Virus record (IMG/VR): IMGVR_UViG_3300025889_000126
Location: 1 to 60,181 of that record
Source: a virus
DNA length: 60,181 nt
Direction: 5' to 3' (one strand)
Shown here: positions 1 to 60,181 of the stretch, piece by piece
Numbering within the stretch: the stretch's first letter is position 1
Layout: each line of letters begins with the position of its first letter
Program-made: the position numbers and the translations under genes
Notes under the pieces: generated by a model
Told to the model about the DNA's origin: nothing
What the model saw: only the letters and a program-made list of their open reading frames with translations
The model's database searches: none

Positions 1-334
1 CACAGCCTGTATTCTGACCACCTGCCATTGGGCTTGATTGGTAAATAACATAGGTATTAGCAGCTAAAAATATGTCAGCATTAAGCTTTACTCTATCTGT
101 TGCACCTGTAACTGCTGCTTCTGTAACCGTAGCAGCTAATCCTGTTTGTGTATTATAAACAATATCGCCAGGATAAACATTTAATGCTTGAAAATCCTTA
201 GTCGCATCAACTAGATAGTTTGCGACAACAGCACCTGAAGTACCACTTGTGTTTACTGCCGGATATGGTATGTCAGCATCATCTGATTTTACAATTGCTA
301 ATGCTCTACTTGGTTGTATTCTTACGTTTGCCAT
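1..334 (-). CDS. Virion protein, spike-base-like (N-terminal part; gene crosses the contig ends)
   Basis: The start codon is at 334-332 (MANVRIQPSR). The frame runs off the left end and continues at the right end down to the stop at 59887. Joined through the 126-base overlap, the gene is 498 nt and encodes 165 residues. The N-terminal part is rich in small residues and beta-prone. The C-terminal part (on the other end) has the pattern LYVGVAGD...TFKN..GFMPIQV...ILALW, which resembles the short phage proteins annotated as spike base protein (RCAP_Rcc01079 type). That assignment is from memory of the motif. Its ATG overlaps the stop of the upstream gene at 334-336, so the two are probably translationally coupled. 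Confidence 0.7.
   Translation of the reverse strand, partial: MANVRIQPSRALAIVKSDDADIPYPAVNTSGTSGAVVANYLVDATKDFQALNVYPGDIVYNTQTGLAATVTEAAVTGATDRVKLNADIFLAANTYVIYQSSPMAGGQNTGC
6..131. repeat. Terminal direct repeat, left copy
   Basis: These 126 bases are identical to 60056-60181 (offset 60,050). Bases 1-5 do not match the sequence preceding the right copy. A minus-strand reading frame crosses the join without a stop or frame change, so the repeat is most simply the overlap left when a circular or circularly permuted molecule was assembled. The unit length would be 60,050 bp. A real short terminal repeat of the virion DNA is not excluded. Confidence 0.9.
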
Positions 335-507
335 TATTTGTTATTATTATATGGAAATAATCTATTTAATGAGTCTCTTCTTTTATCGCATCCACAGTCT
401 TGCCCTGTAGCTTTTGATACTGTCTCAACAATTTTTTTAATTCCTGTGGCTTTGGTGATTTTCTCGATGGTATCTCCTATGCCTCTACTTTTTGTCATTA
501 TGCTCAT
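334..507 (-). CDS. Small conserved phage protein with CGC motif (57 aa)
   Basis: A 57-residue frame begins with MSIMTKSRGIGDTIEKITKA and contains DCGCDKRRDSLN followed by an FPY tail. Similar small proteins with a G-DTI-KITKATGI start and a CGCD-R-LN-FPY end occur in many Bacteroidota phages, usually near virion genes. No function is known to me. The two close cysteines could bind metal, but nothing else supports that. ATG codons at 507 and 498 are both possible starts. The stop overlaps the start of the next gene, so it belongs to the same minus-strand operon. Confidence 0.7.
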   Translation of the reverse strand: MSIMTKSRGIGDTIEKITKATGIKKIVETVSKATGQDCGCDKRRDSLNRLFPYNNNK

Positions 508-509
508 AG

Positions 510-845
510 TTATACTTTTTTTACTCTGTTCCCCATACCAACAATTGATTTCTCTCTTTTCTTACTCTCTAGCTTTGCAGGACTAATCTCGCTCTTTGTC
601 TTTGGAGTCTGTGCAGATACTCTCTTTGTCGGTCTGCAATACTCATTTTTCCCTCCTGCCCCACAAGGCTTATTTGTTTTTGTATCAACCCATTTCTCTT
701 TCTCCCATCTTTTTAGGCTTGTACCCTTCTCGGACTTCACGACATTCCCTGACTCCTTGCGACACTTGGCTATAGCCTGTGATGCTCTTGCCGATGGGAA
801 CACATCGTACTGTGCTTTTACTTTTTTATAGCAACTATCCTTCAT
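510..845 (-). CDS. Basic Cys-containing protein, DUF5872-like (111 aa)
   Basis: The residue order CYKKVKAQYDVFPSARAS...AKCRKE, then RWEKEKWVDTKTNKPCG, then YCRPTKRVS-TPKT, matches a family of small basic proteins I know as DUF5872, found in phages and in large algal viruses. It is very rich in Lys and Arg, so nucleic-acid binding or packaging with DNA is plausible but not shown. Its start touches the stop of the next upstream gene at 845. It is one of seven short basic or charged proteins in a row on this strand. Confidence 0.7.
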   Translation of the reverse strand: MKDSCYKKVKAQYDVFPSARASQAIAKCRKESGNVVKSEKGTSLKRWEKEKWVDTKTNKPCGAGGKNEYCRPTKRVSAQTPKTKSEISPAKLESKKREKSIVGMGNRVKKV

Positions 846-1135
846 TAGTACTTTCCTTGTCTGCCTTTAGGGTTACTTGTTGTATGTTTGCCTGGCCCCC
901 CCCACAAATGCTTGCAAGCCCAGTATCTTGGTGTTAGCTTGTCGTCTGCTGAGTCGCATTTATGCCTTGCTTTAAAGCTTTTTCTAGCTGCCGCTGAGTA
1001 GTTGTTACCATAACCCTTGGCACCAAAATGCAAAAGTTTCTCTTGCCCACCAGAGCAAGCCTTAACCATCATCTTTTTTCCTGGTCGGTCAGATGATCTA
1101 GGGCTATTGCATTTCATTGTCGCTTTATTTGCCAT
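845..1135 (-). CDS. Basic conserved phage protein, KARHKC/RYWACKHLW motif (96 aa)
   Basis: The protein ends with SFKARHKCDSADDKLTPRYW followed by ACKHLWG, a signature I recognise from short proteins of environmental phages and large DNA viruses. It is usually next to the DUF5872-like gene, as here. Four cysteines, with CN, AC, KC and AC spacing, may bind zinc. It is strongly basic. The start lies inside the 3' end of the upstream gene (overlap 1125-1135). Function unknown; virion or DNA-associated role inferred from charge and position only. Confidence 0.7.
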   Translation of the reverse strand: MANKATMKCNSPRSSDRPGKKMMVKACSGGQEKLLHFGAKGYGNNYSAAARKSFKARHKCDSADDKLTPRYWACKHLWGGPGKHTTSNPKGRQGKY

Positions 1136-1292
1136 ATTTGCTTCTATAGTCTCTTGATTGTAGTCCTACTTTGTGAGGATGTACCTCTTCTTGCTTGGTC
1201 TCTTCTACCTTTTCCTCTTGTACCTCTTCAGATACCACAGGTTGCTCAATTACCTCTTCCTCTATGACCTCTTTTTTCTTTGACTTAGCCAT
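1125..1292 (-). CDS. Acidic/Lys-rich low-complexity small protein (55 aa)
   Basis: The frame MAKSKKKEVIEEEVIEQPVV is mostly Glu, Val and Lys and ends in RDYRSKYGK. It fills the gap between two conserved genes, overlaps the next gene by 11 nt and starts 5 nt after the upstream stop, all of which support it being a real gene. The Lys head, acidic middle and basic tail suggest a disordered linker or charge-neutralising protein. I do not recognise a family. Confidence 0.55.
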   Translation of the reverse strand: MAKSKKKEVIEEEVIEQPVVSEEVQEEKVEETKQEEVHPHKVGLQSRDYRSKYGK

Positions 1293-1296
1293 GATT

Positions 1297-1566
1297 TTAC
1301 TTTTTTAAGGTTGCTCTATTTGTAAATGGATTGTATTTGTAGTCTGACTTTGGTTTTCCTGACGCTTTTGCTGCTCTATCTATCGCTCTTTCGCTTGCAG
1401 TCATCTCATTTCGCTGTATCCCTTTTGCTGTGAGTGTCTTACCGTCAGGTTTCATGTCACCACGCTTAATTAAGATTGCTTTTGCTCGGTCTATGGAACC
1501 AACCTGCGCTGCAAGCCGGTACACAAGTTGGTTTTTGCCCATAAACTTTTGAGTCTCTAGTTTCAT
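1297..1566 (-). CDS. Conserved phage protein with RAAKASGKPKSDYKYNP motif (89 aa)
   Basis: The C-terminal half, MTASERAIDRAAKASGKPKS then DYKYNPFTNRATLKK, is a pattern common to short proteins of marine and freshwater phages that share the ERA-DRA-K-SG--SDY-YNP--NRATLK core. The N-terminal half is basic and helical. No biochemical role is known to me. It lies between two other small basic genes and is spaced by only a few bases from each, in one operon. Confidence 0.65.
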   Translation of the reverse strand: MKLETQKFMGKNQLVYRLAAQVGSIDRAKAILIKRGDMKPDGKTLTAKGIQRNEMTASERAIDRAAKASGKPKSDYKYNPFTNRATLKK

Positions 1567-1567
1567 A

Positions 1568-1738
1568 CTAGTAGCCTTTCTTCGCAGGCATTGCTTTTTT
1601 AGAACCTCCTTTTGTCATCTTGTTGGTAGCTGCTGTTTTGCCAGCCTTTTTAGCCATTGGAGCCATCTTGTCACCACCAGCAGCCATCTGCATACGAGAA
1701 GACATTGGAAGATTTGGAGTTGATGTTGTCTTTTTCAT
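1568..1738 (-). CDS. Lys/Met/Ala-rich small basic protein (56 aa)
   Basis: The frame begins MKKTTSTPNLPMSSRMQM and ends KKAMPAKKGY. About a quarter of residues are Lys or Arg, with many Met, Ala and Gly, as in small histone-like or disordered DNA-condensing proteins. The stop at 1568-1570 is one base from the start of the next gene at 1566. Its function is inferred from composition only. Confidence 0.6.
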   Translation of the reverse strand: MKKTTSTPNLPMSSRMQMAAGGDKMAPMAKKAGKTAATNKMTKGGSKKAMPAKKGY

Positions 1739-1750
1739 GAAAAATCGGTT

Positions 1751-1978
1751 TTATCTATTTTTAAATTGATTACCCAATGTTGCTAATCCTGATATTTTTG
1801 GAATAGATGCTTGATTACTTCTCTTTCTTCCCATCATAGCCTTTATTCTAGCATTTTCATTCTGCATATCAGTAATCATTTTTACCTGTTTATTGCTAAA
1901 TGTAATATCATTCAGCTTTTTAGCTAAGTCTATGCTCCCAGAAACAGGTTCTTTCTTGGTTTTTTTATCGTCTGGCAT
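1751..1978 (-). CDS. Small charged protein, first gene of the basic-protein operon (75 aa)
   Basis: It begins MPDDKKTKKEP and ends LATLGNQFKNR, with a predicted helical centre (KKLNDITFSNKQVKMITDMQ). No family is recognised. It is the first gene downstream of the divergent palindromic promoter region at 2001-2031. It probably opens the leftward operon that continues through the small basic proteins and across the contig join into the tail-spike genes. Confidence 0.6.
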   Translation of the reverse strand: MPDDKKTKKEPVSGSIDLAKKLNDITFSNKQVKMITDMQNENARIKAMMGRKRSNQASIPKISGLATLGNQFKNR

Positions 1979-2000
1979 ATGAATATTTTTTTATTTCGGT

Positions 2001-2031
2001 CAAATATAATAAGTTTTCTTCATTATATTTG
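2001..2031. promoter_or_regulatory. Divergent promoter with perfect 10-bp inverted repeat
   Basis: The arms CAAATATAAT (2001-2010) and ATTATATTTG (2022-2031) are perfect reverse complements separated by 11 bases. Each arm supplies a TATATTTG sequence on one strand, matching the Bacteroidota -7 element TAnnTTTG. One arm faces the winged-helix gene at 2059 and the other faces the minus-strand gene at 1978. I see no TTTG at the -33 spacing on either side, so an activator or repressor may be needed. The neighbouring regulator is an obvious candidate to bind here. Confidence 0.6.
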
Positions 2032-2058
2032 TATAAAATTCAATAAAATTTAATAAAA

Positions 2059-2505
2059 ATGGCTACACCACCCAGAGATTATCTGAAATATTACAAGGTA
2101 ATACGTCAGTACTTTAAGGCAAAACATAAAATATCACAGGCAGAATTGGATGTTTTGATATTTATGTATTCCGAAGGATACTTTACCAGAGAAAGATTCG
2201 ATGAATTTGATCGAATATTAACTTGGAATAAGGAAAGGTTTCAAAAATTGCTTGATGATGGATGGTTTGAAATCTTTCGAAAGAAAGGGCGAGGAACGGC
2301 AGTTATATACAAAATGAGTGACAAAGGGAGGCTTCTCATTGCTGACTTATACAGAAAGCTAAATGGAGAAGACATCCCTGTGCAGAAATGCAATAACCCT
2401 ATTTTTCTAAAAAGAAAAGCTAAGTATAGCGAGAAGGTTTACAAAGATATGATTATTGAAATGAATAACTTTAACAAACAACAACGACGTCGGTCTCCCG
2501 AATAA
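2059..2505 (+). CDS. Winged-helix (MarR-like) DNA-binding protein
   Basis: This is the only plus-strand gene in a long minus-strand region. Residues 20-95 have the helix-helix-helix-wing pattern of MarR-type regulators: KISQAELDVLIFMYSEGYFT, then a recognition-helix-like WNKERFQKLLDDGWFEIFRK, then a beta wing (TAVIYKMSDKGR). The C-terminal 40 residues are basic. It is 148 aa, a normal length for the fold. It overlaps the convergent GroES gene by 35 nt at its 3' end. Its promoter is within a palindrome shared with the minus-strand operon, so it may control itself and the late small-protein genes. Family-level call only. Confidence 0.65.
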   Translation: MATPPRDYLKYYKVIRQYFKAKHKISQAELDVLIFMYSEGYFTRERFDEFDRILTWNKERFQKLLDDGWFEIFRKKGRGTAVIYKMSDKGRLLIADLYRKLNGEDIPVQKCNNPIFLKRKAKYSEKVYKDMIIEMNNFNKQQRRRSPE

Positions 2506-2728
2506 TTGTATGTTGCTCATTATTGATGATCATTGTGAATGAGAAGCCTTTGTCGTAGTAAACAACGTCCCCCTCTTTTATCACAGATACATCGGTACCA
2601 GGTTTTACTACCTTTCCCTTTTTATATCTGAACTGGCTAGCATCGTCACCTGAAAGGATGATGCCTGAATCTGTTTTAATCTCTTCGTCAATTGACGATA
2701 CGACTATGTATTTTCCTATTGGTTGCAT
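2471..2728 (-). CDS. groES: Co-chaperonin GroES (Cpn10)
   Basis: The 85 residues follow the Cpn10 pattern throughout. There is an N-terminal strand (GKYIVVSSIDEEIKT) and a mobile-loop-like segment DSGIILSG around residues 21-28. Then come the GKVVKPG turn, the EGDVVYYDKG strand pair and the C-terminal INNEQHTIIRETDVVVV. GroES caps GroEL during ATP-driven folding in the cytoplasm. A GroEL gene lies 1.9 kb upstream in the same orientation, with lysis and enzyme genes between. It starts 10 nt after the end of the endolysin gene. The protein is shorter than bacterial GroES (about 95 aa), mainly in the loops. The gene end overlaps the convergent regulator gene. Confidence 0.85.
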   Translation of the reverse strand: MQPIGKYIVVSSIDEEIKTDSGIILSGDDASQFRYKKGKVVKPGTDVSVIKEGDVVYYDKGFSFTMIINNEQHTIIRETDVVVVC

Positions 2729-2738
2729 TAGATTAAAT

Positions 2739-3287
2739 TTATGGTAAAAGAAAAAACGTTACTTCTCCGACTTTTTTGTAGAACTTCAGAGTCCTAAACC
2801 ATCTCCTATTCTTCTCGGAGATGATGCTCATATTGCAGAAGGCATAGATTCTTGGATCACTTTCTCTGAGACCATTCTCTACTAAGTCCCTCGCAATTGC
2901 TTTGTGTATACTAGTTGGCTCAGCTTTCCACCAGACATAGCTATCTAGATTCACACCGCTGTATGCTCTTGGGTATGTTATTGCTTTTATGACACTAGCT
3001 TTCATCATCTCTGCTCTGACCATTGCAGATATAGCCATGTATCTTAGACCCTCTACGTCAGTTGAGTCAGGTGTCTCTGACATTAGCATCTTCGCCATCC
3101 AGTCTACCTCGGTCCACTCAGCCTTTGGCTTTTTATTGATAGAGTAGTCTAATACCACCTCCTCTTCTTCTTCCTCAACAACCTCTTGTACCGGCTCCTC
3201 CCGATATTGTATCTCTTTCTTTTTTTGTATTGGATTAGAAAGGGAAAATGCCGCAATAGACAAGAATAAAAAAATTGCATATTTCAT
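2739..3287 (-). CDS. Secreted cell-wall hydrolase, SleB/Hydrolase_2 type endolysin
   Basis: Residues 1-18 form a signal peptide (MKYAIFLFLSIAAFSLSNP). A charged linker with a run of Glu follows (about residues 28-45). From residue 58 the sequence follows the SleB (Hydrolase_2) fold: WMAKMLMSE with the expected catalytic Glu71, EGLRYMAISAMVRAEMM, ITYPRAYSGVN, then IAR.LVENGL..SDPRIYAF and a final W-F.....KVG.VTFF. SleB-type enzymes cleave peptidoglycan glycan strands. Export by the host Sec pathway would let it act without a large holin hole. It follows a strong terminator (3310-3336) and precedes GroES, so it may have its own promoter. Confidence 0.8.
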   Translation of the reverse strand: MKYAIFLFLSIAAFSLSNPIQKKKEIQYREEPVQEVVEEEEEEVVLDYSINKKPKAEWTEVDWMAKMLMSETPDSTDVEGLRYMAISAMVRAEMMKASVIKAITYPRAYSGVNLDSYVWWKAEPTSIHKAIARDLVENGLRESDPRIYAFCNMSIISEKNRRWFRTLKFYKKVGEVTFFLLP

Positions 3288-3309
3288 ATTAGATTAAATT
3301 TAATTAGAC

Positions 3310-3336
3310 AAAAAGGGGCTGAGTCTCCTCAACCCC
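3310..3336 (-). terminator. Rho-independent terminator, minus strand
   Basis: Read leftward, a 9-bp stem (GGGGTTGAG / CTCAGCCCC, one G-U pair) with loop GAGA is followed by five T. It lies 21 bases beyond the stop of the synthetase-like gene and upstream of the endolysin gene, closing the GroEL-MazG-synthetase unit. Confidence 0.85.
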
Positions 3337-3357
3337 AATAACACTTAAAAAACCAAA

Positions 3358-4248
3358 TCAAATCAATTTATTTATCTCCATAGCTCTAATAAGGCGAGTA
3401 ATACCAATACCCCCACCTACTCTTGGGATAAATTTATTTTGCAAGAACTCCTCAAGCTCATCTATCACTCTACTGTAACTGAATAGGTCAAATAGCTTCT
3501 CAGCATATTTGCCATCCTCAATAGAGTAGAACGTCTCCTTCATCTTTTTCGCATCGCAGCTGCGCTCTGCCGATCCTATTGTCTCCTGACCGCAGAGGAT
3601 TACGTCAATCTTTTTAGCAAGACCTGTGTCCTCATTTCTAGCCATATTCCAGAATGGATTGGTACGCTCTGGGAAGTTCATTAACAATACCGCATCAGAA
3701 TGGTTTCTATATAAAGCATTCTCTATGTCATTGTCAATGATACTAACGCCATACTCATTGCATACGTCCTCATACTGCATCTCTTTAAGATCATTAAAGC
3801 CTAAGAATTTTACAAGCTTTTTCTCCATGTCTATAAGCTCGTCCATACCTCCATGAAACTCAAACTCAAACATTGGGAAGATCATGCAGTGGCGACCCTC
3901 GATTGGATACTCCTCATTGCGATAGCTCGTTGACAAGCAGTAGAACCCCTTCTCCTCTGGCTGAGTCAATAGCTCATGCTCTAACCACATCTGCCCAGTC
4001 TGCGGTAGAGGATAGATATTGTGGTTGTAGGTAAAACTAGCAATGCTATGCGGATTCTCGCAGGCTGCCAATATGCTAAGCCTATTTTGAGTGTGTACCT
4101 CAAGCATATCAAATTCATCAAAGAACTGTCTTAATTTTTTTACTACAGCAGTAAATTTTTTTGCGTCAATGTGTGGGTAAAACGATGAATGCAAAGAATG
4201 TTTCATTTTTGAAATTTGTTTTAAATATGAACTAATATTTCTTCCCAT
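3358..4248 (-). CDS. Class II aminoacyl-tRNA synthetase-like enzyme, Asp/Asn type catalytic core only
   Basis: The 296-residue protein aligns by eye with the catalytic core of AspRS/AsnRS. It has LRQFFDEFDMLEVHT (residues 39-53) and LPQTGQMWLEHELL (81-94). Motif 2 is YRNEE...RHCMIFPMFEFEFHG (109-133). FPERTNPF and a GQETIGSAER segment (220-229) follow, then motif 3, GGGIGITRL, with Arg285. The N-terminal OB-fold that reads the anticodon is absent, so it is probably not an ordinary tRNA synthetase. Related free-standing cores are asparagine synthetase A, archaeal asparagine synthetase-like proteins and EpmA (PoxA). It would activate an amino acid as adenylate, but the acceptor is unknown. It overlaps the MazG-like gene by 17 nt. 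Met15 (4206), preceded by an A-rich leader, is an alternative start. Confidence 0.75.
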   Translation of the reverse strand: MGRNISSYLKQISKMKHSLHSSFYPHIDAKKFTAVVKKLRQFFDEFDMLEVHTQNRLSILAACENPHSIASFTYNHNIYPLPQTGQMWLEHELLTQPEEKGFYCLSTSYRNEEYPIEGRHCMIFPMFEFEFHGGMDELIDMEKKLVKFLGFNDLKEMQYEDVCNEYGVSIIDNDIENALYRNHSDAVLLMNFPERTNPFWNMARNEDTGLAKKIDVILCGQETIGSAERSCDAKKMKETFYSIEDGKYAEKLFDLFSYSRVIDELEEFLQNKFIPRVGGGIGITRLIRAMEINKLI

Positions 4249-4591
4249 GCTTATATGGCCTTGATGAATTGTACATAAGTTTTGATGTCACATGGAAGTC
4301 TATGTCAATCCTAAAGCCACCACACATATCAAGCAGTCGGATGACAGCGTCAGCTATCTCATCCTCAAAACTGTCCTTGACATGATGCTTAAATGCCTGT
4401 ACAGTGTCGTCAGACTCAATATAAGCAACTTTGTCACTATGGGTGCATAGTTTACCTGCCCGATGCGCCTCAAGTGCCTCAGACAGCTCTGTAACGACAA
4501 GCATGAGCGTCTCGCCAACATTGCGCTCATTGTCCCAGAATCCTCTGGCTTTATTCCCCTCAAAAATATTTTTAGCTAATGTATTAAGCAT
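4232..4591 (-). CDS. MazG-like nucleotide pyrophosphohydrolase
   Basis: The protein has the all-alpha NTP pyrophosphatase signature: ELSEALEAHR around residues 35-44 and FEDEIADAVIRLLDMCG around 75-91, giving the paired E-x-x-E and E-x-x-D metal ligands. MazG-type enzymes hydrolyse (d)NTPs or alarmones to monophosphate and pyrophosphate. In phages they are thought to clean up nucleotides or delay the host starvation response. The gene starts 5 nt after GroEL and overlaps the synthetase-like gene, so the three are probably co-translated. At 119 aa it is of normal length for the single-domain form. Confidence 0.85.
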   Translation of the reverse strand: MLNTLAKNIFEGNKARGFWDNERNVGETLMLVVTELSEALEAHRAGKLCTHSDKVAYIESDDTVQAFKHHVKDSFEDEIADAVIRLLDMCGGFRIDIDFHVTSKLMYNSSRPYKHGKKY

Positions 4592-4596
4592 TGGTC

Positions 4597-6240
4597 TTAT
4601 TGTTTAGCGTTAGAGATCTCAAAGCTCCTACCCATTGTGATGATGGCATTGGTGCTAAGAATTGTTGATGCCACGCTTACTGCATTTTGCAGAGCGCTCC
4701 TTGTGACCTTGAGTGGGTCAACGATACCCATCTTGATTAGGTCCCCGAACTCACCGGTCTTGACATTATACCCATGCCCATCAGGCACCTTGTCGTATCC
4801 CTCAGGAGTAAAGAACTCATACACCTCCTCAAAGTTAAGCCCAACATTTTTTAGTATCTGTTTGATTGGAGCCTCAAGTGCTGCGTCCATGATATGCCAC
4901 GCTACGTTCAGCTCATGGTTGTCATACTCACCCAATAGCTTACTATGGTCAATCTCAAAGAGCGCTTTGCCGGCACCTGGAAGGATACCCTCCTCTAATG
5001 CAGACCTTACTGCGCATACTGCATCGTCAACTCGATCATACAGCTCCTTTTGCTCCAGGTCAGTATTACCCCCGACATATATCACACCGATACCACCAGT
5101 AAGCGAAGCGATGCGCTCAAGTATGAAGTCCTTGTCAGCCTTGCGCTTTGCAATAGCATGAGCTGCCCATAGCTGCTTGACCCTCTCGTCAACCTGCTCA
5201 GGTTTAGCTCTCGCATCAGACTTGAGGAGAATGGTCTTGTCAGATGAGACAATAACTTTTGCCGCATGGCCCAAGTCAGCGTAGTTGATGAGCGACAAGT
5301 CGTCACCTGTTTTCTCGCTGAAGTAGTTAGCCCCAACACTTATTGCGATGTCCTGCATCAGCTCGTGCTGTTTATACCCAAAGTTAGGCGGAGCAATAGC
5401 GCAGACCTTTACGTTCCCTTTGACAACATTTGCCGCAAGGGTATTAACCACATTGGTACTGCATGGTGAGATAATGAGCAGCTTTTTGCCCTCAGTAATG
5501 ATTGGCTTTAGTATGTTCTCAATCTGCAAGATATTACTTATCTCAATGTCGCACACCAATACCATCACGTCCTCAAATACACACTCGTCCTTTTTTTGGT
5601 CGTTGATGAACATATTTGACAGATAACCCCTGTCAATCTTTAGACCCTTAGTGGTCTCCGCATACGTCTCATGGGTCTGACTCTTCTCCACCGTAACAAT
5701 ACCATCTCTTCCGATGTCCTTATACACCTCAGCGATTATTCGCCCTATCTCCTTGTCATTGTTAGCTGATATTGTTGCCACGTCAACAATCATCTTATTC
5801 GTCACTTTCTTGGCCTTTGCTGACAACTGACTGACCACCTCATTACACATACTATGCAAATGTCTTAGCACCGCAGTGCGGTTAATGTCAGGCGTAAGTC
5901 TCTTAGTCCCCTCAATGACCATCGCTTCCGTTAGGATTATTGAGGTGGTCGTCCCATCCCCTGCACTGGTAGCGGTACGCTCAGCTGCCTCCTTCATCAT
6001 CCTAACCGCAAGGTTCTCCACAGGATCAAATAGGTCAACAGCCTTGGCAACTGTAACCCCATCCTTCGTAACCGTAATTCCATGTGTGTGATGCGGTGAC
6101 TCAATTAACACCGTATTTCCCCCTGGGCCAAGGGTACTCTTTACTGCATCCGCAATCTTAGTGATGCCATCAATCAACTTGTTGCGCCCCTTCTCTCCAA
6201 AGACCAAGTCCTTGGGTGAATAGCCTGTACTGTCAAACAT
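4597..6240 (-). CDS. groEL: Chaperonin GroEL (Cpn60)
   Basis: The protein is a full-length 547-residue GroEL, as long as bacterial ones. ATP-site motifs are intact: TLGPGGNTV (36-44), TKDGVTV and GDGTTT (94-99). The equatorial C-terminal half contains EEGILPGAGKAL, the counterpart of the bacterial EEG-VAGGG-AL, with DDAVCAV before it. The apical segment carries DRGYLSNMF. The usual Gly-Gly-Met tail is missing; it ends FEISNAKQ. It should form the ring that folds phage proteins such as the capsid, working with the GroES encoded at 2471-2728. It is second in an operon after a small membrane protein and is followed directly by MazG. Confidence 0.95.
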   Translation of the reverse strand: MFDSTGYSPKDLVFGEKGRNKLIDGITKIADAVKSTLGPGGNTVLIESPHHTHGITVTKDGVTVAKAVDLFDPVENLAVRMMKEAAERTATSAGDGTTTSIILTEAMVIEGTKRLTPDINRTAVLRHLHSMCNEVVSQLSAKAKKVTNKMIVDVATISANNDKEIGRIIAEVYKDIGRDGIVTVEKSQTHETYAETTKGLKIDRGYLSNMFINDQKKDECVFEDVMVLVCDIEISNILQIENILKPIITEGKKLLIISPCSTNVVNTLAANVVKGNVKVCAIAPPNFGYKQHELMQDIAISVGANYFSEKTGDDLSLINYADLGHAAKVIVSSDKTILLKSDARAKPEQVDERVKQLWAAHAIAKRKADKDFILERIASLTGGIGVIYVGGNTDLEQKELYDRVDDAVCAVRSALEEGILPGAGKALFEIDHSKLLGEYDNHELNVAWHIMDAALEAPIKQILKNVGLNFEEVYEFFTPEGYDKVPDGHGYNVKTGEFGDLIKMGIVDPLKVTRSALQNAVSVASTILSTNAIITMGRSFEISNAKQ

Positions 6241-6258
6241 AATAGATTTGATTTAATT

Positions 6259-6510
6259 TTATAAAATGTTAATCAGATATACCAATAGCGCACCTAACGC
6301 ATACCCCACTCCAGAGACTAATGCCAATTTAATCCTGTCAGACCAACCCTTTGCCTCAATCTGATAAGCAATAAATGGCAACCCAAGAAAGGGACCAACG
6401 AATGCCCAAAAGATCATCGCAACACTTCTGTCAGCTACAGTCGCTATGTACATAGTCGAAGCCACCTCAATGGTGAATGCCGCAAGCGCAACTATTAAAT
6501 ATTTCTTCAT
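6259..6510 (-). CDS. Small membrane protein, about three transmembrane segments (83 aa)
   Basis: Hydrophobic segments lie at about residues 4-22, 30-48 and 62-83, separated by short charged loops (ADRS, EAKGWSDRIK). I do not recognise a named family, although short phage membrane proteins of this pattern are common. It is the first gene behind a strong promoter (6515-6545) and precedes GroEL by 18 nt. The -10-like element ends only four bases before the ATG, so its mRNA may be leaderless. A role in lysis or membrane change is possible but unproven. Confidence 0.7.
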   Translation of the reverse strand: MKKYLIVALAAFTIEVASTMYIATVADRSVAMIFWAFVGPFLGLPFIAYQIEAKGWSDRIKLALVSGVGYALGALLVYLINIL

Positions 6511-6514
6511 GCCA

Positions 6515-6545
6515 CAAAGATAATACTACTTTTGAAATAACCAAA
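6515..6545 (-). promoter_or_regulatory. Bacteroidota-type promoter for the GroEL operon
   Basis: Read leftward, TTTG (6545-6542) is followed after exactly 19 bases by TATCTTTG (6522-6515), matching the TTTG-N19-TAnnTTTG consensus of the Bacteroidota primary sigma factor. The ATG of the first gene is at 6510, so the predicted transcription start falls at or beside the start codon. Confidence 0.8.
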
Positions 6546-6860
6546 ACCGATTTTACTATTTTCATTTCCTATATTCTATATATATTTTATTATAATACGC
6601 GAATTTATTTTTAAATATCATTTTGGTTTTATTTTCGACATTTTCGACATTTCTCTTAATAATCAATTATTTATATCAATATAATTGACATTTTATTGAC
6701 ATTTTTTATGTCAGAAATCGACATAATATTAAATAATAATAAGAAATATATAGAAATAGTACACGACATCCACTACGTTTTATGTATTATTCTTGAAAAC
6801 CTGTATTAAATATGTATCAAAAAATGAAATTGTTGATGTGGTCTATAACCCCAATATTCC
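6546..6860. other. Gene-free A/T-rich segment
   Basis: No convincing gene lies here. It carries the GACATT array described separately (6631-6706), an inverted repeat TATGTC / GACATA around 6707-6725, and long A/T-rich runs. Together these resemble a replication origin or replication-protein landing site more than a promoter, since no plus-strand gene follows it. Confidence 0.5.
6631..6706. repeat. GACATT iteron-like array, copy A
   Basis: GACATT occurs at 6637, 6646, 6687 and 6698: two copies with a CGACATT start 9 bases apart, then 41 bases, then two with a TTGACATT start 11 bases apart. The same arrangement recurs at 16581-16664, where only the middle gap differs (51 instead of 41). The flanking A/T-rich sequence (TCTATATTCT-like and TATATATTTTATTA-like stretches) is also similar between the two sites. 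Confidence 0.75.
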
Positions 6861-6888
6861 AAAAAAAAATGGCACCCCGAAGGATGCC
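6861..6888 (-). terminator. Rho-independent terminator, minus strand, TTCG tetraloop
   Basis: Read leftward: GGCATCC, loop TTCG, GGGTGCC (7 bp with one U-G pair), then A and nine T. It stops transcription coming from the holin gene before it enters the GACATT array. Confidence 0.9.
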
Positions 6889-6919
6889 AAACCAAAACTA
6901 ATTATGAAACACTGACTAA

Positions 6920-7081
6920 CTACTTCTTATCTATAACAGACCATATTCCACCGACCATCGTCATAATTCCACCAATAATCTCAGCAGCAATACCATCATC
7001 CAACAATCCCTTCGCTACCAACACACCACCAATAAATGTTAAACCATGGCGTACAATCCCTAACATAATCTCCTTCTTCAT
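6920..7081 (-). CDS. Putative holin, Pam3-gp28-like (53 aa)
   Basis: The frame MKKEIMLGIVRHGLTFIGGV continues through a glycine-rich hydrophobic stretch and ends GGIWSVIDKK. The IVRH-LT--GG-L-A-G start, acidic turn (LLDDGIAAE) and G-IWS-(V/I)-DK end are the pattern of the short putative holins named after Pam3 gp28. Two amphipathic or membrane helices are likely. Its ATG overlaps the upstream TGA (ATGA), so translation is coupled. The gene is followed by a strong terminator. Confidence 0.75.
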   Translation of the reverse strand: MKKEIMLGIVRHGLTFIGGVLVAKGLLDDGIAAEIIGGIMTMVGGIWSVIDKK

Positions 7082-7326
7082 AACTTAATTTTATACGATG
7101 ACATAATCATTTCCTTAGCCTCACTCATCATCTCTCCCCTCGAATATCCCTCCGCTATCATACTCACCTTCTCCTCACGCTTCGCCATCTTCCTAGCCCT
7201 TGCCATCTCAGCAATGCCAGTCTCCCCACATGGCCTATTGTTAATCAACCTGCCATTCTTCATGGTCAAGCCATCTCCTCCAGCATAATTGCCGTAAATA
7301 CTGTTCGAAATTCCTTTTACTCTCAT
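7078..7326 (-). CDS. Hypothetical protein upstream of the holin (82 aa)
   Basis: No known family is recognised. The N-terminal third is glycine- and asparagine-rich (SIYGNYAGGDGLTMKNGRLI); the rest is helical and Lys/Met-rich (MARARKMAKREEKVSMIAEG). It is the first gene after the promoter at 7359-7389 and is coupled to the holin gene through a 4-nt overlap. A role in lysis timing or in the virion is possible. Confidence 0.6.
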   Translation of the reverse strand: MRVKGISNSIYGNYAGGDGLTMKNGRLINNRPCGETGIAEMARARKMAKREEKVSMIAEGYSRGEMMSEAKEMIMSSYKIKL

Positions 7327-7358
7327 AGCTATAAAGTTTAAATTGTTAACGTTGAATG

Positions 7359-7389
7359 CAAAGGTAATGAAAATTTTTGAATAAACAAA
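7359..7389 (-). promoter_or_regulatory. Bacteroidota-type promoter, minus strand
   Basis: Read leftward, TTTG (7389-7386), 19 bases, TACCTTTG (7366-7359). The start of transcription should lie near 7352, giving a leader of about 25 nt before the ATG at 7326. Confidence 0.85.
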
Positions 7390-7406
7390 TAGAGGTTTTG
7401 GGTACT

Positions 7407-7434
7407 ATAGCGGTTTGGCGCAGCCGGCCGCTAT
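7407..7434. repeat. Inverted repeat with inner hairpin
   Basis: ATAGCGG (7407-7413) and CCGCTAT (7428-7434) pair perfectly, and the 14 bases between them contain GGC-GCA-GCC, which can form a second small stem. It is unusually G+C-rich for this genome. On the plus strand a T run follows after about ten bases (7447-7453). It could act as a weak terminator or a protein site. Confidence 0.55.
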
Positions 7435-7622
7435 CGGAAAGTGGGATTTTTTTCGATGGGGGGGGGTGCTGTTTTGCCTTGGCTTGTCGGATTTTTTGGC
7501 ATTTTTGTAGACGTCGGTTACGTCGTTGCTGTCGTATATCTATGTGCTACTGCTGTGCTGCTGTCTGTCTATCGTTTGCCGTATACGTCGCACACTTCGT
7601 ATGTCTCTCGCTGCTGCTGTCG

Positions 7623-7641
7623 CTTTGCTTACAATCTAAAC
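7623..7641. repeat. 19-bp direct repeat, copy 1
   Basis: The sequence ctttgcttacaatctaaac is repeated exactly at 7912-7930, 289 bp downstream in the same orientation. Neither copy is in a gene. Confidence 0.8.
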
Positions 7642-7646
7642 AAACC

Positions 7647-7722
7647 TTAGTGTTAAACTTACACTAACCTTATTGTACTTTTTACAATAACTGATCTTAT
7701 GTTATTGTACTTTTTACAATAA
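7647..7722. promoter_or_regulatory. Cluster of three palindromic operator-like sites
   Basis: TTAGTGT (7647-7653) pairs with ACACTAA (7661-7667). TTATTGTA / TACAATAA with a CTTTT spacer occurs twice (7670-7690 and 7702-7722), with start positions 32 bp apart, about three helical turns. Identical palindromes in tandem are typical of repressor or initiator sites. Confidence 0.65.
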
Positions 7723-7911
7723 GTAACTATTTGCACAAACATAGTTTATAAGCCAATGATTTTTTGTAAACTATTTTGTTATTTATAGTTTACTTTTTAC
7801 TTTCAGACATCGCCCAGGGAACACATAAAAACGTCGTATATATATCTCTTTTCTGCGAGATCCTTTGTCGTATATTGCTATTTATTTCTGCAACGTTGTT
7901 GCATTTAGGTA

Positions 7912-7930
7912 CTTTGCTTACAATCTAAAC
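7912..7930. repeat. 19-bp direct repeat, copy 2
   Basis: Exact second copy of the sequence at 7623-7641, located about 155 bp upstream of the early promoter. Confidence 0.8.
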
Positions 7931-8085
7931 TAAGGTATAACCCCCCTCTTTTTTTCCTCAATCCTAAATTTTTTTTTGCTATCCTCAAAAACTAAGAATG
8001 TAGGTTTTATCGGGCTTTCAGCGTTTTGCTAGTTTTTCGAGTCAAGAAATTTTTAAAAAAAATGAAAATATTTTTCAAAAAAGTT

Positions 8086-8114
8086 TTGAAATAACAAAAC
8101 TAGTCTTAACTTTG
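8086..8114 (+). promoter_or_regulatory. Bacteroidota-type early promoter
   Basis: TTG (8086-8088), 18 bases, then TAACTTTG (8107-8114), close to the TTTG-N19-TAnnTTTG consensus. The predicted transcription start is near 8120. It faces the structured leader RNA and the whole early gene block. Confidence 0.75.
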
Positions 8115-8119
8115 TGACA

Positions 8120-8427
8120 TCCTTAATACATCGGTGACACATTAAGCGGTAGTGTTAAGATACAAAAAAGTGAAGTATTGAAACGGTGTACTATATGTTA
8201 AGTTCATGTCTAACGACAGCGGTTAAAATTCTTAATATATACTAGTGTAACAGTTCTTTTATTTTGTGGGAAATTGGGATGCGCGGCGTAGTCAACTAAA
8301 ATGAGAAAAACGAGCGCGATATATGTACCCGTGTGCATATTATTGGATAAATCGAATGAACAGCGAATTATCGTATCTGTGGGGAACGAGGAGAAACAGA
8401 TATAGAAAACCCAATTTAAAATTTTTT
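8120..8427 (+). ncRNA. Candidate structured non-coding RNA or long structured leader
   Basis: Three structured parts follow the promoter. Part 1: stem 8122-8129 / 8152-8159 (8 bp, one U-G). Part 2: stem 8192-8202 / 8231-8241 (11 bp, one G-U) holding an inner hairpin 8211-8225. Part 3: a junction closed by AAATTGGG / CCCAATTT (8271-8278 / 8410-8417) that contains four adjacent stems. These are 8279-8285 / 8315-8320 (6 bp, one bulge), 8321-8328 / 8333-8340 (8 bp, CCGU loop, one U-G), 8346-8354 / 8364-8372 (8 bp around one A-A mismatch) and 8374-8380 / 8396-8402 (7 bp). A run of six T follows at 8422-8427. The G-U pairs work only in plus-strand RNA. No gene fits here. I recognise no known RNA family. 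Confidence 0.6.
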
Positions 8428-8449
8428 GAGTCTTAATTGGCTTTAGGTT

Positions 8450-8550
8450 ATTGCAATGGATTGCAATGTAAAAAATGATAATCAGCATTTTTTGTCCTAT
8501 ACATTTTGTTTTGGCGAATTGCCTATATAGGTTTTAAGATATATATCTTA
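8450..8550. promoter_or_regulatory. Palindrome cluster before the first early gene
   Basis: ATTGCAATG occurs at 8450 and 8460, exactly 10 bp apart; its first eight bases are a perfect palindrome. CCTATATAGG (8522-8531) and a perfect 16-bp palindrome centred on AAGATAT/ATATCTT (8535-8550) follow. These lie between the end of the structured RNA and the first small gene, where an early regulator could bind. Confidence 0.5.
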
Positions 8551-8608
8551 TTTGGTTTCGATATCAAAATAGGCACAAATTTTTTAACACTATTAAAACT
8601 TTACTAAA

Positions 8609-8707
8609 ATGGAATTCTTACTTTTTATTTGTGCTGTTACATTATTATTTTTAATGTCGGCAAATGGTATTATAAGCGAATATAATAACCAAAAAGATAA
8701 ATTTTAA
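8609..8707 (+). CDS. Small single-pass membrane peptide (32 aa)
   Basis: MEFLLFICAVTLLFLMSANG forms one hydrophobic helix followed by a short polar tail ending NNQKDKF. It is preceded by the same aacactattaaa leader seen before other early genes and ends 26 nt before the next gene. Small membrane peptides are common among early phage genes that act on the host envelope. No family is recognised. Confidence 0.5.
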   Translation: MEFLLFICAVTLLFLMSANGIISEYNNQKDKF

Positions 8708-8733
8708 TTAACTAACTTTTAAACAATACTAAA

Positions 8734-9441
8734 ATGAGAGCTATTTTTAGAACTGAAAACACTATTCAAATTTTCAGATTTGGTACAACGTCAAATGATA
8801 AAATTGAGGCAAACAAAAAACGCAAAATTGTGCAAAGTTACACATTTAGTCGGTCACAATTTGAGTTAATATTGCAAGGCTTAAACGATGGCATGAAAAC
8901 ATTTTTTAACAGTGCCGACAGTAACTGTCTAGACTGTCCTTTTAACTCATTTGGGTTATGTTATACACACAAATTCAATCAATACGTCGGATTTATTTCA
9001 ATGCTTAAATCTGTAATTAAAGACTACAAAGATTTTTATGACATACCAACGTATAACAGCGACATAAGGGAACAAATATTAAATATGTCTAAAAATACAT
9101 ATGTTAGATTTGGTACATATGGTGAACCGTCCTTACATCCTACTGACTTAATAAGCGACATTGTGAACGTTTGCGATAATTGGACGGGTTACACACACCA
9201 ATGGCAAAAAAGAGACGATTTGAGCGGTTACTTTATGGCGTCGACTCACACAATTTTTGAAGAATTAATAGCTAGAAACGAGGGCTACCGATCATTCATA
9301 GCGACTGATGAAAAAATTGACGGCATTGTTAACTGTCCCGCATCAAAAGAAGCGGGTTATAAGTCAACTTGCAGTAAGTGTGGACTATGTTCGGGTACAT
9401 TTGGAAAAGGCAAAAAATCGGTATACATTCTAGTACACTAA
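8734..9441 (+). CDS. Conserved Cys-rich phage/plasmid protein (DUF7227-like)
   Basis: The 235-residue protein has the signature of an uncharacterised family of phages and plasmids, which I believe is DUF7227. It contains CLDCPFN---LCYTH near residues 68-82, YVRFGTYGEPSLHP near 126-139, GYTHQW near 155, GYFMAST near 168, and NCPASKEAGYKSTCSKCGLC near 204-223. The grouped cysteines suggest metal binding; a radical or redox role cannot be claimed. It is the largest gene of the early accessory block and lies immediately after the small membrane peptide. Confidence 0.75.
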   Translation: MRAIFRTENTIQIFRFGTTSNDKIEANKKRKIVQSYTFSRSQFELILQGLNDGMKTFFNSADSNCLDCPFNSFGLCYTHKFNQYVGFISMLKSVIKDYKDFYDIPTYNSDIREQILNMSKNTYVRFGTYGEPSLHPTDLISDIVNVCDNWTGYTHQWQKRDDLSGYFMASTHTIFEELIARNEGYRSFIATDEKIDGIVNCPASKEAGYKSTCSKCGLCSGTFGKGKKSVYILVH

Positions 9442-9454
9442 AGTACAAAGGTTT

Positions 9455-9475
9455 TCGGTCAGCCTAAAAAACCGA
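9455..9475 (+). repeat. Intergenic hairpin
   Basis: TCGGT (9455-9459) pairs with ACCGA (9471-9475), followed by CATTTTT. It lies 14 bases past the stop of the preceding gene and could attenuate transcription; the stem is short. Confidence 0.4.
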
Positions 9476-9505
9476 CATTTTTAAACTATTAAAACTTATC
9501 TAATT

Positions 9506-9733
9506 ATGCAAACTTTCACAGCAACAGCGGTACAAAATTTAATTGACCAATATATGAACAAAGGCGGTCACATTGAAGAAATAGAAGAGGGTGTTTTGGG
9601 TTATGGAACTATAATTTTATCAGCCAATGGCTACAAATACGCAATAATTAAAGAGGTCTATTTGAATAGTTGGTCTTCGGGTCACACAATAAAATTCTAT
9701 AATAAACTACCTAAAAAATATAGTTACCTTTAA
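9506..9733 (+). CDS. Hypothetical early protein (75 aa)
   Basis: No family is recognised. The first 20 residues are helical (FTATAVQNLIDQYMNKGGHI), followed by strands such as GYGTIILSANGYKYAIIKEV. It is preceded by the leader aaactattaaaactta, similar to those before the neighbouring genes. It is part of the run of small early genes, which in other phages often encode inhibitors of host functions. Confidence 0.6.
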   Translation: MQTFTATAVQNLIDQYMNKGGHIEEIEEGVLGYGTIILSANGYKYAIIKEVYLNSWSSGHTIKFYNKLPKKYSYL

Positions 9734-9779
9734 ACTGATGAGACAAACCATATTATAAACACTATAAACTATCTAACTT

Positions 9780-10037
9780 ATGACTCAGTATTATATTAAA
9801 ACTAGCTTAGGGTACATTAAATTGTACCTTCGTGACTCTGAGGTGACTATTGGCAAAAATGGTCAAAAATACAACAATGGTAACCGATTGTATAATGATT
9901 GGCATAGACTCACAATTGACCAAAAAATAAGCGTTAAACAGCATTTTATAAACAAGTACGGCAAACGTACAAGCTACAGCAAGCCCGATGCATTTAAAGT
10001 ACTAACTGAGACTCAATTATATTACATCCTATCTTAA
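9780..10037 (+). CDS. Hypothetical early protein (85 aa)
   Basis: Basic protein starting MTQYYIKTSLGYIKLYLRDS and ending ETQLYYILS, with many Tyr and Lys. No domain is recognised. The start is preceded by an aaacactataaactatctaac leader. It is 14 nt from the next gene, in one early transcription unit. Confidence 0.6.
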   Translation: MTQYYIKTSLGYIKLYLRDSEVTIGKNGQKYNNGNRLYNDWHRLTIDQKISVKQHFINKYGKRTSYSKPDAFKVLTETQLYYILS

Positions 10038-10050
10038 AACAATAACAGAT

Positions 10051-10365
10051 ATGAACTCTAAATTTAATACGTTCTATTGGAACACACACAAACAATTTGT
10101 ACTTGATGTACTTAGGTATGAATTCGAGGGCGAATTTGAGACAACAGATAATACCTGGTATAATGATGAAAGCCCGTCCTTACTACTCAAATTTGAGACG
10201 TATACAATGCAATTATACATACCTTCAAATTACAAGGGCGAATTTTCAGATTATTGTCTAATGGTGTACAATACTTACAGCGACTTTGAGAATGACAAAT
10301 TAGAAGCAACTTATTTTTTAACAAGTCTCAATGATGTAATTAATCAACTTAAAACCTATCTATAG
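10051..10365 (+). CDS. Hypothetical acidic early protein (104 aa)
   Basis: Acidic, aromatic-rich protein (FNTFYWNTHKQFVLDVLRYE, later YNTYSDFENDKLEATYFLTS). The alternation of strands and helices suggests one small alpha/beta domain. No family is recognised. It ends 3 nt before the next gene. Confidence 0.6.
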   Translation: MNSKFNTFYWNTHKQFVLDVLRYEFEGEFETTDNTWYNDESPSLLLKFETYTMQLYIPSNYKGEFSDYCLMVYNTYSDFENDKLEATYFLTSLNDVINQLKTYL

Positions 10366-10367
10366 CC

Positions 10368-10574
10368 ATGGAAAAAGTAATAATCAATGCAATTGTAGAG
10401 ACAAAAAGTAACTACAACAACATGAACGGAAAGTCGGTACAAATTATTCAGTTCATCGGATCTCACGCCTATTGTAGATATGTGACTGATGACGGACAGA
10501 TAAGACAGTCTGACTTTCACATCTCAGAGTTAAAAGACATTAGAAGTAACAACATTTTCAACACTACAATCTAA
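10368..10574 (+). CDS. Hypothetical early protein (68 aa)
   Basis: Starts MEKVIINAIVETKSNYNNMN and contains a beta-rich centre (SVQIIQFIGSHAYCRYVTDD), perhaps an SH3-like or OB-like small barrel by pattern only. It is tightly spaced between two other small genes (2 nt before, 6 nt after). Confidence 0.6.
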   Translation: MEKVIINAIVETKSNYNNMNGKSVQIIQFIGSHAYCRYVTDDGQIRQSDFHISELKDIRSNNIFNTTI

Positions 10575-10580
10575 TCAGCT

Positions 10581-10811
10581 ATGAACAAAATTAAAGAACT
10601 GCTAAAGCAGTATGAGACAGCTAGACAGAACTTATTTGAGTACACGGATGCATTCTATGATTCGATTGGTTATGACATAGACGGATATTGGGAAGACCTA
10701 GAAGAATTGACCGACAAAGATGTCAAAGATTTGAAACAGAAAGTTAAAAACTTTGAGACACTCACAGAATGCTACGCAAAGATTTGGAAAGTTAACTTTA
10801 AATATTCTTAA
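10581..10811 (+). CDS. Hypothetical acidic helical protein (76 aa)
   Basis: Predicted mostly helical (MNKIKELLKQYETARQNLFE) with an acidic centre (DIDGYWEDLEELTDKDVKDL). No family is recognised. Its stop codon is the first three bases of the 40-bp intergenic repeat at 10809-10848. Confidence 0.6.
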   Translation: MNKIKELLKQYETARQNLFEYTDAFYDSIGYDIDGYWEDLEELTDKDVKDLKQKVKNFETLTECYAKIWKVNFKYS

Positions 10812-10848
10812 TGACATCGGGGTGCAGCATCCGACCAACTGCGATATT
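10809..10848 (+). repeat. 40-bp intergenic repeat with hairpin, copy 1
   Basis: It matches 12536-12575 at 38 of 40 positions. Both copies begin at the TAA stop of the preceding gene. The core GGGTG-CAG-CATCC can form a 5-bp hairpin (one G-U). It resembles a small REP-type or mRNA-processing element. Confidence 0.75.
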
Positions 10849-10876
10849 TCATTAACACTATTAAACATTAACAGCT

Positions 10877-11140
10877 ATGGACAAAGTATTTGAAATTCTA
10901 AAAGATGTAGACAATGACAGATATGTATTTCTACACATTGATAAAAGCGGCATATGCGGTCTTAATTTTCATCAAGGTGTAACAGAGATTGTATGGGCAT
11001 ATGCAGAACCCGATGTACATCTCACAGAGATTTGGAGAAGGTTAGCACTGAACTACCCTCATACAGAAAGGTCATTCTTAATAGAGAAAGCTATTGATTT
11101 ATATATAGATGCATTCATTACACAACTATTAAAACTATAA
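10877..11140 (+). CDS. Hypothetical early protein (87 aa)
   Basis: Begins MDKVFEILKDVDNDRYVFLH and later has a helical half (EIWRRLALNYPHTERSFLIE). No family is recognised. It follows the 40-bp repeat and a leader containing aacactattaaa. It is 6 nt from the next gene. Confidence 0.6.
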   Translation: MDKVFEILKDVDNDRYVFLHIDKSGICGLNFHQGVTEIVWAYAEPDVHLTEIWRRLALNYPHTERSFLIEKAIDLYIDAFITQLLKL

Positions 11141-11146
11141 ACAGCT

Positions 11147-11350
11147 ATGGAACAAATATTAAATTTAGAGATTGGTCACTCAATTGATTGGAAATTTGGA
11201 CTAATAACCCGAAATATTTACAGAATGTCTGAGAATGAATTTGACATCACAGAAACCTGCGATGGATGGGTAAATGCGATTGTCAGTAAAGAGACAATGC
11301 GAGGTATATTAGAGGGAAAAATTTCACTACTTGAATTGGATTGGTTCTAA
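11147..11350 (+). CDS. Hypothetical early protein (67 aa)
   Basis: Acidic protein MEQILNLEIGHSIDWKFGLI with a beta-rich first half and a C-terminal helix (KETMRGILEGKISLLELDWF). No family is recognised. It shares the aaactataaacagct leader with its upstream neighbour. Confidence 0.6.
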   Translation: MEQILNLEIGHSIDWKFGLITRNIYRMSENEFDITETCDGWVNAIVSKETMRGILEGKISLLELDWF

Positions 11351-11380
11351 TATTAAATAACACTTTAAACTATTAACACT

Positions 11381-11866
11381 ATGCCAAATTGGTGCAGCAA
11401 TTACACTACATTCAAAGGTAGTAAAGAGAACATTGAAGCTTTGAACAATGCAATAAACAAAGCAATTGAGCGAGAGACAGCTGACAAGCAAGCTCAGACA
11501 ATACACAGCTCAGAGGTAAAAGACGGTTACTTCTTCGACTTGTACAACAATGGTATTGAACATGGAGAGTTGACAATGTTTTACGAGACTAGATGGTGTC
11601 CAAACCTTGACGACTTAGCACTACTCTGTAAAGAATACGGAGTGGATGCAGAGACTGAATTCAATGAGCCTGGATGCCAAGTGTACGGTACTGCAAATGT
11701 ATACTCAGATGGTACATATGTAGATGAGTATGTGGAGCAGGAATTTTTAGACTCTATAGAATGGGATGAAGACACTTGCCTCTACACCTACGATGGAGAA
11801 CAATACGAGTCAATGGGAGATATAATTGCTTATCATTTTAAAACTTGGAAAGAAAAAAACCTATGA
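11381..11866 (+). CDS. DUF1281/Api92-like protein, MPNWC family (161 aa)
   Basis: The start MPNWCSNYTTFKGSKENIEA is the hallmark of a phage and plasmid family with a ferredoxin-like N-terminal domain (DUF1281, Api92-like). The second half keeps the ETRWCPN segment and is strongly acidic (DGTYVDEYVEQEFLDSIEWD). Function of the family is unknown to me. The acidic surface could mimic DNA, which is an inference. Its stop overlaps the next start (ATGA). Confidence 0.75.
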   Translation: MPNWCSNYTTFKGSKENIEALNNAINKAIERETADKQAQTIHSSEVKDGYFFDLYNNGIEHGELTMFYETRWCPNLDDLALLCKEYGVDAETEFNEPGCQVYGTANVYSDGTYVDEYVEQEFLDSIEWDEDTCLYTYDGEQYESMGDIIAYHFKTWKEKNL

Positions 11867-12030
11867 CGTACAAATTTATGGATAGGGTTAAGGTATCTTA
11901 CAATGGAGAGGTAGTTGAGTGCCTCTTCATTGGATACTACAGAATGTATTCACTGCATCAAAGATGTTTGTTGCACTGCCCTTCAAAACGAGAAACATTT
12001 TTTTACTCACTTAAAAACATAATCGAATGA
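11863..12030 (+). CDS. Hypothetical small basic protein (55 aa)
   Basis: Starts at 11863 (MTYKFMDRVKVSYNGEVVEC) by the 4-nt ATGA overlap with the preceding gene; a longer frame from 11845 would overlap it further. It is beta-rich, with RVKVSYNGEVVECLFIGYY like a small barrel, plus three cysteines. The stop again overlaps the next start. Confidence 0.6.
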   Translation: MTYKFMDRVKVSYNGEVVECLFIGYYRMYSLHQRCLLHCPSKRETFFYSLKNIIE

Positions 12031-12203
12031 TGTTCTACTTATTATTATTGGTTGGCATAGTCAGACCACAAGATCCAGGATTGTATGCATTCTTCACTCC
12101 CGATGGAAAGGTATTTGAGTATGCATACAGAGAAGAAATAATGGATGCTATCCGTACCGGAGAATTCAAATACAATGAGGACTTACATTTTTCTAACAAT
12201 TAA
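12027..12203 (+). CDS. Hypothetical small protein with hydrophobic N-terminus (58 aa)
   Basis: MMFYLLLLVGIVRPQDPGLY could be a short membrane anchor or signal-like sequence; the rest is acidic (FFTPDGKVFEYAYREEIMDA). The start overlaps the preceding stop (ATGA), which supports a real, coupled gene. Confidence 0.55.
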   Translation: MMFYLLLLVGIVRPQDPGLYAFFTPDGKVFEYAYREEIMDAIRTGEFKYNEDLHFSNN

Positions 12204-12214
12204 AATCTATAAAA

Positions 12215-12538
12215 ATGAGAACTACAGAGCAAAATTCAGTATTGCCAATTGACAAGGCTATACAGCTTATTAAAAAATACAATGGCATCGAAGGTGCTGA
12301 CAGATTTTTAAGTGATTTACTTTTTATCTTGGTTTTCGACACTCAAAGTGTATCTTCAGTTAATGACTTGATTGACTACTACACATTGGTACAGCAAGAG
12401 ATTCGAAAGATTCAATATTGGAATGGTATCTTGAACATGGAAGATGACAGCCTCGGACAAGAGCCAATAGAGTATACTGAGGAGCAAAAGCTTGAGATGT
12501 TGTACGATGAGCAAAAAAGACAGCAACAGCTAGACTAA
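12215..12538 (+). CDS. Hypothetical helical acidic protein (107 aa)
   Basis: Predicted all-helical (LPIDKAIQLIKKYNGIEGAD, then VSSVNDLIDYYTLVQQEIRK) with an acidic, Gln-rich tail. No family is recognised. The stop codon opens the second copy of the 40-bp hairpin repeat. Confidence 0.6.
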   Translation: MRTTEQNSVLPIDKAIQLIKKYNGIEGADRFLSDLLFILVFDTQSVSSVNDLIDYYTLVQQEIRKIQYWNGILNMEDDSLGQEPIEYTEEQKLEMLYDEQKRQQQLD

Positions 12539-12575
12539 TGACATCGGGGTGCAGCATCCGTACAACTGCGATATT
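12536..12575 (+). repeat. 40-bp intergenic repeat with hairpin, copy 2
   Basis: Second copy of 10809-10848 with two substitutions just after the hairpin. The position directly at a stop codon is preserved. Confidence 0.75.
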
Positions 12576-12600
12576 ATTAACAATTAAATACTATAGCATT

Positions 12601-12765
12601 ATGAAAACTATTATTTTAAGTTCAGAAGAAGATGTAAATAAGGTATATGATTTGATTTGGGAGATTGCAAATAACTTATCATACAATGATAAGGACGATG
12701 CAGAAAGCATAGATGATTGTCTTGAATTTATTAAAACAATAAGTCTGAGCCATGAAAAAATATAA
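12601..12765 (+). CDS. Hypothetical acidic small protein (54 aa)
   Basis: I chose the ATG at 12601 (MKTIILSSEEDVNKVYDLIW). An upstream in-frame ATG at 12538 would make the frame run through the 40-bp repeat. The protein is acidic and probably helical. It overlaps the next gene by 14 nt. Confidence 0.55.
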   Translation: MKTIILSSEEDVNKVYDLIWEIANNLSYNDKDDAESIDDCLEFIKTISLSHEKI

Positions 12766-12994
12766 GAGAGCAATAAAACTTAGAGAATTTCTCACTATCT
12801 ACGAGAGCAGAGAAAGCGATGTGGTCAAAGTAAATATGCCTCTGATGGAATTAAAAAACCACGAACACCATCAGAGGTTTTTGAACCTCGTTAAAAAGTT
12901 CAGACATGGCGAGATTTTTAAAGCCTACTATACTAGGCATGGGAATATTAAATACATTTTAATTAACAAACAAAATCAAGTAAGAATCGTATGA
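12752..12994 (+). CDS. Hypothetical basic protein (80 aa)
   Basis: Basic, His-containing protein (MKKYKRAIKLREFLTIYESR, later LKNHEHHQRFLNLVKKFRHG). No family is recognised. It overlaps both neighbours by a few bases, indicating coupled translation. Confidence 0.6.
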   Translation: MKKYKRAIKLREFLTIYESRESDVVKVNMPLMELKNHEHHQRFLNLVKKFRHGEIFKAYYTRHGNIKYILINKQNQVRIV

Positions 12995-13260
12995 GAGTAG
13001 AATTAAATGGAAAGAAATTAGACATCGATGGGTGGTACTATGCCGGATTTATATCTAGAGACAGACTAGAACCCGATGAGTCAGAAGAGTTTATCATTGA
13101 CCATATCACGCTGCTTGAGGCATTCGATGGTGTTGATGATGACATCTATCAAGAGATGGACTATGACCAACAGCTTGAGTTCCTGGGCGTGACTGATGAG
13201 GAGCTAAGTAACTATGTATTGAATTGGCATCTTGGTATGCTAGAGGACTATAATTTTTAA
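12991..13260 (+). CDS. Hypothetical very acidic protein (89 aa)
   Basis: After a basic start (MRVELNGKKLDIDGWYYAGF) it is rich in Asp and Glu (FDGVDDDIYQEMDYDQQLEF). Strong acidity and small size are shared by known DNA-mimic inhibitors, but nothing specific supports that here. The start overlaps the previous stop by 4 nt. Confidence 0.6.
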   Translation: MRVELNGKKLDIDGWYYAGFISRDRLEPDESEEFIIDHITLLEAFDGVDDDIYQEMDYDQQLEFLGVTDEELSNYVLNWHLGMLEDYNF

Positions 13261-13278
13261 TCTTTAAAACAAATCATT

Positions 13279-13428
13279 ATGAAATCAGCAGTTGAATTTT
13301 TGTTCAGAAAGTACATGGACAACAAACACAAATTAACCTTGGCTGACTTTGTCAAGGCTACAGAGATGGAAGAAAAAATTATTGACAAGCTAATTAAAAA
13401 AATCAAGAGCAATGAGAAACAAGACTGA
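13279..13428 (+). CDS. Hypothetical small helical protein (49 aa)
   Basis: MKSAVEFLFRKYMDNKHKLT and a Lys-rich C-terminus form two helices. Very short phage proteins beginning KSAVE-L--K are frequent in Bacteroidota phages. It overlaps the following membrane peptide by 17 nt in another frame. Confidence 0.5.
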   Translation: MKSAVEFLFRKYMDNKHKLTLADFVKATEMEEKIIDKLIKKIKSNEKQD

Positions 13429-13495
13429 TATCATCTTTGCAGTGTTCCTGCTGCTACTCGCTATCTATTACATTATGGTATTCTTTAACAATTAA
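13412..13495 (+). CDS. Possible 27-aa membrane peptide
   Basis: MRNKTDIIFAVFLLLLAIYY is one hydrophobic helix after a charged start and ends MVFFNN. It fills the space between two small genes and overlaps the upstream one. The short length keeps confidence low. Confidence 0.4.
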   Translation: MRNKTDIIFAVFLLLLAIYYIMVFFNN

Positions 13496-13505
13496 ATATT
13501 TTATT

Positions 13506-13661
13506 ATGAAAACTTATAAAGCATGGGCTAGAACAGCAAATTCAAATGACAAATTTTGCACACATGAGGTTAAAGCAAGATCCTTAAAGGATGCTAAACA
13601 AATTCTTTTTGAAAGTGGCAAAGAAATTGAAAAAGGTACAAAAATTTATAAACATTCTTAA
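13506..13661 (+). CDS. Hypothetical small basic protein (51 aa)
   Basis: MKTYKAWARTANSNDKFCTH followed by VKARSLKDAKQILFESGK resembles a small beta-beta-alpha domain. I use the ATG at 13506, preceded by an A/T-rich leader, rather than a frame starting at 13437 inside the membrane peptide. Confidence 0.55.
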   Translation: MKTYKAWARTANSNDKFCTHEVKARSLKDAKQILFESGKEIEKGTKIYKHS

Positions 13662-13671
13662 ACATAACATA

Positions 13672-13878
13672 ATGAGACATCTAATAAATTTCACTTGCAT
13701 TGCAATGTATGCTGTCGTAACATTTTTTACAGCTAATTTTATAATCAATTCATTCTCAAATGCTGACTCATTAGTCAGCATTATTGAGACAATACTCACT
13801 ACAATAATAATACTATTAGTGACATTATTAGCAGGATATTTTTGTGTTAAAATAATTACAGAAACAGATACAATGTAA
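13672..13878 (+). CDS. Small membrane protein with two transmembrane helices (68 aa)
   Basis: Helices at about residues 5-24 (INFTCIAMYAVVTFFTANFI) and 38-60 (IETILTTIIILLVTLLAGYF) are separated by a polar turn. It could be an early envelope-acting protein such as a superinfection-exclusion factor; this is inferred from topology only. A TACCTTTG element for the next gene starts 12 bases after it. Confidence 0.6.
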   Translation: MRHLINFTCIAMYAVVTFFTANFIINSFSNADSLVSIIETILTTIIILLVTLLAGYFCVKIITETDTM

Positions 13879-13926
13879 TAAAATTTTGCTACCTTTGTGG
13901 CACATCATTTAATAAAATATAATACA

Positions 13927-14232
13927 ATGAAAAAGAAAATTTTTTTAGACTACCTTGATGCTGTGTGCAGCGTCTATGGTGTAGCAAAGGAGGACGTGCT
14001 GTCCAACAACAAAAAGAAGGAGTTTACTGAGGCTAGACAATGCTTGTACTACCTATGCCGAATGAGACCTATGAGAATTACTGACATCCAAAAGTATATC
14101 GGGGAGGTTAGCGAATATGTACCAAACCATGTTCCAATCATTCGTGGTGTAAATAGAATCAAACAGCTCCTTGAGGAGGACAGAGACGTAGCTGTTATCC
14201 TGGATAGAATTAAGAACAAAGTATTTATCTAA
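13927..14232 (+). CDS. DnaA domain-IV-like DNA-binding protein (101 aa)
   Basis: Residues 12-80 follow the C-terminal DNA-binding domain of DnaA: VCSVYGVAKEDVLSNNKKKE, then FTEARQCLYYLCRMRP, an ITDIQKYIGEV helix, and VPIIRGVNRI in place of the DnaA signature DHTTVIHG-RKI. The AAA+ ATPase part is absent. It may direct host or phage replication proteins to origin sites or act as a regulator. I start it at 13927 rather than at 13897. The element TACCTTTG at 13890-13897 matches a -7 box but lacks TTTG at -33. It opens the DNA metabolism module. Confidence 0.7.
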   Translation: MKKKIFLDYLDAVCSVYGVAKEDVLSNNKKKEFTEARQCLYYLCRMRPMRITDIQKYIGEVSEYVPNHVPIIRGVNRIKQLLEEDRDVAVILDRIKNKVFI

Positions 14233-14253
14233 TCAAATCAAATCAAATCAATT

Positions 14254-14919
14254 ATGACAAAGCAAGCCAACAGCGTTTTCGCTACGCTATCAGCGATCAA
14301 TCTCAATGACAAGGTTGAGAAGAAATCTAACCTGACCTACCTCTCATGGACCTATGCATGGTCTGAGGTAAAGAAACACTACCCTGATGCCAACTATGAG
14401 GTGGTCTTCTTCGATGGCTATCCATATGTCTATGACCCGACCACTGGGTACATGGTGTTTACCAAGGTGACAATTGAGGGACAGACCCACATGATGTGGC
14501 TACCTGTCATGGATGGTGCAAATAAAGCTATGAAGATAACCGACTACACCTATTCGACTAGGTATGGTGATAAGACGGTTGAGGCAGCGACAATGTTTGA
14601 CATCAACAAAACCATTATGCGCTGCTTGGTTAAGAACCTAGCTATGTTTGGTCTTGGCATCTACATCTATGCCGGTGAGGATTTGCCTGAGGGTGAGACT
14701 GCTGCTCCTATTACATCTAAGCCTAAGGCTGAGACAAAGACTACTGACACGAGTCTACTGCCATTAGAGAAGGGAGATGGTAATTGGGCGAAGGTATCAG
14801 CCTATGTGAGCGACAACAAAGCCTCAGGCATTGAGGCTATTCTTCAACAACTAGGTCGTAAGTACAGCGTATCTGCTGCTACTAAGAAGGAGCTAGTAAA
14901 AATCATCAACAATGGATAA
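14254..14919 (+). CDS. Single-strand annealing protein, Sak3/DUF1071 type
   Basis: The N-terminal 145 residues match the DUF1071 (Sak3) family of phage recombinases: LSAINLNDKVEKKSNLTYLS, WAYAWSEVKKHYPDA-like WTYAWSEVKKHYPDANYEVV, then MFDINKTIMRCLVKNLAMFG with GLGIYIYAGEDLP. These proteins coat and anneal single strands during replication and repair. The C-terminal 70 residues are a Thr/Lys linker and a small helical domain. It overlaps the exonuclease gene by 8 nt, the standard annealase-exonuclease pair. Confidence 0.85.
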   Translation: MTKQANSVFATLSAINLNDKVEKKSNLTYLSWTYAWSEVKKHYPDANYEVVFFDGYPYVYDPTTGYMVFTKVTIEGQTHMMWLPVMDGANKAMKITDYTYSTRYGDKTVEAATMFDINKTIMRCLVKNLAMFGLGIYIYAGEDLPEGETAAPITSKPKAETKTTDTSLLPLEKGDGNWAKVSAYVSDNKASGIEAILQQLGRKYSVSAATKKELVKIINNG

Positions 14920-15646
14920 GATACTAGAGCTACTGCAAAACGATAAGGAGTACTATAGTGGGGTTGGACGGAACTATCTGTCCAACTCCGACATAGGAGC
15001 TTTGTTGGGAAACCCACAAGAGTTTGGTAAACCTAGACCTGACAACAAGTCATTTGCTGAGGGTAGGTATTTCCATCAACTGATATTAGAGCCTGAGAAG
15101 GCAGCAGAGACATTGTTTGTTGACGTGTCGACACGTACTACCAAGGAGTATAAGAACTTCTGCGAGACAGCCAATGTGGAGTATGCTATATTATGGAAGG
15201 AAATGAAAGAGATACAGAACCTAGTGGCTACAATGAAAAAGAATATCACGTTTTACGACATGATTTATGCCGAGGGTAATCAGTTTGAGGTGGCTGCATT
15301 TGCTGAGATCCAGGGTGAGATGTGGAAAGGGAAGGCTGATATCGTAGGCAATGATAGTTTGATAGACCTAAAGACCACGAGCGACATCAACAAGTTCAAA
15401 TGGTCTGCAAAGTCTTACAACTATGACAGCCAGTGTTATATCTACCAAGAGCTTTTTGGTAAGCCATTGGTATTCCTCGTGATCGACAAGGTCACATCAC
15501 AGCTAGGCATCTTCAGACCATCCTATGACTTTGTCAAGGGTGGTGAGGCTAAGGTAGCTAAGGCTATCGAGGTGTACCGCAAATATTTCGGGGAGAACCC
15601 ACAAGACGATATTGTTAATTATTTTATAAATGAGACACTACTATGA
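14912..15646 (+). CDS. PD-(D/E)XK exonuclease, RecE/Cas4-like
   Basis: Residues about 138-155 carry GKADIVGNDSLIDLKTT, with the metal-binding Asp and the D-x-K pair of PD-(D/E)XK nucleases. A downstream YDSQCYIYQELFG provides the usual Q-x-x-x-Y helix. The N-terminal YLSNSDIGALL and GRYFHQLILEPEK are typical of the RecE-like phage exonucleases (DUF3799 type). It should resect double-strand ends for the annealing protein encoded just upstream. The 3' end overlaps the secreted-protein gene by 4 nt. Confidence 0.85.
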   Translation: MDKILELLQNDKEYYSGVGRNYLSNSDIGALLGNPQEFGKPRPDNKSFAEGRYFHQLILEPEKAAETLFVDVSTRTTKEYKNFCETANVEYAILWKEMKEIQNLVATMKKNITFYDMIYAEGNQFEVAAFAEIQGEMWKGKADIVGNDSLIDLKTTSDINKFKWSAKSYNYDSQCYIYQELFGKPLVFLVIDKVTSQLGIFRPSYDFVKGGEAKVAKAIEVYRKYFGENPQDDIVNYFINETLL

Positions 15647-16116
15647 GAAATTTAATTTTTTTATTATTTTTGAGCCTCGGCTCATATGCTCAGGACTGCA
15701 ATTATGCCATCAACAAAAATGGCATATTGCAAACAAAGAGCGAGGCACTTGCATTCAATAAAGACCTATCAGGAATCATGGCGGTAGCCAATCGTGAGGG
15801 TGAGTTAAGATACCTTGAGCTGTCTATGTTTCTACCGAAAAAGTTCTCATTTGAAGAGGGAAATGAAATACAGATAGAGTTAAAAGATGGTCGCATTGCA
15901 GATGGTGTTTTCTTGGAAGGTGGCAATGCAATTTACTCTGATGCTGTAGGATATTTCTTTATAAAAATTAGAGTGGAATTCTCCTATGACTGTTTAAATA
16001 TGTTGGCTATGGTTCCAGTTAGCAAAGTAAAAATTCAAGCCAAGAAAAAGAACTTTGAGATGATGCCGGTCGGAGACTCAAGTAAGTTTATGGAGATAGT
16101 AAGATGTATTCTTTAA
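15643..16116 (+). CDS. Secreted or periplasmic protein of unknown function (157 aa)
   Basis: MRNLIFLLFLSLGSYAQDCN is a clear signal peptide with cleavage before or after AQ, in the style of Bacteroidota exported proteins. The mature part is beta-rich (YLELSMFLPKKFSFEEGNEI, then IQIELKDGRIADGVFLEGGN) and resembles a small sandwich or barrel. It has three cysteines. It is embedded in the DNA module with ATGA overlap to the exonuclease, so it is expressed early. An envelope-directed role such as blocking superinfection is an inference. Confidence 0.65.
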   Translation: MRNLIFLLFLSLGSYAQDCNYAINKNGILQTKSEALAFNKDLSGIMAVANREGELRYLELSMFLPKKFSFEEGNEIQIELKDGRIADGVFLEGGNAIYSDAVGYFFIKIRVEFSYDCLNMLAMVPVSKVKIQAKKKNFEMMPVGDSSKFMEIVRCIL

Positions 16117-16134
16117 AAATTAAAATTTAATACA

Positions 16135-16443
16135 ATGGAAGAGAAAATTTTTGCAAATGGATTTAGCTTTAAGCGGAATGAGAACGCTCCTGACTTTGTT
16201 GTTGGTCGCTTATCATTGAAGATTGATGAGGCTATTGAGTTCATCAAACAGAACCAAAAAAATGGTTGGATTAACCTAGACGTAAAAAAAGCCCGTACAG
16301 GCAACTTTTATATCGAGTTGGATACATACTCCCCAAAGCAGGGAGAAAGTCCAACAGAAGCCAAAAGAATGACAAATAAGACCACATCTCCTAAATCCTC
16401 AAACTTAGAGATGACTGGTGACGATGACGATGTTCCATTTTAG
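16135..16443 (+). CDS. Probable single-stranded DNA-binding protein (SSB-like)
   Basis: A 102-aa protein with a small beta-rich N-terminal domain (residues 1-68), a disordered Ser/Thr/Lys linker and the C-terminal tip DDDDVPF. The acidic tip ending in Pro-Phe is the protein-interaction tail of bacterial and phage SSBs. No canonical OB-fold motif is evident by eye, so the call rests mainly on the tail, size and neighbours (annealase, exonuclease, primase). The gene is followed by a strong terminator. Confidence 0.65.
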   Translation: MEEKIFANGFSFKRNENAPDFVVGRLSLKIDEAIEFIKQNQKNGWINLDVKKARTGNFYIELDTYSPKQGESPTEAKRMTNKTTSPKSSNLEMTGDDDDVPF

Positions 16444-16467
16444 TTTTTGTGTTAATAGTGTTTCTCA

Positions 16468-16493
16468 GGGGAGTTAATAGCTCCCCTTTTTTT
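16468..16493 (+). terminator. Rho-independent terminator, plus strand
   Basis: GGGGAG (16468-16473), loop TTAATAG, CTCCCC (16481-16486), then seven T. It ends the transcript that includes the recombination genes. Confidence 0.9.
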
Positions 16494-16580
16494 ACCAACC
16501 GAAATAACGATTTTTAAATCTCTATATTCTCTCTATATAATTTTATTACTTTTTATTTTTTATTATATATACATATAGTA

Positions 16581-16664
16581 AAATCGACATTTTCGACATT
16601 TAATAAATAATATAATAATAATCAATAAGTTATAAAATTAATATTGACATTTTATTGACATTAA
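16581..16664. repeat. GACATT iteron-like array, copy B
   Basis: GACATT at 16586, 16595, 16646 and 16657 with the same order and local contexts as copy A (6631-6706): gaps 9, 51, 11 instead of 9, 41, 11. It lies in the 243-bp gene-free interval between the terminator and the primase-helicase gene, inside A/T-rich sequence related to that around copy A. An origin or a binding site for the adjacent primase-helicase is plausible. Confidence 0.75.
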
Positions 16665-16686
16665 ACATACATAAAACTATAAAATT

Positions 16687-19089
16687 ATGTCGATTATAAC
16701 TATTTTTCAAAATATAAAGGACACCGATACTCCATTCCACAGAGACGTAAAAGTAATTCTTGATAGGATAAGAGAGGGTGCGTCCAAAGAAATCGTCAAG
16801 CAAATAAGAGGCGAAAAGAACAAATCTGAGCGCAACGAGATCAAAAAATTACTGCCAGCCATATGCTTCTCCGGTACATTTAAGAAGCGAGCTGACAATG
16901 CACTACTTGAGCATAGTGGTCTCATATGCCTAGACTTTGATGGCTATGAGAAACAGAAGGAGCTACTGCATGACAAGGAGACCTTGAGTAAAAACAAATA
17001 CGTCTTCTCAGTATTTATATCACCATCAGGTAATGGTCTTAAAGTATTGGTAAAGATTCCTTCTGACCCTGACAATCATGCTCACTATTTCAACTCCTTA
17101 GAGAAGTATTTCAACTCAAAGTATTTTGATAAGACATCTAAGAACATCAGCCGAGTATGCTACGAGTCATACGACCCACTTATCTATGTCAATGACAAGT
17201 CATCAGTATGGGACATCATCGAGGAGCCAGAGTACAGCGAGGTGGTTAAGTATAAGGACAAGCCAACCATACCTATCACAGATGAGAACAAGATTGTTGA
17301 CATTCTAGTCAAATGGTGGACGAAAAAGTACCCAATGCTTGAGGGTCAGCGCAATCACAACACCTACATATTAGCGATGGCATTGAACGACTTTGGTGTT
17401 AATAAGAGCCTAGCCTCATACGTACTTAACCAATACGCTACCGCTGACTTCAGCATAAGGGAGATAGCCCAGGTGATTGACTCAGCATATAAGAACGTAG
17501 CCAACTTTGGCAGTAAGTACTACGAGGATGAGGAGCAGGTGAACACCATTAGAGCCAAGGTCAGGAGGGGTGTACCAAAAAAGGAGATACGCTATCAAAT
17601 GCTTCAAGACTCCAACATTGATGGCGATGTAATTGACGCTGTCCTTGACAAGATTGAGGAGGAGAACTCAAAGATATCTTTTTGGACTAAGAACGATAAG
17701 GGGTCAATAAAGATAGACCATCTATTATTTAAAAACTTCTTAGAGGATAGTGGCTTCTATAAATACTTTCCGGAGGGTAGTAAGAACTACATATTTATAA
17801 AGGTTACTAATAATCTGATTGACCACACCTCTGAGAAGGAGATAAAGGATTTTGTTCTGACATACCTACTAGATATGGATGACGTGTCAGTGTACAACTA
17901 TTTTGCTGACCAAACAAGATTCTTTAAGGAGGAGTTCCTATCCCTGCTCTCAACGATTGAGATATATTTCATTGAGGATACCAAGAGCAGCTCATATATC
18001 TATTACAAGAACTGCGCTGTAAAGATTACCAAGGATGAGATACGAACAATTGACTACTTGGATCTAGGTGGCTATGTATGGAAAGACCATGTCATTGACC
18101 GTAACTTTGTTATCTGTGGTGTAACTGAGCAGTGTGACTTTAGAACATTCATCCATAACATCAACTCCAAGGATAGATCACGCATCGCATCGATGGAGAG
18201 TACCATTGGATTTTTGATGCATGGCTATAAGAACTTATCGTTCTGCCCAGCTGTCATCTTTAATGACGAGGTGATAAGCGACAACCCTGAGGGTGGTACT
18301 GGTAAGGGTATTATCATCAACGCACTTGGTAAGATGAAAAAGGTAGTGACCATAGATGGGAAGCTGTTCGATTTTCAAAAGTCATTCGCCTATCAGTTGG
18401 TGTCTGCCGATACACAGATACTTGTATTTGATGACGTTAAGAAACACTTTGAGTTTGAGCGACTCTTCTCGATCATTACCGAGGGATTGACCCTAGAGAA
18501 GAAGAATAAGGACGCTATCAAGATACCACTTAGCAAGTCGCCAAAGATAGCCATCACTACCAACTATGCCATCAAGGGTGCAGGCAACTCATTCGAGAGA
18601 CGTAAGTGGGAGCTAGAGCTACACCAATACTACAGCAAGTCATTCACTCCACTCGATGAGTTTGGCAAGCTTATGTTCGGGGATTGGGACGATGTGGACT
18701 GGTGCGAGTTTGACAACTACATGATACGCTGTTTGCAGAACTACTTAGATACTGGTCTAGTTAAGACTACCCATGTCAATCTAAATGTACGCAAGCTCTC
18801 TGCTGAGACCTGCCATGAGTTTATTGAGTGGTGCGGACTGTTAAAAGACTCCGAGAACAATAACAATGTGGTTACTGGTAAGAGGTTATACAAAAACGAG
18901 CTGTACTATAGGTTCGTTGAGGAGTACCCCGACTATGGACCTAAGAGTAAGATGACAATAAGCAGGACAAAGTTCTACAAATGGCTTGTCGCTTATGCAC
19001 TCTTCAAGGAGGGTGTGGTGCCTGAGGAGGGACGTGACCAACTAGGCAGATGGATTATTTTAAAAACTAAAGACACAATTGATATCTAA
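16687..19089 (+). CDS. Primase-helicase: BT4734/VirE-like N-terminus with SF3-type helicase
   Basis: Residues 1-175 resemble the BT4734-like/VirE N-terminal primase domain, with LICLDFDGYE and the FSVFISPSGNGLKVLVKI segment. Residues about 200-270 (WWTKKYPMLEGQRNHNTYIL) resemble a primase C-terminal helical domain. A helicase of superfamily 3 follows: Walker A GGTGKG near 535-543, Walker B QILVFDDVKK near 575-585, and motif C KIAITTNY near 620. It should prime and unwind DNA at the origin. At 800 aa it is complete. The GACATT array lies just upstream. There is no phage DNA polymerase, so the host enzyme must extend. Confidence 0.85.
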   Translation: MSIITIFQNIKDTDTPFHRDVKVILDRIREGASKEIVKQIRGEKNKSERNEIKKLLPAICFSGTFKKRADNALLEHSGLICLDFDGYEKQKELLHDKETLSKNKYVFSVFISPSGNGLKVLVKIPSDPDNHAHYFNSLEKYFNSKYFDKTSKNISRVCYESYDPLIYVNDKSSVWDIIEEPEYSEVVKYKDKPTIPITDENKIVDILVKWWTKKYPMLEGQRNHNTYILAMALNDFGVNKSLASYVLNQYATADFSIREIAQVIDSAYKNVANFGSKYYEDEEQVNTIRAKVRRGVPKKEIRYQMLQDSNIDGDVIDAVLDKIEEENSKISFWTKNDKGSIKIDHLLFKNFLEDSGFYKYFPEGSKNYIFIKVTNNLIDHTSEKEIKDFVLTYLLDMDDVSVYNYFADQTRFFKEEFLSLLSTIEIYFIEDTKSSSYIYYKNCAVKITKDEIRTIDYLDLGGYVWKDHVIDRNFVICGVTEQCDFRTFIHNINSKDRSRIASMESTIGFLMHGYKNLSFCPAVIFNDEVISDNPEGGTGKGIIINALGKMKKVVTIDGKLFDFQKSFAYQLVSADTQILVFDDVKKHFEFERLFSIITEGLTLEKKNKDAIKIPLSKSPKIAITTNYAIKGAGNSFERRKWELELHQYYSKSFTPLDEFGKLMFGDWDDVDWCEFDNYMIRCLQNYLDTGLVKTTHVNLNVRKLSAETCHEFIEWCGLLKDSENNNNVVTGKRLYKNELYYRFVEEYPDYGPKSKMTISRTKFYKWLVAYALFKEGVVPEEGRDQLGRWIILKTKDTIDI

Positions 19090-19090
19090 T

Positions 19091-19123
19091 ATGGCAAAAG
19101 TACTAATTAACAAGATATATTGA
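19091..19123 (+). pseudogene. Possible gene remnant upstream of the methyltransferase
   Basis: A 10-codon frame (MAKVLINKIY, stop) follows the primase gene by one base. Shifting frame by one base lets it continue as IDNEFKNDEI. Together with the 11-bp direct repeat at the methyltransferase start and at the next gene start, this may be the 5' stub of a gene disrupted when the methyltransferase arrived. Confidence 0.3.
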
Positions 19124-19147
19124 TAACGAATTTAAAAACGATGAGAT

Positions 19148-20107
19148 ATGACAACAGTAGGCTCAGACTTCAGCGGTGTTGGTGCATTTAACCAAGCCTT
19201 AAAACGATTAGGTATTGAATATGATGAAATATTTGCTTGCGATATGGATAAATACGCCCGGCAAACTTTTATTCACAACTATGGCGAACCTAAATATTAC
19301 CCGACCAATGTTTACGAACGTGAAATACCAACAGAATCATTAGATATTTATATGACATCACCGCCTTGCCAAGCTTTCAGTTTAGCCGGGAAGCGATTAG
19401 GCAAAAATGACAAAAGAGGGATTTTATTTTTTAATAGTTTGGAATTTATAGAAAAAAATAAACCTCGTTTTTTTATTTTTGAAAATGTCAAAGGGCTGTT
19501 ATCTGATGATGGCGGTAAAACATTTAGCGAATGGGTTAATTTTTTAGGCGGCAAATCTGTCAACGGTTCACCTGTTTTGTTCCCTTATGCCGATTCAGTT
19601 TCTTATCATTTATATTGGAAAGTGTTAAACGCAAAGCATCACGGAGTTCCACAAAATCGTGAACGTGTTTTTTTGATTGGAATAAGAGATGACAAAGATA
19701 ATAATTTTAGTTTCCCAACTGAAGAACATTTGACAAAGCGGTTAAAAGATGTACTTGAAAGCGAGGTAGATGAAAAGTATTACATTGACAATTTATCTAA
19801 TATTAGAAGGCTTTCTGAGACATTAGAAAAATATGAATTACCTAATGATATTAGAATGATAGATAGTTATAATAAAAGCATTCATGAGGATTCTATATGT
19901 ATAAGTACGAGAGTAAATGCAAGTTCTTGTACTCATTTGTGGGATACTAAATTAATCCGCCGCCTTACTCCCCGTGAATGTTTTCGACTTATGGATTTTC
20001 CTGATACATTTACTTGGCTTGTTTCAGATTCACAAGCCTACAAACAAGCTGGTAATTCAATAGTAGTTAATGTACTTTATAAAATATTAAAAAACTTAAA
20101 TTTATGA
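19148..20107 (+). CDS. DNA (cytosine-5) methyltransferase
   Basis: All core motifs of C5 methyltransferases are present in order. Motif I is FSGVGAF (8-14), motif IV TSPPCQAFS with catalytic Cys74, and motif VI ENVKG (112-116). Motif VIII is QNRERVFLIGI (169-179), motif IX LTPRECFRLMDFP, and motif X QAGNSIVVNVL near the C-terminus. The variable target-recognition region is short (about 185-260). It probably protects phage DNA from host restriction; no partner endonuclease is adjacent. Its sequence is visibly richer in A/T and T-runs than the flanking helicase genes, suggesting separate acquisition. It overlaps the next gene by 4 nt. Confidence 0.9.
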   Translation: MTTVGSDFSGVGAFNQALKRLGIEYDEIFACDMDKYARQTFIHNYGEPKYYPTNVYEREIPTESLDIYMTSPPCQAFSLAGKRLGKNDKRGILFFNSLEFIEKNKPRFFIFENVKGLLSDDGGKTFSEWVNFLGGKSVNGSPVLFPYADSVSYHLYWKVLNAKHHGVPQNRERVFLIGIRDDKDNNFSFPTEEHLTKRLKDVLESEVDEKYYIDNLSNIRRLSETLEKYELPNDIRMIDSYNKSIHEDSICISTRVNASSCTHLWDTKLIRRLTPRECFRLMDFPDTFTWLVSDSQAYKQAGNSIVVNVLYKILKNLNL

Positions 20108-20307
20108 CAACAGATGCTGAAAAACTTCTCGAAGACTTAAAACAGGAAGCGATTAAAATGGATGCTTGGTTTAAAGATGATACTAAGCGCGATCAAAGTC
20201 AAAGACAAAGCAAGAAAGACAGACACTTCGTAGTAAAACATTTCCAGGAATGGCTAGAGCATTTGCTGAACAATGGGGTAATATTTTATAAAACTAAACA
20301 CAACTAA
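20104..20307 (+). CDS. Hypothetical small charged protein (67 aa)
   Basis: MTTDAEKLLEDLKQEAIKMD continues as a charged helical protein (DDTKRDQSQRQSKKDRHFVV). No family is recognised. Its first bases (ATGACAACAG) repeat the first bases of the methyltransferase gene. It ends one base before the SF2 helicase gene. Confidence 0.55.
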   Translation: MTTDAEKLLEDLKQEAIKMDAWFKDDTKRDQSQRQSKKDRHFVVKHFQEWLEHLLNNGVIFYKTKHN

Positions 20308-20308
20308 T

Positions 20309-21763
20309 ATGGACATACTTGAAAAGCCTAGCTACGTCTCCAACAAGGAGATGCTTGAAAGATGCCTGCTACTTAAAAAGGTTCTCGATGCCAAGATTGA
20401 GAAGAAGATAAGTAGAGGCAGAACAATACAGACCATACAAGCAAATAAGTACGACATCAATACCCTGCACTACAAACGCATAGCAAATAGCTGCGAGTAC
20501 TACAAACAGAAAGTTGACATGGAGACATCATCAGGCGTAACATTCAGAGACTACCAGCTTGATATCATCGAGCGAGGCACATCAATACTACAAGCTAGTG
20601 GGTTCTTGTACCTAACTATGGAAGTACGTACCGGTAAGACCCTAACATCTCTTGGCATAGCCAGGAACATTGACGCTAAGAATGTCCTATTCATTACCAA
20701 GAAGAAAGCCATCAGCTCAATACAGAACGACTACAATATGCTGTCCTGCTCCTTCGATATTCAGATAATAAACTATGAGAGCCTGCACCTCGTAGCTGAC
20801 AATGAGCATTGGGATTTAATCATCTGCGATGAGGCTCATAGCATGGGCGCATTCCCGAAGCCATCCAACAGAGCTGTCGCTGTCAAAGACCTACTCAAGA
20901 AGTATAAGTCCAAAGTCATCCTGCTATCAGGCACACCGACCCCTGAGTCCTACTGCCAAATGTACCATCAGGTGTATGGCATCAAGGGTAATCCATTCTC
21001 TGAGTACAAAAACTTCTACCGATTCTGCGATGACTATGTCAATGTCAAAGAACGCAAGATAAATGGTCTATTCATTAAGGACTACTCAGATGGCAAGACC
21101 TCAATACTAGATGCAATGCGACCATACACCATCAACTATACTCAGGCGGAGGCAGGGTTCCTTAGTAAGGTAAATGAGACCATTTTAGAGGTAGAGTTAC
21201 AGCCAAAGACCTACGAGATAATGCTAAAGCTCAAAAGAGATTTGGTTGTGCAAGGTAAAGGCGAGACAATACTTGCAGATACGCCAGTAAAATTATTGTC
21301 AAAAATACACCAACTTTGCTCAGGAACCATTAAATTTGAGAGTGGAAATTCAATGGTACTTGATACAAGCAAGGCAGAGTTTATTAAAGAGCATTTCAAG
21401 GGCAAGAAGATTGGCATCTTCTACAAGTTCAAAGAGGAACTTAAAGCCCTGAAGAAAGTCTTTGATGATAGTTTGACTACAGAGTTGGACGTGTTCAACG
21501 CAACCGACAAACACATTGCGCTGCAAATTGTTTCTGGGCGTGAGGGGATTTCCCTAAAAGCTGCCGACTGCTTAGTTTTCTATAACATTGACTTCAGTGC
21601 AACGAGCTATTGGCAGTCTAAGGATCGGATGACTACCAAAGACCGACTTGTCAATGACGTGTACTGGATATTCGCAGTTGGGGGTATAGAGCATGACGTA
21701 TACAAAACAGTAACAGCAAAATTAGATTACACCGTTAACCACTTCAAAAAATTATTATTATGA
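20309..21763 (+). CDS. SF2 DNA helicase/translocase (DEAH, SNF2-like)
   Basis: After a 75-residue N-terminal region comes FRDYQLDIIERG (Q-motif-like), motif I EVRTGKT (about 105-111), motif II DEAH (about 173-176) and motif III LSGTPTPE (about 206-213). In the second RecA domain, GREGISLKAADCLVFYNIDF and SKDR correspond to motifs V and VI. The architecture matches phage SNF2-like helicases that process forks or recombination intermediates. It is complete at 484 aa and overlaps the next gene by 4 nt. Confidence 0.85.
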   Translation: MDILEKPSYVSNKEMLERCLLLKKVLDAKIEKKISRGRTIQTIQANKYDINTLHYKRIANSCEYYKQKVDMETSSGVTFRDYQLDIIERGTSILQASGFLYLTMEVRTGKTLTSLGIARNIDAKNVLFITKKKAISSIQNDYNMLSCSFDIQIINYESLHLVADNEHWDLIICDEAHSMGAFPKPSNRAVAVKDLLKKYKSKVILLSGTPTPESYCQMYHQVYGIKGNPFSEYKNFYRFCDDYVNVKERKINGLFIKDYSDGKTSILDAMRPYTINYTQAEAGFLSKVNETILEVELQPKTYEIMLKLKRDLVVQGKGETILADTPVKLLSKIHQLCSGTIKFESGNSMVLDTSKAEFIKEHFKGKKIGIFYKFKEELKALKKVFDDSLTTELDVFNATDKHIALQIVSGREGISLKAADCLVFYNIDFSATSYWQSKDRMTTKDRLVNDVYWIFAVGGIEHDVYKTVTAKLDYTVNHFKKLLL

Positions 21764-22038
21764 GAAATAAATTAGCAGGTAAGCATCCCTCATATGACAA
21801 GCTTGGTATGTCAGAGGAACGTAAGAAAAAGAAGCTCGCTTATGACAAGGCATATCAGAAGTCAGAGGAGCGCAAAGACTATAGAGTTGAGCTTAACCGA
21901 AAGAATCGGGAAGCAGGAACCTATGGTAATGGTGATGGCAAAGACATGAGCCATACAAAGTCAGGTAAGCTTGTCTCTGAGTCGAAGTCAACGAACAGAG
22001 CAAGAAATGGTCACAATAAAAAATCAACAAAAAAATGA
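21760..22038 (+). CDS. Small basic HNH-like protein (92 aa)
   Basis: The segment GNGDGKDMSHTKSGKL followed by ESKSTNRARNG parallels the phage family in which a basic N-terminus precedes D-x-x-H-x-K-p-l-s-x-GG and an S-x-x-N-R end. That is a compact HNH-type nuclease-like fold. Here the second D/H region is shortened, so catalytic activity is doubtful. The N-terminal half is Lys/Arg-rich (ERKKKKLAYDKAYQKSEERK). It lies between a helicase and a VRR-NUC nuclease. Confidence 0.5.
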   Translation: MRNKLAGKHPSYDKLGMSEERKKKKLAYDKAYQKSEERKDYRVELNRKNREAGTYGNGDGKDMSHTKSGKLVSESKSTNRARNGHNKKSTKK

Positions 22039-22349
22039 TACCATGCATATGTATTGACGACAAGGCTCGTCCGGCAGATTTTCCTCTTAGCAAGTGGTTA
22101 GAAGAGGGGAAGGAATATAATATTGTAGCAGCAGCTGTGATCCTACCACAAGGTATACTCGGATTCCAAGTTAATGAGATACAGATGGATGCCGATTGCT
22201 ACCCATACAAATATTTCTCTTCACATAGATTTATTTTTGATAATAAATATAAAAAGGCTATTTTTGAGATGGTAATGGGCGATCGTGATTACTCTGAGGT
22301 AGACCCAGCGATTATGACCGATGTAAGCCTTGTTAGCTTCGTATCATGA
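22035..22349 (+). CDS. Hypothetical conserved phage protein (104 aa)
   Basis: It starts MIPCICIDDKARPADFPLSK and has a central beta-rich region (VAAAVILPQGILGFQVNEIQ) and YFSSHRF. Short proteins with the start C--ID---RP-D-P-SKW-EG--Y- are often found near VRR-NUC genes in Bacteroidota phages. Function unknown. ATGA overlaps on both sides show tight operon coupling. Confidence 0.6.
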   Translation: MIPCICIDDKARPADFPLSKWLEEGKEYNIVAAAVILPQGILGFQVNEIQMDADCYPYKYFSSHRFIFDNKYKKAIFEMVMGDRDYSEVDPAIMTDVSLVSFVS

Positions 22350-22585
22350 AAGAGCAACAGATACAATCAAAGAAAATTAAAGAGCTAGAGACTCAGGGCT
22401 ACTACGTCATAAAGCTTATCAATACCAATAAGAATGGCATCCCTGACCTTATAGCCATACCTCCTAACTCAGATGTCTTATTCATTGAGGTCAAGCGACC
22501 TGATGGAAAGGTAACAAAGCTCCAGGAGTTCAGACACAAAGAGCTAGAGGAGAAAGGTATTAAAGTGGAAATATTTAGAGGATAA
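22346..22585 (+). CDS. VRR-NUC domain nuclease
   Basis: The 79-residue protein is a minimal VRR-NUC domain: GIPDLIAI (catalytic Asp), FIEVKRPDGKVTKLQEFRHK (E-x-K plus the conserved Gln helix) and a final strand VEIFRG. These PD-(D/E)XK nucleases cut branched DNA and act as Holliday junction resolvase-like enzymes in phages. It probably resolves recombination or packaging intermediates. Confidence 0.9.
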   Translation: MKEQQIQSKKIKELETQGYYVIKLINTNKNGIPDLIAIPPNSDVLFIEVKRPDGKVTKLQEFRHKELEEKGIKVEIFRG

Positions 22586-22607
22586 ATTTAATTAAATCAA
22601 ATCAATT

Positions 22608-22946
22608 ATGAATCAAGACAACAAAAGGTTAGCTGACCTATGGCTACTCATCAGCGCACTCAACACAGTACGCTACGCAATTGCTGAAATCAATCCTGAC
22701 ACCATGCAGTCGCATACCAAGATGCAATTCAAAAATCTCAGGAGCAATATTGAGAACTTCCTAGTATCAGCGCAGACTAAGATGCAGACCAAGGAGCGAC
22801 AAACGCTAGCATCTATGAACTTCGAAAATGTAGCCATCATGGCTGAAACGCTGTCACTACTAGCGCACGTTCCAATCAACAAACAAGAGGAATTTCTAAG
22901 CAAAGTAAATAACTTAGTCTTTGAAGTTATAAAAGATGGAGAATGA
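22608..22946 (+). CDS. Hypothetical helical protein (112 aa)
   Basis: Predicted all-alpha (RLADLWLLISALNTVRYAIA, then FLVSAQTKMQTKERQTLASM). No family is recognised. A leader repeating aaatcaaatcaa precedes the start. It overlaps the next gene by 11 nt. Confidence 0.6.
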   Translation: MNQDNKRLADLWLLISALNTVRYAIAEINPDTMQSHTKMQFKNLRSNIENFLVSAQTKMQTKERQTLASMNFENVAIMAETLSLLAHVPINKQEEFLSKVNNLVFEVIKDGE

Positions 22947-23310
22947 AGAACTAAGGCGTGAGAGAAGAGCCATTGACTGCTTCGTTAATATGTTCAGTGG
23001 CTCTTATCAAAAGCTCGATCCAAATGATATAGACTACAAGGTCTTCGACTCTGAGAATAAGCTTATTGCTTATGCAGAGGTAAGCTCTAGGATAAAGACC
23101 ATTAGAGATGCATACCCTCTGTCAGTATCAGCAAAAAAGTTACTAAAGCTCTCAGATAAGCGACTCAATCCGGTACTGATATGGTCCTGCGAGGATGGTA
23201 TCATTTATTCAAAGGTCAAGGGATTGTCAGGAGAGATAGTATGGGAGGATGAGGACTTTGTGGTTTATTTTGATAAGCAAAAGACAATGAAATATATTCG
23301 ATTCACCTAA
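22936..23310 (+). CDS. Possible PD-(D/E)XK-like nuclease-fold protein (124 aa)
   Basis: The order DIDYKVFDSENKLIAYAEVS, then YPLSVSAKKLLKLSDKRLNP and VLIWSCEDGIIY, matches the strand-strand-helix-strand layout of small restriction-like folds in phages. The position of the usual E-x-K is E-V-S, so the catalytic Lys is missing or displaced. Function uncertain. It is second to last in the early operon. Confidence 0.4.
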   Translation: MENEELRRERRAIDCFVNMFSGSYQKLDPNDIDYKVFDSENKLIAYAEVSSRIKTIRDAYPLSVSAKKLLKLSDKRLNPVLIWSCEDGIIYSKVKGLSGEIVWEDEDFVVYFDKQKTMKYIRFT

Positions 23311-23322
23311 ACCAATTTAATT

Positions 23323-23613
23323 ATGAAACGTAAAAAATTAACAGACGATGAGATACTAACTGAGATATACAGAAGGGTATACGCAGTTAGTGAGCCACCT
23401 GCCGACTTTGATCACCTGATGGCTACAGCAGAGATAAATGACCTCGGACAGAAGGTCATCAAGTTTTTGGAATATGAATGCGATGACGAGGTAATGAAGA
23501 AGATCTGCGAGGATACATTGGATGAGTTTAAAGTAAAGGGCTACAAGCGAAAGCAATTCTTCTATTCCTTTTGGCTCGGTTGTTCACCTAAATCAAAAAA
23601 ACAAACTCAATGA
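23323..23613 (+). CDS. Hypothetical protein, last plus-strand gene (96 aa)
   Basis: Acidic helical protein (LTDDEILTEIYRRVYAVSEP; YECDDEVMKKICEDTLDEFK) with a basic tail (SPKSKKQTQ). No family is recognised. It ends 20 bases before the terminator shared with the convergent virion operon. Confidence 0.6.
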   Translation: MKRKKLTDDEILTEIYRRVYAVSEPPADFDHLMATAEINDLGQKVIKFLEYECDDEVMKKICEDTLDEFKVKGYKRKQFFYSFWLGCSPKSKKQTQ

Positions 23614-23633
23614 ACAACTTAAAGACTAAATAC

Positions 23634-23660
23634 AAAGCCCCTCGTATAAGGGGCTTTTTT
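23634..23660. terminator. Bidirectional terminator between early and virion operons
   Basis: AAAGCCCC (23634-23641), loop TCGTATAA, GGGGCTTT (23650-23657) and a T run to 23660 on the plus strand. On the minus strand the tract after the stem is weaker (TTTGTATTTA). It sits between convergent stop codons at 23613 and 23662. Confidence 0.9.
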
Positions 23661-23661
23661 A

Positions 23662-26600
23662 TTACCTTCCGTATCTCTCCTGTCTCTGTCTTATTTTCTC
23701 CTGCACCTCCCTTCTCTTTCTGAGCATCTCTCGCTTAGCTTCTTCCCTTTTCTCCATCGCTCTCTCTCTTCTCTTCTCAGGAGTATTCTGCTCTCTAAAG
23801 TATTTAGTGCCTGGGCCATAATTCTTTCTCCACTCTTTTGGATATAGCTCTTTGAATTTCTTTTCGCTCAATCCTCTGAATGGCTTGTCCTTATTCTTCT
23901 CCTCTTCTTCCAATCTCTCACTCTCTCTGTACTTATATAACTTACCTCCAGGTGCAGAGTACTCGTCAAACTTATAAGGTTCTTTTTCTTCAAACTCTTT
24001 CAAAGTCTCATACCCACCATAAGCTTCTTCCTTCATAGCTTTCCTCTCGGCTTTATATTTCTTTACCTCTGACTTATCTCTACCTGTTTCTTGGTACTCT
24101 TTGAGTTGAGGTCCAGTCATCGCATCTTTCTTAGCACTCTTTACTATGGTGTTCATAACATTATTAGTCTCAGGACTAAAAGGATTTATACCAAGGGTAG
24201 TGGTAATACCCAAAGCTATGTACAATGGATTAGATAGCAATTCTCTATCTTTCTCCATTATAGTCTTCTTATTGTTATAGTTATCAGTAAATTCACCAGT
24301 AATACCTAGTCTTATATTCTCGTAAAGTTTTGTTGCTTTGTCAGCAGCAATACCAAGTATCCCTAAGTCACTTATAAATGATTCAAATACAGTTTTGCCT
24401 TGATCTGTAAATATATTATATCTATCTTCTTCCTCTGTGCCAATAAATTCTTGTACTTTATCCAATACAGCACTAAATCCAGATCTCGCAACTATATCTG
24501 CAAATGGTGCAGGGGATAAAACGTCAGTAGTAACTGATGTAGCAGCGCCCTTCACCATATTGTCCCATTTCTTTTTCTTCTCTTCCTCATCGTCCTCTTC
24601 CCCTCGTATAAACTGAGCTATACTATAAAATACATAGTATCCAATATAGAGTTTAAGCATTCTAAAAGTAGCCATCTCAGCAGCAAAACCACCGAGAGAT
24701 CTAGCAGCTATTCTCTTATCCTCATTTGATGCAGTCTTACTCGACAATACTGCTAAGTCATTTGAGAAACGAGTTGTTTGGTTCATCCTAAAAGTAGAAA
24801 GAGGCATAGCAATTTTTGTTATAAACTGTTTTAGCGGATTGTCCGACTGGTACATCTTTCCGGCTAAGTCTTTGTCAGATATATTCTGCTGCCTATCAAC
24901 CATATCCTGTGCATATTGTGCAGCTTCTTTATTCATCTCATGATTACTATAATCAATGCCTTGTTTCGGATATTCTTTTTGTTTTTTAAGATACTGTTCA
25001 TAATACCCAATCCAAGAAGCTCTAGCTATCATTACGTCAAAATTTGATAAGTATATCTTTAGATATTTCCTATTAAGATTTTCGATATATCTAGCTACCT
25101 TCTCAGTTTTTGCAGTTGCTACTGCCTCAAGTTTTTGATTCAATGTCTCAAGTTCAGTTGTTGCTTCAACACCTCTATTAGCTATCGCCATTCCTGAATT
25201 GTTTATAAAATCATTAATAACTTTATTGTGTAAGTTACTAAGTTTTAAATTTCCTCCTGCATTGATAAGTGTATTTACAGCAACTGGAACAGTTTGTGAT
25301 ATCGCTTGAGTAGGACCAGCTAATACAAGTGCTGTACCAAGACCAGCTATCCTATCAAGCTTTCTTGTTACATCTCTAAATACTTTTTCAGTTACAATCC
25401 TCTTATTTCTTATATTTCTTATAAGTGTTGCTATGCGATCCTTTATCAAGCTTGCATCCTTGCCACTAGGTATTATGTTCTCAAACTCAGCAGATTTTGT
25501 AAATGCCTGTATCTGTCTAATGTCTGCCGCAGTTTTAATGTCAATAAGAGCCTCCAATAAAGCATTTGCATTGTTGGTATCAAAGGATAAGTTAACGTAC
25601 ATATTTGCTTTACCACTCGAATCAAATAAAGTTGTTGGTGGTGTTGACTTCATTAAGGAGCCAGCTTCTTTTTTGTAGAAGTTCTCAGTATTGCTATTAG
25701 AAAAGAATAACGACTCGGTTCCGTCAGTATCCTTCTTTACTTTGTCAGCTCTTTCCAAGAAACCAAATCTATCCGGTACATAGTTAACATTTTTGTCAAG
25801 TACCTTATTGTAAACGCTCAATGCAACGTCAGCAAATTGGTCGTATAGTTTTGCCCATTCGTCAACCCAAAACTGTACAGCATCCACATTGATAGGGTCA
25901 GCCTTTGCTTTTACTTCTGCAATATTATTTGCGTCTCTTGCTATTTTGTCATAGACCTCTTTTATAACTTTAGCTGCTTCTGTTTCTTTTTTAGTGCCGC
26001 CTTTATTTAATACCTCAATAGACTCCTCGATGAGTTTCTTTCTTCTATTAAATTCTGCTGCTACTTGCTTCTCATCACCAACAATTGTCTTTGCCAAGTC
26101 ACCTATAATACCTCTCTCTATGATATTGTACATATCTTGGAAAGATTTATTGTTTGGCTTCATCTTTGTGAATTGTAAGACATATTTATTTATAACTCTA
26201 TTCGTAGCATCTAAAGCCTCTGCCTTGTGGTTTATCAAAGAGTTTATGCCCATCTTCTCACGAACATACTGACCTGCTTTAAAACCTTTGAATAACCTTT
26301 CAAAGAATAACGGTACAGACGCAAACTGCTCAAAGAATAATCTACCAATTGCTGGGCTAAAATACATCTTTATTTCCTTTGACCTTACGCCCTTATTATC
26401 TACCTCTTTTACATTTTTAACACCATTATATGCCGCAAGCACATTACCCATTCCGGCAATTGACTTATTGACAATAAAGTTATTAAGTGCATCTGCTGCT
26501 CGTAGTGCTTCCTTTGCATCTAATAGACTTAGGTCCATAGCCATAAACTCCTCAACAATCTTCTTGTCTGACTCCTTGAACTCAACTGTCGTTGGATTGT

Positions 26601-29600
26601 CAGGGTCAGAGAATGGATCGATGCCTGTCTTAAACATATCATTGATGATTGTAGAGTAGGTGTTGAACATTTTGTCAATGAAGCCACGGATAATACCTTC
26701 CTTGTATTTGTCAACTTTTTCATCTTCAGATAGGTTTAACAGCTCCATCATTTGGTTGTATGTCAGATCAGACGCATCAACGCCCATAAGTTCTTGCAAC
26801 CTTTCTGCTGTATTTTTTCTAATGGTTTCTGCCTGAGCTTCCATCATTTTATTAACATACTCCATTGTCTTGCCTACGTCAACCATATCAGCAGGGATGA
26901 CATTCTCGCCAACTATCTTTGACCCTTGTACACCTTCTTTGACCTTTGATGCCATCTCAATATACTCATCAATATTCTCAACCATTGCCGGATCAATTTT
27001 AGCAAATTCAGCAGCGAATGGAGTGAGGTTGCCAAACTTTTTTGTATTTTTTGATAGCTTCTTTATATCTGACTGCAAGTCATTTGCTTTGTTTAGCTTA
27101 TCAGCATATTCAGCATCATTGAATACCTTCTCGGCATAGGTTAGTAATCTCTCAACCATGATAGGGTTGTCAAGATTGGTATTGTTTACTTTGTTAATTA
27201 GTACAGCAGCCTGACGTGTTGTTATCTTTCCTTTCTTAACCATGTCCTTGATAGCAGCAGCAAGTATCTTACGCTTGGTATTCAAGTCTGCTTTAGCTTC
27301 TCTTGCCGCTCTAGCCTCAAGTCTTATTTGGTCTTTGAGCGCAGTCATCTCATTGACTGTTACTTTCTTAGGCTTAGGCTTGCCTACAATCTTCTCCTTT
27401 GATATTGGTTTCTTCTCTGCCTTAGGTTTAATCTTTAGTAAAGCGTCTGCTTGGCTCTCAGTAAGACCTTGTTTCATTAAGTATATCTTAATGCCAGCAT
27501 CTGAGATTTTATCTCTCGGATCAATAGGATTTCTTGCCATTTCTATGGCACCTGAGTACATACGATTAAGAACTTTAGCTTCGTATCTTTCTTTGTTTAT
27601 GGCTTTATACTTTTCTTTTATCTCTGCGTATCCTTTTGCTAGAGCATCTCTTAATACTTTTGCTTGGTCTGCCAGTCCTTTACCTGCATCAATAGCTTTT
27701 GCTACCGTGTCCATTGCTGCGTTCCATATTGCAATAGGTACACCAAGGATATTACTCTGCAATCCACTAGGACCTTTTATCTTTAAGCTTCTGACAGCAT
27801 CTGATAGCTTTTTGGTTGGAGCTATTTGCTCTTGTGTAGCTCCTTCTGTTGTTTCTGTAACCACCTCAGTTACCGGAGCATTTATCTCATTTAAACTTAT
27901 TCCTGAGAAGTCAGCTTGAGGATTAGCCTTGAAAGTATTCTTATCTACAGATACCTCAACAACTTGAGTTAGCTTTTCTAGTAGTGCCTTCTGTATGTCT
28001 GCCTCATTGACATTGTCTGACTTATTTACAGTAACACTTACTTGAACACTTGCCCCTCTGTTAACAGCATCTGTCAATCTTTTAAACTCATTGTCAAAAG
28101 CAACTTCATTAGTGTTTGCATAGTAAGTTACTTTATCACCTTGGTCAACTGAGTAGTATCTACCTATTAGTCTTGTCTTATCAGTCGGATTAGTAAGCTC
28201 GCTTACTTCTTGTTTGCTCCTATTATCTTGAGCCTCATTGCCACCTTCCTCAACATTATAGTTTTGAGATTTCCAAACTCTAAACCCTCCTCTACCTATT
28301 CCACCTATCCCTGATATAACAAAGTTTAATACCTTAGCAGCTTTTGACTTTGCTTTTGGAGTGGTCTCAGTTACAGGAGCAATCTCAGTAACAGGAGCCA
28401 CCTCAGTAGGAGGAGCTTGTTCAGTTGGAGTCTCAGTTACCGGAGCTGTCTCAGTCACAGGAGCTGCCTCAACCTTTGGTGCCCCCATCTTAGCTAACAT
28501 CATTTGCTCTAGCTTGTCAGCCTCTTGCTCAGGTGTTAGTGCTTCAGTTACAGGTTCAGTTACAGTCTCAGTTACAGGTTGCTGTGATGATAGTTCTTTC
28601 TGATTAAGAGCGTCAAGTTCAGCCTTCACGTCAGCCTTTGGCATGACCGTTTCACCAACAGTTATGTTCTTGCGTCTCTTGTCAGCCTTAGCCAATGCGT
28701 CAGTCAGCTCCTGCTGTCTTGCTCTGTCCTGCTCAGTAAATGTCTCTACCGGCTCTACAGGTGCAGCTTCAGCGACAGGAGTTACCTCAGTCTCAGCTGC
28801 TACTTGTGAAATAATGCGCTGAACTTTTTCAATAATATCATTCTGATTAGGTGTACGTTGATCCTCAGGAGTAGCCATCGCATCGTCATATAATTTCGCT
28901 GCAATCTGCTCATTGTCGTTAACTACCACGTCATTGCCATTAGAATCGGTAATAATTACTCCTCCCTTGATATTAAGAGGAGCTGATGTGATGATATCTG
29001 TAGTAGTTTTTTGCGCAGTCTCTTGCCCTTCCTTGGCTGCTATCTCAATCTGAGCGCCTAAACCTTCAGGTGTAGCTTGCTCTTTTTGAAGTAATGCGTC
29101 AAGCTCAGCCTGAGCGCCTGCTTTATCCTCATAAGCATCATTAACTTTAATAAGAGGTGTTGGTTCACCCTCTGTAAAGCTTTCTAATTCTGAGGGGTTC
29201 TCGAATGCTGCTAAGAGTTCTTCTTTCCTTTGGCTTTCTTCGGGGCTGAGGACACCTTGTTGGGGAGCTGCTTCAGATCCTGCTTCGGGTTCTCCTTCGA
29301 CCATCTCTTGGCCAACTCTGGCTTCTGGCTGTACAGATACTTCACCTGTTGTTTGCTTTTGAATGGCATCTAATTTCTCGTTTAATGTCTGAGATACTTG
29401 ATTGTCATTCTTAACGCCAATGTTTAATTTTGCAAGTCTCTCAGGAGTGAATGAATCGATTTTGTCTAAAAACTGTTGTTTGGTATATCTTTTACCATTT
29501 ATCATGTACTCTCCTACCTCCTTAGTTTCAATACCTGAAATCTTAGTCAGGTCAACCTGGTTCTCTGTTGGTAAAATAGCTTTACTTTTACCCATAGCAG

Positions 29601-32600
29601 ATAACTCCTCATTGATAGCTTTAACATCATCACTATATACCTCTTGTTTCTCCTTTGATGATGTAAGCTCTTTTTTGGCTGCTAATAATTCCATAGTTCT
29701 AGCAGTAACATTACTATTTGCTGAGCCACCTCCTACTGACATTAAACCTTTAGCCTCTCTTCTAAGACCTACATTCTCTTGTATCTTCTGATTTACATCC
29801 TCGTCAATCTTTCCAAGGCGTTGCATATTATTTGCCCAATTTGAAATTCGCTCGTCAGATACTCTCTCTGATGCTATATTTTTATAGTCAGTTAAATTAT
29901 ATGCAAGATTAATGTCAGTGTTTTTCTTTATTGCAGAGTATGCATTTATTACATGGTTTGGAGTATTTGAACCCATACCGCCAAGCCCCTCAAGTGCTAC
30001 CTCATTAAAGTCAATTTCTTTTCTACCTGTGCCAAATAATATCTCATTGCCTTGCGCTACAAGCTCACCTGCCATCTCAGCACTTGGATCTATTATTCCA
30101 TGCTCAATAGTCCCACGAGCGATTTTAGATGTAGCAGATGCTAATTTACTTGCAGGCTTTATTATTTTACCTGCAAGTCCTGCTGTTATATAGTCAATCG
30201 TAGCAATTGGTATACCTCTAGCAGCGCCAACAGCAGCAGCTTCATTCCATACATTTTGATCCATCAATGCCTTCTCTAATGACTTAGGGTCAGTAGCTTT
30301 GTAACCTTTATTTTTTACAGCCTCCATTAGAGCATTTGTATATTCTGTTATATATCCGGTTATGGCCTGCCCTGATCTGAACCCCATCCCTGCACCTGTA
30401 GCTGCTCCACCAAGAACAGTAGCTGGTGCTAAAGGACCACCTACGAGCCCTGCTGCCGCTCCTGTCCCTGCTCCTGCTGCGGTTGTAACAGGAATTATCT
30501 TAGCTCCATAAGGGAGCATTTGTGATACTGATTGAGCAACAGCTACAGCCATAGCTTCAAATGGATCATCTAATACAACATCCCACCAATCTCTATATGT
30601 CTTTGCTTCAGACATTCTAGTCATAACCCTACTTTGGGTGCCACTCATGCTAGCTAATTTCTCAGAGATGTATTTTGCTGCATTCCTAGGGTCACTATAT
30701 CCTGAATATGATGTATATCCAGGAAGAGTCATTGCCAATAATTGGTCTCCAATCATACCATTTGTAAGACCATCATTCAAAGAATTCCATGTTGCTATAA
30801 TATTATCAGTAAGCTCGCTATTTATCTCTTTGTTTGTTTTAGCATCAAAATATGTTTTTGCCTCGTCAAATTTCATAACAGCAGTTTGAGCTAACTGATT
30901 TGCATCTACATATTTTTGAACTAGATTTTTATAAGCCTCTTTATCTGTTATCTTGCTTTCAGGGATTTTCATTAACTCCTCAATAGGCATATTAAATCTG
31001 CTTATTGCCTCAGCCTTTACAATATCAAGGTCTGACTTTGCTTCTCTAAATATTTTAGTTGCTTCAGCAGCTGTTTTATTCTCTATCTTAGCCAAGTGAG
31101 CATCAAAATCCATTCTTGTTTTCTCGTATGTTTTATCTTGAGTTGAGAATGTCATATCTTTTACTAGTGGCCTAAGTTGCTCACGTTCTTTTTTAAGTTC
31201 TGCTAATGTATTTTCTACATCAAGTCTTTTTTTGCCATTTATAAATACAGTTGGATTGCTATAAACTTTTTCTTTTTCAGCTGCTGATAATTTTCCGCCT
31301 TCAAAAAAGTTTATAATGTCATCTATTTCGTTGTATCTATTTATTCTTCTTTTGTCTGTTACATAATCTAATCCTTTTTGCTTATAAAAAAGGTCTCCTT
31401 CTAGATCTACTTTTGACATATCCTTCCAAGATCCTGCTGCAAAATCCTCAGCTTCTTTGTCAGTTTTAAATGTAAAAATCTCGCCTCTTTTTTGGGCTTC
31501 TTTCAATGCTTCTTCAAATGGCAATTCAACCCAATCATCTTTGAATGGAGTTACGAATAATGGATTTTTTGGGAATAAAGTTGGAATTACTTTATTGTCG
31601 AAAGATAAAAATTTAACAGTTGACATGGTTCCATCGTCATTTATCCTGGCACCATTCCTCATGTTTTTAGCTCGTAATGCTTTATTTAGGAAATCTTCTT
31701 CCTCAGACATCCTATTATTTTGACTGATAAAGTCTCTTAGCTTTTTAGCTTCTTGTACTTTGTCTGCATCTGAGTCTACTGACAAGTCTATATCTATAGA
31801 TGCCTGTCCATTCTCAGATCTTGCTATAAGTTTATTTCCAAAAATTCCAGCCTTCTCAATAACTATACCATATGGTTGGAACTCTTTCTTTAGATCATCT
31901 ATGTTGTTATAATCGTCAAATATTCTATTGTCAATAGAATTTAGCTTATTTATAAATTCAGGAGTTTTACTTCTAAATAATGCATCTGAGAGTTCTTTAT
32001 TCCTTTTCTCTTGCTCTTGTAGTTCAAAAGCTTTTGTTTCTTTTAATATTTGCAATCGTTCTTCAGTATCTCTCGCTTTGCTTTCTTCTATTATAGCTAC
32101 TGCTTCTTTACTTTCTTTAGTAGTCTTTGATGGAGTAGTTATATTTATGCCATAGTTTTTTGCTTCTGCAAGTTGCGTTGGTTCTGTGGCTCCCCAAGAA
32201 TATCCTTCAGCAATTCTTGCATCTTGTGGGGCAACAGGTTTAGTTTTAACTTGTTCTTCCTTTGGCTGTAGGCTAAGTAAATACTTTTGTGCTTCGTCAA
32301 AAGTACTAGTCCCTGTAGGCTCCGATTCCGATATACCAAGCCCCGATAACCAAGAAGATTCCATATCTTCTTTTTTTTTAACAGGCTGCTGCTCTTGAGC
32401 CATTGGCTGTTGAGTGGGCTGTTTAGTAGGGGTAGTAGGAGCGGATACCAATGACTTAAAATCTTCAAAAGCTCCTAATGTACTTTCTCCGAATGCATTG
32501 TAGAAATCCTTTTGATAAGAAGGGTCTGACTTTATAAGATCTTTAAAATCTTCAAAAGCTCCAAATTTACCTTCTCCTCCTAGTTGATTATATAAATCGA

Positions 32601-32619
32601 TTATATATTGTTCGTCCAT
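23662..32619 (-). CDS. Giant internal virion / ejection protein (2985 aa), polyvalent-protein-like
   Basis: The N-terminus has two tandem copies of a short motif (LYNQLGGEGKFGAFEDFKDL and FYNAFGESTLGAFEDFKSLV). Around residues 690-830 is a Gly/Ala-rich hydrophobic part (AAGAGTGAAAGLVGGPLAPA) that could cross a membrane. Residues about 1230-1430 are Pro-Thr-Glu-Val repeats. Long charged coiled-coil regions follow. The C-terminal part (about 2400-2985) contains a hydrophobic alpha-helical domain with ISQTVPVAVNTLI, MPLSTFRMNQT and FRMLKLYIGYYVFYSIAQFI, like the large polyvalent-protein-associated domains of phages, and a Lys/Arg/Glu tail. I see no polymerase or lytic-enzyme active site. It is the last gene of the virion operon and one of the largest phage proteins for a 60-kb genome. 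It probably leaves the capsid with DNA. Confidence 0.7.
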   Translation of the reverse strand: MDEQYIIDLYNQLGGEGKFGAFEDFKDLIKSDPSYQKDFYNAFGESTLGAFEDFKSLVSAPTTPTKQPTQQPMAQEQQPVKKKEDMESSWLSGLGISESEPTGTSTFDEAQKYLLSLQPKEEQVKTKPVAPQDARIAEGYSWGATEPTQLAEAKNYGINITTPSKTTKESKEAVAIIEESKARDTEERLQILKETKAFELQEQEKRNKELSDALFRSKTPEFINKLNSIDNRIFDDYNNIDDLKKEFQPYGIVIEKAGIFGNKLIARSENGQASIDIDLSVDSDADKVQEAKKLRDFISQNNRMSEEEDFLNKALRAKNMRNGARINDDGTMSTVKFLSFDNKVIPTLFPKNPLFVTPFKDDWVELPFEEALKEAQKRGEIFTFKTDKEAEDFAAGSWKDMSKVDLEGDLFYKQKGLDYVTDKRRINRYNEIDDIINFFEGGKLSAAEKEKVYSNPTVFINGKKRLDVENTLAELKKEREQLRPLVKDMTFSTQDKTYEKTRMDFDAHLAKIENKTAAEATKIFREAKSDLDIVKAEAISRFNMPIEELMKIPESKITDKEAYKNLVQKYVDANQLAQTAVMKFDEAKTYFDAKTNKEINSELTDNIIATWNSLNDGLTNGMIGDQLLAMTLPGYTSYSGYSDPRNAAKYISEKLASMSGTQSRVMTRMSEAKTYRDWWDVVLDDPFEAMAVAVAQSVSQMLPYGAKIIPVTTAAGAGTGAAAGLVGGPLAPATVLGGAATGAGMGFRSGQAITGYITEYTNALMEAVKNKGYKATDPKSLEKALMDQNVWNEAAAVGAARGIPIATIDYITAGLAGKIIKPASKLASATSKIARGTIEHGIIDPSAEMAGELVAQGNEILFGTGRKEIDFNEVALEGLGGMGSNTPNHVINAYSAIKKNTDINLAYNLTDYKNIASERVSDERISNWANNMQRLGKIDEDVNQKIQENVGLRREAKGLMSVGGGSANSNVTARTMELLAAKKELTSSKEKQEVYSDDVKAINEELSAMGKSKAILPTENQVDLTKISGIETKEVGEYMINGKRYTKQQFLDKIDSFTPERLAKLNIGVKNDNQVSQTLNEKLDAIQKQTTGEVSVQPEARVGQEMVEGEPEAGSEAAPQQGVLSPEESQRKEELLAAFENPSELESFTEGEPTPLIKVNDAYEDKAGAQAELDALLQKEQATPEGLGAQIEIAAKEGQETAQKTTTDIITSAPLNIKGGVIITDSNGNDVVVNDNEQIAAKLYDDAMATPEDQRTPNQNDIIEKVQRIISQVAAETEVTPVAEAAPVEPVETFTEQDRARQQELTDALAKADKRRKNITVGETVMPKADVKAELDALNQKELSSQQPVTETVTEPVTEALTPEQEADKLEQMMLAKMGAPKVEAAPVTETAPVTETPTEQAPPTEVAPVTEIAPVTETTPKAKSKAAKVLNFVISGIGGIGRGGFRVWKSQNYNVEEGGNEAQDNRSKQEVSELTNPTDKTRLIGRYYSVDQGDKVTYYANTNEVAFDNEFKRLTDAVNRGASVQVSVTVNKSDNVNEADIQKALLEKLTQVVEVSVDKNTFKANPQADFSGISLNEINAPVTEVVTETTEGATQEQIAPTKKLSDAVRSLKIKGPSGLQSNILGVPIAIWNAAMDTVAKAIDAGKGLADQAKVLRDALAKGYAEIKEKYKAINKERYEAKVLNRMYSGAIEMARNPIDPRDKISDAGIKIYLMKQGLTESQADALLKIKPKAEKKPISKEKIVGKPKPKKVTVNEMTALKDQIRLEARAAREAKADLNTKRKILAAAIKDMVKKGKITTRQAAVLINKVNNTNLDNPIMVERLLTYAEKVFNDAEYADKLNKANDLQSDIKKLSKNTKKFGNLTPFAAEFAKIDPAMVENIDEYIEMASKVKEGVQGSKIVGENVIPADMVDVGKTMEYVNKMMEAQAETIRKNTAERLQELMGVDASDLTYNQMMELLNLSEDEKVDKYKEGIIRGFIDKMFNTYSTIINDMFKTGIDPFSDPDNPTTVEFKESDKKIVEEFMAMDLSLLDAKEALRAADALNNFIVNKSIAGMGNVLAAYNGVKNVKEVDNKGVRSKEIKMYFSPAIGRLFFEQFASVPLFFERLFKGFKAGQYVREKMGINSLINHKAEALDATNRVINKYVLQFTKMKPNNKSFQDMYNIIERGIIGDLAKTIVGDEKQVAAEFNRRKKLIEESIEVLNKGGTKKETEAAKVIKEVYDKIARDANNIAEVKAKADPINVDAVQFWVDEWAKLYDQFADVALSVYNKVLDKNVNYVPDRFGFLERADKVKKDTDGTESLFFSNSNTENFYKKEAGSLMKSTPPTTLFDSSGKANMYVNLSFDTNNANALLEALIDIKTAADIRQIQAFTKSAEFENIIPSGKDASLIKDRIATLIRNIRNKRIVTEKVFRDVTRKLDRIAGLGTALVLAGPTQAISQTVPVAVNTLINAGGNLKLSNLHNKVINDFINNSGMAIANRGVEATTELETLNQKLEAVATAKTEKVARYIENLNRKYLKIYLSNFDVMIARASWIGYYEQYLKKQKEYPKQGIDYSNHEMNKEAAQYAQDMVDRQQNISDKDLAGKMYQSDNPLKQFITKIAMPLSTFRMNQTTRFSNDLAVLSSKTASNEDKRIAARSLGGFAAEMATFRMLKLYIGYYVFYSIAQFIRGEEDDEEEKKKKWDNMVKGAATSVTTDVLSPAPFADIVARSGFSAVLDKVQEFIGTEEEDRYNIFTDQGKTVFESFISDLGILGIAADKATKLYENIRLGITGEFTDNYNNKKTIMEKDRELLSNPLYIALGITTTLGINPFSPETNNVMNTIVKSAKKDAMTGPQLKEYQETGRDKSEVKKYKAERKAMKEEAYGGYETLKEFEEKEPYKFDEYSAPGGKLYKYRESERLEEEEKNKDKPFRGLSEKKFKELYPKEWRKNYGPGTKYFREQNTPEKRRERAMEKREEAKREMLRKRREVQEKIRQRQERYGR
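28360..28590. repeat. Degenerate repeats encoding a Pro-Thr-Glu-Val linker
   Basis: On the plus strand, TCAGTTACAGGAGC-like units recur about every 15-30 bases. They encode VTE(T)AP-type repeats in the giant protein, a low-complexity flexible linker that may vary in length between relatives. Confidence 0.7.
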
Positions 32620-32634
32620 GTTATTATTTGTTTA

Positions 32635-34344
32635 TTATCCTCCTTGTTGTGGTTTTCTTTTTGTTGCATTAAGTCCTCCGCCTGCGCCTCCGCCTTGCCC
32701 TTGATTAAGTGCGTTTAATTCTTTTGTTAATGCACTTATTTCATTAGCTAATTCAATTCCTAAAAATGACATTCTATCAAAAGTACTCATATCATTAAAT
32801 TGTTTTTGTTTTTCCTCTAATGCAGCATTAATTTCAGCAATTCTTCCACTATTTAATGTTTCTGGTGAATAATTAGGATTATACTTACCTCCCATTAATG
32901 TGCCTTCAAAATCTTTCAAATATTTAGTTAATATATCATTTCCATATATCCATCCACCAAAAGTTCTACCGAAATTCAAAACATCAACAGGGTTCCCATT
33001 GTCATCAGTTAAAGGAATTGGATTTGAAACTTTATCGTTTTTATATATTGTGGCAGTTACTTTTTTACCAGATTGATTTATGACGATATCTTGCACTCCA
33101 CTTTGTGATATTAGTGCATTTCTAAGAGCTTCCTTGTCTGCACCCCCAGATTCCCAGAAATTGCGTATTATATTTCCAAATGATATTGCTGATTGTCTAT
33201 TAAGACCTGCTTCAATTTCTGCCCCAGATGGACGTGATATAGGCTGATCTTGGGCTACGTCCGTATAAGTCTTGATTCCTATTTTCTTATCTAGCTTTGC
33301 TCTTAATTGGCTTCTTAGAAAATTCTCAGCCTCTGTTTTTTGTTCTGGGCTAGGGACAGGATTATACACTCCATTCCCATCTTTAGTGAATAATAGTTTA
33401 CTTTGGTCTTTTTTTGCTTCCTCAGCGCTTTCAGTTATCTTCTTACCAATATCATTTGTTAATACAGAGGATAAGTTGTATTTATTTTCTAACCTAGAAT
33501 CTATAAATGCTTTCTCCGCTACTTTAAATGATTCGCTTGTTGCTACTAATCTGTCAACTTCTTCTTTAGATAACCCAAGCTCTTTTGCTCTTGCAATTAT
33601 TTCATCTTTTGTTATGTCAAATATTTCGGTAATTGAGCCAGCTTTCATCCTAGTTCCTAATTCTCTATATGAATTTAAGGATTCACCTAACCCCTCTACC
33701 CATTTTGTTAAATCTGGGTCATATTTATACCTGTCATACTTTGCATTAACAGCACCTTTTAGTTGGTTAACTGACATGATATTCTGAGAACCTGGTAATA
33801 CTTTTCTAATTCCGTCTTTATCAGGTTCTCCTTTTAGCCCAAATGTCAATGAACCATTTGCATTGTAAAATGCTTGAAGGTTATTTAGCTTTCCATATTT
33901 CTCAAGTTCTTCGCCTGCATAAAGCTCAATATCTTGACTATCCTCTGCTTTCATCCTATCCTGCCTCTCCTTAAAAGATTGTTGTATTGTCCCTACGGTT
34001 TCATAGAACCCTTTGACATTGTCATTTTGATTTTGGACATAAGCAGCAAAGTCTTTTACTTGAAGCTTGCCTGACTTTAGCAGGTTATATTGTATCTTTA
34101 AATTCTCAGCAGAGTTATAGGCGAGGTCCATTGTTAATCCTGTAACTTCCTCATTCTCGCCTGTTGGCTGGTCATTTATGAACTCAAGGCCATCTTTATA
34201 AGCTTTGTCAATAGCAGCTTTTTTCTCGGTGCGTACACGGTCAATCTCATCGACAGTATTTGTTATTGTCCTGCCGACATCAGCCCAGTTTACATAACTG
34301 TCAGCTTCCCTTTCAACGTAACCAAAATATGACTTAGGTGGCAT
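32635..34344 (-). CDS. Internal virion protein (569 aa)
   Basis: Almost entirely helical and charged: DRVRTEKKAAIDKAYKDGLE near the N-terminus, IARAKELGLSKEEVDRLVAT in the middle. It ends with a Gly-rich tail (GQGGGAGGGLNATKRKPQQG). It sits between the giant protein and a 472-aa protein in the position where short-tailed phages encode ejection proteins. No enzymatic motif is recognised. Membership in the virion is inferred from neighbours. Confidence 0.6.
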   Translation of the reverse strand: MPPKSYFGYVEREADSYVNWADVGRTITNTVDEIDRVRTEKKAAIDKAYKDGLEFINDQPTGENEEVTGLTMDLAYNSAENLKIQYNLLKSGKLQVKDFAAYVQNQNDNVKGFYETVGTIQQSFKERQDRMKAEDSQDIELYAGEELEKYGKLNNLQAFYNANGSLTFGLKGEPDKDGIRKVLPGSQNIMSVNQLKGAVNAKYDRYKYDPDLTKWVEGLGESLNSYRELGTRMKAGSITEIFDITKDEIIARAKELGLSKEEVDRLVATSESFKVAEKAFIDSRLENKYNLSSVLTNDIGKKITESAEEAKKDQSKLLFTKDGNGVYNPVPSPEQKTEAENFLRSQLRAKLDKKIGIKTYTDVAQDQPISRPSGAEIEAGLNRQSAISFGNIIRNFWESGGADKEALRNALISQSGVQDIVINQSGKKVTATIYKNDKVSNPIPLTDDNGNPVDVLNFGRTFGGWIYGNDILTKYLKDFEGTLMGGKYNPNYSPETLNSGRIAEINAALEEKQKQFNDMSTFDRMSFLGIELANEISALTKELNALNQGQGGGAGGGLNATKRKPQQGG

Positions 34345-34347
34345 ATG

Positions 34348-35766
34348 TTATCCTGTTTTTGTTTTGTTATCCTCTTTATCTGCAACTGCAATTTTATTCA
34401 TTAGTGTCTTGAAATTCTCTAATACAGGTAGTAGGTTCTCTATATAGTGAGTCTTACTTTTGTTTATTGGCTTAATTCTTAAACCTTCTTTCTTTATTTT
34501 TTGCTCCGAAGCTTCTTCTGTTTTAAGCCCTTTAATTGTATTTGACTCTTCCTGTAGTCTCTCATTAGGCATACCAGTAGATATCATTAAAAATTGCTGT
34601 ACATTATTTGGAAGTCTATCATAATTTTCTATTAGGAAATTAAAATGATTTTGATTTACATTTTTCCCTGGACCTAATTGTCCATTGTTAATTAAGAAAA
34701 GCTCAGTAGCTCTTTTTTTTGCAATAACTTCTGAATAATCTTTAAGGTATTTTTTATCTGTTTCGTCATAAGGTAGTTTATCAACTAAATTATTTTCGTC
34801 TATTATCTTTTGTGCATAAGGAGTAATGTTATAATATGACTGATTCTCCTTTTTGCTTTTTAAGTCTGTTATATGAGATGCGTGTTCAAGCTCTTCGGCA
34901 CTAGTATAATATCCTTCTCTTTCATTTTTTAATGCTTTTTTTGATATCTCTATTTCTGTTGCATTCGGATATAACATATTTCCCTTCGCTACATATGCCT
35001 TCATTTTTCCTCTTTCGTCAGTACTAATATCTTTTAGTTCAACAGGAGTTGTAGTTACTCGTCCTACTCTATTTAAAGTTATACCTGATGCTGTTTTACT
35101 TTCTTCACCAGGTCTATATTCTTTGGTCTTATCTCCTGAATAGTCGCCAGTTGTATTGTATCCAATTCTTTTACTTTGCTCTACCTCGTTCCTTAATTTA
35201 CTTTGATATCCTTCACTGCCATAGATGGCTAATAAGTCTTTTACTACATCTTGTTGATTTGCGTCAAATTTAGTAGATTTTTCTTTATTTGCTACTACTG
35301 AATTGTAATAAACATTGTTTGGAATTAAATTAAATGGATCTACCATCCTTTTTGTTTTCAACCAATCAGGTGCATTTTCAACAACTTTTACATCCTCAGT
35401 AATATATTCTCCTTGCAATTCTCCTGCGGCTGGTGCATTAGGTGGCAATGCTTCTCCGATACTACTTCTATATTTATTTTGAGGGTCAACGGATTTTGCT
35501 CTTAATAATCTAGCTATAAAATTTTTAGGTGGCTCTTGTGGAGGTGATACTTCTTTAACTACTGTTGTTTGTTCTTTAGGTGTTCTACCTACTAACAAGC
35601 CAAATACATTTATATCATTTCCGTATCCGCTGCTTTTTGCAGATTCATATAACTTATTAAACGCCTCATCATTTGTCTGAATAAGGGAGATAAAATTCTC
35701 CTTAGGGTTTTGATAACCTTGACCCTTAGCGTATTCATATAAATAATCTACAGCTTTCTGATTCAT
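34348..35766 (-). CDS. Virion protein with N-terminal repeat and metallopeptidase-like remnant (472 aa)
   Basis: Residues 6-57 contain two copies of a motif like that at the start of the giant protein (LYEYAKGQGYQNPKENFISL, then LYESAKSSGYGNDINVFGLL). Around residue 285 is EELEHASH, followed 60 residues later by SEVIAKKRATELFLINNG. This resembles the HExxH and downstream helix of metallopeptidase-like proteins in related phages, but the first His is Glu, so the site is probably inactive. It is in the ejection-protein cluster, 8 nt after the preceding gene. Confidence 0.55.
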   Translation of the reverse strand: MNQKAVDYLYEYAKGQGYQNPKENFISLIQTNDEAFNKLYESAKSSGYGNDINVFGLLVGRTPKEQTTVVKEVSPPQEPPKNFIARLLRAKSVDPQNKYRSSIGEALPPNAPAAGELQGEYITEDVKVVENAPDWLKTKRMVDPFNLIPNNVYYNSVVANKEKSTKFDANQQDVVKDLLAIYGSEGYQSKLRNEVEQSKRIGYNTTGDYSGDKTKEYRPGEESKTASGITLNRVGRVTTTPVELKDISTDERGKMKAYVAKGNMLYPNATEIEISKKALKNEREGYYTSAEELEHASHITDLKSKKENQSYYNITPYAQKIIDENNLVDKLPYDETDKKYLKDYSEVIAKKRATELFLINNGQLGPGKNVNQNHFNFLIENYDRLPNNVQQFLMISTGMPNERLQEESNTIKGLKTEEASEQKIKKEGLRIKPINKSKTHYIENLLPVLENFKTLMNKIAVADKEDNKTKTG

Positions 35767-35774
35767 ATTGTTTA

Positions 35775-36569
35775 TTATTTACCAGGAACTATTTGTCCAA
35801 ACAAGTCATATTGATTGACAAACTTTTTACCCTTGCCTATCATATATGACTCAAAGTCAGGATTAGTCATACCACCAACACCTAAGCCATACTTCTTGTC
35901 AATAGCTTGTTGGTATGTCATTGGCTTGCCATCAATCATATACTCAGCACCTAACTGTCCTGCAGCAGCTCTCTTATTGTACTCAGCCTGCTGTGCCCCA
36001 AACTTTTTACTTGCCTGAGTCTGCATATACAATGGCACCATCTCAGCAGCATATCCTGCCATCCCTGCTATGCCCTGAAAGCCTTGAGCCATTGCAGCTG
36101 TTCTTGCCTCCTGAGCGTCAGCAGCAGCCATCTGCGCACCCATAGCCTCACCCATATCTAACTGCACGTCTACGTCTCTTAGTCTTGACTCCTCAGTAGC
36201 TGACAATCTCTCAAGGTCCATAAGCTCCTTGCCCATCTCTGTTCTAATGCCTGCCTGTGCCTGGTTCTGCATAGCTTGTAGTCTACCTGCCGTTGCAGCA
36301 GCACCTCTATCAGCCTCTCTCGCTCCCTCTAATGCCTGAGCGCCTGAGGATAGCATCGCCTCTCTCTGTAGCTCGTACGGCTCCTTCTTGATTGCAAGTT
36401 GGTCGTAGTAGTTTACCTCTAGTTTTTTACGAGCCTCCTGCATAGCTTGGTCTGCCTTAGCCTGAGCCTCCTTCATCAATTGGTTCTGCTTAGCTGCCTG
36501 AGCAAATGACATACCGGTAGTGACTGCCGTTGTCCCTAACCCTATGATTGCTCCTGTAATTGCTCCCAT
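35775..36569 (-). CDS. Internal core / ejection protein with N-terminal membrane helix (264 aa)
   Basis: MGAITGAIIGLGTTAVTTGM is a Gly/Ala/Thr-rich hydrophobic helix. A long Ala/Gln/Glu coiled coil follows (LMKEAQAKADQAMQEARKKL), then a Met/Ala-rich middle and a polar C-terminus ending QIVPGK. The pattern is that of T7 gp14-type internal proteins, which insert into the envelope during DNA ejection. It is first of the ejection cluster after the GNAT gene. Confidence 0.7.
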   Translation of the reverse strand: MGAITGAIIGLGTTAVTTGMSFAQAAKQNQLMKEAQAKADQAMQEARKKLEVNYYDQLAIKKEPYELQREAMLSSGAQALEGAREADRGAAATAGRLQAMQNQAQAGIRTEMGKELMDLERLSATEESRLRDVDVQLDMGEAMGAQMAAADAQEARTAAMAQGFQGIAGMAGYAAEMVPLYMQTQASKKFGAQQAEYNKRAAAGQLGAEYMIDGKPMTYQQAIDKKYGLGVGGMTNPDFESYMIGKGKKFVNQYDLFGQIVPGK

Positions 36570-36571
36570 AT

Positions 36572-36991
36572 TTATAGAATTTTTATCATCTCACCAACAT
36601 ACTCATCGCCTTTGACATAGCCGATCTCTTTGTATGTGTCAATAAGACTTTTGTTTTTAATCAGTGCGTAACAATACTCGTTTCCCAAGTTTTTACTTAT
36701 CTCTGTCAAAGTTGATACTAATAGCATAATCGCTTCCTTACGCATTGGCTTTTTGGTATACTTTCTACTTGAGATTATCCAATCTACCCATGACACCTTT
36801 GAGTTTGTCATGTACATAAACCCTGCGCAAATAGGCGTATTGCCATCGTAAACTATAACACCACCAGTACCATCATCAGGCAAGAAAGCCCTTGTTGGTG
36901 GGGTCCATTCCCACTCTTTCCACCACTCTACTAGTATGGTGTCGTAGTCATCCATTGTCAATGGTCTTATAGTTAACTCTTCCATAAACAC
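36572..36991 (-). CDS. GNAT-family N-acetyltransferase-like protein (139 aa)
   Basis: LTIRPLTMDDYDTILVEWWK is a typical GNAT start. A strand GGVIVYDGNTPICAGFMYMT follows, then WIISSRKYTKKPMRKEAIML at the acetyl-CoA-binding loop position and a final strand pair. Genes of this type are frequently embedded among tail genes of Bacteroidota and marine phages; the substrate is unknown. Two ATG codons (36991, 36985) could start it. The canonical Q/R-x-x-G-x-G/A loop is degenerate. Confidence 0.7.
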   Translation of the reverse strand: MFMEELTIRPLTMDDYDTILVEWWKEWEWTPPTRAFLPDDGTGGVIVYDGNTPICAGFMYMTNSKVSWVDWIISSRKYTKKPMRKEAIMLLVSTLTEISKNLGNEYCYALIKNKSLIDTYKEIGYVKGDEYVGEMIKIL

Positions 36992-36995
36992 AAAA

Positions 36996-37844
36996 TTATG
37001 GAAAACTTTTCATAACTTCAGACTCTACAGCAAATAATTCTATCTTTGACACAGAAGAATTTTCAATCTCAAATACACAATAGTGTCCAAGCACCCCATG
37101 AGATTCAGCCACTGAGTCCTTAGTATAAAAGAAATAAGCGTCTTGTACTGGTATTGGCGTAGTCCCTGGTATCGTAATATCAATAACAATCTGATTGATG
37201 CCAAGTTTATAATTCTTGTTAATTTGTAATATTCTTCCTGCTAAAAATTGAGTTGTTGATGGCAGTATTGTAAAGTATAACACATCCCCAATGCTCATAA
37301 TATTGCCAAGGTCAACTAGTGGTGATATAGAGAAGTCGATAGTATCCCCTGCTACATTTACCTGATAGCTCTTACCAATGCCATTCGTACTACGGATCGC
37401 TAGCTCACCGCTGTCATTGTTCCGAACAAATGCAAAGTATGACTGCTCCTTCTTCTCAAACCAAGTGTCAAGGATATAGCCAGAGTCTTGTATGTCCGTG
37501 TAGAGTATCGCACTCCATGTTGCATCACCCTCAAGATTAAGCGTCTTAAATAGTTTATTCTCAAGAGGAACTGTATTAAATACACTCTTCATTCTTGTTG
37601 GCGTAAATGCTGCTGTGGCATCACCAAGTGTAAACCACCATTGTTCGTAGAACGTATTCTTTTTAGTATTGACATTATGCCTATAGAGATTGCCTCCCTT
37701 AAATGTGTAGAAGTATTGATTCATACCTATCATCCACTCAGGATTATATGAGTAGAATGACACCCATCCCGATACAGCATTGCTGAACGTAAGAGTATAA
37801 AAGTTCTCTATAGGTATAGACTTTACTGTCTCTTCTTTTCCCAT
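36996..37844 (-). CDS. Tail-associated beta-rich protein (282 aa)
   Basis: Beta-rich with FSNAVSGWVSFYSYNPEWMI and YFYTFKGGNLYRHN near the N-terminus, a segment that recurs in tail or stabilisation proteins of related phages. No catalytic motif is visible. It lies immediately downstream of two other tail proteins and probably belongs to the tail tip or nozzle. Confidence 0.6.
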   Translation of the reverse strand: MGKEETVKSIPIENFYTLTFSNAVSGWVSFYSYNPEWMIGMNQYFYTFKGGNLYRHNVNTKKNTFYEQWWFTLGDATAAFTPTRMKSVFNTVPLENKLFKTLNLEGDATWSAILYTDIQDSGYILDTWFEKKEQSYFAFVRNNDSGELAIRSTNGIGKSYQVNVAGDTIDFSISPLVDLGNIMSIGDVLYFTILPSTTQFLAGRILQINKNYKLGINQIVIDITIPGTTPIPVQDAYFFYTKDSVAESHGVLGHYCVFEIENSSVSKIELFAVESEVMKSFP

Positions 37845-37854
37845 TATTTATTTT

Positions 37855-38787
37855 TTAAGCTGCGCAATATGAATGAAATGCAATGATTATTCCGTCCTGT
37901 ACTTGGAACGTGTCGTATGGTGCCGGAACTGGCAATGCTCTATAGTAACCGTCAGGCAATACTGTCGCTCCGCTGCTATCCAAGAACACCCAATCGTATA
38001 GCCCTAACGTGATGCCATCGCCATTGACAGGTGCTACATAATAGGTATAATTGTATGGGAAATTACAGAAGAACTCAGGCGATACTGATGTTACTCCATA
38101 GGTCCCCAAAAATGATGGTAGCTCTAATGGACATGAGATACCGACAACAGCCTCAGAGTCAGGACATATTCCTACAATTGTAACGGTAATATACCTCTCA
38201 GATGCGTTTGTCTTTGGTATAACCATTACGCATAAGTCAGGATTGCCTGCTGTTAGTTGCACCTCACCAGCAGATACTGTAATGCTTGTGGTGCCAACAG
38301 GTGTATAGGCGGTCCCATCCCAATCGTACAAGTCAAGACTTACAGGAGTCCCAATACTAATGCAATCATTAGGTATATCACCTATGTATGTGAATGAGGT
38401 ACTTGGCATTCCTGCAAGCAGCCCAAATCCTTGAGAGCTTAATTGATTATACGTAACAGAGTCATAGTCAACCTTTATGCCATTGACTGTACTGTTAACA
38501 GCTACGGTTACAATAACCGCTCCTACTGACGTTGGAGTATCTCCTGCATCAAATGTAATGGTATATACACCCTGAAGTGATGGAGCCTCTACTGCATCCT
38601 TACACTCAGTGCCGCAGGTAGGACAAGCCTCCGCTGGTAGCAATACACCACCAACTTGCTGCCTTGCTGTGACACCATCAAAGTAGTATCCATCAGGTGC
38701 AGCTGTAGTAAGCCCTGGGTCTAAGAATACAGTAGTTGCTGCTGCTAATGTTGGGCAATTTAAGTAAAATGTTTGTTGTGTTGGCAT
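37855..38787 (-). CDS. Beta-rich tail/fibre-type structural protein (310 aa)
   Basis: Rich in Thr, Val, Gly and Cys. The N-terminus contains DGYYFDGVTARQQVGGVLLP and ACPTCGTEC, a pattern repeated in several phage tail proteins of Bacteroidota phages; beta-sandwich repeats follow. It lies between the 1557-aa protein and another tail protein. Exact role unknown. Confidence 0.6.
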   Translation of the reverse strand: MPTQQTFYLNCPTLAAATTVFLDPGLTTAAPDGYYFDGVTARQQVGGVLLPAEACPTCGTECKDAVEAPSLQGVYTITFDAGDTPTSVGAVIVTVAVNSTVNGIKVDYDSVTYNQLSSQGFGLLAGMPSTSFTYIGDIPNDCISIGTPVSLDLYDWDGTAYTPVGTTSITVSAGEVQLTAGNPDLCVMVIPKTNASERYITVTIVGICPDSEAVVGISCPLELPSFLGTYGVTSVSPEFFCNFPYNYTYYVAPVNGDGITLGLYDWVFLDSSGATVLPDGYYRALPVPAPYDTFQVQDGIIIAFHSYCAA

Positions 38788-38796
38788 AATTTATTT

Positions 38797-41700
38797 TTAA
38801 GTTCCGCAAGAGCAACTCTCCATATAAATAACTGGATTGCCTTGAATTACAATATAGTTATCTTTGTCGTTTGGTATACACAAGCTTATTGACGAGTTAG
38901 GAGCTAATATTTCTGTGTGCGTTTCAGGTGATCCGCATAAGCCAAGAGGGAACTCTATAATTGCATCCTCAGTTGCAGTTTTTGGATTCAAGAATAAATA
39001 TGAGTTGCACTCAGATATACATGGCTCACAATTGCAACATACCTCATCAAGTGCCGTAGGGTGATAGCAAAGCTGCACACCAATAGATGAGCGTAGGTCC
39101 CATATAGCGTACAGATACTGCCCATCAACTGTTGGAGGAACTGTAAACGCAGCATTATAGATTCCAGTAGAAGGATTGACAATAGGTGTAGCTGTGCTTG
39201 AGAATGATAGCATTGTCTGCATATCAAAGTCATTATTACCATACAGTATATTTGACCTTAGATACCTAAACTTGTTCTGTCCTGGGTCAAAGTTATATGA
39301 CACATATGGTGGTGTCTCATTTATCTGTAATGTCATTAGCGCTCCCTCTGGTGGCAGGTTACCTTGTCCCTCAAAGCCATTCGTTGCAAGGTAGTATGAC
39401 ACCAATGGGTTATTTGTCCCTGATGCAAAGATAAAGAAGTTTGATTGTGTGGGTGATGTGTATGTACCATTGACATAACTAAATTGTTTTAGTGTCGTCA
39501 ATCCTGCATCGCAGTCATCTGTTAATACCACCTCTACAAGTGTCATTGGTATAGGCACTGGGCATCCAACAGTTATACTAAGCACAACATTGCCTGTGAC
39601 CTTAATATTAACATCTCCTGTAGATGGCGACTGCGTATTCTTAAAGAAGTCAAAATATCCTGATGTCGTTTGATTCCCTGATGTATAAGTAATGCCGTCA
39701 TACTTTACATCAATAACAAATGTTGTTCCTGGGTCAATACTTTGTACTATCCAATCTACATTTACTGGGCCTACTTTAGTGTCAAAGTTTACACAAAATT
39801 CAGACATAACCTCTAGTTTCCCTTGGGCAAAAGTAAATGTCCTAGTAATACCACATTTGATACATTCCTCTTCCATTGGTATCTCTCTGTCGTTCAGCGT
39901 TAGCACATACTCATTCATGTATGGGTCGAATGCTCCGAGCTTTTGGTTGTTGAACCTTGCAATGAACTCATCTCTAAACCATGTCCTCATATTCATATCA
40001 GAGATGACTGCGAGCTGCTCATTAGAGTATGAGTTGCCTCTGAGCTGTATTACTGCACCTCTTTTAGCATCAGTAAAGAACTTGTCATAGCCCCACTTAG
40101 AGTAGCTCTCAGGGTTGAAGCTTATGCCATAGTTCTCGACTCTCGCTATCTGTGTACCCAATACCTCAGGCACTGATGTGATAGCACCACCGGCAGCAGC
40201 ATCAGATAATAAGTTTTTGCCTGCAAGGACGTATGACACCTTATCCTCTTGTAGGACTAGCACGTCAGTTTCTCGACCATCAAGGATGTATATGGCTCCG
40301 AATGACAACTCAAGGTTCTTATAGTTGAGCAATGCTCCATTGAACTCATTGAGCTTATTGACGTTGGTCTCAGGGTTGTACACACCACTATAGGTGATGT
40401 CAGCAAAGCGTCTTGACTCTTTGTAGTCTTGAGCAGCTACTGTTGTCACCCTGTTGCCAAGGTTAAAGTCTCTGCCGATAATTGAGTCTCTTATCTTGTA
40501 GCTCTCGGCACCATTACCAAAAGCGAAGCAGTTGAAGAACCCTGTTTGGATTATTGCAGGGACGCCTAAGCTTATGTCTTGCGATTGGTCTCCTGCTGAT
40601 CCATTTGACAAGTGATTACCAGACTTATCAATCGGAAACGATAGATTGTTCTCGAAGAATACATCAGGTAGGGTATCTGTTGGTTGAGTCTCAAATATAA
40701 TTGACTCCGCTGTTCTAAAGACAGTAATGTTTGCAATTACTCTTGATTTTCTTTTTTGAGTTGAACCACAAGCCCAAGTTCCTGACATATATAATTCTAA
40801 AGCTCCAGTTATTGGATGCAGATAAAATCGCCAATAGTTATCACATAGTTGACCTGATGTGATTGTTCCATTAGTAGGAATAAAAATATTATTTACAGGA
40901 CAAGCGCCTCCTCCAACTTCTTGATCACCATCATTTAAAGTGCTTGCTATGTTATCACCTATAAACCAAGCTTCCATGTCTGCATAATTAGAAGATGATG
41001 TATAAGTCTTTTTTAATGTATATATCCTCTTCTCGCAAGCATTACCTCCAAACCCTGTTCTCTCAAATCTTATATCAAATACGATAACGGTCCCTGCATC
41101 AACAGAATATGGTATATAAAATCCTGGGTTTGATGGGTCTTCTAAACTCATTGGATATGCCAATATAGGTGACGTTCCAGAAGTTGAACTTACTGCCGTA
41201 AGTGTACCAAATTCTATCGTAGAATATGATAATGGATTTACAGAGAATCCATTAGCCTTTATTTTCATATAAACACCAGCCGGAGGAGTTGGTGTAATCA
41301 AAGGATCAAAACCAGATTGCTTCGCCTCCTTCTCTAATACAGTTGCATACACGCAAGTTTGCATTGCCCCCTCGCTATCTGCCTTTACAATTAACCTATC
41401 TCCCTCTTCTACTTTTCTTGGATTCTCCCCTTGTAGTAAAAAGTATGTTTCTTGAGTAGAGCTATTTGTAAAAAATATACTTGAGTAAATAGTCTCATAT
41501 CCTGCTTGATTCGCCTTGCATACAAATTTATATCTCTTAGCCCAATAAGGAGCAACTTGTGTTGTTGGTATTGTTACAGTAATTGAGTTTACAAGAGATG
41601 AATAACTACATGGAATATGAACAGTATTTAATGAACTTACATTTGTCAAAGTTGACCTGCCAAACTCATCCATGTAAACGATACCAATCTCATAATCTCT

Positions 41701-43470
41701 ATTACTGTGTAGGCTCTTTTGGCTTGATAAGTCTTGCAATTGAACACTAGCGTTCTTAATGGTTCCAAACAGTGCTACTAAGTCAAATGGTGGCGTTTGA
41801 GTATAGTCATAATACACAATAGCCAAAAACTGCAAAGAAAAGATATTGCTACTTGGAGACGCTGTTATTGCTATTGGCTCTCCATTTGCTGTGATTCCGC
41901 TCTCGTATTTAATCCCATTGTATCCAAAAAATGAAAAGAACTGGGGCCAAGCACAATTATATATATCAGTAAATGTTAGCCCATCGCAAGAATCGTCACC
42001 TCCAGGAATTGGATTATATATAGGTTTTATATTTGTCGCTGTTCCTATTGCTTGCTGAAACTCTATACTTGTTGCTAATTGATAAGGTGAACTATAACTT
42101 ATCGGTAGAGTAAACGTAAAGCTTACACTTACATCATAACCAAAAGTAGAGAAAGTATTAAAGGTTATATCAAATGATAATATTCTTCCTTGTAGTAATG
42201 GTATTCCTGTTAGGTCTATATCTAATTGAGTGTCAGGCCTAGTACAAGGAGGAGAGCAAGGATTAAAAGCAGTATTCGAAAGAGGTAAAGAGCTATCGCT
42301 AGTACTAGATGTTATATCATTAGTTCCTATAAATTCAGATACCAATTCAGTAGTATAATCAAATCTTACATCTTGGCCATTACTATCAACTATATCATAT
42401 CCATCAACATAGTTTCCATACATCAATCTATTGCCCATAATTGTCTGAGCCTTAGCGAGTCTTGGGACATTGTCATAAAGTCTTAATAGTTCTGACTCTG
42501 GAAGTATGGTAAAAATTTTATTATTTACAAATAGATATGTTTGAATAGTATTGTCTGTCCATCCAACATTCTGCTTATCAAATCTCTCTATTACTTTTAT
42601 AATATTGCCTGTAGCATCCTTATACAATAAGTCAATACCAACAACTAATGGACCACCTGTATTAAAGCTTACATTAACAGCATTATACTTATTTTCCATT
42701 CCCTGATTAAGGAAGCTGTTTGTGCTAAACTGAAAAGAACTTGGCTCAAACGCAACCTCTGACCATTGAGATGTAGCTGTATATTCTCCATCGATGTATT
42801 TATACCTATAAGCAAAGCATAAAAATCTGTCCTCTAAATAATTTTCTTGACCTGTCACCTCTACTAAGCTTATTGTTGGCGCTTCGGTAGGTGGCTTTTT
42901 AATGACAAGGATTGTCTCCCTTAACAGGTCAGGTTGTCCATTATAGTCAATCCCTGTCCCATCAGGATTAGCGTAGCCCCTATTGATATTGATAAACCTA
43001 GGCTGATTATAGTCGTCAGTCCAAAATAATAAGTCCTCAACAATATCAACCCCTGTAATCAAATAGTCAGGGTTAAAATTCAATGTAGTATTTATACCTG
43101 TCCCATCGTCCATACTAACAATATGATATGTCAATATCTGAGACACCATATTAAAAGAAACCACTAGGTCAATCTTACCAGTTGGAGAGGTGGCAAAGTT
43201 CGAGTCATGCACAAACCAATACAATGTCTCCCTTGCGCTGTCATTGATAGCCCCTATACATCTAGCATCAGTACTTAATGAATTGCCATCATAAGCTAAT
43301 GCAGTCAATGGCAAGTTACCATTCGTATTCTCAATGACTCCTGCCTCTGACTTCTCTGTCGATCCCATCCTGACATTCATAGCGTCAATGTACTCCCCAT
43401 CAGGGACCACTCGCTCATCGAATGTCTTATTCATTTTACCGGCAATAAAGTTCCTCGTAAAATTCGCCAT
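38797..43470 (-). CDS. Large tail / stabilisation protein (1557 aa)
   Basis: The N-terminus NFIAGKMNKTFDERVVPDGE followed by YIDAMNVRMGSTE is the hallmark start of the large tail (stabilisation or tail-hub) proteins of short-tailed environmental phages, similar in role to P22 gp10 or T7 gp12. The body is beta-rich with many aromatic residues. The C-terminus is Cys-rich (EVCCNCEPCISECN; ESCSCGT), matching the next gene. It lies directly after two neck-like genes. Confidence 0.7.
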   Translation of the reverse strand: MANFTRNFIAGKMNKTFDERVVPDGEYIDAMNVRMGSTEKSEAGVIENTNGNLPLTALAYDGNSLSTDARCIGAINDSARETLYWFVHDSNFATSPTGKIDLVVSFNMVSQILTYHIVSMDDGTGINTTLNFNPDYLITGVDIVEDLLFWTDDYNQPRFININRGYANPDGTGIDYNGQPDLLRETILVIKKPPTEAPTISLVEVTGQENYLEDRFLCFAYRYKYIDGEYTATSQWSEVAFEPSSFQFSTNSFLNQGMENKYNAVNVSFNTGGPLVVGIDLLYKDATGNIIKVIERFDKQNVGWTDNTIQTYLFVNNKIFTILPESELLRLYDNVPRLAKAQTIMGNRLMYGNYVDGYDIVDSNGQDVRFDYTTELVSEFIGTNDITSSTSDSSLPLSNTAFNPCSPPCTRPDTQLDIDLTGIPLLQGRILSFDITFNTFSTFGYDVSVSFTFTLPISYSSPYQLATSIEFQQAIGTATNIKPIYNPIPGGDDSCDGLTFTDIYNCAWPQFFSFFGYNGIKYESGITANGEPIAITASPSSNIFSLQFLAIVYYDYTQTPPFDLVALFGTIKNASVQLQDLSSQKSLHSNRDYEIGIVYMDEFGRSTLTNVSSLNTVHIPCSYSSLVNSITVTIPTTQVAPYWAKRYKFVCKANQAGYETIYSSIFFTNSSTQETYFLLQGENPRKVEEGDRLIVKADSEGAMQTCVYATVLEKEAKQSGFDPLITPTPPAGVYMKIKANGFSVNPLSYSTIEFGTLTAVSSTSGTSPILAYPMSLEDPSNPGFYIPYSVDAGTVIVFDIRFERTGFGGNACEKRIYTLKKTYTSSSNYADMEAWFIGDNIASTLNDGDQEVGGGACPVNNIFIPTNGTITSGQLCDNYWRFYLHPITGALELYMSGTWACGSTQKRKSRVIANITVFRTAESIIFETQPTDTLPDVFFENNLSFPIDKSGNHLSNGSAGDQSQDISLGVPAIIQTGFFNCFAFGNGAESYKIRDSIIGRDFNLGNRVTTVAAQDYKESRRFADITYSGVYNPETNVNKLNEFNGALLNYKNLELSFGAIYILDGRETDVLVLQEDKVSYVLAGKNLLSDAAAGGAITSVPEVLGTQIARVENYGISFNPESYSKWGYDKFFTDAKRGAVIQLRGNSYSNEQLAVISDMNMRTWFRDEFIARFNNQKLGAFDPYMNEYVLTLNDREIPMEEECIKCGITRTFTFAQGKLEVMSEFCVNFDTKVGPVNVDWIVQSIDPGTTFVIDVKYDGITYTSGNQTTSGYFDFFKNTQSPSTGDVNIKVTGNVVLSITVGCPVPIPMTLVEVVLTDDCDAGLTTLKQFSYVNGTYTSPTQSNFFIFASGTNNPLVSYYLATNGFEGQGNLPPEGALMTLQINETPPYVSYNFDPGQNKFRYLRSNILYGNNDFDMQTMLSFSSTATPIVNPSTGIYNAAFTVPPTVDGQYLYAIWDLRSSIGVQLCYHPTALDEVCCNCEPCISECNSYLFLNPKTATEDAIIEFPLGLCGSPETHTEILAPNSSISLCIPNDKDNYIVIQGNPVIYMESCSCGT

Positions 43471-43472
43471 TG

Positions 43473-44447
43473 TTATTTGATTATCTTATCCATTCCTCTC
43501 ATATTCATTAAGAGCCTTCCTGGATGAATGTTGCTAATTCTTATTTTTGCATTTCTCAAAAGCGCCTGCTTCTCCTTTCTCGCTCTAGCCACAATATACT
43601 CTTGTACACCAAGCTTGCTATTCAGTATCTCATATCTGATATAAGCATACACGTACTGCTCAAACAATTTATTTACCGAGATAGCTGAGTTGTCACCATT
43701 CTCCATGCCATCGCTCACATACTCAAGAATAACTGTTGAAGAGAGATTGTGATGGTGGTTTGGGTTGTTATTATTATTGTAGTGGTTATAACCTAAAATT
43801 GCGCTGTCAAAGTTTATCACCCCTGCCTTCTTGTCAATATTAAACGTAGGATTGCGATTAGCTGTCTCAGTATTGAGACCAAATCTAGCACCTATGCTAT
43901 GCTCAAAATACCAATTACCATCACAACAATAGCCCTCATGTCCATCGAATTGATGACCATGATTGAGATAAATACTCTTCTTTGTTCCTTTAATTCGATC
44001 GTAGTCAATGTTGGAAAACTGTGGCTCTAAGATATTGCCATTTTGGTCAAATAGAATATTGCAGTCATTATCCTGCAAATATGCTTTTGATGATAGTGTT
44101 TGAATATTCTCAGAAAGAGGTAACAGAGTTCCATTAACATAAAGCGAGATACGCACCCAGTTGACAAAGTCATGAGGCAGCACATAGCGTAGTTGATCGC
44201 AGACGCTAAGCTCTAGGACTTTAATCTCCTTGAATGCATCATAGTTCAACTCTTGGATGGCTCTCTTTGCGTGGAACAATATCTTATACCGCTCCTCATT
44301 ATTAACCAATGAGTGATTGCCAGTGTACATCAACTGAAAGTTGTTGACGATGTCAAATAGGCTAACATACTGATACGACCCCCAATTGGCATCCGTTGGA
44401 TTATTGCCATTGTTGGTGTAGTATTGGAAATTTGATATATATGCCAT
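43473..44447 (-). CDS. Neck / head-to-tail connector protein (324 aa)
   Basis: Mostly helical start (YVSLFDIVNNFQLMYTGNHS; YKILFHAKRAIQELNYDAFK), then LPHDFVNWVRISLYVNGTLL and later beta-rich parts. The pattern recalls tail-accessory or connector proteins of short-tailed phages (P22 gp4-like). Position between portal/capsid and tail genes supports this. Confidence 0.6.
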   Translation of the reverse strand: MAYISNFQYYTNNGNNPTDANWGSYQYVSLFDIVNNFQLMYTGNHSLVNNEERYKILFHAKRAIQELNYDAFKEIKVLELSVCDQLRYVLPHDFVNWVRISLYVNGTLLPLSENIQTLSSKAYLQDNDCNILFDQNGNILEPQFSNIDYDRIKGTKKSIYLNHGHQFDGHEGYCCDGNWYFEHSIGARFGLNTETANRNPTFNIDKKAGVINFDSAILGYNHYNNNNNPNHHHNLSSTVILEYVSDGMENGDNSAISVNKLFEQYVYAYIRYEILNSKLGVQEYIVARARKEKQALLRNAKIRISNIHPGRLLMNMRGMDKIIK

Positions 44448-44450
44448 CTG

Positions 44451-45413
44451 TTATGAATTTGCTGATTGTTGTTGTTCTTGAGACATTGCAAATTGAGCCA
44501 CCTCAGTCTCTCTAATGCTAATACCACAATACTGTAATATTTTCATTGCAAGCTTGTACTCATCCTCAAGCGGTAACTCAAAGTCCTGATAGTCAGGCTG
44601 TGTTTGGTCAAATACAGGCTCACCACTAGTGAGTGATACGTATGTCCACTTTGGTGGCTTAGGGTATCTAAAGTAGACCGCCTGCACGGCACCGTAGCCT
44701 GATACACTAACTGGATATACAGTAAGTGTACCGCTATTTGCTAATGTATAAGCAGGATACTGAATAGATGGAGCAGTGAGTAAGGATTGGTTCAGCATAA
44801 GTATTTTACCCATTGTCACCTTCTCAGCCTCGCTGATAGCTGACGCCTTATATACCTTATAGTCTTCACCTATAGTCGTAAAGATATTGTCTGTTATGTC
44901 AAGGGCAGTAGCTGATACACCTGTAACAAATGCACCCTCATATAGAGTGGTATTGACAACTACGTCACCTACCGATACACCTGCTGTTACAAAGTTTGCA
45001 CCAGCATCAATGAGTTGGAACGCAGGCAGTGTACCTGTATTGGTTCCTGATGCCAACACAGTAGTGTAGCAGTTGACTCTATTGATTAGGTAGTAGTCTG
45101 ACCCTGTTGTTGTAACTGACGGAGCAAAGAAATTATTCCCGATATATCCTGATGCAGATGGGTTTGGCACAAGGAACTCAGTAGCAATAAAAGTCTCAAG
45201 CAGCTCTGCTATAGGCTGCTCTAAATCTGCATAGTCAGTACCTGCCATACGACCATTCTCCATATTTATAACCTTGTTGTACATAGCAAAGTACTCCTCA
45301 AATATCTCCATCTGAGCTTGCAATGCATACAGGTTGAAGTCAGCCGGTGAGATGTACCCATAGTTGTTCTTATTTAGAACAGACTGTACTGTATTTCTTA
45401 CTGAGTTGATCAT
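44451..45413 (-). CDS. Virion structural protein, neck or ring type (320 aa)
   Basis: Helical N-terminus (MINSVRNTVQSVLNKNNYGY; LYALQAQMEIFEEYFAMYNK), a beta-rich centre and YPKPPKWTYVSLTSGEPVFD followed by a helical C-terminus (YKLAMKILQYCGISIRETEV). This three-part layout is common in phage neck proteins downstream of the capsid gene. It starts 23 bases after a terminator on the same strand, so a separate promoter (a TACATTTG element at about 45429-45436) may serve it. Confidence 0.6.
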   Translation of the reverse strand: MINSVRNTVQSVLNKNNYGYISPADFNLYALQAQMEIFEEYFAMYNKVINMENGRMAGTDYADLEQPIAELLETFIATEFLVPNPSASGYIGNNFFAPSVTTTGSDYYLINRVNCYTTVLASGTNTGTLPAFQLIDAGANFVTAGVSVGDVVVNTTLYEGAFVTGVSATALDITDNIFTTIGEDYKVYKASAISEAEKVTMGKILMLNQSLLTAPSIQYPAYTLANSGTLTVYPVSVSGYGAVQAVYFRYPKPPKWTYVSLTSGEPVFDQTQPDYQDFELPLEDEYKLAMKILQYCGISIRETEVAQFAMSQEQQQSANS

Positions 45414-45435
45414 TCTCTATTTTTTTTACAAATGT

Positions 45436-45466
45436 AAAAAAAAGAGGGCATATATTCACACCCTCT
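45436..45466 (-). terminator. Rho-independent terminator, minus strand
   Basis: Read leftward, AGAGGG (45466-45461), 12-base loop, CCCTCT (45448-45443) and seven T. It follows the 250-aa gene that lies downstream of the capsid gene. Confidence 0.8.
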
Positions 45467-45497
45467 CTTACTATAACTCTAAAATATTTTTACTTGA

Positions 45498-46250
45498 CTA
45501 TGTTAAATATGTCTCTAACATCTTTAACGCATCAAGACCTTCGTCACTTTGTAAGAACTGTGCGGCAAAATCATATGGGTCAGCACCGAATGGTATTGAA
45601 CACATTTTCTTTTTGTTGGATGGTGTGCTAAACCAAATCTCTCTGTCATTATTACGGAGAGCTAATAGTCTCTTTTCAAAGAATAGCATAATCTTGCCTT
45701 GATAGTTTAACTCAGGGTCATTTATGGTTTGCATAAACTCCCTTGGGTTCATCTTGGCAAAAATAAGCATATCTCTTTTTAGTTCTGCTGTTGATATGGC
45801 AGATGGGTCTTTACCAAATAACACCCTTGTCATAATTTCAAGCTGTTCAATACTTAAACCTCTAGCTGCAATCAATGCATCTACCTCAATATTTAAGTCC
45901 TCAACTTCTTCAAATGCCTCTTTTTCCTTATCTACTTCTTCAAAAATTCTACCATTTAATGGGTGATAATGTAAGAATGCTTGTAATGCAGGATTTGATT
46001 TAGGAACAGTTAACATTCCATCTTCAAAAATAACAGGCTCTAAAATAGCATTTCCATCCTGCTCATCCTCAAATGGAGACTTTTGATTAGATGCATATCT
46101 TAACGCTCTGTTTACATTATTCTTCTCATCATACCACATCAATGGGAATCTTGGATGATTTCTTGATGCTAATGTATATGATAACGGAGTTGTATTTCCT
46201 CTTAATCTATATACCTTATCTGAAGGTACTAATTTTTTTAACTCAGACAT
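45498..46250 (-). CDS. Virion-associated protein downstream of the capsid (250 aa)
   Basis: I start at 46250 (MSELKKLVPSDKVYRLRGNT) because an in-frame ATG at 46304 would place the terminator 46272-46302 inside the gene. The protein has a beta-rich N-terminal half (YTLASRNHPRFPLMWYDEKN) and a helical acidic C-terminal half. No family is recognised. Position between capsid and neck genes, flanked by two terminators, suggests a structural or assembly role at a defined copy number. Confidence 0.6.
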   Translation of the reverse strand: MSELKKLVPSDKVYRLRGNTTPLSYTLASRNHPRFPLMWYDEKNNVNRALRYASNQKSPFEDEQDGNAILEPVIFEDGMLTVPKSNPALQAFLHYHPLNGRIFEEVDKEKEAFEEVEDLNIEVDALIAARGLSIEQLEIMTRVLFGKDPSAISTAELKRDMLIFAKMNPREFMQTINDPELNYQGKIMLFFEKRLLALRNNDREIWFSTPSNKKKMCSIPFGADPYDFAAQFLQSDEGLDALKMLETYLT

Positions 46251-46271
46251 ATATTTAATTTGATTTAATTT

Positions 46272-46302
46272 AAAAAAAGGAGAGTGCCATAAGACACTCC
46301 CC
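46272..46302 (-). terminator. Rho-independent terminator after the capsid gene
   Basis: Read leftward, GGGGAGTG, loop TCTTATGG, CACTCTCC (8 bp with one G-U), then seven T. It lies 14 bases past the capsid stop. Partial termination here would raise capsid mRNA relative to tail mRNA. Confidence 0.9.
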
Positions 46303-46315
46303 AATATTCACCTTA

Positions 46316-47761
46316 TTAACCATATCTAAACAGAACGAAGTTGTTAGCACCAAGGGTACAAACACAACGCTCAGAAAGGAAGTTTACTTCCATTGCATCC
46401 AGGTCGCTAGTAATAGCACCACCGGCAGAACCTGTAATCCAAGTTTTGTATCTACGGTCTTCAGCCTCAGTTGCACGGTAGCGAACATGAAGGAATGGAC
46501 GCTTAGCGTTTTTGCCCATAATCTGGTCGTAAACAGAAGTTGAACCGGCAGGAACTAAAAGCCCTGTTACAGTGCCAGACGCTGTAGCAGCAACAGTAGA
46601 TAAGCCGCCACGCATAGTTGGGTCGTTCAAGTACTTCCAATCTGATTTGTAGAAGTCATAACCACGTCTGAAGCCTGAGAAACCAAGATTCAAAGCCATA
46701 GTTACGTCATTGTCAAATAGACCGTAAGAAGCACCGTAAGAAGGAGTAGTTGCAGCAGCAGAGCTAGCACCGTTAAGACCTGCAAGCATACCGTCAATGT
46801 CAAAGCTTAATTGACGATTACAGAATACAACATTCTCTTCGATAGCTCCTTGCTTGTCAAGACGCTGTACGATTGTGTCCCAATCAGCAAGAGATGTTGG
46901 CGTACCACCACCCCATACGTTGCCACGATCATTTACAACATAGAAGATACCCTCAGACCCTGAGTTTGCACCTAGAACTGCAGCGGCTCCAGAACCTGAA
47001 GCAGCAGGAACTGCTTCAATCATAGCTGTTTCAAGATAGTCCTCAAAGCGAAGACGAGTCTCATGCTCTGATTTTAGGTACCAAAGATAACCAGTCGCAC
47101 CGTTCTCAGTTGTTACTTCAACCCATCCAATCTGAGCCATGTCAGAACCATTTACAGCGTATTTATCCTTTAGAATGATTGGCTTGTTTGAGAAGATATC
47201 ATCTTCAGCCTCAAGAGAACCAATCATACCTGTAGTTCCTTTTTTAAATTCAGAACCATAGATAAATATAGTACAAACGTCACCATTTACGATAGATGTA
47301 CCAAGACCTGTATTTATTTGATAGAAAGCCACAGTTACAACTAAGCCTGTCACTGCTGTAACAATAGCCTTGTAGCTAAGACCTGCTGTAGCACCAGTGT
47401 TTACTTGGATAAATAATGTCTGTCCAACACGAATTGCAGCAGTCAATGCGCCTAAATCCGAAATCGTAAAAGTAGCTACAGTAGTAGATACAGCAGAAGC
47501 TGTACACGTTGTATATTTGATGTGCAAACGACCTTGCTCAGCCCATTTGATTTGGTCAGAGTTTGAAGGCATCTCAGCACCTACAAGGCGCAAGAATGAT
47601 GCAATTGTTCTGTTACCATAACGCTCAAATTCCTTCTCATAAGTATCAGGAAGATACTGATTCAAGAAATCAAAGTTGGTAATGTAATTTCCTTGTAGTG
47701 CTACCTGTTCAGCAGATGGCTGCAATGAATAGGTAGGATTGTTTAATAAAGCACTAGGCAT
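46316..47761 (-). CDS. Major capsid protein
   Basis: A 481-residue protein in the standard place after portal and scaffold-like genes. It starts MPSALLNNPTYSLQPSAEQV and has DFLNQYLPDTYEKEFERYGN, an HK97-type N-arm and E-loop layout. Alternating Ala/Thr/Val-rich strands follow (VSTTVATFTISDLGALTAAI), then GWVEVTTENGATGYLWYLKS and a C-terminal FLSERCVCTLGANNFVLFRY. Codon choice is enriched in preferred-looking codons relative to neighbours, and a strong terminator follows, both usual for the most abundant protein. The fold call is inferred from size, context and pattern. Confidence 0.8.
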   Translation of the reverse strand: MPSALLNNPTYSLQPSAEQVALQGNYITNFDFLNQYLPDTYEKEFERYGNRTIASFLRLVGAEMPSNSDQIKWAEQGRLHIKYTTCTASAVSTTVATFTISDLGALTAAIRVGQTLFIQVNTGATAGLSYKAIVTAVTGLVVTVAFYQINTGLGTSIVNGDVCTIFIYGSEFKKGTTGMIGSLEAEDDIFSNKPIILKDKYAVNGSDMAQIGWVEVTTENGATGYLWYLKSEHETRLRFEDYLETAMIEAVPAASGSGAAAVLGANSGSEGIFYVVNDRGNVWGGGTPTSLADWDTIVQRLDKQGAIEENVVFCNRQLSFDIDGMLAGLNGASSAAATTPSYGASYGLFDNDVTMALNLGFSGFRRGYDFYKSDWKYLNDPTMRGGLSTVAATASGTVTGLLVPAGSTSVYDQIMGKNAKRPFLHVRYRATEAEDRRYKTWITGSAGGAITSDLDAMEVNFLSERCVCTLGANNFVLFRYG

Positions 47762-47781
47762 CTTTTTAGAATTTTAATTGT

Positions 47782-48858
47782 CTACAATTTTTTTATACTG
47801 CGGATTTTTAAACTTTTTCCATGGTCAGGATTAACCGCTTTAACCTGGAACCCATCATTCCCCTTCGTTGTCTCATTTGCCTTACGCTCAGACATATTTA
47901 TATTCTTAGTCTTACGCATAAAGTCATCTGCGGCATCAGTCATACCTTGCTCATAGAAGAACTTGGCAAACCTCTCAGGGTTCATTGCAACAGCCAAAGC
48001 CTTATGGTACCCACTCGCATCTTTAATCAAGCCACTCTCATCGATAAACTTACCGATAAAGCTTGATGGATTTGAGTGCAACTTTTTAAGCTCATTAGCA
48101 TCACCAGGATTAAAATTAAGCTTTTTGTTATTGACGTTAAATTCAAAACCTTTGAAATTACCATCAAATACCTCATTGGTTTTTTGTTCAAACCATTGAC
48201 GCTTACGATTGTTCTCCTCCTCGATCGTCTTAGCTTGTTGCATATATTGACGATAAGCATTGAACTCTTCTTTCTCTTCCTGAGACATCCCTGCCGTACT
48301 TGACTCAAGTGGCATCTTATACATCTCCTTCTGAGAGTTGAAAAACTTCTTTGCCTCATTAACAGCTTTTTTCCTTGATATCTTTGCCTTCTTAATATAA
48401 GACTCGTCATCAAGATCCTCGTCATACCTGTATTCGTCCAACATCATCTCAACGTCATCTTCGTCAAGACCCTCTTGTGTAGATAACAAGTAATCTTTGA
48501 GTAGCTGTTCTTCCGGAACAGAATCGAAATCTTTCTTCAACTTGAGAAAGTCTTCAAATCCTCTTCCTGTGTCTTTTCTGTATTTCATATAAGCAGCTAC
48601 ATCCTCTGGCAATTCCTCTGAGCTTTTACGCTCAGCCATCAATTCATCGAATGAGCTAATCTGCTTATTGTATCTTTTACCTATATATGAAAGAACGTCT
48701 TCTTCTCTTAGCTCAACCTCCTGCTGAGGTGCAACAAATTCTTCTTGCGGTATATCTTGCGATAATGACTGCTCGTGTTTCTCAAGAAGTTCTTGTTCTA
48801 CCTCTTGTACACTCTTTTGTTCTGTTGAGTCTAATACTCTTACTGCTTTAAATTCCAT
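47782..48858 (-). CDS. Scaffold-like acidic coiled-coil protein (358 aa)
   Basis: Very acidic and helical (QEVEQELLEKHEQSLSQDIP; EGLDEDDVEMMLDEYRYDED), with a basic C-terminal segment (HGKSLKIRSIKKL). A helical acidic body with a basic tail immediately upstream of the capsid gene is the typical pattern of scaffolding proteins, whose basic end binds capsid. No protease motif is seen. Confidence 0.65.
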   Translation of the reverse strand: MEFKAVRVLDSTEQKSVQEVEQELLEKHEQSLSQDIPQEEFVAPQQEVELREEDVLSYIGKRYNKQISSFDELMAERKSSEELPEDVAAYMKYRKDTGRGFEDFLKLKKDFDSVPEEQLLKDYLLSTQEGLDEDDVEMMLDEYRYDEDLDDESYIKKAKISRKKAVNEAKKFFNSQKEMYKMPLESSTAGMSQEEKEEFNAYRQYMQQAKTIEEENNRKRQWFEQKTNEVFDGNFKGFEFNVNNKKLNFNPGDANELKKLHSNPSSFIGKFIDESGLIKDASGYHKALAVAMNPERFAKFFYEQGMTDAADDFMRKTKNINMSERKANETTKGNDGFQVKAVNPDHGKSLKIRSIKKL

Positions 48859-48910
48859 TTGATTTTATTTTAATTATTTGCAAATTTATAAAAAAAATTA
48901 TTAAGTAGTA

Positions 48911-51346
48911 TTATCTAGGATTAAATTCTGCTAAATCAAATCCATCTAAACTATCTTCGTTGCTTTCAAAGTTCAGTGGAGGTAAGTTGTTTTTCCTCTG
49001 ATTGATGAGTTTTGACTGCTGAGTATTCTGAATACCTATGCGCTTATTCTTCTCCTCCTCTTTTTTATTCTCCCTGTTTGTCAGTAAACTTGACTGCATC
49101 TCATGTATCTTAACATTGTATTGGAACTCCTCTGCCATTAGCTTAGACTTGATGCCTGCCTCAAACTCCATCTTCTTCATCTGTCCCTCAATCTCTGCTT
49201 GGATAACCATTGTCTTTGACTGGGCCTCAAGCTGTATCTTTTGCACTGCCATCTCTGCTGCCATCTGCTGAGACTGCATCTGCTGCTGCGCCTGCATTGC
49301 CTGCTTTTGCATCATCATCTGCTCCATTCTCTCAGCGTTCTTAACTCGCTTGAGCTTCAGTAGCTGATTAGCTAGCTTGAGATTTTTAAGCTCTCTGATG
49401 TCAATAGCATCCTCAAGGTTTATGTCACCTTTAGACAATGCCACCTGTATATTGGCTTCGAGCTGTGCTTTCTGCTCTTCGTCAGGAGTAACCTCAATAA
49501 ATATACCAAAGTCATATAAGTATAAGTCCTTGATGTCATTTAGAATAGAGGTGTTGTATCTGCCAATTCTCATGGCAAAGTCCTCTTTGAAGTCTGCATA
49601 CTCCAAAACGTCAGACACCCTGTAGGTGATCGCCTCAGCTAATCTTCTATAGATAAATAGACCACTCTCAAGGATATGTCTTGTTGCTGTGTTTGAGTTG
49701 AGCGCTGCCATCTTCTGTAGACCAACCAAAGAGTTCGGGTCAGGCGTTGAGCCATCTCTCGCCTCATTAAGACCTGTTACGGTCCTAATCATGTCCATAT
49801 AGTGCTGGTAGTTAGCGATGAGCATTTGTGTCTTAGCTGCTCCTGAGTTTGACGTAAGCTGAGTGATTGGCACTCTAGCATTATTGAAGTCACCATCTTG
49901 AGTGAAGCTCCTACCGATAACACTACCTGTTTGAAAATAGAGCCTTAGTGCATCCTCAGGATTATATGCGGCACCTGTACCTAGGTCAACCTCATTAAGG
50001 CCGTCAGCGTCAATGAATACACCATCAGGGACTACTCTGTTAATTACCTGCTGTAGCTTTAGGTGAGTTATCTGAATCAAGTCAGCGAATGGTATCATCC
50101 TTCTAACCAATGACTCAATAACGCCCTTGTACATCCTTGGAGCGCAAGCCACATACATTGGCATTGCGTGTTGCGTTGACGACTTTGGCCTAACCATATT
50201 CTCAGCCATCTCCCATTTAATCAAGTAGTTGGTACCCATTACCATCACCCCTTCATACCATACGTCAATGGTCTTCTCGACCTTCTCGAAATTACCCTCT
50301 TCCATCATCTCTACCGGAGGATTAAACGTATCGTCCTTTGGTATCATCTTAACAGAACCATTCTCCGTTGTCTTTCTCTTATAGACTACCTTTTTGGTTG
50401 TCTTATAGTTAAAATATAACAGAGTGCAAGTGTCCCTACTAAACAAGCTATTCTCATAGAATCTTGCAACATTGTAGTAATCATACCATGATTGACTGTA
50501 TTGGGATATTTTTTGTAAATCATCTTTTGTTAGCTTTGGATTTATTTTGTATAGCTCTGTAAGAGGCACAGTTTTAATCTCGCCCCAATAGAAGCAGTCC
50601 TCAAAAAATGGGTCCTCAGTATAGCTATAGACTATATTAGCTGGGTCTACATATGAAATCCTTACACCTTCACCTAGCAAGAACTCATGCTTTGCCACTG
50701 CTATACCAAGCACAGTCATGTCATAGTCCAAACGCTTTCTTGTGTCGTAGTAGTGGTTCTCGTCAAATATTGTGTTTATTGCTACCTCCTCTGCTATCTC
50801 AATTGCAGGCTTGTAATTTATTTGCATATACAATGACAGCTCCTCGTCATTCTCAGGCAGCGTATTCGGGTCCGTAACAAATGGATTGGCACCTGTAAAC
50901 TTTTGGATCGTCTCAAATATTGGCTTACCAATCATCTGAGTCTCTATCATGTCCTGGTACTTATTACGCTTTGCCAATGACATAGCATCCTGTGCATATG
51001 CCTTTGGCTTGAATAATCTGTCAGCCATTCCATTCACTACGATGTCAACAAACTTTGGTATAACAGGAACAGGAGTCCAGTCTATATTCAAATAAGATAA
51101 ATCACCATCAATTGCCAGCTCATTTTTATATTTTGCTACTGACTGCTCACCCCTTGCGTAGAGTCTAAGCTTATGGAACTCTCTCCATCTGCTATAGTAT
51201 CTGCAAGATGTACCATCCTTTCTAAACCACTCATATTGAATTGCTTGTCCTACTTGTAGCCCATAGCTCTCTGATGCCTTCTCTGCGTCAGTTGCCCATT
51301 GGTTAGGGAAGTCCGAGTACTGTATGTCTATGATTATATCTTTCAT
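48911..51346 (-). CDS. Portal protein (811 aa)
   Basis: It follows the terminase gene by a 4-nt overlap and precedes the scaffold-like gene. Early residues contain YYSRWREFHKLRLYARGEQS and VPVIPKFVDIVVNGMADRLF, a typical portal start. A central DGVFIDADGLNEVDLG and IRTVTGLNEARDGSTPDPNS belong to the portal core. The C-terminus (about 675-780) is a Met/Gln coiled coil (MMMQKQAMQAQQQMQSQQMA), the barrel-like extension of large portals. It forms the DNA channel at the capsid vertex. Confidence 0.85.
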   Translation of the reverse strand: MKDIIIDIQYSDFPNQWATDAEKASESYGLQVGQAIQYEWFRKDGTSCRYYSRWREFHKLRLYARGEQSVAKYKNELAIDGDLSYLNIDWTPVPVIPKFVDIVVNGMADRLFKPKAYAQDAMSLAKRNKYQDMIETQMIGKPIFETIQKFTGANPFVTDPNTLPENDEELSLYMQINYKPAIEIAEEVAINTIFDENHYYDTRKRLDYDMTVLGIAVAKHEFLLGEGVRISYVDPANIVYSYTEDPFFEDCFYWGEIKTVPLTELYKINPKLTKDDLQKISQYSQSWYDYYNVARFYENSLFSRDTCTLLYFNYKTTKKVVYKRKTTENGSVKMIPKDDTFNPPVEMMEEGNFEKVEKTIDVWYEGVMVMGTNYLIKWEMAENMVRPKSSTQHAMPMYVACAPRMYKGVIESLVRRMIPFADLIQITHLKLQQVINRVVPDGVFIDADGLNEVDLGTGAAYNPEDALRLYFQTGSVIGRSFTQDGDFNNARVPITQLTSNSGAAKTQMLIANYQHYMDMIRTVTGLNEARDGSTPDPNSLVGLQKMAALNSNTATRHILESGLFIYRRLAEAITYRVSDVLEYADFKEDFAMRIGRYNTSILNDIKDLYLYDFGIFIEVTPDEEQKAQLEANIQVALSKGDINLEDAIDIRELKNLKLANQLLKLKRVKNAERMEQMMMQKQAMQAQQQMQSQQMAAEMAVQKIQLEAQSKTMVIQAEIEGQMKKMEFEAGIKSKLMAEEFQYNVKIHEMQSSLLTNRENKKEEEKNKRIGIQNTQQSKLINQRKNNLPPLNFESNEDSLDGFDLAEFNPR

Positions 51347-53589
51347 TTCATTATTTGACTTGTTAACCCATCGTTTGTATATCTAGCAAAGTTAATAATT
51401 ATTTTTGATTCTTTCTTTTCTGGCATATAAAGGTGTTTCTGATTTGCCATAATTGCTAATCCTGAGCTTATTGCAGCGTCAAATTTAGTCCTGTCATTTA
51501 TATCAAACTTTGCCCAATCTTCAAGTGTTCTTGTAAATGGCATATTGCCAATTACGTCAGGTTCTCTATATGCACCTGTATAATCAAATCCTATAAACTT
51601 CTCAATGTATGACTCGATTGCAGAAGCGTGAGACTGCTTGACATCCTCAGATGAGTTAGGTATACCACCTAGCTCTCGCTCTGTCTTTGTCAACTTATTC
51701 AACGGCTTATCTGGTCTGTTCATACAAAATCCTCTGTATCCTCTATTTTTAAAATGGTACAATAACCTTGGTTTATTATTCTCTATAAGTATTGGCATTC
51801 CGTAGTAAACGCAAGCCATAAGTATTTCTTCAAAAAATATCTCTGCTGTTTGTGGTCTTGCTATATATTCCAAAAAGAACTCATTAACTGGAGCATCATC
51901 CATATGAAACTTTGTCATCCCATGCAGCGATCCACTTGACCCTCTTCCTCCAACAACTGCTGAGATGTCATATGGGTCACAACCAAATGACCCTAAATGC
52001 TCATTACCTGGATGCTTAATTCCATTCCTTGTATGCACATTGTTCGCATAATGCGCAGGAGGGAACCAGCTAATTAAAAATCTTCCATGTTTATTTGGAC
52101 TCCATACAACCTTTGTGTCTTTAATTCCGTCTTTCCAAGAGAATGAACCTCTTGTCAAATATTGCTCCTTAATCAATGAGTCATTGTAATCAATTTGCTG
52201 ATATATCTTAGTCAGGTTAAATATCGCCTGTTTACTTTCATCTCTAAATGCATGGGACTCTGACCTTGGAAACTGACGATAGAATTCGTTCAGTGCATCG
52301 GCATCATTCTTTAGTGACGCTGCCTCATTCTCCCAATAGTCAATCGCTCCATTTGATATCTTGCCACCATCTACCCCCTCTATTGGCTTCTCAGGCTTTC
52401 TAAATACAGGCATACCGTACTTGTCAATAAAGCCCTCCATATTCCACTCCATTGGGATGAATAAGGAGTATAGCCCACTCTTTGTTTGACCATTGGCATT
52501 TCTATTCTCTACGTTTGAGTCATAGTACAAGGACTTGAAGTTATCACCACCTTTATTCAAGGCATTTGAGGTAGATCCCATCATACACTTGCCTATAATC
52601 TTACTACCTAAACGCAAACAAGTTTTTGTTACACGCCAATTATTCAGAATATTATTTGGTTTGACCCACTTACCCGATTCGTCATGCGCTAGGAATAATA
52701 ACTTCTCACCGTCATAGGAGTTCTCCTCAGTATTCTTCCAGTCAATAGTAGTATCCAATCCGACTATGTCATTGTTATTGACCTCATGCATATTCTTCTT
52801 GGTAATCTTTGATGCCGGAACACGGAACGCCAACTCTACCTTTGGCTTATCCATACCATCCATTATTGGCTTAAAGAAGAACGGCAGCTTGTTGTTGATT
52901 GGGACCACCTTATCTGTAAACATCTTCTTAGCATCGGCACCTGTCTTTGACAAAATACCTAATCGAGAATCCTTTGCTAGCGTTGCAAGATTTACACACT
53001 CTGAGGATGACATGAACGAGAAACCAGAACGTCTTATCTTGAGGTATATCATCCCGAAGCATCTTGGGTCCGCCTTGCAGGCCTCCCAAAATAAAAAGAA
53101 AATTCTATTCGCTTCTCGGAAGTCAGGATACCCAACGTCTATGCTTGACCATTGCAGGTACATATAATGAGACCCTGTGATATAACAAGGTTTACCGTTA
53201 TTCATGAACCAAAAACCTTGCTCACGATAATCGAACTCATCCTCTATATAGTCAACCCATTTATTTTTAAACTCGTTTGGCTTTTCATTCCATTGGAAGA
53301 TTGAGTTTATCTTCTCAAGTTCTCTAGGTATCGGAACACGCTCCCAATGTTGCTCTGCTTTTGAGTCGCTCCTTTTGCGGCAGTTCTCTGGCGCAGGAGG
53401 AAGGGCTATGTTCACCCCTGAGATATTTATAATTTCGCCTATCTGACCGTTCTTTGATATGACGACAATGTCATACTGCTCATTGTAGCCGTATAGCCAA
53501 GAGCGTACTCTGTTTTTATTAGTAATCGCATTCGAAGGAATTAAATCCTTCACGACATAATAAAGTTTATTTTGATCGTCTTTCTGCAA
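51343..53589 (-). CDS. terL: Terminase large subunit
   Basis: ATPase: a deviant Walker A KIRRSGFSFMSS (184-195), Walker B LLFLAHDESG (297-306) and a coupling-type motif GSTSNALNKGG (339-349). Nuclease: GCDPYDISAV (536-545), ILIENNKP (600-607) and a late acidic helix (SHASAIESYIEKFIG), in RNase-H-like order. The protein packages DNA into the prohead using ATP and cuts it. At 748 aa it is longer than most terminases because of a 140-residue N-terminal extension that includes a beta-rich segment. It overlaps the upstream small gene by 23 nt and the portal gene by 4 nt. Confidence 0.9.
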   Translation of the reverse strand: MQKDDQNKLYYVVKDLIPSNAITNKNRVRSWLYGYNEQYDIVVISKNGQIGEIINISGVNIALPPAPENCRKRSDSKAEQHWERVPIPRELEKINSIFQWNEKPNEFKNKWVDYIEDEFDYREQGFWFMNNGKPCYITGSHYMYLQWSSIDVGYPDFREANRIFFLFWEACKADPRCFGMIYLKIRRSGFSFMSSSECVNLATLAKDSRLGILSKTGADAKKMFTDKVVPINNKLPFFFKPIMDGMDKPKVELAFRVPASKITKKNMHEVNNNDIVGLDTTIDWKNTEENSYDGEKLLFLAHDESGKWVKPNNILNNWRVTKTCLRLGSKIIGKCMMGSTSNALNKGGDNFKSLYYDSNVENRNANGQTKSGLYSLFIPMEWNMEGFIDKYGMPVFRKPEKPIEGVDGGKISNGAIDYWENEAASLKNDADALNEFYRQFPRSESHAFRDESKQAIFNLTKIYQQIDYNDSLIKEQYLTRGSFSWKDGIKDTKVVWSPNKHGRFLISWFPPAHYANNVHTRNGIKHPGNEHLGSFGCDPYDISAVVGGRGSSGSLHGMTKFHMDDAPVNEFFLEYIARPQTAEIFFEEILMACVYYGMPILIENNKPRLLYHFKNRGYRGFCMNRPDKPLNKLTKTERELGGIPNSSEDVKQSHASAIESYIEKFIGFDYTGAYREPDVIGNMPFTRTLEDWAKFDINDRTKFDAAISSGLAIMANQKHLYMPEKKESKIIINFARYTNDGLTSQIMK

Positions 53590-53845
53590 AGCCTTGTTTT
53601 GAGTCTACTTTACTAATACCTCTCTCTATATAATCAAGAGATTCTTTCTCGGATTCTATTCTACTAAGTATTTCAAATGCGTCAAATATTGCCAATTTCT
53701 TGGATGCTGCTGCATTCTTTAACTTATCTGCCGATATATCGCCTTCCTCATGGGTTACAATACTTTCCTCTGCAACCTTTATCAATTCCTCTATGGCTTT
53801 ATATCCAGAGTTTATTATTTTAAGCTTTAGCTCTCTGTTGCTCAT
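53567..53845 (-). CDS. Probable terminase small subunit (92 aa)
   Basis: Helical protein (MSNRELKLKIINSGYKAIEE; AAASKKLAIFDAFEILSRIE) ending in a basic tail (KQGFAERRSK). It overlaps the large terminase gene, and its pattern matches short genes upstream of the large subunit in related phages. DNA recognition is inferred from position and basic tail; no clear helix-turn-helix is seen. Confidence 0.6.
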   Translation of the reverse strand: MSNRELKLKIINSGYKAIEELIKVAEESIVTHEEGDISADKLKNAAASKKLAIFDAFEILSRIESEKESLDYIERGISKVDSKQGFAERRSK

Positions 53846-54414
53846 ACCGGATTAAGTTTCATTGTCACAAAATGGTCATACATCCTATATAGCTTTTCAC
53901 CATCAATTTCAAATTCGTACTCACCGTTAGGGGCAAAGCACACGGTATCTCCTTCGTTGACACCTTTACTTCTTAGATATTCATTAGGGTACTTCATTAT
54001 ACCCATCAAAGGCTCTAATGTGAATGGCTTTACTATGTAGCTTTTCTCAGCAGGGACAGGCTTCACGAAACAATACCTATCATATGCATTCCACTTGCCA
54101 TCACTCTTATATAAAAAAAACTGCTCATCATCAATAAAGAACAGGTCTTCCTTAAAAAAGCTTTTACCACTTTTGCGTCTTCCCTTGATGTCATTGTAGA
54201 ACTTAAAGACATTGTGGTGGACGATTAAGGTGTCTCCTGGTCTTATTGGACCGCTGTAATCTATAGGTGTCTCTATAACCTCAGCATAACGATTTGAGAA
54301 CTTTGATTCCTCCTCAGAGGTATTAACAATGAACTCAACACCAGCTATACTTTTTGTGTTGTTATATCGACTCCCATTTACAGGCTTTACTATAAACTGA
54401 GTCGGTGATTTCAT
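53842..54414 (-). CDS. Tandem GroES-like (double Cpn10) protein (190 aa)
   Basis: Two Cpn10-like halves can be laid out by eye. Half 1: residues 6-118, with QFIVKPVNGSRY, RYAEVIETPIDYSGPIRPGD, TLIVHHN and IDDEQFFLY...YCFV. Half 2: residues 115-187, with CFVKPV, GIMKYP, GVNEGDTVCFAPNGEYEFEI and DGEKLYRMYDHFVTM. The GDT-(L/V)-x-F and (I/D)DGE-x-x-x strand pairs match GroES. The mobile loops are diverged. Plant plastid Cpn20 is a known double Cpn10. The gene sits next to the terminase and overlaps both neighbours, so a virion-assembly co-chaperone or an adapted structural role is possible. It is distinct from the single GroES at 2471-2728. Confidence 0.55.
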   Translation of the reverse strand: MKSPTQFIVKPVNGSRYNNTKSIAGVEFIVNTSEEESKFSNRYAEVIETPIDYSGPIRPGDTLIVHHNVFKFYNDIKGRRKSGKSFFKEDLFFIDDEQFFLYKSDGKWNAYDRYCFVKPVPAEKSYIVKPFTLEPLMGIMKYPNEYLRSKGVNEGDTVCFAPNGEYEFEIDGEKLYRMYDHFVTMKLNPV

Positions 54415-54635
54415 TAAAAATCTATATTAAATTCGATTGAAATTGGAATAGTATCATTAAACTCTTTCCACAGGACCACTTCCTGCTTCTTATTTACTAT
54501 GTAGATTCGAATAGATCCAGATTGGTCTCTTCTTATAAGATGAATCTCATTAGTGTCGCCTAAGACTTTCTGCCCGACAACATAATGCATTGCGTTCTTA
54601 TAATCAGCACCTATCGATATCTTCCTTACATCCAT
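54414..54635 (-). CDS. Hypothetical small beta-rich protein (73 aa)
   Basis: Beta-rich (KISIGADYKNAMHYVVGQKV; GSIRIYIVNKKQEVVLWKEF). No family is recognised. It touches both neighbours by single-base overlaps, within the operon between the tail fibre and the double Cpn10 gene. Confidence 0.6.
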   Translation of the reverse strand: MDVRKISIGADYKNAMHYVVGQKVLGDTNEIHLIRRDQSGSIRIYIVNKKQEVVLWKEFNDTIPISIEFNIDF

Positions 54636-55768
54636 TATCCTACCTTGTTAACTGTCAATATTACTGATGGTATAGCAGGGATTCCAACTATAGGAGCTGC
54701 ATCATAATGCAATTCTCCATTCATATTATTTGCATACCATCCTATTTGACAAAAAGATGATATTGTTTGAATGTCTACAAAGAAATTCCATGCAGCGACA
54801 GATAAATCCCCATTATTTTGAAGGGTTACTGCTGTTGTTGAGTTCGGAATTTCAAGACCATCTTTTACAAAGTAAATCCAAAATAAAGTTGCTCCTGCTC
54901 CACCTGTTTTTCTCAATTGCGCTGAGAATTGGATATTATAAATACCTGGGCTATTAAACGTTATTATAGTAGGATCTCCTAATCCGTCATTTATAATTGA
55001 TACCCCAAAAGATAAATCAGTAGAGTTAAACTTCATTAGTTCTTTGGTAAGTCCAAGTGTAGTTTGCGTTGTTGTATCATAAAACGATCCATATTCAGAT
55101 ATTAAATATCCTGGACTTGTCCATGTTGCTGGGAGTCCTGCCCCTTGACTTACAAGAACATCACCTAAGCTTCCAACACCCCCATTTGTTTTAAGCGCTT
55201 GACTTAGTTCTATCTCTTGACTACCATCATCAATATATATATAAGTTCCGTTAAATGCTGTATTATAATCACCAATATAGTAACTACTACTTGCAAAATC
55301 AATCAATAATCCTGATGCTGTAAATCCATTGTTTCCTATTACGAAGAAGTCACCAGAGAAGCATTGAATGCCTTGCATTATAACATCGTCTGTAGTTACC
55401 TCTAAGCTTTTAGATGTAAGCTTGTGAGTTCCTAAATCCACATCACCTATAGCTCCAGTATAAGGTACATAGGTTGTGGCTGCTGTGGCTACAGGCAAGT
55501 AAGAAGTATTATCAACTGAACCGTCAGCCATAAGAAATTCAGTACCTAACCCACCTACTTTTATAAATGCTGCGGCTGTAATGTCATTAACTCCTAAATC
55601 AACATTATACAATGCTCCTGTGTATGGAACATATGCAGTTGATCCAGGGAGTGATAATAAACTTCCTATGGTGAAATTCTTAGTGCTGTTCATGTCATTG
55701 ACATCGGTGCCAATGAGCATATCACCAAGAGCCGGTGACGTAGTAGAGTATGTACTTATCTTTGCCAT
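54635..55768 (-). CDS. Tail fibre / spike protein with YVPYTGA repeats (377 aa)
   Basis: Contains two copies of the fibre repeat YVPYTGA-x-x-(N/D)-VDLG (around residues 46-58 and 100-112), typical of trimeric shaft repeats in Bacteroidota phage fibres. A beta-rich C-terminal domain (about 245-377) looks like a TNF/C1q-like jelly-roll knob (GVSIINDGLGDPTIITFNSP; YNIQFSAQLRKTGGAGATLF). It probably binds host receptors. Confidence 0.8.
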   Translation of the reverse strand: MAKISTYSTTSPALGDMLIGTDVNDMNSTKNFTIGSLLSLPGSTAYVPYTGALYNVDLGVNDITAAAFIKVGGLGTEFLMADGSVDNTSYLPVATAATTYVPYTGAIGDVDLGTHKLTSKSLEVTTDDVIMQGIQCFSGDFFVIGNNGFTASGLLIDFASSSYYIGDYNTAFNGTYIYIDDGSQEIELSQALKTNGGVGSLGDVLVSQGAGLPATWTSPGYLISEYGSFYDTTTQTTLGLTKELMKFNSTDLSFGVSIINDGLGDPTIITFNSPGIYNIQFSAQLRKTGGAGATLFWIYFVKDGLEIPNSTTAVTLQNNGDLSVAAWNFFVDIQTISSFCQIGWYANNMNGELHYDAAPIVGIPAIPSVILTVNKVG

Positions 55769-55771
55769 TAT

Positions 55772-56005
55772 TTATGTTTTTTTAGTAACCTCCCCTGTTT
55801 GTAAATTTATAACAGAGTCTTGTCCATATTTTATAATTAACATTTTTTCATAATCAGAGAACTCTTGACGCATAGCATTTATTTGGCCTAGGATTCCTTG
55901 CTTATTTAATTCTAATTCTCCTAATGCCATCTTTGCTTTAGCAAATTCCGAATTCATTGCTTGAATTTTATCAAGCTCTTCTTGTAAAACGTAATTCTTT
56001 TCCAT
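55772..56005 (-). CDS. Coiled-coil small protein (77 aa)
   Basis: A helical heptad-like protein (QEELDKIQAMNSEFAKAKMA; IDAMRQEF-like INAMRQEFSDYEKMLIIKYG) ending in a short strand. Small coiled coils of this kind often accompany fibre genes. Role unknown. Confidence 0.6.
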   Translation of the reverse strand: MEKNYVLQEELDKIQAMNSEFAKAKMALGELELNKQGILGQINAMRQEFSDYEKMLIIKYGQDSVINLQTGEVTKKT

Positions 56006-56010
56006 TTGAT

Positions 56011-56469
56011 TTAATTTGAATTTCTTTTAATTGAACTGCCAAAATAATAACCGAATATTGAAATTACAATACCCTCTGTGATCCCGATAAGATGAATCCA
56101 TACCTCTTTGTTATCATCTGGTATTGTAAGATAAACTATTGCATAAATCATAAAACAAAATGACGCTAACCCTACCACGCCTGTAAGATAGAATAAAATA
56201 TCAAATTTATGAATTTTTGCTATTTCTATCTCTCTATTTCTTGCTGATTCTCTATCTTTAACCATCAGCTCTTCCATTTGCAATAATTCTTTTGATAGCA
56301 TTTCTTTATCTTCTGGGCTTAAATCATCAGATAAATTTATGAGATTCTTTACAATCCCTAAAGTACCATTACTTGGAAGTACATCTCCTATAGTTTGAAG
56401 TATTTTTGGAGCTTTTTCTGCAAGAAATTTCCCTACTTTTGTATCTCTAAATTTTTTTCTTGGTTTCAT
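56011..56469 (-). CDS. Holin-like protein with two C-terminal membrane helices (152 aa)
   Basis: I start at 56469 (MKPRKKFRDTKVGKFLAEKA), two bases after the upstream stop; the frame could extend to 56499. A helical acidic region (SPEDKEMLSKELLQMEELMV) precedes two membrane helices (IHKFDILFYLTGVVGLASFC-like at about 95-117 and GITEGIVISIFGYYFGSSIK at 128-147). The layout matches the 3TM/GTA-type holin family. It is adjacent to another membrane protein and a cell-wall enzyme, forming a lysis cassette. Confidence 0.65.
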   Translation of the reverse strand: MKPRKKFRDTKVGKFLAEKAPKILQTIGDVLPSNGTLGIVKNLINLSDDLSPEDKEMLSKELLQMEELMVKDRESARNREIEIAKIHKFDILFYLTGVVGLASFCFMIYAIVYLTIPDDNKEVWIHLIGITEGIVISIFGYYFGSSIKRNSN

Positions 56470-56470
56470 T

Positions 56471-56782
56471 TTAGTGTGCTTTTTCCATTCTTTCAACAAG
56501 ATTGAGAAGTTTTTTCATCATTGAAGTGTTATTCTCAATTACATGGTTATTTGACGCTACTGTTTCTAAAAGTTTTGATCTATCTTCAGATAAGTATTCT
56601 TCAAGTTTTTTCTCAAGTTCTTGTATCCTGTTCTCATTTTTCTTATGCCATACAAAAAATTGTTTCCCCATAAAGTAAATCAAGGCAATCATTAGAATGG
56701 CAAAAATGCCAAGTACCCCATAATTTGCTAAAGTATTTAAGTATGATGGGATTGTTTCAGATTGAAGAAAAAGTACGTTCAT
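56471..56782 (-). CDS. Membrane-anchored coiled-coil protein, holin/BhlA-like (103 aa)
   Basis: One membrane helix (YGVLGIFAILMIALIYFMGK, about 21-40) is followed by a long coiled coil (NENRIQELEKKLEEYLSEDR). The pattern resembles BhlA/UviB-type holins or a spanin-like part. It lies between the holin-like gene and the cell-wall enzyme cluster. Confidence 0.6.
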   Translation of the reverse strand: MNVLFLQSETIPSYLNTLANYGVLGIFAILMIALIYFMGKQFFVWHKKNENRIQELEKKLEEYLSEDRSKLLETVASNNHVIENNTSMMKKLLNLVERMEKAH

Positions 56783-56787
56783 GGTTC

Positions 56788-56979
56788 TTATATTTTATAT
56801 TCAATAATGGGGAGATATTTTACCCACCAACAATCAATATTGGTATTCTCATATATCTGATGCAAAGGTAATACCCATTGTCCATTTGATTCTAATATTG
56901 GTGTAAATTTTTTATACTCATCATAACATTTATTTGATAGGTAGTTTTTTTCATCCTCATCAAGTACCCCAACAAGCAT
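56788..56979 (-). CDS. Hypothetical small protein, paralogue of 57612-57830 (63 aa)
   Basis: Shares with the gene at 57612-57830 the order L-x-E-x-x-K-x-x-L, YDEY/YDED, F-x-PI, W, and WVKYLPIIEY/WVKDLPLIEY at the end. The two flank the peptidoglycan enzyme gene and look like an old duplication. Function unknown. Confidence 0.65.
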   Translation of the reverse strand: MLVGVLDEDEKNYLSNKCYDEYKKFTPILESNGQWVLPLHQIYENTNIDCWWVKYLPIIEYKI

Positions 56980-56980
56980 C

Positions 56981-57607
56981 TCATAGTTCTATTAGTGTAA
57001 AGTTTATTTTTTGATTTGGTTTAAATATTTTGATAGCTTCGAACCATCTTGAATCAGGAACAACCATACAACCTGCTGACCATTGGTCTACAATTGAACC
57101 TAAACCTCCCCTATGGAAGTTGATACCATACCAACCTTTGGTCTTAATTGTCTTATCAATAGTGGCGTTTTTATTCCCATCTCGGTATATTTCAACCGCT
57201 CCTGTTTGCATAAAGTAAGGCGCACCAAGCCAAAGAGATTTCCAATTTGCAGAAGTTGTAAAGGTATGAGATCCTATAACCTGCTGTTCAGCTGCAACCG
57301 CTGTGCCTGTAATACCTCCAACAGTAACAGGATTCTGAATCCAATAATTGCCAGCTTTAGTGCTGCAAGGCATAACCATGTCAGCTATTCTATCATTGAA
57401 TCGAATAACATAATCTGAATACTTATTATCAAATGTTTGCGACATTCTAATCCACACAAAGTCGTTAACAGGCTTCACCCACCCTCTGTCGTTACATTCA
57501 GCATCGATAAGCTGTTTAGTTGCTGCTAAACTAAGCGGACCAATTATGCCATCGATAGCACCTGAGTAATAGCCTTTGTCTTTGAGTATCTGTTGAAATG
57601 CTTTCAT
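56981..57607 (-). CDS. Peptidoglycan-acting enzyme: PG-binding domain plus YkuD-like (L,D-transpeptidase fold) domain
   Basis: I start at 57607 (MKAFQQILKDKGYYSGAIDG), just downstream of the preceding stop; an upstream frame to 57646 overlaps that gene. Residues 1-35 are a short peptidoglycan-binding motif (GYYSGAIDGIIGPLSLAATK). Residues 105-208 match the L,D-transpeptidase catalytic area: GINFHRGG with His165, then DQWSAGCMVV with SAGC and Cys180. In phages this fold may cut or reshape cross-links. It is a second cell-wall enzyme besides the SleB-type one, and no signal peptide is seen. Whether it lyses from the cytoplasm via a holin or sits in the virion is not decidable from sequence. Confidence 0.75.
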   Translation of the reverse strand: MKAFQQILKDKGYYSGAIDGIIGPLSLAATKQLIDAECNDRGWVKPVNDFVWIRMSQTFDNKYSDYVIRFNDRIADMVMPCSTKAGNYWIQNPVTVGGITGTAVAAEQQVIGSHTFTTSANWKSLWLGAPYFMQTGAVEIYRDGNKNATIDKTIKTKGWYGINFHRGGLGSIVDQWSAGCMVVPDSRWFEAIKIFKPNQKINFTLIEL

Positions 57608-57611
57608 TCTT

Positions 57612-57830
57612 TTAGTAAGGTAATGGTGGCGCAGGTTTAGGTACATATTCTATCAAAGGTAAATCTTTTACCCACATAAATTCAGGATTCACACAAAAAT
57701 CCATTTCTTCTGTGCTGATTATCCAGTTTTCCTCCAAGTCTTGGATAGGGTTAAAATAGCTGTCTTCATCGTAAAGCTGACCTATTAAGCTATCTTTTTG
57801 CGATTCTGTTAAAAGTCCTACGTATGTCAT
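57612..57830 (-). CDS. Hypothetical small protein, paralogue of 56788-56979 (72 aa)
   Basis: Begins MTYVGLLTESQKDSLIGQLY and ends WVKDLPLIEYVPKPAPPLPY. It matches its paralogue on the other side of the YkuD-like gene. The Pro-rich tail is absent from the paralogue. It overlaps the preceding gene by 4 nt. Confidence 0.65.
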   Translation of the reverse strand: MTYVGLLTESQKDSLIGQLYDEDSYFNPIQDLEENWIISTEEMDFCVNPEFMWVKDLPLIEYVPKPAPPLPY

Positions 57831-58627
57831 ACTTGTCTGCTTAAAGTTGTTTGAAAATTCTGTACGGCTGTGTAAAAATCTGCTGCTTCTGTATCTGTTA
57901 GACCGTCTCCGATTGTGGCGAAAGCAAATTGTTTGTTAGAATAAAGACCTGAATTAGGGCCTCCTGAATTTATAGTTGAAATATATGCATTTGCATTAGG
58001 TCTTACAGTTGCTGAATTAGTTGCACTTATAGCAATTGCATTATTTTTATATCCTTTATTACTTGTTCCAATTCTATTAGCAACATACATACCTAATGAA
58101 TTAGGGTCTGCATTTTGAATTGCAAAATTACTTGAATTTACGCCATAATATGTATTATTTGATTGGTCTAATCTTCTAATAGATAATATTAAATAATTAG
58201 AGCCTGATTGACATCCTAAATCAGCATCAACTTGACTTTGATTTAATCTTGAATAAACTGAAATATGTCCATTATCATTTACTGAATATCCTGTGTTTGG
58301 GTTAAACCTAGTATCAGCATAACCATTTGTGCCATTTCCTTGTATGCCATTTGCATCGTGTGTCCATCCACCAAAAAACACTAAACGATATGCTGCATCT
58401 GAATCTTGAGGGTCTTTCAAATTCCACTTATGAGTACTTGCAGTACCACCAACAAACGGGTAAACCGCTTTCATCTTAGTCCAAATACTTGCAGCTTTAA
58501 GGTTTATTACTAAGTTATTGATAGCACTTTGTTGAGTAGGGTCTGTTATGCCTGCTGCTGTAATGAATGCCTGCGCATCAGGGTCTAAAGCTGGGGCACT
58601 TGATTTTGCTTTAATATAGACTCCCAT
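57827..58627 (-). CDS. Tail fibre / receptor-binding-type protein (266 aa)
   Basis: I start at 58627 (MGVYIKAKSSAPALDPDAQA), since the upstream gene stops at 58630. After a helical N-terminus (AQAFITAAGITDPTQQSAIN) there is a beta-rich Asn/Gly/Ser-rich domain (YPFVGGTASTHKWNLKDPQD; NGTNGYADTRFNPNTG) like a lectin-type jelly roll found in phage tail proteins. It ends with a helix (DTEAADFYTAVQNFQTTLSR). Likely an exposed adhesin. Confidence 0.65.
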   Translation of the reverse strand: MGVYIKAKSSAPALDPDAQAFITAAGITDPTQQSAINNLVINLKAASIWTKMKAVYPFVGGTASTHKWNLKDPQDSDAAYRLVFFGGWTHDANGIQGNGTNGYADTRFNPNTGYSVNDNGHISVYSRLNQSQVDADLGCQSGSNYLILSIRRLDQSNNTYYGVNSSNFAIQNADPNSLGMYVANRIGTSNKGYKNNAIAISATNSATVRPNANAYISTINSGGPNSGLYSNKQFAFATIGDGLTDTEAADFYTAVQNFQTTLSRQV

Positions 58628-58629
58628 TA

Positions 58630-58866
58630 TTAAACAGCATATTGAGCTAACCAAATATTTACCATATCTGGAATGTCGGCATCATCCCATGTGTCTACGT
58701 ATGGCATATCCTCAGCACGTACTCCAAAAGAAGCCGTATCAGTTGTTAAAAGTACATCAACTCCTAACAGCTTGTCAATAGCTTTGTCCGAAATGGTGTT
58801 TAGGTTAATTTCTACTATAGGGTCAGTAATTTCGACTTGAAATTGTGGAAACTTATAAGTTGGCAT
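58630..58866 (-). CDS. Hypothetical small tail-cluster protein (78 aa)
   Basis: MPTYKFPQFQVEITDPIVEI, beta-rich start, then DTWDDADIPDMVNIWLAQYA. No family is recognised. It lies between two fibre-type genes and may be a connector or chaperone for them. Confidence 0.55.
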   Translation of the reverse strand: MPTYKFPQFQVEITDPIVEINLNTISDKAIDKLLGVDVLLTTDTASFGVRAEDMPYVDTWDDADIPDMVNIWLAQYAV

Positions 58867-58883
58867 TTTATTATTTTTTTATG

Positions 58884-59510
58884 TTATGAAAGTGTTGTGC
58901 CTGTTACTGTGAATGTGCGACAAGGCATCGCTCTGTATGATGTAGATGTATTTGTTTTTATTCTTGTGTTTGTATGTCCATTCCAAGCATTTCTAAAAAT
59001 AAGTGCGTTACTTGTTGTAGCAGGGTCTGTTGTTGCAGACCAAAAACTTACGCCACTTAAACTCTGATTTATTGGTGTATAATCATATGGCAAAATTGTA
59101 GAATAATTTATTATAGACATTAACTCTTGCATATTCGGTAATCTCCAACCACTTGTAAATGTTCCTATACTAAAAAGTAAAGAATTATCAATTGCATCAT
59201 TCCATGAAATATCGGTGTAAGTACCTCTTATTCTATACCAACCCAAAACCGTACTACCATTAAAAGTCGACCAATCAATAACTATATCATTTGCATAAAC
59301 TTGACCGCCTAATTCATCCGTAAATCTGTCAGTTGTGCCAAATACATTATTTTCAGCAAGTGTAAAAAAATCAACATTTCTACCCTCTTGTAAATCTCCA
59401 TCGTCACCCGTACGATAAGACGTTGTCTGTCCTGTTTTCATTAGTGTTGCAGTGCTTATGCTTGAGCCACCTCCACCTGATGCTGTTGCTTTTATATATG
59501 TAGTATTCAT
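58884..59510 (-). CDS. DUF1566/Lcl C-terminal-like tail adhesin (208 aa)
   Basis: After a Gly/Ser-rich start (TASGGGGSSISTATLMKTGQ), the body matches the DUF1566 (Lcl_C) fold. It has WSTFNGSTVLGWYRIRG, then GWRLPNMQELMSIINYSTIL and the terminal FWSATTDPATTSNALIFRNA with YRAMPCR. This C-type-lectin-like fold is used for receptor binding and, elsewhere, as a target of diversity-generating retroelements. No reverse transcriptase is present here. Confidence 0.8.
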   Translation of the reverse strand: MNTTYIKATASGGGGSSISTATLMKTGQTTSYRTGDDGDLQEGRNVDFFTLAENNVFGTTDRFTDELGGQVYANDIVIDWSTFNGSTVLGWYRIRGTYTDISWNDAIDNSLLFSIGTFTSGWRLPNMQELMSIINYSTILPYDYTPINQSLSGVSFWSATTDPATTSNALIFRNAWNGHTNTRIKTNTSTSYRAMPCRTFTVTGTTLS

Positions 59511-59512
59511 AA

Positions 59513-59875
59513 CTATGCTTTTGTTATATTAAGATTTACAACCGCTGCTGTATCAACAGTAACAGTTATTTTGCTACCTACTAAAATTGTATTTGTCAAA
59601 GTATAAGGTACACCATCATCATCAATAGTTGTAACAGGTGTATTTAAAATATTAGTTACACTATTTATTTTCAAGTCGTACGGTGCATAAAAATCAACTG
59701 TCAATGCATCAACAAGCTCAACTGTATAAAGGAACTCAGTTGCTAACTCGTCAATAGCACTTTGAACATTTGTAGCTGTTAACCCTGAAACAGTATTATT
59801 ATAGGGTATCATTGAAGCTGATGGCGCTCCTCCTCCTGATATAGACATAGTTGTTGTTGTTAATGTTGTTGTCAT
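59513..59875 (-). CDS. Fibre-associated protein (120 aa)
   Basis: I start at 59875 (MTTTLTTTTMSISGGGAPSA). It contains MIPYNNTVSGLTATNVQSAI followed by DELATEF, a repeat seen in many tail fibres (the SGLTATNVQ-AIDEL motif), then a beta-rich end. It probably forms part of a trimeric fibre. Confidence 0.7.
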   Translation of the reverse strand: MTTTLTTTTMSISGGGAPSASMIPYNNTVSGLTATNVQSAIDELATEFLYTVELVDALTVDFYAPYDLKINSVTNILNTPVTTIDDDGVPYTLTNTILVGSKITVTVDTAAVVNLNITKA

Positions 59876-59886
59876 TTTGTTATATT

Positions 59887-60181
59887 TTACCAAAGAGCCA
59901 ATATATCAGTTGCTGATGTTGAATCCGCACCATAAGTGTCCCAAAGCTTTAATACTTGTATTGGCATAAATCCATAAGCATTTTTAAATGTAACGATATC
60001 ATTTCCTGCTGTTGTAACTACAATATCACCTGCCACACCAACATACAGAATAGCTCCTGTATTCTGACCACCTGCCATTGGGCTTGATTGGTAAATAACA
60101 TAGGTATTAGCAGCTAAAAATATGTCAGCATTAAGCTTTACTCTATCTGTTGCACCTGTAACTGCTGCTTCTGTAACCGTA
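59887..60181 (-). CDS. Virion protein, spike-base-like (C-terminal part; joins 1-334)
   Basis: The C-terminal part of the gene whose start is at 334. The frame enters at the right end through the overlap and stops at 59887-59889 after ILALW. The MAGG start at 60078 is internal to the full gene, not its true start. GAILYVGVAGDIVVTTAGND and GFMPIQVLKLW give the recognisable spike-base-like end. Confidence 0.7.
   Translation of the reverse strand, partial: TVTEAAVTGATDRVKLNADIFLAANTYVIYQSSPMAGGQNTGAILYVGVAGDIVVTTAGNDIVTFKNAYGFMPIQVLKLWDTYGADSTSATDILALW
60056..60181. repeat. Terminal direct repeat, right copy
   Basis: Identical to bases 6-131; see the left copy for interpretation. Confidence 0.9.

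Follow-up and report, generated by a model that had tools for sequence, protein, structure and literature searches.

A Bacteroidota phage early operon that opens with a probable boxA-led stable-RNA cassette containing a five-way-junction RNA

In bacteria, boxA shields long untranslated transcripts from Rho, and phage genomes carry structured non-coding RNAs alongside tRNAs or units that resemble them, as in phage tRNA operons, the T4 stable RNAs, GOLLD and ROOL. The boxA motif is the site for NusB/S10 (PMC10250234, PMC5725501), and in E. coli it is both necessary and sufficient to recruit the rrn antitermination factors (PMC10250234). Our study examined an untranslated region in IMG/VR record IMGVR_UViG_3300025889_000126, of which the window analysed covers 60,181 bases. 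The record represents a Bacteroidota phage whose terminase is 78 % identical to that of a podovirus from Manatee Spring and 45 % identical to those of Flavobacterium elemoviruses. Its genes are laid out divergently, with GroEL and other genes running leftward and the early operon running rightward from ~8.6 kb. On balance, the early operon probably opens with a stable-RNA cassette led by boxA, in which a junction RNA would act in trans and tRNA-like elements would be processing sites. The features of the region are as follows.

8085..8114, + strand: Bacteroidota-type promoter, with TTTG at 8085-8088, a spacer and TAACTTTG at 8107-8114, matching the consensus -33/-7 form
8122..8159, + strand: promoter-proximal hairpin P1 in the MFE fold (z -2.2)
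8161..8268, + strand: long imperfect hairpin P2 in the MFE fold, with an 11-bp core (8192-8202 / 8231-8241)
8253..8266, + strand: boxA-like antitermination motif GTTCTTTTATTTTG, resembling a motif enriched in Bacteroidota rRNA leaders
8271..8417, + strand: five-way-junction RNA of 147 nt, from independent MFE folds, covariation and covariance model R1
8271-8278 / 8410-8417, + strand: junction closing stem of 8 bp, AAAUUGGG/CCCAAUUU in the window
8281-8317, + strand: junction hairpin H1, with a conserved apical loop GAAAARC
8318-8344, + strand: junction hairpin H2, with a CCGU loop (CCGW across homologues)
8346-8372, + strand: junction hairpin H3
8373-8403, + strand: junction hairpin H4, with a GGGGAACGAGG loop (GGGAACGWGG across homologues, diverging in L110)
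8430..8515, + strand: tRNA-like element 1, degenerate and without a canonical T-loop (covariance model R2, E 1.2e-9)
8521..8574, + strand: tRNA-like element 2 (covariance model R2, E 5.8e-8; covariation over 10 copies)
8609..8707, + strand: first early-operon gene, directly 3' of the cassette, encoding a 32-aa hydrophobic miniprotein with a homologue in L102

A first-pass annotation of the sequence had placed a Bacteroidota promoter on the plus strand at the head of the early operon, and its match to the consensus bears this out; a similar element was seen by inspection in L003, L004, L102, L104, L109 and L108. The 494 bases downstream of the promoter hold no conserved coding frame, and no conserved ORF was found on either strand of the cassette region among the junction homologues. 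An antisense ORF of 92 aa (8210-8488) was rejected, as the longest antisense ORF in the homologues is 24-57 aa and is not conserved. Short hydrophobic ORFs resembling the product of 8609-8707 (+) occupy the same position in L003, L004, L102, L104, L108 and L109. Between the divergent operons, at 7650-7722, there are three similar inverted repeats (TTAGTGTTAAACTTACACTAA once and TTATTGTACTTTTTACAATAA twice), which are possible operators. The annotation had bounded the RNA at 8086-8427; it overlooked the boxA, and the cassette runs past 8427 to include the tRNA-like elements to 8574.

All of the stems listed in that annotation were recovered in the MFE fold, including the 8-bp stem closing four adjacent hairpins, although the hairpin lengths it gave were approximate (4+3, 11, 5+3 and 8 bp in the fold). 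Upstream of the junction, a CTGATAC...ATCAG-type hairpin that is the counterpart of P1 was seen by inspection in L102, L004 and L108, while P2, weak on its own (z -1.0), keeps its sequence in L102 and L004 and is missing from L104. Folding energy in excess of shuffled controls had been proposed as a check. The stretch 8115-8430 was near chance (z = -1.45; z = -1.0 for 8086-8427) and would fail by energy alone, whereas the junction by itself was better than chance (z = -2.7 for the window's copy, with six homologues ranging from -2.4 to -4.5). The whole-region energy was therefore rejected as proof of structure and covariation was used in its place. The RNA had been assigned to the plus strand, with which the directions of promoter and boxA agree, and for the region as a whole the reverse complement shows no folding in excess of chance; taken by itself, however, the junction gives a good fold on the minus strand too, so that strand assignment rests mainly on promoter and boxA. 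The T run noted after the closing stem exists in the window but is absent in L109 and L104; it is not conserved and was not called as a terminator. No intrinsic terminator or attenuator (a G+C-rich hairpin with a T-run) was called at 8080-8600.

Relatives of the phage were fetched through two of its genes, that for GroEL and the first large one of the early operon (PHROG 2554), and revealed junction homologues in five related phages (L003, L102, L109, L104 and L110) with largely different stems. The closing stem, for example, is ACGUCUA/UAGACGU in L104 and UUACCGU/ACGGUAA in L110. Independent single-sequence MFE folds of the six junction sequences gave the same architecture. In an alignment of these six sequences, all of one lineage, 94.8 % of cells were paired and 32 of the 43 junction pairs had changed on both sides, compared to a shuffled mean of 15.8 and with none of 500 shuffles reaching the observed count; when the partner was slid by 1-3 columns as a control, double-change pairs fell to 4-12. 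The alignment was fitted to the model, which favours structure, but the independent single-sequence folds are free of that bias. A covariance model built from four sequences recovered the unused, most divergent L110 (E 2.2e-17) and L104 (E 6.3e-13) in 918 kb. Thus the expectation that base pairs would be kept in relatives was confirmed by compensatory change, a covariance model could be built from related phage genomes and it finds homologues left out of it. The structured RNA at 8271-8417 is real.

The annotation knew of no RNA family of this shape, and our searches agree. Rfam 15 gave no match in the whole window and, under a permissive setting, 7900-8650 drew no hit at E values of 5 or below. 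The junction model yielded nothing beyond noise (E 0.009) in 296 Bacteroidota genomes, where one bacterial-genome candidate (L268) was inspected and dismissed, and in 50 whole viral records significant E values fell in known carriers only. Loop-based scans of viral contigs, followed by model checks, revealed no further lineage with the junction, and no match was seen in the 49 of 60 kb scanned of the cultured relative elemovirus MT497069 or in the 31 of 61 kb scanned of Manatee Spring phage MW202828. Patchy presence among relatives, together with the degeneracy of the tRNA-like copies, is what a decaying tRNA or stable-RNA island with no present function might leave behind. We regard such decay as highly improbable, because compensatory changes have preserved the stems across a large divergence and the loops are fixed, which needs selection.

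In each carrier, GTTCTTTKAYWTTG or a near variant of it stands immediately 5' of the junction, and the forms seen in the phages are GTTCTTTTATTTTG and GTTCTTTGACATTGT. Of 15 leaders of Bacteroidota 16S rRNA, 11 have the motif GTTCTTT[GA] within 300 nt, where shuffled sequence would give 0.27, and by its sequence the phage motif fits boxA, the NusB/S10 site. A host-type boxA thus lies in an untranslated leader, as in a boxA-led (rrn-type) transcription unit. In each of the six phages that carry the junction it starts 16-20 nt 5' of the closing stem, and it is present in 7/7 cassette phages (six among the GroEL loci examined, plus L003). Among the GroEL loci examined it is missing from ~37 cassette-free relatives, save for one weak match in L141, and in the seven of these relatives whose leaders were examined only ~50-110 nt separate the promoter from a coding ORF. 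Absence of boxA where leaders are short is expected if boxA is needed only where long untranslated RNA is transcribed. The match in L141, which has no cassette, and the partial pairing of boxA in the MFE fold both count against a boxA-led stable-RNA unit.

The near-fixed distance of boxA from the structured RNA also recalls the way boxA precedes boxB in nut, and the cassette sits just 3' of an early promoter, as do nut and put (PMC9378689). This raises the possibility of a cis-acting processive antiterminator, in which boxA and junction would work together as a nut- or put-like element, loading Nus factors for read-through of the whole early operon, perhaps with an added phage protein or by direct contact with RNA polymerase; the conserved apical loops could bind a protein. 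We consider this reading, the strongest of the rivals, rather unlikely. L108 has the same first genes with no cassette, and ~36 more relatives have no boxA; a 147-nt five-way junction is far from the ~70 nt and two stem-loops of HK022 put; neither nut nor put has tRNA-like elements; and the same boxA heads tRNA genes in other phages. The presence of the same first genes in L108 indicates that the cassette is dispensable, so that any benefit is conditional.

Two observations touch on possible protein partners. At 11381-11866 (+) the window encodes a 161-aa protein with a DUF1281_C (Api92-like) domain, which is present in all sampled RNA carriers; as a partner candidate it has to be read with the fact that the closest non-carrier contig, L108, ends before this locus. 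The 296-aa product of 3358-4248 (-) resembles class II aminoacyl-tRNA synthetases, with a weak likeness to EpmA/AspRS, and lacks the length for an anticodon-binding domain. Coupling of the RNA to this gene was rejected, as the gene is absent in carrier L003 and present in the RNA-free L108.

The tRNA-like elements lie 3' of the junction or, in L004, directly 3' of boxA. In general they consist of an acceptor-like stem, a linker with a GG in it, one or two hairpins, and a T-arm with a UUCRA loop; element 2 of the window (8521-8574) has the acceptor-like stem GCCTAT/ATAGGC, the GG-containing linker, a hairpin and a T-arm with a UUUCGAUA loop. Model R2 matched the carriers, with two copies each in the window, L102 and L003 and a weak match in L110 (E 0.015), and found nothing else significant in ~1.1 Mb and nothing in 148 Bacteroidota genomes. 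Across ten copies, 22 of 25 pairs showed double changes, a count reached by 0/500 shuffles. The elements therefore have the covarying elbow of a tRNA-like structure, a T-arm and T-loop on an acceptor-like stem, except that element 1 of the window has no T-loop. As tRNAs they fall short: tRNA models find no cloverleaf, and there is no normal anticodon loop. Neither ARAGORN nor the Rfam tRNA model called them, and their 3' ends are RCTAAC or RCAAAT with no CCA, both of which count against the stable-RNA reading, as does L004, which has no junction and yet keeps boxA and one tRNA-like element. Most simply, a tRNA-like element may be modelled as a processing site.

By reading, 26-40 nt separate the end of a tRNA-like element from the first start codon in 7/7 carriers. 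This position within the 5' leader could suit a cis-regulatory leader of the first early genes, riboswitch-like or acting by translational control, an explanation that we find improbable: the junction itself ends 81-224 nt before the start codon, no conserved terminator or antiterminator and no sequestering of the start codon was seen, the T-run is not conserved, and the gene 3' of the cassette is a different one in L110. The earlier annotation had offered three roles, namely a small RNA acting on the host, a protein-sequestering RNA and a leader controlling early genes. On comparative grounds, a stable RNA that acts in trans seems more likely than a leader on which the early genes depend, since relatives run their early operons cassette-free with short, ordinary leaders.

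A stable-RNA unit is favoured over an early-gene regulator by the computed co-occurrence of boxA and cassette, the absence of boxA where leaders are short, the dispensability of the cassette and the occurrence of boxA before tRNA genes elsewhere. Such a unit would be built like a miniature rRNA/tRNA operon, with host RNA polymerase starting at the Bacteroidota promoter. We infer that the nascent transcript uses its boxA to recruit host NusB/S10 and their partners, which would keep the ~490-nt untranslated leader from being cut short by Rho, and that the 5' strand of the closing stem, held near boxA, may then allow the long-range closing stem to form and the junction to fold. One or more tRNA-like elements would mark where host tRNA-processing enzymes detach the RNA from the early mRNA; the first start codon of that mRNA lies 26-40 nt further 3'. 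The released junction RNA is predicted to act in trans early in infection through its loops, H1 GAAAARC, H2 CCGW and H4 GGGAACGWGG.

When viral contigs were scanned separately for GTTCTTTGAYWTTGTNGG, the form of boxA used by the phages, a tRNA gene was seen 6-11 nt 3' of boxA in L341, L348, L357, L362 and L383, and boxA followed by a large structured RNA and then tRNAs in L356/L397/L408 (near-identical) and in L398/L379 (related). In L339, boxA is followed by a degenerate tRNA with a perfect T-arm and then a start codon, a layout as in the window. These figures are plain counts of contigs, and most other GTTCTTTGAYWTTGTNGG matches apparently lie within coding sequence and are probably due to chance. 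The RNA that follows boxA in L398 (12492-12780) and L379 (2778-3080) is multi-branched, ~200-250 nt long and closed by a helix of >20 bp, with tRNA genes after it; Rfam gave no match to it.

Furthermore, loci of sister phages contain 13 hammerhead-like ribozymes, each 13-21 nt upstream of an ATG, with a CUGANGA and GAAA core, stem I as GGUUAA/UUAACC or GGCAAA/UUUGUC, and variable stems II and III. They were not listed by Rfam in the sister-phage loci searched.

L005, 4350-4404: hammerhead-like ribozyme
L006, 4191-4269: hammerhead-like ribozyme
L007, 4932-4987: hammerhead-like ribozyme
L009, 4587-4643: hammerhead-like ribozyme
L010, 3599-3653 and 4932-4987: hammerhead-like ribozymes
L008, L143, L155, L159, L160 and L174: hammerhead-like ribozymes at further loci

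By analogy, these ribozymes would be another route to a free mRNA 5' end, parallel to the processing suggested for the tRNA-like elements.

In summary, this locus carries a structured RNA family that is absent from Rfam, shows strong covariation, is found in common aquatic Bacteroidota phages and is tied to boxA. More tentatively, it is possible that phages carry boxA-headed stable-RNA operons which borrow host rRNA antitermination for large early non-coding RNAs, with the junction as a novel kind of phage RNA acting in trans and the covarying tRNA-like elements as its processing signals. If phages generally express stable RNAs through boxA, then boxA plus structure would be a simple sequence handle across viruses, and general use of boxA would connect Nus factors with early transcription in phages in a way that can be tested.

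Among known systems, the cassette resembles the bacterial rrn leader in having a host-type boxA and then a structured RNA with a long-range closing helix, the 5' strand of which lies close behind boxA, and in carrying tRNA-like units in the same transcript. It differs in being phage-encoded and without rRNA, with protein genes downstream and an RNA of 147 nt, and the likeness is one of sequence and fold. Lambda nut also places boxA ahead of structured RNA close to where an early operon begins, but its boxB is just one small hairpin, to which N binds, whereas the RNA here is far larger and no N homologue was identified. HK022 put is also a structured RNA 3' of an early phage promoter; as described in PMC9378689, it needs no dedicated protein and its ~70 nt form two stem-loops, a description that the five-way junction does not fit. 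With phage tRNA operons and stable RNAs the cassette shares the boxA found here before tRNA genes in other phages, although the window has no Rfam covariance-model match and its tRNA-like units cannot decode. With tRNAs and tRNA-like structures, finally, its elements share an acceptor-like stem stacked on a T-arm, a UUCRA-type loop and a GG-containing D-like region, but they differ from tRNA in having no D-stem, normal anticodon loop or CCA and in falling below detection by ARAGORN and Rfam.
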